Positions 1 to 42,243 of a stretch of 42,243 nt of DNA are shown here, piece by piece. The translations under genes and the position numbers were made by a program. The notes beneath the pieces are model-generated. The model made no database searches. It saw nothing but the letters and a program-made list of their open reading frames with translations, and was not told the origin of the DNA. Position 1 is the stretch's first letter. Every line of letters begins with the position of its first letter. The DNA is from Methanosarcinaceae archaeon. Its GTDB lineage: Archaea; Halobacteriota; Methanosarcinia; Methanosarcinales; Methanosarcinaceae. Location: positions 1-42,243 of the forward strand of contig JAUWQD010000022.1 of the NCBI GenBank assembly GCA_030611265.1, read 5' to 3'.

Positions 1-150
1 TCTGTTGGTGTTGGTTCCGGCATTGCAATTTCAAGCTCTGCCCCTACATGTTCTGTTGGTGTTGGTTCCGGCATTGCAATTTCAATCTCTGCCCCTACAT
101 CCTCTGTTGGTGTTGGTTCCGGCATTGCAATTTCAATCTCGCCTGGAACA
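1..150. repeat. 51-bp tandem repeat inside the RHH gene
   Basis: Three near-identical 51-bp units begin at 1, 52 and 103 and may continue beyond the left edge. The period is a multiple of three, so each unit adds 17 residues to the minus-strand protein. Units differ at few positions (for example EHVGAELEI against EDVGAEIEI), which points to recent expansion and possible copy-number variation between strains. Confidence 0.85.
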
Positions 151-350
151 GGCATTGATTGTAACATGGATTGAATTGACTCTAATTGTGTTTCCACTTC
201 ACTCAATCGTTCGGCCAATCCTTCATTTTTATCCACAGACTCGGATGACAATTCCTGCTCGATAATATTGCGCACAAATAAACTTTTATTCTCGATCTCG
301 TTCAATCTCTCAAAAAGTTCATCGGACATACTGATTGTAAGTCGTTTCAT
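1..350 (-). CDS. Ribbon-helix-helix protein with repeat tail (3' end beyond window)
   Basis: The minus-strand frame opens with ATG at 350-348 and runs off the left edge without a stop, giving about 116 residues. The N-terminus (MKRLTISMSDELFERL, then a helix ending NIIEQEL) has the pattern of a ribbon-helix-helix DNA-binding domain: a short beta strand, then two helices. Residues of about 45-70 look like a short coiled coil (ERLSEVETQLESIQSML). From about residue 71 the chain becomes a 17-residue repeat, EIEIAMPEPTPTEDVGA and variants, which is acidic and proline rich and probably extended. RHH proteins are usually autoregulating repressors, antitoxins or plasmid-type regulators. The repeat tail is unusual and could be a linker to a missing C-terminal domain. 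The promoter side carries a palindrome suited to self-repression. The target is unknown. Confidence 0.72.
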   Translation of the reverse strand, partial: MKRLTISMSDELFERLNEIENKSLFVRNIIEQELSSESVDKNEGLAERLSEVETQLESIQSMLQSMPVPGEIEIAMPEPTPTEDVGAEIEIAMPEPTPTEHVGAELEIAMPEPTPT

Positions 351-378
351 AGCATCAACTCAGATCACACATGTTGTT

Positions 379-392
379 CATACATATGTATG
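379..392. promoter_or_regulatory. 14-bp palindrome, candidate RHH operator
   Basis: CATACATATGTATG is a perfect palindrome. It sits 29 bp upstream of the RHH start codon. On the minus strand an AT-rich TATA-like stretch (TTATATATTT, near 403-413) lies about 25 bp before it, so the palindrome would cover the transcription start. That is the usual position for a repressor operator in archaea. It also lies between this gene and the end of mtxH. Binding is inferred. Confidence 0.45.
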
Positions 393-433
393 ACCCAATC
401 ATACAAATATATAACTATTGTACAAAAATCGAA

Positions 434-1366
434 TTACACTAAAATGTTAATCGGATGGCTGCTTGATGGTTCTATATCAAGGTCTGCAGAAGCCTCTGCA
501 ATCATAATATCACTCATAGCAGCCAGTGGAAATGTATATGGTGCATTTTCAATTGGACCGTATAATACAAAATCACCTGTTGCAACCTGCTGCAAACATG
601 TGGATGCAATGTCACATATCTGGAATATTTGCGGGTCTTCTTTTCGCTTTGCCTTAAGCCAATTCCATGCAGAAGGTGCATTATGGATTCCCGAACCTGT
701 CGGGCAGCCCCATTTCGCTTTGGCAGTAAGTGTCATACGGAGTGCAACACCCGCACCATCCCCCATTGGAGTGATGCTTGGATCAATAAGGATGTTTTTG
801 ATGCCACATTCCTTTGCAATATCCAGAAGTCCTGTCTCGATAATTCCACCGCCGTTCTCAAGGAGTGCCATCCTGCCGTCCAAGGAGGAATTCATTGCAT
901 TGAACCCAAGAATTATTGAACTATCGACATCGGATTTTTTCAATGCACCCTGTTCATCATCTGTGATGCTCATGTTGATAGAATTGTAAATTGCCTTGTC
1001 AGCAAGCCCGATGTCTGTTACATAGTCAACAGCATGCATCCGCACTAACGCTTCAGGAGAATCTATAAGAAATGGTGCATCAGTTATATACGATATAAAA
1101 TCTATATAATTAGATATACTTTCCACTGTAGTCCCAAATATGTGGATCAAATGTGGATTTCCGGTTTCATCGGAATTCGTTTCCTGAATATTTACAAGTT
1201 GTTCTGCAGTATCCTTATCAAATATGCCTGCTGCGGCATCCCGTACAATTTTATGATTGTTGTAGAATATAGTACCTGCAAGTGCAGTAGGCAATTCGCC
1301 GGGCTGGCCTCCTATCTTTATGCCTGCAATATTAACGACCTCTTGCTCTTTTTGAAACCTGAACAT
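434..1366 (-). CDS. mtxH: MtrH-like methyltransferase subunit (Mtx H)
   Basis: A 310-residue protein related to MtrH, the subunit that transfers the methyl group from methyl-tetrahydromethanopterin to a corrinoid protein. The opening (MFRFQKEQEVVNIAGIKIGG) and internal segments such as GFNAMNSSLDG, ILIDPSITPMGDGAG and KWGCPTGSGIHNAPS match the TIM-barrel pterin-binding methyltransferase family. It is the last gene of the operon mtxX-mtxA-mtxH; the gap to mtxA is 71 bp. The window shows none of the other mtr genes (B-G), so this is not the main Mtr complex. Methanosarcina barkeri has a corresponding mtx cluster described as a putative methyltransferase. The substrate of the Mtx proteins is not established. 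Confidence 0.88.
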   Translation of the reverse strand: MFRFQKEQEVVNIAGIKIGGQPGELPTALAGTIFYNNHKIVRDAAAGIFDKDTAEQLVNIQETNSDETGNPHLIHIFGTTVESISNYIDFISYITDAPFLIDSPEALVRMHAVDYVTDIGLADKAIYNSINMSITDDEQGALKKSDVDSSIILGFNAMNSSLDGRMALLENGGGIIETGLLDIAKECGIKNILIDPSITPMGDGAGVALRMTLTAKAKWGCPTGSGIHNAPSAWNWLKAKRKEDPQIFQICDIASTCLQQVATGDFVLYGPIENAPYTFPLAAMSDIMIAEASADLDIEPSSSHPINILV

Positions 1367-1437
1367 TTTTTTATCCTCTTGTTTTTACTACATACACTCA
1401 TACATATCATCAATGCACCCGCATATCATCAATATCA

Positions 1438-2046
1438 TTATAATGCATCTGCTTCAGCAGAATATATAATGCCTGCTGTGACATCCACCATAAATTCATC
1501 GGAAACCATTAGATCACCTGATATTGGTTTACTGGGCGCAGCATGTTTCTTCTTTGTCGTACCAACAACCACAGGCTCTTCATCATACACGGCATCTTTG
1601 TCCTTATATTCATCCACGATCTGCCGTATCTCATCCAGATCGGTCAGTCCAATATGCCCTATAAATTTAACCTGGTCCTGAAAACGCCCTATCGCATCTT
1701 TAGTGATATTCTCTATGAACGGGATCGCACCATCAGATCCTATTATCCTGCCGTGTTCATCAATTCCGTTCTTGTGGAGTGCAAGCAACGTTTGTCCGGC
1801 AAGGTGTCCACGGGATTCGCCACCACAAACGAGAATATACCTGATATTCGAATTTGAAATGATATTTGCAATGATCTTTTCAGCGCCGAGATTCTCTGTT
1901 TTACAGGTCCCCCAGATAGCAGCATCAAGGTAAGGTTCAAGCGTACTTGCAAGTGTTACAACGGCAATTCTTGATTCAGGCGTACCAACAACATAATCGC
2001 CTTTTACCACTGGCCATTCCGGTGTAATAGTTTCCAAATTGATCAC
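1438..2046 (-). CDS. mtxA: MtrA-like corrinoid protein, no membrane anchor (Mtx A)
   Basis: A 202-residue homologue of MtrA, the cobalamin-carrying subunit of the membrane-bound methyltransferase. Family features include WPVVKGDYVVG near the start, the region ILVCGGESRGHLAGQ, and HGRIIGSDGAIPFIEN. In MtrA a histidine ligates cobalt. Canonical MtrA ends in a hydrophobic membrane helix; this protein instead ends in a charged linker (TTKKKHAAPSKP) and a short tail ending EADAL, with no transmembrane segment. It should therefore be soluble. It lies 40 bp after mtxX and before mtxH, so a corrinoid carrier and a pterin methyltransferase are encoded together. The likely role is methyl transfer between H4MPT or a related pterin and a corrinoid, separate from the sodium-pumping complex. 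Confidence 0.88.
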   Translation of the reverse strand: MINLETITPEWPVVKGDYVVGTPESRIAVVTLASTLEPYLDAAIWGTCKTENLGAEKIIANIISNSNIRYILVCGGESRGHLAGQTLLALHKNGIDEHGRIIGSDGAIPFIENITKDAIGRFQDQVKFIGHIGLTDLDEIRQIVDEYKDKDAVYDEEPVVVGTTKKKHAAPSKPISGDLMVSDEFMVDVTAGIIYSAEADAL

Positions 2047-2086
2047 CTTTGATCTTTAAACTTAAACTTAGACTTCCGTTCTATCA

Positions 2087-2929
2087 TCATTGCTTGTTAT
2101 TACTATCAACAAGTGCACTTGCAAGCATAATAGCCTTTGTATAATGCCCGCCCACACGGGATGTATCTACAAACACATAATCATCCATAAGTACCGGCGC
2201 GCCTATTCCATCGCCGCCACCCAGAAAAACCAGTGTCCTGAATATCAGGTTTCCTGAAATTCCATCAGGCGCAAGAATGAAATCTGCTTCCTTGATGGCA
2301 TCTTCTATGAGTATATTATAGTTATTTGCAGTGATTCCCAGTTCTTTGGCGCGAGCAGTTACAAATTCAGCATTGGATATTGTATGGTCAACCCATTCAT
2401 CGCGTCCAACGTCGCCAATTCTTCCGCCAGAAAGGATTCCGATAACAGGTTCAATTCCGAATCTGCGTATGTGTTCAGTTCCCAACCTGATAAATTCAAT
2501 TTTATCCTCATTATTAGAACCTTCATCAATACCAACAGGTGCGATGAAGAATGGATTGCCATCATTGTCCAGAAGAAGTGCAAGACGGTGCAATTTTTCC
2601 ATTCCAAGCACTTCTTTAAGATGTGAAAGCGCACCTGATGCGCGTGCTGTTCCTCGAACAGCAGCATCAACATATCTTGATGCAAGAACATCTCCAATCG
2701 TTTTTTCAGGTTCATCCGTGTCAACGATCTCCAGATCAGTGCCTATCGCTTCAATTTCCTGTTTGTTGCCTACCAGGACAACATCTGCAAAACCAGCATC
2801 CTGTGCGGCTTTGGCGCTCATCAATATTTTTTCAGTCGGATTGCGGATACCAATTGCAACCTTTGCCCTATTTTCAAGCGCACGTTTTTCAATAATGTCC
2901 AGTAGATTTTCTGTATTTTTTGAACCCAT
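2087..2929 (-). CDS. mtxX: MtxX, phosphotransacetylase-like protein
   Basis: A 280-residue protein and first gene of the mtxXAH operon. It matches MtxX / methanogen marker protein 4, a family with the fold of phosphate acetyl- or butyryltransferases. Visible segments: KVAIGIRNPTEKILMSAK, a Rossmann-like ADVVLVGNK, ILSGGRIGDVGRD, FILAPDGISGNLIFRT and a C-terminal FVDTSRVGG. It is not a methyltransferase by sequence, and its reaction is unknown; its constant company with mtxA and mtxH suggests a helper or acyl/phosphate chemistry linked to one-carbon metabolism. Start chosen at MGSKNTENLL. It is divergent from rfcL with an 84-bp gap. Confidence 0.85.
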   Translation of the reverse strand: MGSKNTENLLDIIEKRALENRAKVAIGIRNPTEKILMSAKAAQDAGFADVVLVGNKQEIEAIGTDLEIVDTDEPEKTIGDVLASRYVDAAVRGTARASGALSHLKEVLGMEKLHRLALLLDNDGNPFFIAPVGIDEGSNNEDKIEFIRLGTEHIRRFGIEPVIGILSGGRIGDVGRDEWVDHTISNAEFVTARAKELGITANNYNILIEDAIKEADFILAPDGISGNLIFRTLVFLGGGDGIGAPVLMDDYVFVDTSRVGGHYTKAIMLASALVDSNNKQ

Positions 2930-2975
2930 GCCAACCAGCCAGTAATATGTTATTATTCCTCAAAGAAATGCAAAC

Positions 2976-2987
2976 ATTAATTAATTT
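2976..2987. promoter_or_regulatory. Shared AT-rich TATA region of divergent mtxX and rfcL
   Basis: The 84-bp gap between mtxX and rfcL contains ATTAATTAATTT, which reads as a TATA-like box in both directions. Placing starts about 26 bp away gives about 3007 for rfcL, a very short leader, and about 2955 for mtxX. No other TATA-like run is present in the gap. The assignment is by position only. Confidence 0.4.
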
Positions 2988-3013
2988 TCCGTTTCATGAA
3001 GGTATGATCACTG

Positions 3014-4543
3014 ATGACAATTTCAATTGAATGGGCTGAAAAATATCGACCCCGATCACTCTCCGAAGTGGTTGGGAACAAAAAAGCTGTTACAGACCTG
3101 CGAGCATGGGCAGAAGAATGGCTACATGGTATGCCACAAAAGCGGGCCGTTATCCTACAAGGGCAGGCAGGTATTGGAAAAACTTCTGCGGCACATGCGC
3201 TTGCTAATGATTATGGATGGGAGATCATAGAACTCAATGCAAGTGACCAAAGAACAGCATCTGTAATTGAAAGAATCGCGGGATCGGCTTCAAAGATGCG
3301 CACCTTGACAGGAACCGATTCAAAGAGATTGATAATTCTTGATGAGGCAGATAACATACACGGCACATCCGATCGCGGCGGCGCACGCGCGATTGGTGAT
3401 ATTATCAAGAAAACGAATCAGCCGATCGTGCTTATTGCAAACGACCTATATGGCTTGACCTCAACACTCCGCACGCTTTGTCAGGAGATTAAGTTTCATG
3501 GTGTGCAGAGCCGTTCTATGGTTCCTGCACTCAAAAACATATGCCGCAATGAAGGGATTATGTGCGGTGTCGGAGTCATAGAGAAGGTTGCGGAAAGTGC
3601 CGGTGGGGATATGCGAAGTGCTGTGAACGACCTGCAAGCTGTTTCTATGGGCAGGAGCGAGATCAATATTGAAGATATTGCCACATCACCCAGAGATACA
3701 AAGGAATCTATCTTTAAAGTGCTTGCAAAGATCTTCAAGGGCACTGATCCAAAAAAAGCATTGGAAGCAACGTATGGGCTGGACGAGAGTCCGGAGGATC
3801 TGGTGCACTGGATCGACGAGAACCTTCCGGGCCAGTATGGTGGCGGAGAAAGGGGTAAAATTAAAATTGACGGAGTTGACACAGATGTCAGCAACGGGTT
3901 TGAATATCTTTCTCATGCGGATAGGTATCTTGGACGTGTAAAAAAGCGGCAGAACTATCGTATGTGGCGGTATGCAGGTGTACTTATGACGTGCGGAGCT
4001 GTAGTTGCAAAAACACATGTGCATGGTGGATTCACCAAGTACCAGCCACCTTCGTTTTGGAGAAGGCTTGGACAGTTGCGTGCGAGACGGAACATGAGGG
4101 ACAATGTCGCATCCAAGATCGGCGAACATTGTCATGAGTCTATGCGATATGCCCGCGCAGACCTTACATCGATGTATGGTAAAATGTTAAAGGACGAACA
4201 GTATGCAGTCGATACTGTGGTGAATTTGAACCTTGATCTTGATGAACTTGCTTACATGACAGGAAGTAAAAAGGTGACAAAGAAACTTCAAGGCGTCTAT
4301 GACCGGGCACAGTCTATTATTTCTAAAACGGCTTCTGATGACATTGAATTCTTTGCAGCACCAAAATCTGGCAGGTCCGTAAGATCTGGTAAAAACGATT
4401 CACAGGTTAGTCTCGATTCAATCCCAAACATCACTGGAACCGACGATTCTGTAAATGCAAATAATGAAGAGAACGATGCAAAAGCAAGCGTATCCAAAAA
4501 GCGAAGACCTCACAAACCGCAAAAAACGTTGTTTGATTTTTGA
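3014..4543 (+). CDS. rfcL: Replication factor C large subunit
   Basis: A 509-residue clamp-loader ATPase that, with the small RFC subunit, loads the PCNA sliding clamp on DNA. The Walker A motif [10 protein letters not shown] is at about residues 50-59, Walker [10 protein letters not shown] at about 106-114, and the AAA+ sensor and C-terminal collar follow. The N-terminus [18 protein letters not shown] is typical of RfcL. The C-terminus is a charged, low-complexity linker ending in QKTLFDF, a PCNA-interacting (PIP-box) motif, as in other archaeal RfcL proteins. Length is normal. It is divergently transcribed from mtxX, with a very short 5' leader. The 3' end faces the candidate minus-strand RNA at 4589-4636. 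Confidence 0.96.
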
Positions 4544-4588
4544 TATTACCAAAAAAATGAGTAGCAGAACACTTCCCATAATGTGAAT

Positions 4589-4636
4589 GTGAGCGGGTTG
4601 GGGAGTGGGGGTTGTTAAAAAGAATAACCCGCTCAC
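4589..4636 (-). ncRNA. Candidate small stem-loop RNA gene (element E1)
   Basis: In the 300-bp gap after rfcL, GTGAGCGGGTT (4589-4599) and AACCCGCTCAC (4626-4636) form a perfect 11-bp inverted repeat with a 26-nt loop. On the minus strand an ATATATAT box at 4658-4665 lies about 26 bp upstream of the stem's 5' end, exactly where an archaeal transcript should start. A T-run (about 4550-4556, read on minus) could end it. The same arrangement recurs at 7927-8008, with similar sequence after the first stem arm (GGGTTATTCTTTTT against GGGTGTTCGTTTTT). No good reading frame exists. The rest of 4544-4843 holds the promoter of the next gene. Transcription is inferred. Confidence 0.45.
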
Positions 4637-4843
4637 TTCCCCTTGAAAGCACCCATCATATATATGCCTGTCGCACAGATCATGACTATTTGCAATTACG
4701 ATAATAGATGGCGGTCGAATGATTTTTTGTATGTATCACCGCGACAACATTTTAAATTATCTTGCACTTTGCATTCAAATAACATTTGTAGTTGAATAAA
4801 AACGAATAAATATCTTGCAATCCACTAATACTCAGTGATATAA

Positions 4844-5077
4844 ATGGTGATTGGAGTTACAATGGTAAATGTGTTACCCGGACAAGAAAAGGTAGCATAC
4901 AATGAATTACGCAGTATTGACGGTATCAAGGATGTCTACCACGTATTCGGTGAATATGATTTTGTGGTAATCATGGATGTCACGGATATGGGCATCCTGA
5001 ACAATATCGTGGATGATATAAGGGGAATTGAATCAGTGACAGCAACCCAGACAATTGTTGGTGCTGAACTGCAATGA
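4844..5077 (+). CDS. Stand-alone Lrp/AsnC RAM (ligand-binding) domain protein
   Basis: A 77-residue protein that consists only of the effector-binding and oligomerisation half of Lrp/AsnC regulators (RAM domain, beta-alpha-beta-beta-alpha-beta). Typical segments: VNVLPGQEKVAYNEL, VYHVFGEYDFVVIMDV and ESVTATQTIVGAEL. There is no helix-turn-helix, so it cannot bind DNA alone. Such proteins can co-assemble with full Lrp proteins or act as small-molecule sensors. The gene lies 71 bp upstream of top6B on the same strand and may share its transcript. A GTGAT Shine-Dalgarno-like site lies just before the ATG at 4844. The alternative start at the second Met (4862) is less likely because it would cut the first strand. 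Confidence 0.8.
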   Translation: MVIGVTMVNVLPGQEKVAYNELRSIDGIKDVYHVFGEYDFVVIMDVTDMGILNNIVDDIRGIESVTATQTIVGAELQ

Positions 5078-5148
5078 AAATCTGACACCGCTCTGGTTTC
5101 AGAAAAATATTGATATTGATAACATAATCGAAAAACGGAAGATAATTT

Positions 5149-7020
5149 ATGGCAGCCCCAATTGCAGAAGAACTTGCAAAAAAACAACAAGCCATCAGTG
5201 TTGCAGAATTCTTTGAGAAGAATCGACAGATACTTGGTTTTGATTCAGCACCAAGAAGTTTGATAACAACTGTCAAAGAAGCAATAGACAATTCACTGGA
5301 TGCATGCGAGGAAGCAGAGATACTGCCTGACATCTTATTGCAGATCGAACGTGCAGGCAAGGATAATCTCACGGTCATTATCGAGGATAACGGTCCGGGC
5401 ATTGTCAAAGAGCAGATCCCTAAAGTGTTTGCAAAACTGCTGTATGGTTCGCGTTTCCATGCACTCAAACAAAGCCGTGGTCAGCAAGGTATCGGAATTT
5501 CCGCATCTGTATTATACTCACAATTGACGTCAGGACGACCTACAAAGATTATCTCAACGATTGGACGAGATTCTCCTGCCCATCATTTTGAACTTATGAT
5601 CAATACCAGTACCAATGATCCAGAAATATTAAAGGATGAGATCGTTGACTGGGACCGCCCGCATGGCACCCGTGTTGAACTGGAAATGGAAGCGACGTAT
5701 GTAAAGGGACGCAGGCAGTCAATATCAGAATATCTCAAGGCAACAGCGATAGTTAATCCGCATGCACGTATCACGTTTATTGAACCTGACGGCAATGAGA
5801 TCATTTTTGAGCGGGCAACTGATAAATTGCCAATACCTGCAAAGGAAATATTGCCGCACCCTCATGGAATTGAACTTGGCACACTCATGAAGATGATGCG
5901 CTATACAGAGCGCCAGAAATTGGGAGCGTTTTTACGTTATTCATTCACCAAGATAGGACTTTTGACCGCAGAGGAGATATGTAAGGCTGCGGGACTTGAC
6001 CCTGAACTTGACCCTCATGAGGTTACAAGGGACCAGACAAAAAAACTTCTTGAGGCGTTTAAGAAGGTGAAAATTATGGCACCGCCTACGGATTGCCTTT
6101 CACCTATTGGGGATAAACTGGTCTACAAGGGGCTTGAAAAGGAGTACAGCGTTGATTTCATTGCAACAACAACACGCACGGCATCGGTGTATTCGGGAAG
6201 CCCGTTCATTGTTGAGGTCGGGATAGCATATGGTGGGAATCTTTCAAAAGATGACCGCATTGATATCATGAGATTCGCAAACCGCGTGCCTCTCCTGTAC
6301 CAGCAGGGTGGATGTGTTACAACACATGCGGTGGAATCTATCAAATGGAAACAGTACAGTCTGAACCAGCCCGGCGGCGGTATGCCGACAGGTCCTGCAG
6401 TTTTGCTGATCCATGTGGCATCAACGAACGTGCCGTTCACGTCAGAATCAAAGGATGCGATTGCAGATATTCCGGTGATCAAGGACGAAATTGAACTTGC
6501 GATCAAGGAAGTTGCACGAAAACTTAACAGATTTATCTCAAAACAGGGAAATCTCAAAAAGCGGCGTGAAAAAGAGATCATTATCGAGAAAGTGCTGCCA
6601 AAAATGGCCGAGAAACTCGCAACAACTCTGGACCGCGAGATACCTGACATAAATCCAGTCGTGGCAAAAGTAATGGGCAATCTGCTGGTCAGAAGGAATA
6701 TCAAACGTGATGATGGCGGTAAGGCGGACGTTTCAATAAAGGTTAAGAATTTCAGTACAAAGGCTTTCGAGTTCAATCTACATGAGATGATACCATTCAA
6801 AGCGGAAAATGTGGTTCCCGAATCAAAGGTTATCACAATGGGCAGTGATTATGATCATGTATGGAAGATGAAACTCTCGCCCGGTGCTTCAAAAGCCGTG
6901 ACATACTCGCTTGAGTCGGTGACAGAGGACGAGGTCGCACGATTTGGAGATCTTATTGTAGAAGGAATTGAAGAGGAATTAGTAACGGGTGCAAAGGCTA
7001 TCAAGGGGATTGTAGTATAA
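5149..7020 (+). CDS. top6B: DNA topoisomerase VI subunit B
   Basis: A 623-residue ATPase subunit of the type IIB topoisomerase, which relaxes and decatenates DNA by double-strand passage with subunit A. The GHKL ATP site is clear: [13 protein letters not shown] (N-box, about residues 43-55), EDNGPGI (about 79-85) and RGQQGIGIS (about 110-118). A helix-two-turn-helix and a transducer domain follow ([18 protein letters not shown]), and the C-terminal region has the Ig-like fold expected of archaeal versions. Length is normal. Subunit A, the Spo11-like cleaving subunit, is not encoded next to it; only decayed sequence follows. In many archaea the two genes are adjacent, so here top6A must be elsewhere. 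Confidence 0.96.
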
Positions 7021-7079
7021 TGTCATAAGTACAATAGGTGTATATTGATATAATGACGGGAAATGAGAGTAGGACTTAA

Positions 7080-7328
7080 CTAAATTTCGTTCCCCGATAT
7101 AATGTTGGCGAGATACCAAAAGGCAGAAAAAAATCGACTTTGGAGTTCTGGGTCAAGGAAGAGGGGAAGGGATGCGCTACGCAAGTTTTGGAGGAGTTAG
7201 GGAGAATACGTCTTTCACTTGTGCAGAAGAAATCGGGCAGGAAAGTTGAGATGGTGGTCGAAGAGATGGATGTAAAACAAGCCAGATTATTTTCTTTGCT
7301 GGATATGGGGAAATTCATACAAGATTAA
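7080..7328 (+). pseudogene. Transposase C-terminal remnant (IS4/IS1634-like)
   Basis: An open stretch of about 82 codons without a good start (only TTG at 7140 after an in-frame stop at 7077). Its product ends LEELGRIRLSLVQKKSGRKV, EMVVEEMDVKQARLF, SLLDMGKFI, which resembles the C-terminal tail of IS4/IS1634 transposases (the conserved pattern of a repeated-helix segment, a beta hairpin, then ..LTxEQ.. and a short helix). Nothing upstream restores the catalytic DDE part, and no inverted repeats could be matched. It immediately adjoins an AbiEii-like fragment on the other strand. The family assignment is from memory of conserved patterns and is tentative. Confidence 0.35.
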
Positions 7329-7506
7329 GTAAATCGATGTAGTTTGGTTCATGTGCCATTTGTACAATAGGGAAATGGATGTTCTTTTTCAGGCTTATAT
7401 CGATTTTTGTAGTATTTCGGCTGCCAAGCGGCCCATTATATTGGATTTTCATCTGTGTATAACCCGGATTTGTATGACTTGAACTGATCTCAAATGTATT
7501 CTCATA
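7318..7506 (-). pseudogene. Fragment of AbiEii-type nucleotidyltransferase
   Basis: The minus-strand frame reads YENTFEISSSHTNPGYTQM, KIQYNGPLGSRNTTKIDISL, KKNIHFPIV and ends soon after at a stop. The series TFEI, KIQYNGPLGSR, KIDISL matches the middle of the AbiEii/AbiGii nucleotidyltransferase family (toxin half of type IV toxin-antitoxin systems), where an aspartate in the KxDIS segment belongs to the active site. The N-terminal GSxxxD portion and the C-terminal half are missing, and the end abuts the transposase remnant. It is a relic of an abortive-infection module, disrupted by insertion or deletion. Assignment rests on motif recall. Confidence 0.4.
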
Positions 7507-7726
7507 ATTTGAACATGTATTTTGACACGAGAAGCAGTGAAGCCACTGCAACACCTATAATGACGTTTGGTGGGATCATCTCGTAGATTTCATGCATATA
7601 TGAATAAACCAGACCAAAGTCGTAATCGACTTCAACTACATCTTGAGTTGCAAGTGCAAGTGCAAACAATGATATTAACCACACGAGTGTGAATAAAATC
7701 AAAGATACTGGTTTTGTTGCGGACAT
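7502..7726 (-). CDS. Small two-helix membrane protein, unknown function
   Basis: 74 residues with two hydrophobic segments, about residues 7-26 (PVSLILFTLVWLISLFALAL) and 53-70 (PNVIIGVAVASLLLVSKY). Between them is an acidic, tyrosine-rich loop (VVEVDYDFGLVYSYMHEIYE). The first segment could act as a signal anchor. I do not recognise the family. The loop could face the outside or bind a partner. Upstream, on the same strand, is the candidate RNA E2 and then hflX. Coding is supported by the long unbroken frame and regular hydrophobic pattern, not by known homology. Confidence 0.5.
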   Translation of the reverse strand: MSATKPVSLILFTLVWLISLFALALATQDVVEVDYDFGLVYSYMHEIYEMIPPNVIIGVAVASLLLVSKYMFKL

Positions 7727-7926
7727 ATTGACTCTACATAATAGTTGCTAATTCTCACATATTTTTAATTATCTATGTCAAATAATTACTATGTTTTAAA
7801 GGCATATACATATTACGGCTGATCACACAATTGTACCACTGGTATTGTATTATTCAAATGTTATAATTAGTGGGAGATATTCTGGTTCAAGTAACTATTC
7901 AAATCAACGAAAAATGTTCAGAGGGG

Positions 7927-8008
7927 ATGCGAACGGGTATTGATTGGTGGTATGTGTAAGGTGGTGGATAGGATTGACGGATACACAAAAACGAACACCC
8001 GTTCGCAT
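7927..8008 (-). ncRNA. Candidate small stem-loop RNA gene (element E2)
   Basis: ATGCGAACGGGT (7927-7938) and ACCCGTTCGCAT (7997-8008) are a perfect 12-bp inverted repeat. Inside it TGTGTA (7953-7958) and TACACA (7982-7987) form a second stem. On the minus strand the TATATATATT box at 8031-8040 lies about 26 bp before the 5' arm, so a transcript would begin at the stem. This duplicates the design of 4589-4636. The locus fills most of the 346-bp gap 7727-8072 between hflX and the small membrane gene; the remainder is AT-rich. It could instead be processed from hflX read-through. No protein frame fits. Confidence 0.48.
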
Positions 8009-8072
8009 ACATACAAACGACATTAAAGCATATATATATTTCGCCATGTCACGAACAAACACAAAAACACGA

Positions 8073-9341
8073 TTATGTGGATGAATGCTTTAAATCCTGT
8101 TTTACTTCGATTCCCCTTGCTTTTTTGATAATCTCATCCCGCGCTTCAAAATCGACTATGATCCGGTCTTTGTAATTGATGTTGTGCACAATGCCTTCAT
8201 CGAACAACCATGATACAATTGACATCCCATATTCCGACATTGGCAATGAAACCGTATCTCGCTTCCATTTCGGGAGTTGCCTATATATCTCCATCTTAAG
8301 TTCATCGAATCCCAAACCATTTTTTGCAGAAACCGTAACAGGATTTGGAGCAAGATACCCTACATTTTCGAGTCGCTTTTGCAATTCATCTTCTGTAATT
8401 CTGTCAACCTTGTTCAGCACAGTGATGATGGGTACTCCTTCTATCTGTTCCCAAAATGTGTCGTGTGAGGTGACAAGTTTTTGCCGAATGATGTCAGGAG
8501 ATTCACTGGCATCAACAACCAGCAGGATGACATCGGCAAGGAATATCTCGTTCAGTGTTGAACGGAATGCATCAACCATCCAGTGTGGCAGATCTTCAAT
8601 AAAGCCGACCGTGTCAGTAAGAAGTACGCGGCGTTCACGGATATTCAGGGCTCGTGTTATGGGCAAAAGTGTTGTGAAAAGCATATCCTCAACATGCACA
8701 TCTTCATCTACAAGTGCATTGAAAAGCGTACTTTTTCCGGCACTGGTATAGCCTGCCAGTGCCACAATTGAAAGGCCACGTTCATGCCTCTTGACTCGAA
8801 GGGATTCGTTGTCTTTTTGGACACTTGCAAGCTCTTTCCGTATTCGGCTTATCCTGCTCTTGATGTCCTGCTCATACGAATCCTCATAACTCCCAAGTCC
8901 CATAAACCCCGGGCGCTCTTCCTTTTTAAGAAGTGACACGATTGCCTTTGCTTTTGGGAGTTCGTACTGGAGTTTTGCAAGTTCGACTTGAAGTTTAGCA
9001 CGTTTTGTGGTTGCCCGCTCCGCAAATATCTCAAGGATCAACTGGAACTTGTCAATCACTTCACACTTACAGGTCTCGGATATATTGTATATCTGTGTTG
9101 TACTCAACTGGTTGGAAAAGATAATCCCGTCAGCACCCAATTCTTCCACCATCAAGGCAAGTTCTTCAACTTTCCCGCGCCCGATCTGGTACTTCCTGTC
9201 AGTTCCTCTCGTTTGTGTAACATCGCCAACTACCTTGTAGTTTGCAGATCTTGCCAGATCTTGCAATTCAATGAGTTTTCGTATGTTTTTTGACTCATCG
9301 CTTTTGGGTTCATTTCGCTGGATAAGTATCGCGCGTTTCAT
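8073..9341 (-). CDS. hflX: HflX-family GTPase
   Basis: A 422-residue GTPase of the HflX group, which binds the 50S ribosomal subunit and can split stalled ribosomes. The N-terminal HflX domain (GRGKVEEL, ADGIIFSNQLSTTQIYNI, then ERATTKRAKLQVELAKLQY) is followed by a coiled coil and the G domain: G1 GYTSAGKSTLFNAL (about 197-210), G3 LLTDTVGFI and G4 NKVD. The usual glycine-rich linker GFMGLGSYEDSYEQD is present. A short C-terminal domain follows. Archaeal HflX proteins share this plan. It lies 84 bp downstream of the DUF2209-like gene and may share its promoter, or use its own within the gap. Confidence 0.95.
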   Translation of the reverse strand: MKRAILIQRNEPKSDESKNIRKLIELQDLARSANYKVVGDVTQTRGTDRKYQIGRGKVEELALMVEELGADGIIFSNQLSTTQIYNISETCKCEVIDKFQLILEIFAERATTKRAKLQVELAKLQYELPKAKAIVSLLKKEERPGFMGLGSYEDSYEQDIKSRISRIRKELASVQKDNESLRVKRHERGLSIVALAGYTSAGKSTLFNALVDEDVHVEDMLFTTLLPITRALNIRERRVLLTDTVGFIEDLPHWMVDAFRSTLNEIFLADVILLVVDASESPDIIRQKLVTSHDTFWEQIEGVPIITVLNKVDRITEDELQKRLENVGYLAPNPVTVSAKNGLGFDELKMEIYRQLPKWKRDTVSLPMSEYGMSIVSWLFDEGIVHNINYKDRIIVDFEARDEIIKKARGIEVKQDLKHSST

Positions 9342-9425
9342 GATTTATGAGTCCTTCAAACACTCTACAATTATAATGATAAGTGTAATTGCAATTGTAA
9401 CTATGCTTGCAATTGCAACAAAATT

Positions 9426-9824
9426 CTATCTACTCTCAATTCCAAGTTCACTTAAAAGAAGATTTCGTGTGCAAAGTGATATATGGTGTGCCAGTTCGAT
9501 CGAACTGCGCTCGCCCAGCGATTCCTGATACTTGAACTCACGTGAGAACATGCTCGCAACTACTCTTTCCGGCTGGTTATACATTTCCCCGTGCTCGGTA
9601 ATGATGGTGCCCTCAAACTCGATCTCTTTTGCTGTATCTTCAATGACTTGTATAATATCTGTCAACTCGGGTGTTGAGTCCAGCCAGAATGGTTTAATTT
9701 TGATCTGGTTCACTTTCTCTATATGGGCGGCAGTGATTGATACAGATACGGCTGCGCATACCATGTAGTAGCGGTCATTGATCTTATGGCGTCCTGATAT
9801 GTCAACTGCTATTATGTTGTACAT
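9426..9824 (-). CDS. Conserved archaeal protein, DUF2209-like
   Basis: 132 residues starting MYNIIAVDISGRHKINDRYY. The opening strand with an aspartate (IIAVDISG) and later glutamates (EFEGTIITEHGEMY) recall RNase H-like folds, but I cannot show catalysis. It appears to belong to a methanogen family listed as DUF2209; I am moderately sure. The protein is soluble with no signal sequence. It lies upstream of hflX on the same strand, which may hint at an RNA- or ribosome-related role. ATG at 9824 is the only good start. Confidence 0.65.
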   Translation of the reverse strand: MYNIIAVDISGRHKINDRYYMVCAAVSVSITAAHIEKVNQIKIKPFWLDSTPELTDIIQVIEDTAKEIEFEGTIITEHGEMYNQPERVVASMFSREFKYQESLGERSSIELAHHISLCTRNLLLSELGIESR

Positions 9825-9952
9825 TTGTGTGGCTCACATTTTTTGGGTTGGTTGGTTGGTTAAACTTCTAGTGCTTTTTCAATAACATTGTAATGTCATT
9901 ATTTATTTAAAATGGTGTTTGTCAACAAAATCCATGCCCGTTCTTTTTTCAT

Positions 9953-9977
9953 AGTATATATTTTATAAATATATAGT
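9953..9977 (+). repeat. Half copy of dispersed two-hairpin element
   Basis: The 25-bp sequence at 9953-9977 (AGTATATATTTTATAAATAT followed by ATAGT) is identical to the first hairpin of the elements at 30064-30088 and, reversed, 15228-15252. TATATATTT and AAATATATA pair around TAT. Here the second hairpin is absent; instead GCGAGTT and a segment (TTCGTATATACTCCC) resembling one at 32030-32045 follow. It lies in the 340-bp gap 9825-10164, which otherwise contains a C-rich stretch near 10090-10110 and the TATA box of the next gene near 10127. Confidence 0.6.
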
Positions 9978-10164
9978 GCGAGTTCGTATATACTCCCTTT
10001 TTGCAAGAGCATAAATGTATCTTGTAACCTTAATCTCTGCCTTTTAAACACATTAACTGCACATAACTATTCTCACATCCACAAAAACAAACATCACCCC
10101 AAACCCCCCTCTATCTTTGTAATAATAAATATATACTATCAACATCATTCTTTATAAACGAGGG

Positions 10165-10581
10165 ATGAATATAGAAATTTTACACGATAATCCATTTGTT
10201 CAGGCACTTGCGATATCTACAGCAATGGCAGTGTTCATGATCGGAGTCGCTCTGGGCATAATTCACATGGTGACTACAGGATCAAGTCCCATGCCGATCG
10301 CTTTGCTGCTTCTGATCTTTGCAGTGGTATTCATCACTGGTTCGGTTTTTTTCGAGGAGCGAGGTGCCGACCATGTAGGTTCTCTCATCGGAGGATGCAT
10401 TGCAGCATTTGCTGCCACATTTGCAGCTGCATCGTTCTTTAGTGGAATTGTGTATATATTTGATGGCGGGATCAATACGCTTGGCTGGGAACAGGTTATA
10501 TCTGCACTTGCAATATGCATGGTTGCCAGCATGGTCATAATCAGGACGCTCTCACACAAACTGCAGAACCAATATGCTTGA
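10165..10581 (+). CDS. Four-helix integral membrane protein, unknown function
   Basis: 138 residues with four predicted membrane segments, about 12-35, 43-62, 72-97 and 108-127. There is little outside the membrane apart from a short charged loop (FFEERGADH) between helices 2 and 3. Small residues (Ala, Gly, Ser) are abundant in helix 3 (GGCIAAFAATFAAASFF), suggesting tight helix packing. I do not recognise the family. The promoter (AATATATACT near 10127-10137, plus TTTATAAAC near 10150) is close, so the mRNA leader is very short. The gene is convergent with the downstream glycosyltransferase. Confidence 0.6.
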   Translation: MNIEILHDNPFVQALAISTAMAVFMIGVALGIIHMVTTGSSPMPIALLLLIFAVVFITGSVFFEERGADHVGSLIGGCIAAFAATFAAASFFSGIVYIFDGGINTLGWEQVISALAICMVASMVIIRTLSHKLQNQYA

Positions 10582-10666
10582 ATTTTCCATCTGCCAGGTT
10601 CGTTACCACTCTGCAGCACGTTGTTTTTATAGAACACGATGTATGATCTGATTTAGTTGGACTATT

Positions 10667-12208
10667 TTAATGCAGTACCTGCTGATATACTTCAATGGTC
10701 TTCGCTGAGATCTCCTTCCAGTCAAAGCATGAGATTACCCTCTCTCTTCCATTTTTGCCCATTCTATATCGTTTCTCAGGGTTGTAATATAATTTGGCGA
10801 TTGCATCTGAAATACCCTCATCACTTTCTGGCTCTACCAGAAGCCCGGTTCTGTTATGGTCTATAATATCAGGTATGCCACCGACCCGGATTCCAATACA
10901 CGGGGCCTCGCATGCCATGGCCTCTAAGAGGACTATACCGAAAGGCTCGTAGACACTGGGCAGAACAAACACGTCGGAAAGGGAATATAACTTGACGAGT
11001 TCGCTCCTGCTAACGCGCGGGAGGCAGAGGATATGTTTATCAAAATATGTATCTTGCTGACCGACCATGACAAGCATGATCTGCGGTATTTGCTCAGCAA
11101 GTTTTTTCACGGCTTTGACCAGACGCCCCACACCCTTTTGCGGATCATCCCTGCCAACAAACAGCACAACAAACCTATTATCAAGCCGGTATTTCCTGCG
11201 GATATCATCAGCATTCTGATGCTTGAAGACAGCAGTATCCACGCCGTTTGGTATGACCGTGATATTGTTATAACCGATACCAAAGGTCTGGTTTAGTTCC
11301 TTTCGTATGGATTCCGATACTGCAATGAACCTGTCAACCCTGTCCACTACATTCTGTTCCATCAAAATGCTGAGATTGTCTGGCCTGAGCCTGTTGATCT
11401 CGAGACTGTGAGCCGTCATCACCAGAGGCAAATGGGTGGTCTTTTGTGCTTCCGTTGCAGCCATCTGGATCAATCCCCCATGCGAATGCAACAGGTCAAG
11501 TTTTTTACCGGAAATGTACTTTTCCACCATGCCGGCTATGTTGATATTGGTTATTATCCTTTCAAAATCCTTTTTAGAATAGTTCGATGCCGGCACTAAA
11601 AGTTTAGATGACCTTTGTGCATACACATCTTCCACTTTCTGCCCATCCAATCCATCCACACCAAAGGATTGGTTCAGTTCTCCTCGTATGGATCTTGATA
11701 CTGCAATGGAACTATCCATCTCATCCACCATATCTTGTTCCATAACAACACTTAGCCGATCTAAATTGGGTCTGCTGATCCCGGCACTTTGAGTAGTCAT
11801 CACTGGAGGTAGATGGGTGGTCTTTTGTGCTTCCGTTGCAGCCATTCGGCTTAATCCGCCATGCGAATGCAACAGGTCATGTTTTTCACTGGAAATGTAC
11901 TTTTCCATCATCACTGGCACGTTAAAGTAAAAATTAAAGTTGGATGTTCTTTTTTCAAACGCATTACTGGAACGGTTCGATGCCGGCACTAACGGTTTCG
12001 ATGATCTGTGCACATACACACTGCCTACCTTCCGGCCGTTCAATTCTTCAACATATGATGTGAACACATGCACCTGCTGGATACTCTGGGCCAAATGTCT
12101 GGTAAGTTCATTTACATGGACTCCAACCCCCCCATAAATATTAGGTGGATACTCATATGAGAGAAAACCCACACTCATTCCATCTGTTTTTTGCTGTCCA
12201 AATTTCAT
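10667..12208 (-). CDS. GT4-type glycosyltransferase with internally duplicated acceptor domain
   Basis: A 513-residue GT-B glycosyltransferase of family 4. N-terminus: FLSYEYPPNIYGGVGVHVNEL, the glycogen/sucrose-synthase-like acceptor domain start. C-terminus: VLFVGRDDPQKGVGRLVKA, then YEPFGIVLLEAMA with the E421-x7-E429 pair that contacts the sugar nucleotide. Typical members have about 380-400 residues; the excess is a tandem duplication of about 127 residues, copy 1 at about 56-186 and copy 2 at about 187-312 (DNA 11651-12043 and 11273-11650). Copy 2 keeps the family's MTAHS segment and leads into VIPNGVD; copy 1 has MTTQS. The divergent GH15 gene suggests work on glycogen or another glucan. 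Start at ATG 12208 after GGGGAAGTAGGAG, a plausible ribosome binding site. Confidence 0.85.
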   Translation of the reverse strand: MKFGQQKTDGMSVGFLSYEYPPNIYGGVGVHVNELTRHLAQSIQQVHVFTSYVEELNGRKVGSVYVHRSSKPLVPASNRSSNAFEKRTSNFNFYFNVPVMMEKYISSEKHDLLHSHGGLSRMAATEAQKTTHLPPVMTTQSAGISRPNLDRLSVVMEQDMVDEMDSSIAVSRSIRGELNQSFGVDGLDGQKVEDVYAQRSSKLLVPASNYSKKDFERIITNINIAGMVEKYISGKKLDLLHSHGGLIQMAATEAQKTTHLPLVMTAHSLEINRLRPDNLSILMEQNVVDRVDRFIAVSESIRKELNQTFGIGYNNITVIPNGVDTAVFKHQNADDIRRKYRLDNRFVVLFVGRDDPQKGVGRLVKAVKKLAEQIPQIMLVMVGQQDTYFDKHILCLPRVSRSELVKLYSLSDVFVLPSVYEPFGIVLLEAMACEAPCIGIRVGGIPDIIDHNRTGLLVEPESDEGISDAIAKLYYNPEKRYRMGKNGRERVISCFDWKEISAKTIEVYQQVLH

Positions 12209-12302
12209 TCTCCTACTTCCCCTGTAACGTTTAATACAATAAACTGCTCGCCCCTGCCCGCAGTCACATTAAGTATATATGGCTATACAATGTATTGACT
12301 TT

Positions 12303-12393
12303 GGGGGTAAAAGTTTGATGTATGCCGACAGTTTACATGATGTATCCATCACAAAACGTCGTATCCCAGATAATTCCAAAATAATTTTACCCC
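12303..12393 (+). ncRNA. Possible stem-loop RNA in divergent promoter region (element E3)
   Basis: In the 260-bp gap between the glycosyltransferase and glucoamylase genes, GGGGGTAAAA (12303-12312) can pair with TTTTACCCC (12385-12393), with one extra G. A TATATAT box at 12274-12280 lies about 26 bp upstream on the plus strand, giving the same layout as the elements at 4589 and 7927. The same TATA sequence could instead serve the minus-strand glycosyltransferase, with a start near 12250. The glucoamylase has its own AT-rich box (CATTTAAATTA, near 12414). The RNA is therefore uncertain. Confidence 0.25.
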
Positions 12394-12477
12394 AATGTAT
12401 TATTCAAAAGCCCCATTTAAATTAACAATAACCATTTACTAACATAGCACTAATCTCAGTTAAAGGTTGTGAACAAA

Positions 12478-14418
12478 ATGCCAAAACCACTTGTTGTCGG
12501 AAATGGGTCTCTGCTAGTGAACCTTGACCTGAACGCGAGCATACGGGACATGTACTTTCCTCATGTGGGGGACGAGAACCACGTAAATGGTCACCATTGC
12601 CGGGTAGGAGTGGTGGTTGAGGGGAAAAATATGGACATGGTCTCCCTGATAGGAGATGACTGGGTCCACAGGCTTGGTTATAAGAAAGATATGTTGGTAA
12701 CCGATTCCCACTACCGCAATGACCGGCTTGATATTGATCTGCGATTCAACGAATGTGTTCATCCTTTCGAAAACGTATTTATTCGCAGGATAGAAATAAC
12801 AAACACTGATACAAAGGATATTGAATTGAAGTTACTATTCTCACATGACATTGCACTTTACGAGCACCCGATGGGCGATACAGGTATCTATGATCCGGCA
12901 GTGCAATCTATAATACATTACCAGCGCTCCCGCTATTTCCTTATCAATGGCTCACCACATTTCGACCAGTATGATATCTGCCCCAAAGAAGAGTATGATT
13001 CCGGTTTAATAAGGTCGGCAGAACTTAACATGAAGTCCATTCAGATAGGAGCAGTGAACAGTTTTGTGAGATTCTCTCAGCACCTTAAAGCTGGTGAGAC
13101 AAAAACAATATATTACTGGATCGCAGCAGGAAAAACATTTTTTGATGTTAAGCGGATCAATGAGATGATCATTGAAAGAACTCCCGGGCAAATGATGGTC
13201 GAAGCCGAGCAGTACTATCATTCATGGGTGAACAAAGAGAAGTATGACTTTTTTGACCTTCCGCCAAAGGTGACAGACCTGTTCAAGCACAGCCTTCTTG
13301 TCATAAGGTCGCAGATCGACAACGGCGGGGCGATCATCGCTGCCAATGATAGCGATATCCTTGAAAGGTTCAACATGGATTCATACAGTTACATGTGGCC
13401 GAGGGACAGTGCATTCATCGCCATGGCGATGGACATGGCACTTCATTCAGGAATTGTGCATGTGTTTTTCGAGTACTGTCACGACATCATCAGTGAGCAT
13501 GGGTATTTTCTGCAAAAGTACAATCCCACCGGTACCCTTGCAAGCGGCTGGATGCCATGGCTCACTCATGACGGAAGTATCCAGCTTCCAATACAGGAAG
13601 ACAGCACTGCGCTTATAGTTGTTGCACTGTGGAACCATTACAAAACAACAAGATGCATTGAAACTATTGATCCACTCTATTACTCGATCGTAAAGCCGGC
13701 TGCTGAGTTCATGACAAGGTATCGTGATCCGGATACAGGGCTTCCAAAACCCAGTTACAATCTTTGGGAAGAGAATCGGGCAGTTCATACCTATACATCT
13801 TCGACCGTATACGCAGGTCTGAAATGTGCTGCCAGATTTGCAGAATTGTATGGGGATGATGATCTTGCAAGGAAATATAGCAAGGCTGCCGTGGAAGTAA
13901 AAGATGGTATTGAGAAACATCTGTACGATGAAGAACTGGGGCGATTCCTACGAAGCATTAATCCTAGAGATGAAACTGTAGATGCAAGCATATATGCCGT
14001 GTCCCAGTTCAATGTACTGCCCCCTGATGATATCAGGGTGGTCAATACCATGGAGCATATAGAAAACAAACTGTCGGTAAAGACGGATGTTGGAGGTATT
14101 GCCCGATTCTATAAGGATGCTTATCACCAGGTAACAGAGTATGACCCTGAAGTGATACCTGGCAATCCCTGGTTCATATGTACCCTCTGGGTGGCCCAGT
14201 GGCACATCCAGAAGGCAAAGTGCATCAGCGATCTGCAAAAACCAAGGGAGATCCTGCTGTGGGTCACAGACCACGCTACACAGACCGGTATTCTGGCAGA
14301 GCAACTGAATCCTTTTGACGGAAGTCCCTTAAGTGTCAGTCCCCTGACATGGGCTCATGCCACTTTTGTAGTAACTGTTAAGTCATTTGTCGAGAAAGCC
14401 AGGTCATTGGAAAAATAG
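12478..14418 (+). CDS. GH15 glucoamylase-like glycoside hydrolase
   Basis: A 646-residue GH15 enzyme, expected to release glucose from the ends of alpha-1,4/1,6-glucans or trehalose-like sugars. The N-terminal beta-sandwich domain (LVVGNGSLLVNLDLNASIRD) is followed by an (alpha/alpha)6 barrel with WPRDSAF (about 307), LPIQEDSTALI (about 373), the general-acid segment NLWEEN (about 431) and the general-base segment LAEQLNP (about 608). No signal peptide is present, so it acts in the cytoplasm. It is divergent from a GT4 glycosyltransferase, suggesting storage-glucan turnover. I take ATG 12478 over the in-frame GTG at 12469 because AGGTTGTGA lies a normal distance upstream. Confidence 0.88.
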   Translation: MPKPLVVGNGSLLVNLDLNASIRDMYFPHVGDENHVNGHHCRVGVVVEGKNMDMVSLIGDDWVHRLGYKKDMLVTDSHYRNDRLDIDLRFNECVHPFENVFIRRIEITNTDTKDIELKLLFSHDIALYEHPMGDTGIYDPAVQSIIHYQRSRYFLINGSPHFDQYDICPKEEYDSGLIRSAELNMKSIQIGAVNSFVRFSQHLKAGETKTIYYWIAAGKTFFDVKRINEMIIERTPGQMMVEAEQYYHSWVNKEKYDFFDLPPKVTDLFKHSLLVIRSQIDNGGAIIAANDSDILERFNMDSYSYMWPRDSAFIAMAMDMALHSGIVHVFFEYCHDIISEHGYFLQKYNPTGTLASGWMPWLTHDGSIQLPIQEDSTALIVVALWNHYKTTRCIETIDPLYYSIVKPAAEFMTRYRDPDTGLPKPSYNLWEENRAVHTYTSSTVYAGLKCAARFAELYGDDDLARKYSKAAVEVKDGIEKHLYDEELGRFLRSINPRDETVDASIYAVSQFNVLPPDDIRVVNTMEHIENKLSVKTDVGGIARFYKDAYHQVTEYDPEVIPGNPWFICTLWVAQWHIQKAKCISDLQKPREILLWVTDHATQTGILAEQLNPFDGSPLSVSPLTWAHATFVVTVKSFVEKARSLEK

Positions 14419-14533
14419 TGATGAAAATGTGCCATATTATGAACACGCAACATAGGAATTCGGGTTGATATATCATCAGGGAGCTACGATATTTAGCGAA
14501 ATGCTTTTATAGAAGTACAAACAATCATTTGTT

Positions 14534-14565
14534 CCTGAAGAACGACAGCATTACGCCGTTCTAGG
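14534..14565 (+). promoter_or_regulatory. 5' hairpin in the grpE leader, possible RNA switch
   Basis: CCT (14534-14536) plus AGAACG (14539-14544) pair with CGTTCT (14557-14562) plus AGG (14563-14565), a nine-pair stem with a two-base bulge and a 12-nt loop. A TATA box (GCTTTTATAG, 14503-14512) predicts transcription from about 14533, so the hairpin forms the very 5' end of the mRNA. Its 3' arm runs into GCGGGGAT, the likely ribosome binding site 10 bp before the grpE ATG. That geometry could make translation temperature-dependent, or the palindrome could be a DNA operator. Confidence 0.4.
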
Positions 14566-14580
14566 CGGGGATACCAAAAA

Positions 14581-15129
14581 ATGGATAAAGAAAACCGTAA
14601 AGATAATAATGTTGAGCCTGATATGGAAAATGCACCCGTGGATGAGCAGGTCGAAGAGCAATCCAGCGAAGATGAGGTCGCAGAACTTAACGACAAACTT
14701 CTGCGTCTTGGTGCAGAATTTGACAATTTCAGGAAACGAAGCAAACGTGAAAAGGAAGAGTTACGAAAACATGCAACTGAAAATCTCATGGTGGAGATGC
14801 TTGAAGTCTGTGACAACTTCGAACGCGCTTTACACTCTGCAAAATCGGCAGATGACTCAAAATCCATAGTTGAAGGTGTTGAGATGGTACTCAAACAGTT
14901 CATCTCGATCCTCGAAAAGGAAGGAATTAAAAAGATCGAATGCAAGGGCGAAGAATTCGACCCATATCTACACGAAGCAATGATGCATATCGAGACCAGC
15001 GAGCATCCTGATAACACCATCATTGATGTTCAGAAACCCGGATACATGTTACATTCAAAGGTCATACGACCTGTAATGGTCACGGTTGCAAAAAAACCGG
15101 AAGACGATTCGAATAAGTCTGAAAAGTAA
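14581..15129 (+). CDS. grpE: GrpE, nucleotide exchange factor for DnaK
   Basis: 182 residues. A charged disordered N-terminus (about 1-35) is followed by a long coiled coil (ELNDKLLRLGAEFDNFRKRS, KREKEELRKHATE) and the four-helix and beta-wing domain (DNFERAL, GVEMVLKQFISILEKEGIKK, FDPYLHEAMM, VIRPVMVTVAK). GrpE releases ADP from DnaK. This bacterial-type chaperone set is common in mesophilic Methanosarcinales and was acquired from bacteria. First gene of grpE-dnaK-dnaJ; a TATA box at 14503-14512 and a 5' hairpin precede it. The order matches the heat-shock locus of Methanosarcina. Confidence 0.95.
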   Translation: MDKENRKDNNVEPDMENAPVDEQVEEQSSEDEVAELNDKLLRLGAEFDNFRKRSKREKEELRKHATENLMVEMLEVCDNFERALHSAKSADDSKSIVEGVEMVLKQFISILEKEGIKKIECKGEEFDPYLHEAMMHIETSEHPDNTIIDVQKPGYMLHSKVIRPVMVTVAKKPEDDSNKSEK

Positions 15130-15130
15130 C

Positions 15131-15252
15131 ACAAGAAAATCTTTGCTGACGCTCAGATTAACTTGGAGTACATAATTCTACAAATTATGTACAACGAGAA
15201 AATGCTCACTTCATTCGCATTAACCGCACTATATATTTATAAAATATATACT
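15131..15252 (-). repeat. Two tandem copies of dispersed two-hairpin element, between grpE and dnaK
   Basis: Read on the minus strand there are two units of about 60 bp. Each has an AT-rich hairpin followed by a short stem around a GAGC-type core. Unit 1 has the 25-bp hairpin 15228-15252 and stem GCATT/AATGC (15217-15221 with 15201-15205). Unit 2 has the 25-bp hairpin 15168-15192 (perfect 10-bp arms GTACATAATT/AATTATGTAC) and stem AGATT/AATCT (15155-15159 with 15138-15142). The tail ends ATTTTCT.GT as at 30113-30183. Both stems differ in sequence between copies yet stay paired. The insertion separates grpE from dnaK, which has its own AT-rich promoter near 15300-15312 and an AGAGGTAAT ribosome site. 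Confidence 0.7.
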
Positions 15253-15338
15253 AGATTAAAAGCAACACATGATAGATCCCAAATATTAAACTTAACTTAA
15301 ATTAAATTATACTTACAAACAAACTAAGAGGTAATAAT

Positions 15339-17195
15339 ATGGCAAAGATACTCGGAATAGATCTTGGTACAACCAATTCATGCATGGCAGTCATAGAAGG
15401 TGGAGAACCTACCATTATCCCAAATGCTGAAGGTGGAAGAACAACCCCATCAGTTGTGGGATTCTCAAAGAAAGGAGAGAAACTTGTAGGACAGGTCGCT
15501 AAAAGGCAATTGATCGCAAATCCTGACAACACAGTAAGTTCGATTAAAAGACACGTCGGTGAACCAAATTACAAAGTAAATCTTCATGGCAAGGACCACA
15601 CACCACAAGAAGTTTCATCAATGATCCTGCGAAAGATGAAAGAGGATGCAGAAGCGTATCTTGGCGAGACCATCACACAGGCTGTAATTACCGTACCTGC
15701 ATATTTCAATGATGCACAAAGGCAGGCAACAAAGGATGCAGGAACTATTGCCGGACTTGAGGTCATGAGGATCATTAATGAACCTACCGCTGCATCACTT
15801 GCATACGGTCTTGACAAAAAGGAAGGCGACCAGAAGATATTTGTCTACGACCTTGGAGGCGGTACTTTTGATGTATCCTTACTTGAACTTGGTGAAGGCG
15901 TATTTGAAGTACTCTCAACAAGCGGTGACACAAAACTTGGTGGTGACGACTTTGATGACAGGATCGTTGAACACCTGGTTAAAGAATTCAAAAAGGAAGA
16001 AGGTATTGACCTTTCCAATGACAAAGCAGCACTCCAGCGCCTAAAAGATGCAGCAGAGAAAGCAAAGATCGAACTTTCAGGTGTACCTTCAACCAACGTA
16101 AACATGCCTTTCATCACTGCAGATGCAGACGGGCAGCCAAAACATATTGATGTTGATATTACAAGAGCGCAGTTTGACAAGATGACAGAAGACCTTGTAG
16201 AAAAGACACTCGTGTCCATGAAACAGGCACTCAGCGATGCAAAACTCAAACCCGGAGACATTGACAAAGTGCTTTTGATCGGCGGTTCCACAAGAACCCC
16301 TGCAGTATTTGATACTGTTAAGAAATTCACGGGACAGGATCCTTACAAGAACATAAACCCTGACGAAGCAGTAGCTCTTGGTGCTGCAATTCAGGCAGGT
16401 GTGCTTGGCGGGGAAGTGAAGGATGTACTTCTGCTTGATGTTACCCCACTTTCACTTGGTATCGAAACACTTGGTGGTGTCGCAACACCGCTCATTGAGC
16501 GTAACACAACCATCCCTACAAAGAAGAGCCAGGTATTCTCAACAGCAGCAGACAACCAGCCATCCGTAGAGATCCATATCTTGCAGGGTGAGCGTGGAGT
16601 CGCTTCAGGGAACAAGTCGCTTGGTCGGTTCATGCTTGACGGTCTTCCACCTGCACCAAGGGGAATTCCACAGATCGAAGTTACATTCGATATCGATTCC
16701 AACGGTATCCTGCATGTGAATGCAAAAGATCTTGGAACCGGAAAGGAACAGTCAATTTCAATCCAAAAACCTGGTGGATTGACTGATGCAGAGATCGATA
16801 AAATGGTACAGGATGCTGAATTGCATGCTGAGGAAGATGCAAAGCGCAAGGAAGAGGTTGAGATACGCAACAGTGCAGAAGCACTTGTGAATGCTTCCGA
16901 GAAGACATTGAAAGAAGCTGACGACATCGCAACAGATGAGCAGAGATCTGCAATCGAGGCGGCAACATCCGAACTCAAGGAAGCGCTTGAAGGTGAGGAT
17001 ATCCAGGCCATCACCGACAAGGCGGAAGTTCTCCAGACTGCGATATATGAAGTCTCTACTGCAATGTATCAAAAGGCACAGGAAGAAGCAGCTGCGGCTG
17101 CTGCTGAAAGTGGTGAAGATGCTACTGCAGGAGAAGATGAGTCTGGCGAGACAGTCGTTGATGCTGACTATGAAGTGGTCGACGAAGATAAATAA
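15339..17195 (+). CDS. dnaK: DnaK (Hsp70) chaperone
   Basis: A 618-residue Hsp70. The ATPase domain opens [20 protein letters not shown] and contains [17 protein letters not shown], the phosphate loop [11 protein letters not shown] and GGSTRTP. The linker [15 protein letters not shown], the substrate-binding domain and a helical lid follow. The tail is rich in Ala, Gly and Glu and ends YEVVDEDK, as in bacterial-type DnaK. It folds and protects proteins with DnaJ and GrpE. It shares the operon order with grpE and dnaJ but has its own promoter after a repeat insertion, so dnaK may be expressed separately. Confidence 0.98.
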
Positions 17196-17239
17196 ACGAC
17201 TTAACTAAGATAGATTCAGAAATAGCATAAATTAAAATG

Positions 17240-17281
17240 CAGGATGGTGTAAATATAAATATCATCCTGAACATTCTTTTT
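17240..17281 (+). terminator. Hairpin plus T-run between dnaK and dnaJ
   Basis: CAGGATG (17240-17246) pairs with CATCCTG (17263-17269), followed by ACATTCTTTTT. This is like an intrinsic terminator or attenuator after dnaK. A TATA-like TTTTTATAAATTT follows at about 17278-17290, close to the dnaJ start, so dnaJ may have a separate, almost leaderless transcript. Confidence 0.5.
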
Positions 17282-17303
17282 ATAAATTTGTAAGGAATCC
17301 TTC

Positions 17304-18446
17304 ATGTCCACTAAACGTGATTATTACGAAATACTCGGAGTCTCCAAAGATGCGTCAGAAGCGGAGCTTAAGAAAGTATACCGCAAGCTTGCCATGAAAT
17401 ACCATCCTGACAAGAACAAAGAGGCTGATGCAGAAGAAAAGTTCAAGGAGATATCCGAAGCATACGCAGTCCTGTCTGATACGGAAAAAAGGTCAGAATA
17501 TGATAGGTTCGGACATGCTGGTATAGATGGACACTACAGTACAGAAGATATATTCCGCAACGCCGATTTTGGTGGTGGACTTGGCGACATCTTTGACATG
17601 TTCTTTGGAGGGGGAGGCGGTGGCAGAGGATGTCGAAGACAGGGTCCAATGCGAGGTTCAGACCTGCGATATGACCTTTCGATCACGCTGAAGGATGCAG
17701 CATTTGGAACCGAGACAAAAATCAATATTCCAAGAGCTGAGAACTGTGAAACCTGCGGCGGAAGCGGTGCAAAGAAAGGAACAAGTCCAAAAACCTGTTC
17801 CACCTGTCGCGGAAGCGGGCAGATAAATCGTGCACAGAACACGCCGTTTGGGCGTTTTATGACAACTGCTACCTGTAATGTATGTCATGGAAAAGGGCAG
17901 ATGATCGAATCCCCATGTCCTGCATGTAAAGGCACAGGCAAGACAAAGAAGGTTCGCAAGATATCTGTGAAAGTGCCTGCCGGTGCAGATACCGGTATGC
18001 GCTTAAAAGTGCGTGGCGAGGGAGAAGCCGGAAGTACGGGTGCTCCACCGGGTGACCTTTACGTAGTGATACACGTCAAACCACACGGTAAATTCGAGCG
18101 TGTGGGCGATGACATTGTATGTGAAATACCGATCTCATTTACACAGGCTGCACTTGGGGCTACTGTTATGGTGGATACACTTCACGGCAAGGTCAAGATG
18201 CACGTGCCAAAGGGGACACAGACACATTCCGTCTTCAGGTTAAAGGGGAAAGGAATCCCTCACATGCACGGATATGGACAGGGCGACCAGCATGTAAGAG
18301 TTATTGTAAAGACTCCGGCCAAGTTAACAAGTGACCAAAAGCGCTTGCTTGAAGAACTTGAGAAAACAAGCACCGGTGGTGATTCGCATGCAAACAAGGG
18401 CGGAAAAGGTTTATTCAACAAAGTGAAAGGCGCGTTTGAGGCATAG
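17304..18446 (+). CDS. dnaJ: DnaJ (Hsp40) co-chaperone
   Basis: A 380-residue type I DnaJ. The J domain ([19 protein letters not shown], with KYHPDKN at about 30-36) stimulates DnaK ATPase. A Gly-rich segment ([10 protein letters not shown]) follows, then four zinc-binding CxxCxGxG-type repeats: [24 protein letters not shown] and CPACKGTG, between about residues 148 and 215. Two C-terminal beta-sandwich domains carry the substrate sites. Start ATG 17304. It completes the chaperone set downstream of dnaK; a T-rich stretch after 18460 may end transcription. Confidence 0.97.
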
Positions 18447-18831
18447 TTTCTCAAGCCAGATATATTTTTTTAGTTTCTCTTTGTTTCTCTTTAACATTGT
18501 GTAGGTAATACCACTATTCAGGATATATTGTCAAACATGGAATAGCATTGCCTGAATTAATGGACAGGATGAATGGGATTGACAGGATGTAAGTGGTTTG
18601 CCCCATACTGTTAATCCCATCTAATATTAATCAACTCAACATTGGGGTGATCCTATTTTTATCTTGTAAAACGGGTATTGAATGCCGATTTCTATGAACT
18701 TCTTATTTTTTGTTTGAATTATTGTGTTCACAGAGTAAAGTTTAAACACTAATACTGATTATAAGACGTATTCCATGATATGAACTATTTATTTTATTTA
18801 TGAGATTATTCCATCTGTTCGAGGAAATGTT
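18447..18831. other. Gene-free gap upstream of the trk duplication
   Basis: No credible gene. Contents: a T-rich stretch after dnaJ (about 18465-18500); the short direct repeat GACAGGATG at 18563 and 18581; an 8-bp inverted repeat ATGGGATT/AATCCCAT (18573-18580 and 18613-18620); and, from 18732, the first copy of the duplicated trk leader (AGAGTAAA, then AATACTGATTATAAG) that recurs at 21593. The trkA promoter probably lies in the AT-rich stretch about 18780-18800. Confidence 0.6.
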
Positions 18832-20166
18832 ATGAAAATTGTCATCGTTGGTGCAGGGGAAGTAGGATATCACATTGCAAAATCCCTATACCTTACAAAC
18901 GACGTAGTCATCATTGATGATGATGAAGAAGCATGCCAGAGGGCTGATGATCTGGATGTACAGATTATACAGGGCAACGGCGCAAATGTGTCAATTCTTT
19001 CAAATGTTCTGAAAAATGCCGATCTTTTGGTTGCAGTTACGGGAAATGACGAGGTGAACATTGTTGCATGTATGGCTTCTAAACTGATAGTTGAAGGCAC
19101 TAGGCCCATAAAAACAATAGCAAGGGTTACCAATCCTGATTATATTGATAAGCCTGTTGCAAAACGGACGCAGATTGGTATTGATACCATGATCTGCCCT
19201 GAACTTGCCCTGGCATCAGAGGTCGCTGATGTTCTATCTATTCCTTCTGCCATTGATGCAGAGGTTTTTGCAGAAGGGAAAGTGGAAATGATGGAATTTG
19301 TGGTCACACCAGACAATATACTTGTCGGAAAAGAGATGCAAGATCTCCAATTATCGGACTGTTGTATTGTAAGTGCACTTTTTAGGGATGCTGAAGTCAT
19401 TATTCCACATGGGTCTGATACAATAAAAGCGAACGACCACATGGTAGTAATTGGAAAACCCGATGCCATGAAGGATATTCGCGGACTTTTTGGTGAAGTT
19501 TCCGGCAAGCGCAGCAAGATCCTTATAATAGGCGGAGGCGTTGTCGGATTCTATCTCGCAAATCTGATCAACAAAAATGATGTGAATCTTAAGATAATCG
19601 ATAACAACAGGGAACGCTGTGAATGTGTGGCTGATACTCTACCAGATGTTCTGGTGCTTCATGGTGACGGCACAGATGTGAACCTGTTAAAAGAAGAAGG
19701 AGTACACGAAATGGACGTTGTCATCGCGGTAACAGATAGTGATGAAAAAAATATGTTGTGTGCACTTTTGTCAAAGCAGCTCGGTGCGAAAAAAGTTATT
19801 GCAAGAGCTGACAGGTCCGAATATGTTCCGCTTTTTGAGATGGTGGGCGTTGATAGTGCCATAAGTCCAAGGGAAGCAACTGTTAACGAAGTGTTAAAAT
19901 TGACAATGGGAACCGGTATCGAAGCACTTACAACTATCGAAGGTGAAAAAGCCGACATAATTGAATATACAGCATTAAAGAAATCAAAGATCGTAGGTAA
20001 ACCTTTGAAAAAGGTTAAATTCCCGACAGGAGCAATTGTAAGCATGGTCGTTCATGAAGATGAAACAATTGTCCCTCGTGGAGATTACACAATTGAAGAA
20101 GGTGATCGTGTAGTGGTATTTTCATTACCATCTGCAGTTAAAGATGTGGAACGCATGTTCAAATAG
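18832..20166 (+). CDS. trkA: TrkA, NAD-binding regulator of potassium uptake (copy 1)
   Basis: A 444-residue protein with two RCK units. Each unit has a Rossmann NAD-binding domain (IVIVGAGEVGYHIAKSL at residue 2 and ILIIGGGVVGFYLANLI near 229) and a TrkA-C ligand-binding domain (FVVTPDNILVGKEM and TALKKSKIVGKPL). TrkA sits on the cytoplasmic face of TrkH and gates K+ flow in response to nucleotides. It is 5 bp (or 14 bp, by the preferred trkH start) upstream of trkH. Compared with copy 2, long blocks are identical (for example around 19360-19500) while others vary. Confidence 0.95.
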   Translation: MKIVIVGAGEVGYHIAKSLYLTNDVVIIDDDEEACQRADDLDVQIIQGNGANVSILSNVLKNADLLVAVTGNDEVNIVACMASKLIVEGTRPIKTIARVTNPDYIDKPVAKRTQIGIDTMICPELALASEVADVLSIPSAIDAEVFAEGKVEMMEFVVTPDNILVGKEMQDLQLSDCCIVSALFRDAEVIIPHGSDTIKANDHMVVIGKPDAMKDIRGLFGEVSGKRSKILIIGGGVVGFYLANLINKNDVNLKIIDNNRERCECVADTLPDVLVLHGDGTDVNLLKEEGVHEMDVVIAVTDSDEKNMLCALLSKQLGAKKVIARADRSEYVPLFEMVGVDSAISPREATVNEVLKLTMGTGIEALTTIEGEKADIIEYTALKKSKIVGKPLKKVKFPTGAIVSMVVHEDETIVPRGDYTIEEGDRVVVFSLPSAVKDVERMFK

Positions 20167-20180
20167 ATCCAGTGGTTCTT

Positions 20181-21599
20181 ATGAATTATAAGATAGTCCT
20201 TAATGTTTTGGGTGGGTTGCTCCGTTTTCTCGGACTGATAATGGTTGTACCACTATTGGTTGCATATTATTATGACGAATCATTATATCCATTCATTGTT
20301 GCAGTTGTAGTGACTGGTCTTACAGGGATTATTCTTTCACTTAAATATAAGTCAGATGAAGAATGGAAAACAAGAGATGGATTTGCGATCGTGTCTCTTG
20401 GATGGCTTGCAGCAGCCGCTTTTGGTGCGATTCCTTTTGTGTTTGACGGGATTAGCCCCCTAAATGCCTTTTTTGAATCGATGTCAGGTTTTACGACTAC
20501 CGGTGCAACTGTTTTTGTGGATATAGAAAACCATTCAAGGAGTATTCTTTTTTGGCGCAGTATGACCCAATGGATTGGTGGCATGGGAATTATCATGTTG
20601 TTTATTGCTATTCTTCCAAAACTTGGTGTTGCCGGACGTCAGCTGTTTCGTGCTGAAGCTCCCGGCCCTACTGAAGATAAGCTAAAACCAAGGATCAGGG
20701 AGACTGCGAAAATCCTCTGGATGGTCTATGTGGTCATGTCTCTTATCCAGGTTGTATTGTTGATACTTGCTAAAATGTCGGTTTATGATGCGGTTGTCCA
20801 TACATTCACGACCATGGCTTGCGGAGGTTTCTCACCATACGCAGATAGCGTCAAAACATTTAACAGTCCCATGATTGAAGGAATTATAATTCTGTTTATG
20901 TTTCTGGCAGGTGCAAACTTTGCACTTCATTATAAGACGTTGTATTCCAACAAAAAAAGTTTAGTCAATGATAATGAATTTCGTTTCTATGCCTTAATTG
21001 TGCTCTTTGCAACCGGTATTCTTGCCATATTACTGTGGCGAGATATGAATTATACGGTGTTTGATTCGTTGAGATATGCAGTTTTCCAGGTGGTTTCTAT
21101 TGTGACTACAACAGGTTTTGCAACTGTTGATTTTAACCAGTGGTCTGATTCTGCACGGATGGTGCTGTTCACTGTTATGTTCATTGGAGGCTCGGCAGGC
21201 TCAACTGCTGGTGGTATCAAGGTTGTAAGGGTGTTGTTATTGTTAAAATACGGACGTCGTGAATTGTTTAAATCAGTTCACCGAAAAGCGATTAAGCCGA
21301 TCAAGTTGAATGGCAAGACTGTATCAGATGATGTGATGAAATCAATTATTGCTTTTGTTGTGATATATTTAATGATATTTATGTTCAGTTCAGGAATATT
21401 ATCGATACTTGGAATGGATATGATAAGTTCATTGTCCGCATCCATTGCAACACTCGGGAATATTGGCCCGGGATTTAACCTGGTGGGTCCAATGGCGAAT
21501 TATGATATTATACATCCAATTGGAAAACTTGTGCTTATTACAAATATGTGGATTGGACGGCTTGAAGTGTATACAGTGATTGTGATGCTTATAGAGTAA
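20181..21599 (+). CDS. trkH: TrkH potassium uptake channel subunit (copy 1, altered C-terminus)
   Basis: A 472-residue membrane protein of the TrkH/KtrB family with about ten membrane helices and four pore loops. Filter-region segments: FTTTGATV, TTMACGGFSPY, VTTTGFATVDF and TLGNIGPGFN. It conducts K+ together with TrkA. I use ATG 20181 (MNYKIVLN), which aligns with copy 2, rather than GTG 20172. The C-terminus stops at EVYTVIVMLIE; copy 2 continues with TPEFWKR, a conserved-looking end. The missing residues result from the duplication junction, where the leader of unit 2 supplies the stop. The truncation is small and probably tolerated. Confidence 0.93.
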   Translation: MNYKIVLNVLGGLLRFLGLIMVVPLLVAYYYDESLYPFIVAVVVTGLTGIILSLKYKSDEEWKTRDGFAIVSLGWLAAAAFGAIPFVFDGISPLNAFFESMSGFTTTGATVFVDIENHSRSILFWRSMTQWIGGMGIIMLFIAILPKLGVAGRQLFRAEAPGPTEDKLKPRIRETAKILWMVYVVMSLIQVVLLILAKMSVYDAVVHTFTTMACGGFSPYADSVKTFNSPMIEGIIILFMFLAGANFALHYKTLYSNKKSLVNDNEFRFYALIVLFATGILAILLWRDMNYTVFDSLRYAVFQVVSIVTTTGFATVDFNQWSDSARMVLFTVMFIGGSAGSTAGGIKVVRVLLLLKYGRRELFKSVHRKAIKPIKLNGKTVSDDVMKSIIAFVVIYLMIFMFSSGILSILGMDMISSLSASIATLGNIGPGFNLVGPMANYDIIHPIGKLVLITNMWIGRLEVYTVIVMLIE

Positions 21600-21691
21600 A
21601 CTTTAAAACTAATACTGATTATAAGATGTATTCTATAATGTGAACTGTTTATTTTATTTTTTGGATTATTCCATCTGTTCGAGGAAATATT

Positions 21692-23026
21692 ATGAAAATT
21701 GTCATCGTTGGTGCAGGGGAAGTAGGTTATCACATTGCAAAATCCCTTTACCTTACAAATGACGTAGTCATCATTGATGAGAATCAAGAAGCATGCCAGA
21801 GGGTTGATGAACTTGATGTACAGGTTGTACAAGGCAACGGTGCAAATGTATCAATACTTGTAAACGCTTTAGTAGATACTGATCTTTTGGTTGCCGTGAC
21901 TGGCAATGATGAAGTTAACATAGTTGCATGTATGGCTTCTAAACTTCTCGTTGAAGGTAAAAAACCAATCAAAACAATAGCAAGGGTCACCAATCCTGAT
22001 TACATAGACAAGCCTGTTGCAAAACGGACGCAGATTGGTATTGATACAATGATCTGTCCTGAACTTGCTCTCGCATCAGAAGTGGCTGATTTGCTGTCCA
22101 TTCCTTCTGCCATTGATGCGGAGATTTTTGCAGATGGGAAAGTGGAAATGATGGAATTTGTGGTAAGACCTGAAAATACGCTTGTTGGAAAACATATGCA
22201 TGATCTTCAATTGTCCGATTGTTGTATTGTAAGTGCACTTTTTAGGGATGCTGAAGTCATTATTCCACATGGGTCTGACACAATAAAAGCGAACGACCAC
22301 ATGGTAGTAATTGGAAAACCCGATGCCATGAAGGATATTCGCGGACTTTTTGGTGAAGTTTCCGGCAAGCGTAGCAGGATCATGGTAATCGGCGGAGGTG
22401 TTGTGGGATTTTATCTCGCAAAGTTGATCAACAAAAATGATATGGATCTTAAAATCATCGATAACAATAGGGAACGGTGTGAATGTGTTGCTGATATTTT
22501 GACGGATGTTTTGGTACTTCATGGTGACGGGACAGATGTGAACCTGTTAAAAGAAGAAGGAGTACACGAAATGGACGTGGTTATCGCAGCCACAGACAGC
22601 GATGAGAAGAATATGTTGTGTGCACTTCTGTCAAAGCAACTTGGTGCGAAAAAAGTTATTGCAAGAGCTGACAGGTCCGAATATGTTCCGCTTTTTGAGA
22701 TGGTGGGTGTTGACAGTGCCATAAGTCCAAGGGAAGCAACTGTTAACGAAGTGTTAAAATTGACAATGGGAACCGGTATCGAAGCACTTACAACTATTGA
22801 AGGTGAAAAAGCAGACATAATTGAATATACGGCATTAAAGAGATCAAAGATCGTAGGCAAACCTTTGAAAAATATAAAATTCCCCGTGGGTGCCATTGTC
22901 AGCATGGTTGTTCACAAAAATGAAACGATTGTCCCTCGTGGTGATTACGTAATCGAAGAAGGTGATCATGTTGTGGTATTTTCATTATTATCTGCAGTTA
23001 AAGATGTTGAACGCATGTTCAAATAG
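21692..23026 (+). CDS. trkA: TrkA, NAD-binding regulator of potassium uptake (copy 2)
   Basis: A 444-residue paralogue of the gene at 18832, about 91% identical by hand count, with the same two RCK units. Changes cluster in the first Rossmann domain (IIDENQEACQRVDELDVQVV against IIDDDEEACQRADDLDVQII) and in the first TrkA-C domain (VVRPENTLVGKHMHDLQ). Both NAD motifs (GAGEVG, GGGVVG) are intact, so it should be functional. Differences near the ligand sites could give the two copies distinct effector responses. The leader is duplicated as well, so both units may share regulation. Confidence 0.95.
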   Translation: MKIVIVGAGEVGYHIAKSLYLTNDVVIIDENQEACQRVDELDVQVVQGNGANVSILVNALVDTDLLVAVTGNDEVNIVACMASKLLVEGKKPIKTIARVTNPDYIDKPVAKRTQIGIDTMICPELALASEVADLLSIPSAIDAEIFADGKVEMMEFVVRPENTLVGKHMHDLQLSDCCIVSALFRDAEVIIPHGSDTIKANDHMVVIGKPDAMKDIRGLFGEVSGKRSRIMVIGGGVVGFYLAKLINKNDMDLKIIDNNRERCECVADILTDVLVLHGDGTDVNLLKEEGVHEMDVVIAATDSDEKNMLCALLSKQLGAKKVIARADRSEYVPLFEMVGVDSAISPREATVNEVLKLTMGTGIEALTTIEGEKADIIEYTALKRSKIVGKPLKNIKFPVGAIVSMVVHKNETIVPRGDYVIEEGDHVVVFSLLSAVKDVERMFK

Positions 23027-23040
23027 ATCCAGTGATTCTG

Positions 23041-24474
23041 ATGAATTATAAGATAGTCCTTAATATTCTTGGTCTTTTGCTCCGTTTTCTCGGACTGGTA
23101 ATGATTGTACCACTATTGGTTGCATATTATTATGACGAATCATTGTATCCATTTATTGTTGCAATTGCAGTGACCGGTTTTACAGGTATTGTTCTTTCAC
23201 TTAAATATAGGTCAGATGAAGAATGGAAAACAAGAGATGGATTTGCGATCGTGTCTCTTGGATGGTTTGCAGCAGCCGCTTTTGGTGCCATTCCTTATGT
23301 ATTTGAAGGGATTAGCCCATTAAATGCCCTTTTTGAATCCATGTCAGGTTTTACAGCCACCGGTGCAACTGTTCTTGTAGATATAGAAAGCCATTCACGG
23401 AGTATTCTTTTTTGGCGCAGTATGACCCAATGGCTTGGTGGTATGGGAATTATCATGTTGTTTATTGCTATTCTTCCAAAACTTGGTGTTGCCGGACGTC
23501 AGTTGTTTCGTGCTGAAGCTCCGGGTCCTACTGAAGATAAGCTAAAACCAAGGATCAGGGAGACTGCGAAAATCCTCTGGCTGGTCTATGTGGTCATGTC
23601 TTTTATTCAGGTTGTATTGTTGATACTTGCTAAAATGTCGGTCTATGATGCGGTTCTCCATACATTCACGACTATGGCTTGCGGAGGTTTCTCACCATAC
23701 GCAGATAGCGTTAAAGCATTTAACAGTCCCATGATTGAAGGCATTATTATTCTGTTTATGTTTCTGGCAGGTGCAAACTTTGCACTTCATTATAAGACGC
23801 TGTATTCCAACAAAAAAAGTTTAGTCAATGATAATGAATTTATATTCTATGCCTCAATTGTGCTCTTTGCAACCGGTATTCTTGCCATATTACTGTGGCG
23901 TGATATGGATTATACGGTATTTGATTCGTTGAGATATGCAGTTTTCCATGTGATCTCTATTATCACTACAACAGGTTTTGCAACTATTGACTTTAACCTG
24001 TGGTCTGATTCTGCACGAATGGTGCTGTTCACTCTTATGTTCATTGGAGGCTCGGCAGGCTCAACTGCTGGTGGTATCAAGGTTGTAAGAATATTGCTGA
24101 TGTTGAAATTTGGACGTCGTGAATTGTTTAAATTAATTCACCGAAAAGCGATCAAGCCGATCAAGTTCAATGGTAGAACCGTGCCAGACGATGTTATGAA
24201 ATCGATTGTTGCTTTTCTAGTGATCTATTTTGTGTTATTTATATTCAGTTCAGTAATATTGTCGATACTTGGAATGGATATAATAAGTTCATTGACCGCG
24301 TCCATTGGAACACTCGGGAATGTTGGTCCAGGCTTTAATCTGGTGGGTCCAATGGCGAATTATGACATTGTACATCCAATTGGAAAACTTGTGCTTATTA
24401 CAAATATGTGGATTGGACGGCTCGAAGTGTTCACTGTGATCGTGATACTGACACCGGAATTCTGGAAAAGATGA
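23041..24474 (+). CDS. trkH: TrkH potassium uptake channel subunit (copy 2)
   Basis: A 477-residue TrkH with the complete C-terminus ending TPEFWKR, which identifies this as the intact original 3' end. It is about 89% identical to copy 1. The first pore loop reads FTATGATV rather than FTTTGATV; this Thr-to-Ala change is next to the selectivity filter and might alter ion preference or rate. Other filter segments are conserved. Start ATG 23041 chosen; an in-frame GTG at 23032 is possible. It is convergent with the geranylgeranyl reductase gene. Confidence 0.94.
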   Translation: MNYKIVLNILGLLLRFLGLVMIVPLLVAYYYDESLYPFIVAIAVTGFTGIVLSLKYRSDEEWKTRDGFAIVSLGWFAAAAFGAIPYVFEGISPLNALFESMSGFTATGATVLVDIESHSRSILFWRSMTQWLGGMGIIMLFIAILPKLGVAGRQLFRAEAPGPTEDKLKPRIRETAKILWLVYVVMSFIQVVLLILAKMSVYDAVLHTFTTMACGGFSPYADSVKAFNSPMIEGIIILFMFLAGANFALHYKTLYSNKKSLVNDNEFIFYASIVLFATGILAILLWRDMDYTVFDSLRYAVFHVISIITTTGFATIDFNLWSDSARMVLFTLMFIGGSAGSTAGGIKVVRILLMLKFGRRELFKLIHRKAIKPIKFNGRTVPDDVMKSIVAFLVIYFVLFIFSSVILSILGMDIISSLTASIGTLGNVGPGFNLVGPMANYDIVHPIGKLVLITNMWIGRLEVFTVIVILTPEFWKR

Positions 24475-24574
24475 TGGAATAAGTATAAATTCTAAAACGT
24501 AAGGTCAGACTGAATTTTAGCAACAGGTTGAAGGCGTTTTTTACTAAATACCGCCACAACCCTGATACTCATAG

Positions 24575-25801
24575 TTAATCGTTAAATTCACGCTTAAAAT
24601 CGAGATCGTTCACCAAAATATCCTTGAATAATACCCTCAGATCCCACAGTAGTTTCTTGTTCGCTTTGAAAAGCGCATACAAAAGATCTAAAAGGCTCAT
24701 ACTGGTGAAATTCACATCCTTCAGGGAATATGCGAGTGAGTTCAAATCTTCATCTGAGAATTTGACAAATGCCTCTTTAACTATGAGACCATTATCAATC
24801 TCATGTCCAATCGTTGAACGCCACATTTTTTCGTACTCTTGCAGCATATTCGTTGAAACATCTCCCGATTCAATAGCTTTAACAGCAACGTCTGCTGCAA
24901 TCTTTGCAGCATCCATTGCATTGATGATACCGCCGCCCGTGATTGGATCGGACTGCCTTGCAGCATCACCCACAAGCATGAGCCCGTTTGCAATTGTACG
25001 CTCAATTGTACCGCTAACAGGTACTCCTCCAACGACCATTTCAATGATCTTCCCATCGGGCATGTGTTTATTGACAAAATCAGTAAGTAACGCCTCTGCT
25101 CTTTTTTCACCGGACTTACTTCCCAGTATGCCTATGCCCACGTTCGCCTGATTCTTGCCTTTTGGGAATATCCATATATAACCCGCAGGTGCAACCTCAT
25201 TTCCAAGATAGAACACGCAATAGTCCTGATCGACCTCAATACCTGCGATCAAAAATTGAACACATGTCTCTATATCTGAAGGTTTCAAGGATGTGTCAAT
25301 GCCTGCCCACCTACCCACTTTTGATTCGACACCATCAGCACCGATCACGATCTTGGCACGTATATCGGATTCCTCACCCAGATGCATGACCTTAACACCA
25401 CAAACAGTATCGTCTTCAATAATAAGTCCGGTCGCGCGGGTCTTGACCATTACATCCGCACCGGCACATGCAGCTTCATTGGCAAGTGCCCTGTCAAACA
25501 GCTTACGTTCAAGCACATATCCAACTTCCCCGCCGGAAACCTCTTCTGCCATCTCGACTCTTGTCCCATCAGGTGAGAATATGCGGGAACCTTTGACGTC
25601 AGCACATATCCAGCGTGGATCAGGTTCAATATGCTGCCTCAGATGAAGTTTTCCAACACCTTCGGCACATCGTACAGGGTCTCCAATTTCCTGGCGTTTT
25701 TCAATAAGCAATACATCAAGACCTTTTTGGGCAGCATTTTTTGCTGCGATAGAACCGGCGGGACCAGCCCCCACAATGACTGCGTCATATTGGTCTTTCA
25801 T
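24575..25801 (-). CDS. Geranylgeranyl reductase (archaeal lipid saturation)
   Basis: A 408-residue FAD-dependent reductase that saturates the double bonds of archaeal geranylgeranyl lipids. The N-terminal FAD motif [18 protein letters not shown] (about 7-24) is followed by PVRCAEGVG, a conserved Cys-containing segment of the family, and the second FAD motif [18 protein letters not shown] (about 275-292). The family is peripheral to the membrane. It overlaps the upstream ferredoxin gene by 4 bp (ATGA), so the two are co-translated. In Methanosarcina acetivorans an adjacent ferredoxin is known to support full reduction of the lipid, which fits this pair. Confidence 0.93.
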
Positions 25802-25974
25802 TTGTTCACCTCAATAGCGCCAACAGGACACACTTTAGCACAGATGCCGCAACTTATGCATGTTTCATCTGCTTCGATCCAGGTCTCAATGAGTTCGAGC
25901 GCGCCAGTTGGACAAACTCCAACACATGCGCCGCAATATCCGCACTTGTAACGATTTACGTCAATAGTCAACAA
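25798..25974 (-). CDS. 2[4Fe-4S] ferredoxin, electron donor for geranylgeranyl reductase
   Basis: A 58-residue ferredoxin. The two cluster motifs are [12 protein letters not shown] and [12 protein letters not shown], each CxxCxxCxxxCP. The reading frame begins at a TTG (25974-25972, or the next TTG at 25971-25969) since a stop precedes it and no ATG is available. GGGTGAT, a good Shine-Dalgarno match, lies immediately upstream and itself sits in the palindrome ATCACGGGTGAT. The stop overlaps the reductase start (ATGA). The coupling and the known Methanosarcina pair indicate that it feeds electrons to the FAD of the reductase. Confidence 0.9.
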
Positions 25975-26057
25975 TAATCACCCGTGATAACAAATATGAT
26001 AAAATATTTAAGTACTCATGTTTAGATAAATGTTGTGTTGATGAGTGATGCATGCCA

Positions 26058-26124
26058 AAACAGTTGAGTGCCTGCCACCCGATGGGTAGCAGGTAACGCA
26101 GATGCGCTACGCGTCGGACTGTTT
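26058..26124. other. Compact GC-rich structured element, possible RNA
   Basis: In the 450-bp gap between the ferredoxin and secE, AAACAGT (26058-26064) pairs with ACTGTTT (26118-26124) and encloses a strong hairpin: CCTGC (26071-26075) with GCAGG (26089-26093), plus ACCC (26077-26080) with GGGT (26084-26087). An alternative pairing GTAGC (26086-26090)/GCTAC (26105-26109) excludes the first. GATGCGCTACGC within it also occurs at 7174-7185. It is not a tRNA. The rest of the gap is AT-rich with the secE promoter near its end. Confidence 0.35.
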
Positions 26125-26424
26125 GATTTCAGGGATGTTGTTTGGATTTATTGAAGATAACCCAGAATGTTTATGCTGAAGATTCTTGATTCAGCAAGAA
26201 TAAATACGATTAAAAGCCAAATGAGATGTACGGAAAGTAAGTTACAAAGTTGGTCACATCAGGAAATTATAAAAAGGTTAGCAGATTCAATCGAAAGGTA
26301 TTTTATGGTGTAAACTATTTAGTTCGCCCTACATTCTATGTGATTGTAACACCAATCACGTTAGTTTGACATTATATATCATTAATCAATAATCAATTTA
26401 TCATACAACCGGTTGTGAATAGTT

Positions 26425-26628
26425 TTGGCAGAAGGCACATTTAATTTAAGCAATATAAACGTCAGTAAGACACTAAAATCGTACTTGAGGGTACTCAAGT
26501 TGACCAAGAAACCGTCAAGGCAAGAATTCTTTATGATCTCAAAGGTTGCGGGTGCAGGTATTATCCTTATAGGGTTTGTTGGTTTTACTATCTATGTGTT
26601 ACTAACAGAAGTTCCTAAGTGGATGTAA
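26425..26628 (+). CDS. secE: SecE, protein translocase subunit gamma
   Basis: 67 residues, the usual size for archaeal SecE. A short amphipathic helix (KTLKSYLRVLKLTKKPSRQE, about 13-32) lies along the membrane and one transmembrane helix follows (about 41-62). SecE clamps SecY in the Sec61-type channel. A stop precedes the frame, leaving TTG at 26425 as the start (MAEGTFNL); later Met residues would remove the amphipathic helix. It is followed after 5 bp by spt5, an order conserved in many archaea. Confidence 0.9.
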   Translation: MAEGTFNLSNINVSKTLKSYLRVLKLTKKPSRQEFFMISKVAGAGIILIGFVGFTIYVLLTEVPKWM

Positions 26629-26633
26629 TTATC

Positions 26634-27098
26634 ATGAGTGACGAATCTGCAATTTTTGTCGTCAAGACGACTGCAAACCAGGAGCGTTCTGTTGCCAATA
26701 TGATGGCAATGGTCGCAAGGAAGGAGCATTTCGATATCAGAGCGATCCTTGTTCCGGATGAACTCAAAGGTTACATACTTGTAGAGGCACCGGATTCCGG
26801 TATTGTTGACCTTACGATCCAAAATGTTGCACATGCGCGAACTGTGGTCAAAGGCCAGTCAAGTCTTGAGGAAGTTTCACATTTCCTTACTCCGAAACCA
26901 ACAGTGACAGGAATAACGGAAGGTGCGATCATTGAGGTCACATCCGGTCCGTTCAAGGGCGAAAAAGCCCGTGTCAAACGAGTGGATGAAGGACATGAGG
27001 AGATCACGGTTGAATTGTTCGATGCAGTTGTACCAATACCTATAACTATTCGTGGAGATACAGTGAGGGTCCTCAAGAAAGATGAAGAGCGTGCTTGA
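26634..27098 (+). CDS. spt5: Spt5/NusG transcription elongation factor
   Basis: 154 residues: an NGN domain (IFVVKTTANQERSVANMMA, KGYILVEAPD) that bridges the RNA polymerase clamp with Spt4, followed by a KOW domain (EGAIIEVTSGPFKGEKARVK, about 99-118). It keeps polymerase processive and couples to ribosomes. I place the start at ATG 26634; the in-frame GTG 26619 would overlap secE. It is the second gene of a translation and secretion cluster. Confidence 0.95.
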   Translation: MSDESAIFVVKTTANQERSVANMMAMVARKEHFDIRAILVPDELKGYILVEAPDSGIVDLTIQNVAHARTVVKGQSSLEEVSHFLTPKPTVTGITEGAIIEVTSGPFKGEKARVKRVDEGHEEITVELFDAVVPIPITIRGDTVRVLKKDEERA

Positions 27099-27169
27099 AG
27101 ATCGGTTAACAGAATAACGTTTTCAGATACAAATAATTAATTATTAAATACACAAATGGTGATACTAAA

Positions 27170-27655
27170 ATGGCAAGTGTTGTTGAAGCATTAGTAGCAG
27201 GCGGAAAAGCAAACCCGGGACCACCCCTTGGTCCTGCACTCGGACCGCTTGGCGTGAACATTAAAGATGTTATAGATAAGATCAACGAAAAAACAAAGGA
27301 TTTCAATGGAATGCAAGTTCCTGTGAAGGTCATTGTTGACGATGATAAGAACATAGAGATCGAGATTGGGACACCACCAACTGCTGCACTCATCAAGAAA
27401 GAGATCGGAATTGAGAAAGGCTCAGGCGAATCAGGTACAGTTGTTGTCGGAGATCTGACAGTTCCACAGGCTGCAAAAGTTGCACGCATGAAAAAGGATG
27501 ATATCCTTTCATACGATCTTAAGGCTGCAGTGAAAGAGGTTATCGGTACATGTGTTCCGATGGGCGTTACTGTTGAAGGACTTGATCCAAGAGAGTGCCA
27601 AAAATCCATCGATGAAGGAAATTTCGATGAAGTGTTGGCAGCCGAAGAATGGTGA
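27170..27655 (+). CDS. rpl11: Ribosomal protein uL11
   Basis: 161 residues. The N-terminal domain contains [15 protein letters not shown] and the C-terminal RNA-binding domain [12 protein letters not shown]. uL11 binds the GTPase-associated region of 23S rRNA together with the L10-L12 stalk encoded downstream. A GGTGATA ribosome site precedes ATG 27170. The gene is followed by a promoter and long leader before rpl1, so L1-L10-L12 form a separate unit. Confidence 0.97.
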
Positions 27656-27734
27656 AGTCTTTCGATTGCAATATCACAATTAACATAGTTCAATTAACCG
27701 ATAGGTTTAAAAATAAGTGCTCTCCTATTGAAGA

Positions 27735-27883
27735 GCCCATGAAGACCAAACGGTCTTTATGAAGTCCGTAGTAGGCCGAAGCGGCTGTACCGGATCATCA
27801 TACATGATTGATGTGTATGCTCCGGGTGCAAGGGTTTAATTCCTGCATGCAAACAGATGTTTGTACACTACGGGAGGAGTAGA
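27735..27883 (+). promoter_or_regulatory. Structured leader of the L1-L10-L12 operon
   Basis: A TATA box (TTTAAAAATA, 27706-27715) predicts a start near 27735, leaving about 150 nt before the rpl1 ATG. Stems: CATGAAGACC/GGTCTTTATG with loop AAAC (27738-27761); GCCG-aag-CGGC (27774-27784); CCGGA/TCCGG (27790-27794 with 27821-27825) with CATACA/TGTATG inside; AGG/CCT and flanking TGC/GCA (27827-27846); AAAC/GTTT (27851-27862). CCGTAGT (27766-27772) pairs with ACTACGG (27867-27873), enclosing the inner hairpins and abutting the GGGAGGAG ribosome site (27872-27879). Archaeal L1 represses its own mRNA in methanogens; this leader could be such a site, or a different switch. Confidence 0.55.
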
Positions 27884-28525
27884 ATGACAGAAGAAAATAT
27901 AGCAAGTGCCGTAAAACAGTTACTTGGTGACTCGCCGGACCGCAAATTCAGAGAAAGTGTGGATATGGCCATCAATTTAAAAAATCTTGATATGAGTCAG
28001 CCCAAGTACAGAGTGGACGAAGTGGTTGTACTTCCCAAAGGTCTTGGTAAATCCAGGAAGATCGCGGTTTTTGCAAAGGGTGATGTCGGGCTTCAGGCAA
28101 AGGATGCCGGCGCTGACTATGTTCTCACTGATGAGGATATAGAAGAGCTGGGATCTGACAAGTCAAAGGCACGAACTCTTGCAAATGAATGTGACTCCTT
28201 TATCGCGGAAGTCCAATATATGGCGCTCATTGGTAAATCCTTAGGTGCAATTTTAGGACCAAGGGGTAAGATGCCAATTCCGCTCACACCGGACAAGAAT
28301 GTGGTGGATATGATAAACACCACCAAGAACTCTATCCGATTACGGTCAAAGGATAAATTGACATTCCACGTTGCAATTGGCAGTCGTGAAATGAGTGATG
28401 ATGATCTTATAGAGAATATCGAAACTGTGATGGGCAGATTAGAACGTTCTCTTGATAAGGGCAAACAAAATTTCAAGTCGGTTTATATTACGACTACAAT
28501 GGGTAAATCTGTGAGGGTGGTATGA
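27884..28525 (+). CDS. rpl1: Ribosomal protein uL1
   Basis: 213 residues of L1, which binds the mobile L1 stalk of 23S rRNA and, in methanogens, its own mRNA. Segments: VLPKGLGKSRKIAVFAKG, KSLGAILGPRGKMPIPLT and a C-terminal KSVYITTTMGKSVRV. Start ATG 27884 is preferred because GGGAGGAG lies just upstream; the in-frame ATG at 27857 falls inside the structured leader and would lengthen the protein without a family match. It ends by overlapping rpl10. Confidence 0.96.
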   Translation: MTEENIASAVKQLLGDSPDRKFRESVDMAINLKNLDMSQPKYRVDEVVVLPKGLGKSRKIAVFAKGDVGLQAKDAGADYVLTDEDIEELGSDKSKARTLANECDSFIAEVQYMALIGKSLGAILGPRGKMPIPLTPDKNVVDMINTTKNSIRLRSKDKLTFHVAIGSREMSDDDLIENIETVMGRLERSLDKGKQNFKSVYITTTMGKSVRVV

Positions 28526-29550
28526 TGGCAGAAGAACATCATACAGAACACATCCCGCAGTGGAAAAAGGATGAAATTGAAGAGATCAAGTCTCTCATAA
28601 AGTCATATCCATTGTTCGGAATTATTGGCATTGCAGGCATTCCTGCAAAACAGCTTCAGGGTATGAGAAGAGACCTTAAGGATATAGCTGTTTTAAAGGT
28701 AGCTAGAAATACTCTAGTTAAGCGTGCACTGGCTGAATCCGATGAAGATGTTAAAAGAATGGCTGATCACATCGATGTGCAGACTGCACTGGTGTTCACT
28801 GATCAGAATCCATTTAAACTTTATAAGTTGCTTGAGCAGAGTAAGAGCCCGGCCCCAATAAAAGCAGGTGCAATTGCACCAAAAGATATTATTGTGGAAG
28901 CAGGTCCAACAAGTTTCCCACCAGGCCCTATATTGGGTGATATGCAAGGTGCAGGAATTCCTGCAGCTATTGATGGTGGTTCTGTTGTCATCAGGGAAAC
29001 AAAGGTTGTTGCAAAGGAAGGCGAGGCCGTCTCCCAGAAACTTGCAGTGATGTTGACCAGACTTGAGATATATCCTATGGAAGTAGGATTGAATCTTAAT
29101 GCGGTTTGCGAAGCCGGTTCAATTTATACACCTGATGTACTGGCAATTGATGAGGATAAATACTTCTCTGACTTTACAGCAGCAATACAGCAGGCGTTCA
29201 ACCTGTCAGTCAATGCAGCATATCCAACAAGCGCAACTATCAGCACTTTGATCTCAAAGGCTGTTTCAGAATCGCGCAATGTTGGTATCGAAGCGACAGT
29301 ATTTGAACCTGAACTGATGGAAACTTTGCTTGGTAAAGCAAATTCACAGATGTTATCTGTTGCATCGGTTGCTTCCGGCAACAATGAGGATGCAGTTGAC
29401 GATGAGCTCAAAGCAGCACTTGGTGCAGCAGCGACGACAACAGCAGCAACGGTTACTGAAACCGCAGCAGAAGAACCTGTGGAAGAAGAGAAGGAAGATG
29501 AAGAGGCAGAAGAGAGCGGAATGGCTGGTCTTGGAGCACTCTTTGGATAA
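28522..29550 (+). CDS. rpl10: Ribosomal protein uL10 (P0, stalk base)
   Basis: 342 residues. The N-terminal L10 domain (QWKKDEIEEIKSLIKS, GMRRDLKDIAVLKVARNTL) binds 23S rRNA. The archaeal extension follows, with helices that recruit L12 dimers (ESRNVGIEATVFEPE, MLSVASVA). The hinge is Ala/Glu rich and the end is [12 protein letters not shown], the same terminal motif as L12, which contacts translation factors. It starts ATG 28522 (or 28525), overlapping the rpl1 stop with a GGGTGG ribosome site, so translation is probably coupled. Confidence 0.97.
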   Translation: MMAEEHHTEHIPQWKKDEIEEIKSLIKSYPLFGIIGIAGIPAKQLQGMRRDLKDIAVLKVARNTLVKRALAESDEDVKRMADHIDVQTALVFTDQNPFKLYKLLEQSKSPAPIKAGAIAPKDIIVEAGPTSFPPGPILGDMQGAGIPAAIDGGSVVIRETKVVAKEGEAVSQKLAVMLTRLEIYPMEVGLNLNAVCEAGSIYTPDVLAIDEDKYFSDFTAAIQQAFNLSVNAAYPTSATISTLISKAVSESRNVGIEATVFEPELMETLLGKANSQMLSVASVASGNNEDAVDDELKAALGAAATTTAATVTETAAEEPVEEEKEDEEAEESGMAGLGALFG

Positions 29551-29586
29551 TAGAATTTATAAATTAATTAAACAAGGTGATTTGCG

Positions 29587-29904
29587 ATGGAATACATATA
29601 TGCAGCACTTTTATTACACAACGCTGGAAAAGATATTACAGACGAAGCAGTTACTGCTGTTCTTACAGCAGCAGGTACCGATGTTGACGAAAACCGTGCA
29701 AAAGCACTCGTTGCAGCACTCGATGGCGTAGACATCGAAGAAGCAATGGCAACAGCAGCATTTGCAGCACCTGCAGCAGCAGCAGGCGCACCTGTAGCAG
29801 CAGGCGAAGCAGCAGAGGCTCCAGAAGCTGAAGCAGCAAAAGAAGAAGAGAAAGAAGAAGCAGAAGAGAGCGGAATGGCCGGTCTCGGTGCACTCTTTGG
29901 ATAA
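29587..29904 (+). CDS. rpl12: Ribosomal protein P1/L12 (stalk)
   Basis: 105 residues of the archaeal acidic stalk protein. The N-terminal dimerisation and L10-binding part ([20 protein letters not shown]) is followed by an Ala-rich hinge and an acidic segment, ending [13 protein letters not shown], which matches the C-terminus of L10. This end recruits elongation factors. It is the last gene of the operon; a hairpin and T-run follow at 29919-29957. Confidence 0.97.
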
Positions 29905-29918
29905 ACACTTCAAATACC

Positions 29919-29957
29919 GCCTGCACTCAGTTGCAGGCACCTATTTTCTTTTTTTTT
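29919..29957 (+). terminator. Terminator after rpl12
   Basis: GCCTGCA (29919-29925) and TGCAGGC (29932-29938) form a 7-bp stem with a 6-nt loop, followed by a T-rich run (ATTTTCTTTTTTTTT, about 29943-29957). The position right after the operon's last gene supports termination. Confidence 0.75.
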
Positions 29958-30063
29958 GATCGTTTGTTGACTGGAGAGCTTTGACTGTATGTTCCCGGTT
30001 TGATGAAAGTAAGAGAAAAAACGCACTTTCCGCAGGTAAATCCCAAAAGTGAATCTTTTTAAT

Positions 30064-30181
30064 AGTATATATTTTATAAATATATAGTGCAAGTCAATCT
30101 GAGCGTCAGCGAAGATTTTCTCGTAGTATATGTTTTATAAGCATATAGTGCAAGTTAATCCGAGCATAGCGAGGATTTTCT
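30064..30181 (+). repeat. Two tandem copies of dispersed two-hairpin element
   Basis: Units start at 30064 and 30125 (61-bp period). Each has a 25-bp AT-rich hairpin (30064-30088; 30125-30149) then GCAAGT and a second stem: AATCT/AGATT (30096-30100 with 30113-30117) in unit 1 and AATCC/GGATT (30157-30161 with 30173-30177) in unit 2. The loops are GAGC-rich (GAGCGTCAGCGA, GAGCATAGCGA). The units end in ATTTTCTCGT or ATTTTCTTGT. The changes in both stems are compensated. It lies after the rpl12 terminator and before a transposase remnant. The rest of 29958-30063 shows no gene. Confidence 0.72.
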
Positions 30182-30233
30182 TGTCAACTTCACCCATTTC
30201 ATCAGTAAACTCATCTGAGGGGATGACAACTGC

Positions 30234-30589
30234 ATGAATATAACAACAACATCACTATCTCATTTAGGATTAGTTCGCGAAACGTTTGACGAACTTGGTA
30301 TTGCAGACTTAATAAATTGAAAAGGGTGGAGCATGCATGTGAAAAAGATGCAAATCAAGCTGCAGAAAAATGGCTTGAAGAACACCAAATGTATCAATTT
30401 GTCAGGAATCAGGTTAAGAAGCCTACACAGAGTCCAACAATGAGGTGGGTATTTTTCTTGTTTAGGAGGATTACGGAATTGGCAATTCCACTTGATGGAA
30501 CTGTTGAGAAAAGTGTAGCAAATATGACTGATGAATTGTGGGATATTTTGAGTCTGATAGGCAAAGAATGCGAAAAATACTATGTTTGA
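30234..30589 (+). pseudogene. IS1634-like transposase, internally deleted remnant
   Basis: ATG 30234 opens MNITTTSLSHLGLVRETFDE with LGIADLIN and then stops at 30318-30320; this is the start typical of DUF4277/IS1634 transposases. The next frame (30317-30589) gives EHACEKDANQAAEKWLEEH and then QVKKPTQSPTMRWVFFLF, ending NMTDELWDILSLIGKECEKYY, the family's C-terminus (pattern of PTxRW and a final KYY). The DDE catalytic core between them is missing, so the element is dead. Total length is about 355 bp against well over 1 kb for intact copies. Terminal repeats were not found. Confidence 0.65.
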
Positions 30590-30965
30590 TGAAAGACGTG
30601 CGGAAAGTGCGGTAAAGATTTCTTAGCCAAAGAGGGTCAGGAGGGCATGAAATGAGCATATTGTTCATTTCATCTTTTGAAAATTTCACGAAATGGCACT
30701 AAGTCCACTCTGAATAGGCACCAAGTTGGTGAACTTGATTACAGAATCGGCACCATGTTGAAACTATATCGCATTAAGTCGGGACCAGACTGGGACTAAG
30801 TAGGGATCCAGTTACCAACTCACCGAAAAAGAGCGAGGTACGCTGAACACCAAGTCAAACGTTGCGACGGTACACCCAACCGCAGCAAAGCTGCGGGGTA
30901 TAGTGATTAAGATCAAAAAATCTACACTAAAAGGTTCTCTCTAACATCGTGTGCGAATATTCTGT
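30590..30965. other. Gene-free region with two strong hairpins and repeated ACCAAGTT-type words
   Basis: No reading frame looks genuine. ATGAAATGA (30647-30655) pairs with TCATTTCAT (30665-30673). CCGCAGC (30880-30886) pairs with GCTGCGG (30890-30896) around AAA. Between them, about 30690-30830, short words recur (GGCACTAAGT, GGCACCAAGT, GGCACCATGT, GGGACTAAGT), suggesting decayed mobile DNA. It adjoins the IS remnant on one side and the end of the deoxyhypusine synthase gene on the other. Confidence 0.5.
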
Positions 30966-31913
30966 TCACTTTCCCAACCGACTCCTCGCAGCCGCCACAA
31001 TGATCGGAAGCGTAATAGTAGCATCCGCATACACCGTCACCGAACGTGCCTCCTCTCCTACCTTACCCCATGAACGTGCCTCGTCAAGAGTTGCACCGCT
31101 CAAACCACCGGTCTCGGGAGTGTCCATTGTCAACTGTATCGCATAATCGAACTCGTTCGGAGTAACAAGCATTGACTGGAAAATATAATTCTTGGGAACC
31201 CCGCCGCCGATAAGCAATGCACCCGCCTTCTTTGCATCGTAGCAGATATCCATGAACTCTTTCATATCCGCAAACGCATCAACATTAAGCGGATTCATCT
31301 GCTTGTACAACCATGCCTGAAGACCGATCATGGAATCCTGAATTGCAGGGCAGTATATCGGAACATCCATGTCAGCCGCGGTCTTGAGAATAGAATTCTT
31401 GTCGTCAAGCCTGCTGCCTATATGTGTCAAAAGTTCACGGATAGAAATCGTATCGCTGCCCAGTTCTCCATAGATGGACTGCATCTTATCCTCAAAATCA
31501 ATAAAATGATGTTCCGGTAAAAACACGTCATATATGCGGTTAATCTCCTCATGTTTGAGTTCAACATCATCCGTAATATCCGTGCCTTTGTAATGATGCA
31601 AACCCAGTGATTCCACCAGATCATGAACCATGTTCGCGCCAGTGGTTACCATAACATCGATATATCCGTCACGGATAAGGTCAGAAACAACACTGCGCAT
31701 CCCTGCCGGCACCATCGCACCTGCAAACCCGAAAAATTTTGTCGTGTCGTCCCTCTGCATGTCGCAATAAATGTCAACAGCCTCTGCAAGCCGACCTGCT
31801 CCGAACGCACATCCGTCTAATTCGCTGACAAGTGAGTCCACGTTCATGCCGGGTGTGATCTTTGCCTGATTTATCGGTCGTACGAGTTTATTCGCTGTTT
31901 CATCGCAGTGCAT
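30966..31913 (-). CDS. dys: Deoxyhypusine synthase
   Basis: 315 residues. The enzyme transfers the aminobutyl group of spermidine to a lysine of translation factor aIF5A, the first step of hypusine formation. The family NAD-binding fold is seen in GAMVPAGMRSVVSDLI, VTTGANMVHDLVE and GGGVPKNYIFQS; the catalytic lysine is in SWGKVG (K284). The N-terminus (MHCDETANKLVRPIN) is short, as in archaeal forms. TATA-like CATTTATAACG near 31940-31950 gives a short leader. aIF5A is not in the window. Confidence 0.93.
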   Translation of the reverse strand: MHCDETANKLVRPINQAKITPGMNVDSLVSELDGCAFGAGRLAEAVDIYCDMQRDDTTKFFGFAGAMVPAGMRSVVSDLIRDGYIDVMVTTGANMVHDLVESLGLHHYKGTDITDDVELKHEEINRIYDVFLPEHHFIDFEDKMQSIYGELGSDTISIRELLTHIGSRLDDKNSILKTAADMDVPIYCPAIQDSMIGLQAWLYKQMNPLNVDAFADMKEFMDICYDAKKAGALLIGGGVPKNYIFQSMLVTPNEFDYAIQLTMDTPETGGLSGATLDEARSWGKVGEEARSVTVYADATITLPIIVAAARSRLGK

Positions 31914-32078
31914 TTGTGTTTCCTCTTGTTGTTTCGTTATAAATGGTTAACGCGTATCCTTTTTACAGTAAATAAAGTAATCGATTACAGGGTGATGGAA
32001 CCATTTATGGTTAAAAAAATTGGTATTTGTTCGTATATACCCCTTAATTGCAAGAACAACAAAAATTGTATTTGCTTA

Positions 32079-32147
32079 GCCAGCGCAACGTTTGGCTGGC
32101 AATTCACAACCAACGGTGCTCGGATAAAGTCATCTCGACTTTATCCG
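32079..32147. terminator. Pair of hairpins after the M42 peptidase gene
   Basis: CGGATAAAGTC (32121-32131) and GACTTTATCCG (32137-32147) form a perfect 11-bp stem with a 5-nt loop. GCCAGC (32079-32084) and GCTGGC (32095-32100) form a second. On the minus strand they follow the M42 stop at 32175, and a T-rich stretch (CAATTTTTGTTG, about 32058-32070) comes after. They could end the M42 transcript. The 260-bp gap 31914-32174 also holds the promoter for deoxyhypusine synthase. Confidence 0.4.
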
Positions 32148-32174
32148 ATACTTTAGAGTTGACGCGACACTAGC

Positions 32175-33239
32175 CTAAAAGTACTTGTAAGCAGTCTTAA
32201 CCGCTTTTACGATCAGGTCTGCACTTGCCTGCAAGTCAGAGATATCAATCACTTCAACAGGTGAGTGAATGTAACGTGTTGGTACACTGATAACGCTTGA
32301 AGGGATTCCCTCGCGTGTCAGGTGTATCGATGTCGCATCGGTTGTGCCGCCATCCCCAACATCCATCTGGTGCGGGATATTGTTGGATTCTGCCGCCGCC
32401 CTGAGCCATTTTACCACTACGGGAGAAGCCATTAATCCGCGACCTGCACCATCGACAATAGTTATCACAGGACCTTTTCCGATCTCAAGTGCGGAATCCT
32501 TTTTCTCAATTCCGGGGTGGTCGCCGGGAATGGTCACGTCGGTTGCAATTGCCACATCAGGGTTAAGTCCGAATGCAGAAGTGCGTGCACCTTTGAGTCC
32601 AACTTCTTCCTGCACTGTCCCGACCGCATATACCGTGGCTTTGACATTCATTTTGGATAACTGTTTCATCGCATCGATGAGCATTGCCACGCCTGCACGG
32701 TTGTCGAATGCCTTGCCTGTGATCTTTCCGTTTGCAAGCTTTGCGAATTGTCTGTCAAGTGAGATAGGGCTGCCGACTTCGACACCTAACTTTTCAGCGT
32801 CCTCTTTGTCTTTTGCACCAATGTCAATGAACATATCATCCGCTTTGACAGGTTTTTTCCGATCCTCATCTTTCATGACATGCGGCGGTTTTGAACCAAT
32901 AACACCTGTAAGCGGTCCGTTCTTTGTGTGTACGATAACACGCTGGCTGTGGAGAGTCGGGTCAAACCAGCCTCCGATCTTGACAAAACGAAGGAAACCA
33001 TTGTCGTCGATGTACTTGACCATTAATCCGATCTCGTCCATGTGGGATGCCAGCATAATGGTCGGACCTGTGCCTTTCTTTGTTGCTATGAGGTTGCCCA
33101 TTTTGTCAGTCCTGACCTCATCGACGTATGGTTTGATCTCTTCTTCCATTATGTCTTTTATGCTGCCTTCAGACCCGGATATTCCGTGTGCGTTTGAGAG
33201 TTTTTCGAGTAATTGTTGTAGTTGTTCCATGATGACCAT
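32175..33239 (-). CDS. M42-family aminopeptidase (TET-like)
   Basis: A 354-residue di-metal peptidase of the M42 family, which forms large dodecameric cages and trims peptides after proteasome action. Metal and catalytic residues: H66 and D68 in ASHMDEIG, D179 in FDNRAG, E211-E212 in VQEEVG, D234 in ATDVTIPGD and H325 in YIHSPVE. All are present, so it should be active. The insert resembling a PDZ-like domain (residues about 70-160) is normal for the family. Start: ATG 33239 or ATG 33230; the second (MEQLQQLLEKL) may be the real one. No signal peptide. Divergent from the regulator at 33410. Confidence 0.93.
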   Translation of the reverse strand: MVIMEQLQQLLEKLSNAHGISGSEGSIKDIMEEEIKPYVDEVRTDKMGNLIATKKGTGPTIMLASHMDEIGLMVKYIDDNGFLRFVKIGGWFDPTLHSQRVIVHTKNGPLTGVIGSKPPHVMKDEDRKKPVKADDMFIDIGAKDKEDAEKLGVEVGSPISLDRQFAKLANGKITGKAFDNRAGVAMLIDAMKQLSKMNVKATVYAVGTVQEEVGLKGARTSAFGLNPDVAIATDVTIPGDHPGIEKKDSALEIGKGPVITIVDGAGRGLMASPVVVKWLRAAAESNNIPHQMDVGDGGTTDATSIHLTREGIPSSVISVPTRYIHSPVEVIDISDLQASADLIVKAVKTAYKYF

Positions 33240-33359
33240 CTTTTGAACTTAAATTTAAATTTTGATTAGGGAAGTATTGTGTTTTTGTGATATAAAGGTT
33301 TGAGTTTGGCTACGTGGGGTGCCGTACCAATACCAATAACTCAACTACTAACATATATG

Positions 33360-33417
33360 TCCAATAATGCCAACAACATTTATATAACAATTTATCATAT
33401 TTATCCAATATGCCAAA
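33360..33417. promoter_or_regulatory. Direct repeats flanking the TATA box of the double-HTH gene
   Basis: TCCAATAATGCCAA (33360-33373) and TCCAATATGCCAAA (33404-33417) are near-identical direct repeats, 44 bp apart. The TATA box (CATTTATATAAC, about 33377-33388) lies between them, and the second repeat overlaps the ATG at 33410. With a start about 26 bp after the TATA box the mRNA is leaderless. The repeats are plausible operators for the HTH protein itself. Confidence 0.4.
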
Positions 33418-34330
33418 CGCCACCACCCTCGCGATATTTAAAGAACTGAAAAAACCCAAATCAATCTCCGAGTTAGCCGACCTGCTAGGACTTGACCACT
33501 CCACAGTATCCACAGCCGTATCTTCCCTTGTCACAGAGGGATTTGTCGATAAACAAAGAGACGGCAAAAAGGTGCTTGTCAAACGCTCAAAAACACTTCA
33601 TGCACGCTCATTGGAAGATATTCTCAAAGAATACCCGCGGCTACCGGTAGAAAAACTATTCACCAACTCCTCAATGGAAGTCCTGAGTGCACTAACGCAC
33701 CCCCACAATATAACAGATATCGCCGCAATGACCGGACTTAACCGCCATACCGTCTCAGCAGCACTCTCAAAATTGTCAGGATACGGCATCGTGCTCAAAG
33801 AAAAAGAACGATTCGTACTTAACAAACGCCATCGTCAGATCGTGGATATTGTTAACAACTACTGGCGCTTTGCAGCAAACCAACGTCTCCATGACATTGC
33901 AGACGATGCAATAATTTTATGGCAGCGTGGTCCCGAATTCCTGTTCAAGACACAGACCGATCTTGGGCGCAGCAGCGAACAAAATATTCACCCAACTGCA
34001 ACAACAGTATTCCCCGGATATAATCTTCAAATCATAACCACAACGCGATACTATTTCCATAGCAAACGGCAATTGAGAGTGGAAGATCACATAATCCACA
34101 CGATACTCATAGACCCGCAAAACCCCACTTACAACTCCTATGCTTTGTTCCTTGCTACCCAATCAGGTGCAACAGACCTGTTGAACGCAGGCAGGCATTA
34201 CGATATGGAAAAACACATCGAGACACTTTTGGAATATCAAATAACAAAAGAGAAGAAGAGTAACACTGTACTTCCGTGGAGTGAGTATATGGACTTGTTC
34301 AACAGCATGGTGGTTATAGAAAATGTTTGA
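33410..34330 (+). CDS. Double winged-helix regulator, partner of a nucleotidyltransferase gene
   Basis: 306 residues with two winged helix-turn-helix domains: about 5-60 (KSISELADLLGLDHSTVST, AVSSLVTEGFVDK) and about 95-145 (HNITDIAAMTGLNRHTVSA, LSKLSGYGIV). The remaining half (160-306) is a mixed fold I do not recognise. The stop overlaps by 8 bp a short nucleotidyltransferase frame, so the pair was a coupled two-gene unit. Similar HTH plus nucleotidyltransferase pairs occur in haloarchaea and methanogens and may be toxin-antitoxin-like, with the HTH protein as the regulator or antitoxin. The mRNA appears leaderless. A specific function cannot be given. Confidence 0.7.
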   Translation: MPNATTLAIFKELKKPKSISELADLLGLDHSTVSTAVSSLVTEGFVDKQRDGKKVLVKRSKTLHARSLEDILKEYPRLPVEKLFTNSSMEVLSALTHPHNITDIAAMTGLNRHTVSAALSKLSGYGIVLKEKERFVLNKRHRQIVDIVNNYWRFAANQRLHDIADDAIILWQRGPEFLFKTQTDLGRSSEQNIHPTATTVFPGYNLQIITTTRYYFHSKRQLRVEDHIIHTILIDPQNPTYNSYALFLATQSGATDLLNAGRHYDMEKHIETLLEYQITKEKKSNTVLPWSEYMDLFNSMVVIENV

Positions 34331-34550
34331 TCGAAAATACCTGAAAAATGAAATTGAAAAACTTGATGGAGCACTGCCGGATCATATAAATCTCTATCTC
34401 ATTGGCGGCGGCTCAATGAGTTTCCAAAACCTCAAGGATGCCACCAAAGACATCGATGTAGTTGTCAGGTCAGAAAGTGACATCATTGCTTTCAAAACAT
34501 TATTAAACAATAATCGTCTTTTTATGTCTACGACAATATTACTAAAATAA
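34323..34550 (+). pseudogene. Truncated nucleotidyltransferase (DUF6036-like)
   Basis: 75 residues: FDRKYLKNEIEKLDGAL, then the nucleotidyltransferase signature YLIGGGSMSFQNLKDATKDI and DVVVRSESD (GGGS and DID residues of the metal site). The frame ends at residue 75, soon after the first catalytic part, where full proteins continue for 100 or more residues. The truncation lies 24 bp before the srp54 start, so a deletion next to srp54 removed the rest. The DxD is intact but activity is unlikely. Overlaps the regulator upstream by 8 bp. Confidence 0.65.
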
Positions 34551-34574
34551 CCACATAACAGGAAAATCCCAAAA

Positions 34575-35894
34575 ATGGTAATGGACAAACTCGGGGGCTC
34601 TTTACAGGACGCCCTCAAAAAACTTGTTGGCGCCGGACGTATCGATGAGCGGACAGTAAATGAAGTTGTGAAGGATATCCAGAGAGCATTGCTCCAATCA
34701 GATGTGAATGTAAAACTGGTCATGGAAATGTCCAAGCACATCAAAGAACGGGCAATGAAGGAAGATGTGCCCAAGGGGATGAATCCAAGGGAGCACGTCA
34801 TCAGGATCGTACATCAGGAACTTATCAACATTCTGGGAAAAAGCACAGATATCCAACTGAAACCCCAGACCATCATGATGATAGGTTTGCAGGGTAGCGG
34901 AAAGACCACAACGACTGCAAAACTCTCACGCTATTTCCAGAAGAAAGGTCTCAAACCTGCCGTGGTCTGTGCAGACACATTCCGTCCGGGTGCGTACCAG
35001 CAATTACAGACGCTTTGTGAAAGTCTCAATGTTCCGTTCTATGGCGAGGAAGGCAATCCTGATGCTGTGGGAATTGTGGAACGTGGGCTTAAAGCAATTG
35101 AGAAAAATGATGTACTGATCGTAGATACGGCAGGTCGCCACTCTCTTGAAGTAGACCTCATCGATGAAATGGAACAAATTCACGCCATTGCAAAACCGGA
35201 CCATAAATTTTTGGTGCTTGATGGTGCTATCGGACAGCAGGCAAGCGAACAGGCGCGCGCGTTCAATGATTCTATCGGCATAACCGGAGTTGTTATTACA
35301 AAACTTGACGGTACCGCAAAGGGTGGTGGTGCGCTCTCCGCAGTGTCAGAAACCAATTCGTCGATCGCTTTTATCGGTGTAGGGGAAACACCAAACGACC
35401 TTGAGAAGTTCGAATCTGACAGGTTCATTTCACGCCTGCTTGGAATGGGAGATCTCAAAAGTCTTCTCGAAAAGGCTGAAGAAGCATTTACAGAAGAAGA
35501 TATGGACATGGAATCCCTGATGCGCGGGAAGTTCACGCTCAAGGACATGTACAAGCAACTTGAAGCCGTTAATAAACTCGGACCAATGAAACAGGTAATG
35601 AACATGCTGCCACTTGGTGGAATGGGAATGAAAGTTCCTGATGATGCATACAAGGTAACGGAGGATAAACTTGGCAATTACCGCATAGTCATGGATTCCA
35701 TGACAGAGGAAGAGTTATTGAACCCTCGTGTTATTGGCAGTGCAAGGATCAAAAGGATAGCAAGAGGATCAGGCAACGGTCCTGAAGTTGTGCGTGAACT
35801 TTTGAAGTATCACAAGATGATGCAGACCGCTATGAAAGGATTCCGAGGCGGCAAGTTCAATATGAACAAGATGATGAAAAAGATGGGGATGTAA
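34575..35894 (+). CDS. srp54: SRP54, signal recognition particle GTPase
   Basis: 439 residues. The N domain ([17 protein letters not shown]), G domain ([14 protein letters not shown] at about 104-117; DTAGRH near 187; [10 protein letters not shown] near 243) and a methionine-rich M domain ([17 protein letters not shown], and an end rich in Met and Lys, [10 protein letters not shown]) are all present. It binds signal peptides and SRP RNA and docks ribosomes at the membrane. Start ATG 34575 or 34581 (MDKLGG). It follows a truncated nucleotidyltransferase gene by 24 bp; a TCTTTTTATG box near 34517-34526 may be its promoter. Confidence 0.96.
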
Positions 35895-35968
35895 TCAAAC
35901 TCACCATCGCTTCGATTCCTCAATTATATTTATACATCATGACTTCATAATCAGTGCAGGGTGAGAAT

Positions 35969-36976
35969 ATGGCTTTGTTAAAAGATGAGGATAGGAAACA
36001 GATCAAAGAGATTTTTGAACAACTTCAAAATGACGTTACGCTTTCTTTTTTTACGCAGGAATTCGAATGTGATTTCTGCCAACATACCCACGAATTGGTT
36101 GATGAACTTGAACTTCTTTCTGACAAGATCAATGTCGCAATCTATGATTTTGTGAAGGATGCGGATAAGGTCGCAGAGTTCAATATTGAACAAATTCCTG
36201 CAATTGCAGTATCCGGCAAGACTGATTACAAGATACGATTTTATGGTGTCCCGGGAGGGTACGAGTTTTCCAGCCTCATGAATGCTATCATCAATGCATC
36301 CATGAATGTGACAGCCCTGGAAGATTCGACAAAAGAACAGTTGACCTGCATTGATAAACCTGTGAAGATCCAGGTCTTTGTCACGCCGACCTGCCCGCAC
36401 TGTTCAGGTGCAGTACAAATTGCACACCAGATGGCAATCGAAAATCCAAATATTGAAGGCGTAATGATCGAGGCCACAGAGTTCCCTGAACTTGCGAACA
36501 AGTATAACGTGTATGCTGTTCCAAAGACCGTAATAAATGATGTGGTAGAGTTTGAGGGCGGCGTCCCTGAATCACAGTTCTTGCAGAAGGTGTTGAGCGC
36601 TGTTGGGATCGAACCTCCAAAACCGGAGAATGCAGTTATAGATCTCGAAGATATGCCCGATACTCCGATACACATTACGGATTCCGATTTTGATGCGATC
36701 GTAAATGGCTATCCATTGGTCCTGGTAGATTTCTGGGCTGAGTGGTGCGGACCGTGCCATATGGTCGCGCCGATAGTTGAATCGCTTGCTAAAGTGCATT
36801 CCGGAAAACTGGTATGTGCAAAGGTCGATGTGGACAGGAACCCTGAGACTGCAACCAAGTTCAATACTTCAAGTATCCCGACTTTGATATTGTTCAAGGA
36901 TGGGGTTGAAGTTGAACGAATGGTTGGCGCAGCTCCGAAAGTGCAATTCGATGAAATGTTGGATGCGTATTTGTAA
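35969..36976 (+). CDS. Three-thioredoxin-fold redox protein (PDO-like plus thioredoxin)
   Basis: 335 residues with three redox sites. Domains 1 and 2 (about 5-110 and 130-210) look like the paired folds of archaeal protein disulfide oxidoreductase, with CDFC (C34-C37) and CPHC (C142-C145). Domain 3 (about 235-335) is a complete thioredoxin with FWAEWCGPCH (C260-C263) and the cis-proline segment SSIPTLILFKDG. A linker EPPKPENAVIDLED joins them. PDO and thioredoxin are normally separate proteins; fused, they may relay electrons. I take ATG 35969 because AGGGTGAG precedes it; the in-frame GTG 35954 lacks a site. A clear terminator follows. Confidence 0.88.
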   Translation: MALLKDEDRKQIKEIFEQLQNDVTLSFFTQEFECDFCQHTHELVDELELLSDKINVAIYDFVKDADKVAEFNIEQIPAIAVSGKTDYKIRFYGVPGGYEFSSLMNAIINASMNVTALEDSTKEQLTCIDKPVKIQVFVTPTCPHCSGAVQIAHQMAIENPNIEGVMIEATEFPELANKYNVYAVPKTVINDVVEFEGGVPESQFLQKVLSAVGIEPPKPENAVIDLEDMPDTPIHITDSDFDAIVNGYPLVLVDFWAEWCGPCHMVAPIVESLAKVHSGKLVCAKVDVDRNPETATKFNTSSIPTLILFKDGVEVERMVGAAPKVQFDEMLDAYL

Positions 36977-36981
36977 GTGCT

Positions 36982-37010
36982 AAAGTTCCGATTGGAACTT
37001 TTCTTTTTTT
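36982..37010 (+). terminator. Terminator after the triple-thioredoxin gene
   Basis: AAAGTTCC (36982-36989) and GGAACTTT (36994-37001) make an 8-bp stem with loop GATT. The T-run TTCTTTTTTT (37001-37010) follows. It lies 5 bp after the stop codon and is the clearest intrinsic-type terminator in the window. Confidence 0.8.
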
Positions 37011-37022
37011 CAATTATTTGGT

Positions 37023-37130
37023 TTAGGTTACCGTAGCTTATTTGTTTGGGTGGTTCCTGTGCGGAGGGAAATAAATCATAATTATTTCCTCTTGTAGAGA
37101 ACTTCATTGGATATGAGGAGTGTTTCGCGA
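37023..37130. repeat. About 108-bp dispersed repeat, copy 1
   Basis: Starts TTAGGTTACCGTAGC and contains GCGGAGGGAAATAAATCATA, the palindromic core GGAAATAA (37067-37074)/TTATTTCC (37082-37089), then TCTTGTAGAGAACT. It matches 41949-42056 over its length with about one indel, and the core is shared with 38711-38775. It ends next to the hicB-like stop. It is non-coding and could be a miniature mobile element (MITE). Confidence 0.7.
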
Positions 37131-37132
37131 AT

Positions 37133-37318
37133 TTAACCTAATTGGCAGTCTTCCTCTTCAAGGCACATCTCCATCACTTCATGGATGTTTTTGAGTGCTT
37201 CGTCGAGCGTTTCGCCCTGCGTATAACATCCTTTCAAAATCGGGCATTCCACTACAAAAAAGCCATCCTCATCCTTTTCTACGACAAACGGCAGATGCAC
37301 TTTAGAATGTAACATCAT
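37133..37318 (-). CDS. HicB-like antitoxin-family protein, no HicA seen
   Basis: 61 residues matching the HicB fold: a beta-alpha-beta unit with LPFVVEKDEDGFFVVECPIL, then KGCYTQGETLDEALKNIHEV and a short acidic end (CLEEEDC). In type II toxin-antitoxin pairs HicB neutralises the mRNase HicA. No HicA frame lies within 300 bp on either side; only the repeat and the ATPase gene do. It lacks a C-terminal DNA-binding domain, as is common for archaeal solo members. It may be an orphan antitoxin or have another partner. ATG 37318 or 37315. Confidence 0.75.
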   Translation of the reverse strand: MMLHSKVHLPFVVEKDEDGFFVVECPILKGCYTQGETLDEALKNIHEVMEMCLEEEDCQLG

Positions 37319-37415
37319 TGTAATCAGGTTTTAAATGCAAGATGACGATTTAAGCATGCCGATGATTTTGTGATTATCTTTGAAAGAGGATTTTGATGGA
37401 AATACACGAAAAACA

Positions 37416-38705
37416 CTACTCAATAAGCCATTTCCACAATGGAACATACTTTATCATCTTTCCTGAAACATCTTCTTCCGCTTCATAGTCCCATGTGATG
37501 ATAAGCAGATCATCGCAATTCAATTCCTTTGAACCGTTCAGCAAAGCCCTTGTCTCACGCTCTTTTGTAGAAAAATTATCAATATCATAACAGACCTGTA
37601 TCAACTGTTTGACCGTTTTACCATCCCTTATTACAAAATCAACTTCCCTCTCAGATGTGGATTTGTAATAAAACAGGTCTCTTGTGCCCTTTCTTTTAAG
37701 TTCGACAAAGACAATGTTCTCAATCAGTCTGCCCTTATCCCTGATGCCCTGCAAAGACAATAGTCCATTGTCTACAAGATATATTTTTGGTATGCTTGAT
37801 TCGACATCTTTGTATGAATAAGAGAATCGCCGCAAGGGAAACACAATGAATGAGTCGGCAAAGTATTCAAAATAGTTGTACAGGGTGTTCTTGCTCACCT
37901 TTGTACCTTGTGATTTCAAGAAATTGAAGAATTTGTGGATCGAGAACTCTTTTGAATTGAAGATCGCATTGAGGAATATTTTTAGCACCTTTATGTTCTT
38001 TATATCATATCTCTCAACTATATCCCGAAATATTGTCACATCAAGGATCTCCCTTAATATCCGCTCCCACTCTTCCCGATATATTACAGTCTCGGGATAC
38101 CCACCATATTTGACGTAATCTTCGAGTTTATGAACGATTTTTGCTTTCTGTGCTGAAGAAAGATATTCACCCTGCTCGATGCCATCCGCCCTCAGCACTT
38201 CGGCAAATGAAAATGGATATACATCATACGTCAGACTTCTCCCTCTCATGCTTGTTGCGATCTCTTTGCTCATTAGTTTTGAGGAAGAGCCTGTGACAAA
38301 CACATTCATGTTTTCCATATCAACAAGTGTCCTTACAAATCGTTCCCATTCTGGAACTACCTGAACCTCGTCAAGAAAGAACCATACCTTTTTTGTCCGG
38401 TTAGCAGGATAAATTTCAAAAAACACTTCAAGCAGATCGTTAAGATCTTGGGCTGTCGCGCCTGCGAGCCTTATGTTTTCAAAATTCACATACAATATTT
38501 GATTCCGATCTTCCCCGCGCGCAAGAAGTTCTTTAATCCCGATATACATAAGATATGTCTTACCCGACCTTCTGGGACCTGAAAATACAACCGCCCTATT
38601 TAATGGAGTCTCCAGTGGAAAGCGAAGTTCCCTCTCCACAGGGTCAGGCAAACGCCTTTCCTGAAAGTCTTTGATTAATTCTCCCCATATTCTTTTTGAG
38701 ATCAT
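37416..38705 (-). CDS. DUF4143-type ATPase
   Basis: A 429-residue AAA-like ATPase of the widespread archaeal and bacterial group with a C-terminal DUF4143 region. Walker A FSGPRRSGKTY (about 41-51), Walker B VWFFLDEVQ (about 107-115) and VTGSSSKLMSKE (sensor-like). The C-terminal part has EREVDFVIRDGKT, a nuclease-like strand pattern (E..D..) seen in this group, which may be degenerate. Function is unknown; relatives are often mobile or linked to conflict systems. An AT-rich box inside the repeat copy at 38711-38775 may be its promoter, with an almost leaderless start. Confidence 0.82.
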   Translation of the reverse strand: MISKRIWGELIKDFQERRLPDPVERELRFPLETPLNRAVVFSGPRRSGKTYLMYIGIKELLARGEDRNQILYVNFENIRLAGATAQDLNDLLEVFFEIYPANRTKKVWFFLDEVQVVPEWERFVRTLVDMENMNVFVTGSSSKLMSKEIATSMRGRSLTYDVYPFSFAEVLRADGIEQGEYLSSAQKAKIVHKLEDYVKYGGYPETVIYREEWERILREILDVTIFRDIVERYDIKNIKVLKIFLNAIFNSKEFSIHKFFNFLKSQGTKVSKNTLYNYFEYFADSFIVFPLRRFSYSYKDVESSIPKIYLVDNGLLSLQGIRDKGRLIENIVFVELKRKGTRDLFYYKSTSEREVDFVIRDGKTVKQLIQVCYDIDNFSTKERETRALLNGSKELNCDDLLIITWDYEAEEDVSGKMIKYVPLWKWLIE

Positions 38706-38710
38706 AGTAT

Positions 38711-38775
38711 TATGTAGGGGGAAATAAGTTATAAATATTTCCTCTTGTGGGGAACTATATGGGATGTTAAGAGTA
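38711..38775. repeat. Dispersed repeat, copy 2 (divergent, at a promoter)
   Basis: GGAAATA (38720-38726) and TATTTCC (38736-38742) with TCTTGTGGGGAACT after, and GGGATGTTAAGAGTA, match the core and right part of the 108-bp repeat at 37023 and 41949. It ends a few bases before the DUF4143 ATPase start, and its ATATTTATAACTT, read on the minus strand, is a candidate TATA box. The left half is not recognisable. Confidence 0.55.
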
Positions 38776-38843
38776 TTTTTATGAAAAATGAGTGTACTGC
38801 CAAATATTCATTTGTAACCCACCATACATGGAGCAAGTGGGTA

Positions 38844-39941
38844 TTATTGATTATCTTTCTGAGGATGTAAACTAAAAGCCTCGTCGAAATCGATTGCATT
38901 TTTAAATTTGTTGACTAATCCTTCATATGGTGGAAAAGCACCACCAAAACCTAGTACTCTTCTTGCCTTTGCAACTGCTTCTAGTTGTTCTAAAGTCCAA
39001 AATGGAGAAATATACTGATTCTTTTTCATTGACGTCAACGGTTCAAATCGCATTGGATAAGAAACACAACCAAGTTCTTGTATGTCTCTTGTTTTTTCTA
39101 AAAATGCATCAGGGGTATCACCATATTCTCGATCTTCATCATAAAAATTATATAGTACATAGATCAGAATCTTTCTCCTGTTTATCCCATGTTCTGCCAA
39201 CAGATTAACGGCATTTTTTATGATGTTTTTTTCACCAATCCAATCATATGCCATGCGCACTGTCGGCATTTTGAGACTTGCCAACATTTTTGCTTTTTCT
39301 TCATCTATCAATCGTGCATCAAGTCCTTGATTGAAATCGATTTTTAGACCAATTTCTTGCAGATTTTCAAGTACTTCTTTCCAGTCGGGTGACGCCAAAA
39401 AATTATTATCCCACAAAATTACTTGCTTATGCCCATCGTGAACATAATTTTCAACATCGGTAAGAATTGACCTCATTTCCCCTTCTATTTTTGGTACAGC
39501 GCAAAATGGGCAATTACGTATACATCCACGAGATGTGAATAATATTGAACTATTCCAATCCGTCCATTTTTCAACATCTTTCAAAATATCATAAGCTGGC
39601 ATATATTGTTCAGCAGTCTCACATAAGCCTATGTGAACATCAACATAGGGATAAACAGATTTGATGTGTTCTGACATTAACGAAGCATATATGCCGCCCA
39701 CATTGATCTTAGCATTAGGAAATAAAAAATGATAAAATTCGATTGCTTTATGAACTGGCTTCCAGGCATATGTGAATAAAGATGTAATTTCTATTTTATC
39801 TGGGTTGAAACTAATGTCATCATTTGTACCTCTGACCAATTTCACTTGATTTCCTTGTGACCGATGATACGATGCAAGTTTCATTAATCCCAACGGTGGG
39901 TATCGTGTATAATAATCAGGTTCTACAAGTAAAATGTTCAT
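38844..39941 (-). CDS. Radical SAM protein with N-terminal B12-type fold
   Basis: 365 residues. The first 120 residues look like a cobalamin-binding-type fold (MNILLVEPDYYTRYPPLGLM, then VNVGGIYASLMSE-like strands), but the DxHxxG motif that ligates cobalt is absent. The radical SAM cluster motif is SRGCIRNCPFC (C140, C144, C147), followed by a TIM-barrel pattern (DVENYVHDGHKQVILWDNN). The substrate is unknown. A GHKL ATPase gene lies 90 bp upstream on the same strand and probably shares its transcript. Its AT-rich codon use resembles that neighbour and differs from the core genes, suggesting acquisition. Confidence 0.82.
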   Translation of the reverse strand: MNILLVEPDYYTRYPPLGLMKLASYHRSQGNQVKLVRGTNDDISFNPDKIEITSLFTYAWKPVHKAIEFYHFLFPNAKINVGGIYASLMSEHIKSVYPYVDVHIGLCETAEQYMPAYDILKDVEKWTDWNSSILFTSRGCIRNCPFCAVPKIEGEMRSILTDVENYVHDGHKQVILWDNNFLASPDWKEVLENLQEIGLKIDFNQGLDARLIDEEKAKMLASLKMPTVRMAYDWIGEKNIIKNAVNLLAEHGINRRKILIYVLYNFYDEDREYGDTPDAFLEKTRDIQELGCVSYPMRFEPLTSMKKNQYISPFWTLEQLEAVAKARRVLGFGGAFPPYEGLVNKFKNAIDFDEAFSLHPQKDNQ

Positions 39942-40031
39942 AATTTATGATTAGGTAGGACATATTCTTAAACGTTCCTATTATTTCTTTAAAAAAGGAT
40001 CCTAAAATAGATGAAATGCAGGATCCTTAAT

Positions 40032-41786
40032 CTAAGGTTGGTACTTTTCGGATTTTTCTATTAACCGATATATCAAACCAATTACTGCGTACATTCCAGT
40101 AGCCATTGCGTATTTATCTTCTTCTGTAGCATTTTCGTACCACTCAAATGACTCTTTATCTTTTTCATGCTTAGCCATATTGACAAAAATATCATGAATG
40201 GTATAAATCAGAACCCCTATGCGAAGATCGCGCGCTGGCTTATTTTTATCTATGCACAACACTGGAGGAACACTTGTAGAAATCACCTTATCCCAACCAT
40301 ATGCAAGCCGACTGAGATCATATACTTCTTTTTTAGTAACAGTTGATCCAGTTTTAGCTTCAAGAATATCTTTGATTGAATCAGTAACACTCAACTCAGG
40401 ATATAATTTTCCTTCTATAGTCGTCCTTTTACATTTTTTTCTGACTTCTGGTGGCAATGAATCGATAATATTGTTTAATTGTTCTTTTCTCTTTTTTAAT
40501 AATACTTCGTTTCCTTGACCAGTTTTTGTTTTTTCTTCAAGTTTTAATATTTGTGTTTTCTCGTTTTCGAATTTGGTATCTATCAAAGATTTCATATCTT
40601 GAATGACTGGATCATCTGGGAATTTAACATTTTTTGTTGCTTTTGTTCTTACTTCATCCAATGTTTTTTTTGCAGATCGCACATCCCCATTTGATAAATG
40701 TTTTTGCACGGATCCAATTTGCTTCCCCAATGCTCGCTTAGATGTGTAACGATTTAAACTTTGTAGTTTTCCAATGAAATCTCCTACTTCTTCAAGAAAA
40801 GGACCCACAACTCCACTATTGTATTCAAAATTATTTCTCGCAGCATTTTCACGCACTTTTTCAGAAATAACGTGAATTTCCCCATATTGCCATTGATGAT
40901 ACGTTTTATCGTACAGATTTCTTACTAGATTTTCATTTCCAATGGTGTAACCTTTTTTCTTAAAATATATTCCTTTATTTGGCTTTTCTAGTTGCTCATT
41001 TTCAATTGATGTGATGAACCAGCCTACTGCGACTAACTGATTACCAACTTTGAATTCATGTTTAATGACTTTTTTGAAAAAAATATCATCTTTGCACGGC
41101 GGTTTAAATATAGGTTTGTGACAAAAGTTGATATTCACATCTGGAAGTTTCACACCCTTTTCCCTCAGCCACTCCTCAATCTCAGTAGCAAAAGAAAATA
41201 TATCTTTATCGAAAGGTGCTGGGACGGCTTCAATCAGATAATCATGGATGACCTTTTCTCCGAACACATCTTTTTGTGTTTTCAAAATTGATTCTAGTCT
41301 CACCATAGTAAAATGATCGTCTTCAAATGACTCATCGGCACCTAGAGCTATTTCTTCAATGTCTCCTGTAGCGCTGGTTAAAAAATCCAGAAGAGATTGT
41401 TTATCTACATTTCCATCTAGAATTTTTTTGTTATCTATCTCGATCCGATATTTTTTATCATTCATTTTTTTGGTTATTATAACAATTCTATTACATGCAG
41501 GAACACCACTCCAAATTCCTATCCCCCTCCAGCCGGTATCTTCTTCTTTTTTACTGGATATTCCCATATACCATGCTTCTTTGAGCTCTTTCTTGCTCAT
41601 ACCAGAGCCATCATCTTTTATGATTAAAGATTCAGATCCATTTTCAAAAAAAACATCAATATTCTTGGCATGAGAATCAATGCTATTTTGTATATATTCT
41701 CGCAAACAATTTTGATTACCGTCATATAGACCTGATGTGATAATTTCAATTAAGTCATGACCTATTGCTTCATCAGTAAATTCCAT
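40032..41786 (-). CDS. GHKL (Hsp90/MORC-like) ATPase
   Basis: A 584-residue protein with an N-terminal GHKL ATP-binding domain: CLREYIQNSIDSHAKNI (E30, N34, D37), IIKDDGSGMSKKEL (about 56-69) and GWRGIGIWSG (about 85-94). A middle domain resembles the transducer of gyrase, MutL or Hsp90 (conserved core to about residue 330). From about 350 to 460 is a helical, coiled-coil-rich region (KFENEKTQILKLEEKTKTG). The C-terminal helical domain is not recognised. It is not a known Hsp90, MutL or Top6B. The promoter is probably the TATATAAATT box near 41832-41842 with AAGGTG before the ATG. Confidence 0.8.
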   Translation of the reverse strand: MEFTDEAIGHDLIEIITSGLYDGNQNCLREYIQNSIDSHAKNIDVFFENGSESLIIKDDGSGMSKKELKEAWYMGISSKKEEDTGWRGIGIWSGVPACNRIVIITKKMNDKKYRIEIDNKKILDGNVDKQSLLDFLTSATGDIEEIALGADESFEDDHFTMVRLESILKTQKDVFGEKVIHDYLIEAVPAPFDKDIFSFATEIEEWLREKGVKLPDVNINFCHKPIFKPPCKDDIFFKKVIKHEFKVGNQLVAVGWFITSIENEQLEKPNKGIYFKKKGYTIGNENLVRNLYDKTYHQWQYGEIHVISEKVRENAARNNFEYNSGVVGPFLEEVGDFIGKLQSLNRYTSKRALGKQIGSVQKHLSNGDVRSAKKTLDEVRTKATKNVKFPDDPVIQDMKSLIDTKFENEKTQILKLEEKTKTGQGNEVLLKKRKEQLNNIIDSLPPEVRKKCKRTTIEGKLYPELSVTDSIKDILEAKTGSTVTKKEVYDLSRLAYGWDKVISTSVPPVLCIDKNKPARDLRIGVLIYTIHDIFVNMAKHEKDKESFEWYENATEEDKYAMATGMYAVIGLIYRLIEKSEKYQP

Positions 41787-41948
41787 ATTTTACACCTTAA
41801 TAATTGAATTCAATCTAGAGAATGCTATAATTTATATACTTCCCAATAGATTTAAGGATTTCTAAAAAATAATAGTTCGAACTCTTATATAGAAAGACCG
41901 TGACATCAGAGAAGTTAGTCTTGATCTGAATTATTTTCAGTTATGTTA

Positions 41949-42056
41949 TTAGGTTACTGTAACTGATTTGGCAAGGTTGTTCTATGCGGAGGGAAATAAA
42001 TCATGATTATTTCCTCTTGTAGAGAACTCCATTGAATGTTAGAAGTATATTTGCAA
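41949..42056. repeat. About 108-bp dispersed repeat, copy 3
   Basis: Starts TTAGGTTACTGTAAC and carries GCGGAGGGAAATAAATCATG, GGAAATAA (41992-41999)/TTATTTCC (42007-42014) and TCTTGTAGAGAACTCC. It matches copy 1 closely, with one indel near the start. It lies about 160 bp upstream of the GHKL gene, in the otherwise gene-free end of the window (41787-42243). Confidence 0.7.
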
Positions 42057-42133
42057 AAATCATGCAGCAATGAAAACTAAAATGTGTGATAAATTCAATT
42101 GCACACACATATTCCACTGATTCTCATTGAGAT

Positions 42134-42206
42134 GCGCCGCCTGCGGCGCTGTGACAAGAAAGTCATATCTTGAATTGCAGAAATGCCACTCCCTCCATTC
42201 GGAGTG
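42134..42206. other. Two GC-rich hairpins at the window end
   Basis: GCGCCG (42134-42139) pairs with CGGCGC (42144-42149), and CACTCC (42187-42192) with GGAGTG (42201-42206). They are strikingly GC-rich compared with the surroundings. No gene is visible from 41787 to the end. The role is unknown. Confidence 0.45.
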
Positions 42207-42243
42207 ACCCTACTGTGACACTTATTACCAGTAATGGAATGGG

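Follow-up and report, generated by a model that had tools for sequence, protein, structure and literature searches.

The window analysed here, a 42,243-nt stretch of DNA from a Methanosarcinaceae archaeon, carries an intact radical SAM (rSAM) gene next to an intact GHKL ATPase gene (Table 1). Across archaea and bacteria the rSAM is the conserved hub of a family of gene neighbourhoods and the GHKL ATPase is its commonest partner. The two genes are co-inherited and accessory in distribution, and a congener of the window genome has an empty site in their place. Their relatives are associated with restriction-type modules, and in Pbe loci the rSAM alternates with methylases and DndC. The reading favoured here, with slightly better than even confidence, is that a DNA-modifying or DNA-marking rSAM and a GHKL ATPase clamp serve as the modification arm in a family of modular defence systems that resemble restriction-modification. 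Within this reading we infer that DNA is the substrate, and also the chemistry, the part played by ATP, the outcome in defence and the function of the pair where it stands alone.

Table 1. Positions of the rSAM-GHKL pair, its intergenic elements and the surrounding island features in the window.
Feature	Positions	Strand	Basis
Direct repeat R1, outer island boundary on the thioredoxin-gene side	37057..37121	+	repeat search
HicB-like gene, 61 aa, island neighbour	37133..37318	-	HicB_lk_antitox 6.8e-9
AAA_14/DUF4143 ATPase gene, 429 aa, separate cassette	37416..38705	-	AAA_14 2.3e-37, DUF4143 9.6e-20
Direct repeat R2, separating the HicB-DUF4143 and rSAM-GHKL cassettes	38710..38774	+	repeat search
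rSAM gene, B12-domain-like N-terminus	38844..39941	-	intact ORF, 365 aa
Inverted repeat, T-run and TATA-like motif between GHKL and rSAM	39965..40028	-	sequence
GHKL/Hsp90-like ATPase gene, partner of rSAM	40032..41786	-	intact ORF, 584 aa
Direct repeat R3, outer edge of the rSAM-GHKL cassette	41982..42046	+	repeat search

The radical SAM protein and its GHKL partner

The window rSAM belongs to the radical SAM superfamily, based on its CxxxCxxC motif, a Pfam match (Radical_SAM, 1.2e-8) and its fold. An earlier sequence-only reading had described its N-terminus as B12-like but lacking the DxHxxG motif, and this was borne out: the B12-binding match in Pfam was sub-threshold (0.003) and DxHxxG is absent after the first N-terminal strand. 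The motif is missing from some B12-type rSAMs as well. In an alignment of homologues, C140/C144/C147, D178, F203, Q205, G206 and D233 were found to be invariant, and the three cysteines are the only conserved ones. The AlphaFold2 model (pLDDT 96.3) gave RNA-bound MiaB as its top PDB match (6e-11), followed by MtaB, TokK, AprD4 and RimO. An N-terminal Rossmann-like domain joined to an rSAM barrel is shared with the methylthiotransferases MiaB, MtaB and RimO and with the B12-type rSAMs TokK, AprD4 and OxsB. In contrast to these enzymes, with which identity is 12-16%, the window rSAM has neither a second conserved cysteine set nor DxHxxG. MiaB, the nearest structure, modifies RNA, in keeping with an rSAM that modifies nucleic acid, most likely DNA. 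The fold also comes close to TokK and AprD4, B12-type enzymes with small-molecule substrates, which counts against a role in DNA modification.

The matches to AprD4 and TokK suit a different reading, that the product of the rSAM is an antiviral small molecule or a modified nucleotide, in the manner of a viperin, or that the enzyme modifies a protein, and that the nuclease modules described below are independent island neighbours. Viperins are the best-known defence rSAMs (PMC12926258), and the prokaryotic viperins (pVip) are likewise radical SAM enzymes with a link to defence. However, no viperin model was found among the NCBIfam matches of the window rSAM at E<=1, so that a viperin identity was rejected, and both the N-terminal domain and the neighbours differ from those of pVip. 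Moreover, the neighbours of the rSAM recur at offsets of 1-4 genes with ORFs that often overlap, which is not the pattern of random island genes, and the distance matrices of GHKL and rSAM proteins correlate. This makes the small-molecule or protein reading rather improbable.

The partner had been described from its sequence as a GHKL ATPase with an unassigned C-terminal half, and both parts of the description held. Residues 27-121 match HATPase_c_3 (1.4e-15, Pfam), while the C-terminal half gave no Pfam match above threshold. Judged by this domain and by its E..N, DxGxG and GxG boxes, the protein is a GHKL ATPase; E30, N34, D58/G60/G62, G88/G90 and R317 are invariant or nearly so in the homologue alignment. 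The AlphaFold2 model (pLDDT 81) has Hsp90/TRAP1 as its best PDB matches (5e-14), with a C-terminal half that is helical and of low confidence. The ATPase and transducer fold, together with the catalytic Glu/Asn and glycine boxes, is common to Hsp90/TRAP1, MutL, MORC-type GHKL ATPases, MzaB and BbrUII-type restriction GHKLs. Unlike in these proteins, the C-terminal half of the window GHKL is helical without a family match. Domain and model searches revealed no recognisable nuclease or toxin domain in it.

A two-gene cassette in a repeat-bounded island

The sequence-only reading had placed the pair in an AT-richer island with a HicB-like protein, a DUF4143 ATPase and three copies of a repeat, all of which were found as stated. 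GC content is 33-38% in the island and about 40-47% across most of the window. The three repeats delimit two cassettes, HicB-DUF4143 and rSAM-GHKL, and a search of the 2.86 Mb window genome found no copies of the approximately 65-bp repeat beyond these three. Comparison with congeners shows three states of this site, which in them has a thioredoxin gene on one side and a GMP synthase subunit gene on the other. In G005 the site is empty, with one repeat and neither cassette; in G003 the HicB-DUF4143 cassette is accompanied by another cargo gene (247 aa), and the pair is absent; in the window it holds HicB-DUF4143 and the pair. The GMP synthase gene is visible in G003 and G005 only, since the window ends before it. 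From the empty site it follows that the pair is a self-contained cassette, and HicB and DUF4143 were ruled out as members of the system because both are present without the pair in G003. At one other locus (L082), a single case, the rSAM is followed by a DUF4143 protein. Positions 41,941-42,148 of the window match the empty-site flank of G005. As the sequence beyond R3 is this flank, the two-gene cassette is complete despite its position near the window end, and the possibility that the contig end conceals further members was ruled out.

The pair had also been taken for a two-gene unit. Adjacency on one strand stands, but a shared transcript does not necessarily follow, since the 90-nt gap between the genes contains a TATA-like motif in addition to an inverted repeat and its T-run. 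The halves of the inverted repeat are AAGGATCCT (40028-40020) and AGGATCCTT (40003-39995), and the TATA-like GGAACGTTTAAGAA lies at 39978-39965, about 24 nt ahead of the rSAM ATG. On alignment, RGATCY halves were present in most of seven other archaeal GHKL-rSAM gaps. A conserved RNA hairpin was considered and rejected: the gap folds below shuffled sequences in the window only (z = -2.1), and such conservation as the inverted repeat shows, which is partial, is at the DNA level.

The cassette between the repeats consists of GHKL and rSAM only, with no restriction module inside. In the window genome no match was found to PbeC/CxC ABC ATPase (model PDLC02712) or to DrmA, and DndB/DpdB (DGQHR) proteins of PF14072 were absent. 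These searches thus gave the window pair no restriction arm, which counts against the favoured reading; the pair may be a modification cassette on its own, a compact system, or one that has an unrecognised partner elsewhere. The same facts, with an outer flank that resumes the G005 chromosome and with further pairs that lack modules (L025, L026, L029 and L223), would fit a stand-alone defence or selfish cassette in which the GHKL is effector or sensor and the module links elsewhere arose by secondary recruitment. This is quite improbable: the GHKL has no nuclease or toxin domain of its own to act with, as far as the searches above could recognise, and close relatives of the pair do have Pbe or DISARM modules.

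Recurrence of the pair and its restriction-type neighbours

Neighbourhood analysis, which had been proposed as a check on the pair, found homologues repeatedly adjacent in plasmids, in a survey of the archaeal class and in loci from many phyla. The class survey covered 238 genomes, with close rSAMs defined by E<1e-150 and close GHKLs by E<1e-60. Nine genomes had a close rSAM and nine a close GHKL. Both were found in seven, in all of which (7/7) they are adjacent on one strand with GHKL ahead of rSAM. Of the two genomes with GHKL alone, one has its locus truncated at a contig end, and in the other a transposase-like gene follows. All plasmids with a GHKL match (12/12) also bear an rSAM, usually in the order DndB/DpdB-like protein, rSAM, ATP-binding protein with overlapping ORFs. 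Plasmid-borne loci occur in named Alphaproteobacteria (Mesorhizobium, Rhizobium and Novosphingobium pNL1), and this makes the proposed role directly testable.

For a broader view, a scan of 84,980 species genomes yielded at least 519 confirmed relatives, and the best 80 loci, which by record title cover archaea and more than 15 bacterial phyla, were analysed. In 79 of these, GHKL occupied 49 of 151 immediate neighbour slots (32%) and, at a distance of at least six genes, 1 of 271 (0.4%). The distance matrices of the paired rSAM and GHKL proteins correlated with r=0.83, a value reached in 0/2000 permutations; inheritance common to adjacent genes adds to this figure, which therefore marks a unit and not contact. 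The roughly 80-fold enrichment at the adjacent slot, taken with the matrix correlation, rules out chance neighbours. Loci without a partner of any kind numbered 10/79, which counts against the favoured reading.

At least one restriction-type module was found within six genes of the rSAM in 55 of the 79 loci. Module A comprises two ParB-like proteins, a DpdE/ZorD-like SNF2 helicase and a small PD...EAK...Q protein, read here from its motif as a putative PD-(D/E)XK nuclease. Module B consists of NurA-HerA and a second GHKL, the names being drawn from homology to Marinitoga virus annotations, and module C of PIN_8 and a second GHKL. Module E contains PbeA, PbeC and a DndE-like protein, and module F contains DISARM DrmA-DrmB with NERD/UvrD helicases. 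A link to a housekeeping pathway was also looked for and none appeared; the rSAM was instead found beside PbeA/PbeC, DrmA/DrmB, DpdB-like and HerA-NurA proteins. Matches to known defence proteins among its neighbours include PbeA (1e-236), PbeC (2e-135) and a DpdB-like protein (5e-15) accompanied by a DpdE/ZorD-like SNF2 protein.

These neighbours relate the rSAM loci to three known types of system. The first is the phosphorothioate-based archaeal defence DndCDEA-PbeABCD; the CxC ABC-ATPase-DndE systems of Rakesh et al. are reportedly of this same type. In four loci (L222, L246, L231 and L047) relatives of the pair lie directly downstream of PbeA, a PbeB-sized gene, PbeC and PbeD in one operon. 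Unlike in DndCDEA-PbeABCD, no DndC was found in these four, and the rSAM, often with GHKL, replaces DndCDEA or a methylase. At L222, from the same family as the window, PbeC (1468 bits) and a PLD/ResIII helicase PbeA share the operon with genes of PbeB and PbeD size (69 aa and 139 aa). GHKL-rSAM is present there, and phmmer searches that used C5 methylase, N4 methylase and DndC sequences found no DndC or methylase.

The second is DISARM, whose DrmA and DrmB have homologues adjoining the rSAM in L227 (2.5e-105 and 6.6e-22), in L097 (4e-163 and 4e-52) and in L089 and L066, which contain the same gene clusters as L097. In contrast to DISARM, the latter three have no convincing methyltransferase near the rSAM, and the rSAM, in some with GHKL, is found instead. 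Motif and phmmer searches found no DrmM methyltransferase adjoining the rSAM in these loci, which are possibly cut. The sole candidate, a motif (regex) match in L097, lies well downstream and outside the operon. The third type comprises the Dpd (7-deazaguanine DNA) and Dnd systems. DndB/DpdB-family proteins (PF14072) were found near the rSAM in 18 of the 79 loci, one type being fused to a restriction-endonuclease-like N-terminus, and DpdE/ZorD-like SNF2 proteins in many. The rSAM loci differ from Dpd and Dnd in that modification would fall to a radical SAM protein.

As evidence, most weight falls on loci from the group to which the window belongs. G127, from the same family, has the order PbeA-PbeB-PbeC-PbeD-GHKL-rSAM, with 69% identity to the window rSAM and 47% to the GHKL. 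In G192, another archaeon of the class, the order is GHKL-rSAM-DrmA-DrmB.

The modification position and a proposed mechanism

The known defence systems with a mark on self DNA use methylases, phosphorothioate enzymes or 7-deazaguanine enzymes, and Pbe and DISARM modules depend on or tolerate such a self mark. Pbe/DndDE-type cores pair with DndC or methylases (PMC6459918, PMC10853773), and 165 of 553 PbeAC loci have no recognised modification component and are termed 'solitary' Pbe (PMC6459918). Seven PbeC loci were found in the surveyed class. The modification position, scored in the six that are not on a short contig and so in a small sample, holds an rSAM in three, a C5 cytosine methylase in two and DndC-DndD in one. 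Replacement is not strict, as one of the three rSAM-bearing loci (G107) also has an adjoining N4/N6 methylase on the other strand. Among the best 80 rSAM loci, phmmer found a methylase or DndC candidate within 7 kb in six, some of which are false, such as UvrB. The alternation of rSAM, methylase and DndC, together with the scarcity of methylases and DndC in rSAM loci, is the main reason for reading the rSAM as a modification enzyme.

The same evidence bears on the possibility that the rSAM acts on invader DNA or lesions, where it would sense, strip or repair a phage modification or damaged base, with the MutL/Hsp90-like GHKL as matchmaker and nuclease-translocase modules processing the site. 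Radical SAM enzymes of DNA repair exist, for example spore photoproduct lyase. The window GHKL shows sequence similarity to MutL (TIGR00585, 3.7e-9), and NurA-HerA and SNF2 proteins are DNA-processing machines. This reading is nevertheless unlikely, given that the rSAM sits where other Pbe loci hold a methylase or DndC, that its loci largely lack both, and that the Pbe and DISARM modules have the known relation to a self mark noted above.

Under the favoured reading of a modification arm, the GHKL would close around DNA or the rSAM in an ATP-dependent manner and present the target DNA. The rSAM, using its [4Fe-4S] cluster and SAM, would then alter a base or sugar carbon beyond the reach of ordinary methyltransferases. 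The resulting mark may signal self to a separate restriction module or license its action, and the modules served would be SNF2 with PD-(D/E)XK, NurA-HerA, PIN, Pbe/DndDE and DISARM DrmAB. In the window the modification arm would be alone, as a mobile two-gene cassette, and may mark DNA as an orphan or work as a compact system whose partner is supplied in trans. The original suggestion of a defence pair is partly supported: the association with defence genes stands, but the hub is the rSAM, and the usual place of the pair is the modification position of larger modular systems and not that of a stand-alone effector pair.

If the rSAM does act in this position, the chemistry of DNA modification would gain a new class. 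The enzyme would also be a candidate for the missing modification component in part of the 'solitary' Pbe systems, and for the modification component of DISARM-like loci in which a methylase is not seen. In its widest form, to which we give somewhat less than an even chance, the proposal is that an rSAM and an Hsp90-like ATPase install a novel carbon-centred DNA modification as the self mark for interchangeable modules (Pbe, DISARM, SNF2/PD-DEXK, NurA-HerA and PIN) in many phyla, with solo phage rSAMs acting in counter-defence. A full-text literature search, with subscription papers and preprints largely outside it, found no description of a radical SAM-GHKL system, in agreement with the initial impression that the pair was undescribed, and no rSAM partnered with DISARM, Pbe, DndB or HerA-NurA.

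The window rSAM matches PHROG 9298 (1.7e-70), a group of phage rSAMs without GHKL. Methylase and ParB PHROGs head the neighbour list of the phage proteins. A preference of the solo phage rSAMs for methylase neighbours was not significant in a near-versus-far control on the same contigs (p=0.21), and these neighbours were therefore not used as support. In a maximum-likelihood tree, most of the phage rSAMs were placed apart from the module-bearing cellular rSAMs.

Repeats, cassettes and intergenic sequence in the window

The 65-bp repeat, which has a palindromic core, flanks exchangeable cassettes at a hotspot adjoining a thioredoxin gene, and the other side of this hotspot in congeners is the GMP synthase gene. 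In a search of 40 relatives the repeat was restricted to the window's own genus. No recombinase was identified.

The gap between the GHKL ATPase and radical SAM (rSAM) genes contains a TATA-like motif and an inverted repeat whose cores are GATC (AAGGATCCT/AGGATCCTT). RGATCY halves were present again in the gap of most archaeal GHKL-rSAM pairs. The gap possibly holds an operator, a terminator or a modification site. Elsewhere in the window, two adjacent ORF pairs (444 + 475 aa and 444 + 480 aa) are found, and their nearly equal lengths suggest a tandem duplication.

Coordinates of features in the window and in loci with rSAM relatives (L handles)
Feature	Location
65-bp repeat, three copies	window 37057-37121, 38710-38774, 41982-42046
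GHKL-rSAM gap motifs	window 39965-40028
ORF pairs	window 18832-24474
rSAM, divergent GHKL, 389-aa protein	L049:666-4902; L063:4161-8337
Plasmid rSAM	L014:7597-9630
DndB/DpdB-family fusion	L008:6475-8844; cluster c16
Small PD...EAK...Q protein	L002:5965-6381; cluster h2

Partners of related rSAM genes

In the DndB/DpdB-family fusion, an N-terminal region whose conserved residues are restriction-endonuclease-like is joined to the family domain as one protein; the fusion genes sit inside or close to rSAM loci. The small protein with the conserved PD...EAK...Q motif has no Pfam match and probably represents an undescribed PD-(D/E)XK nuclease family. In L049 and L063, rSAM is followed by a divergent GHKL gene and a 389-aa protein which by eye looks like a nucleotide cyclase; these loci may be a signalling variant.

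rSAM genes on a plasmid and in phages

An archaeal plasmid (L014) encodes an rSAM of the same family, annotated with an intein homing endonuclease at its N-terminal end; three DNA methyltransferase genes come after the rSAM gene. Phages carry a large set of solo rSAMs of this family, lacking GHKL (L104-L183, L015, L016, L022), and their hosts include Methanomassiliicoccales (viruses) and Bacteroides (phages).
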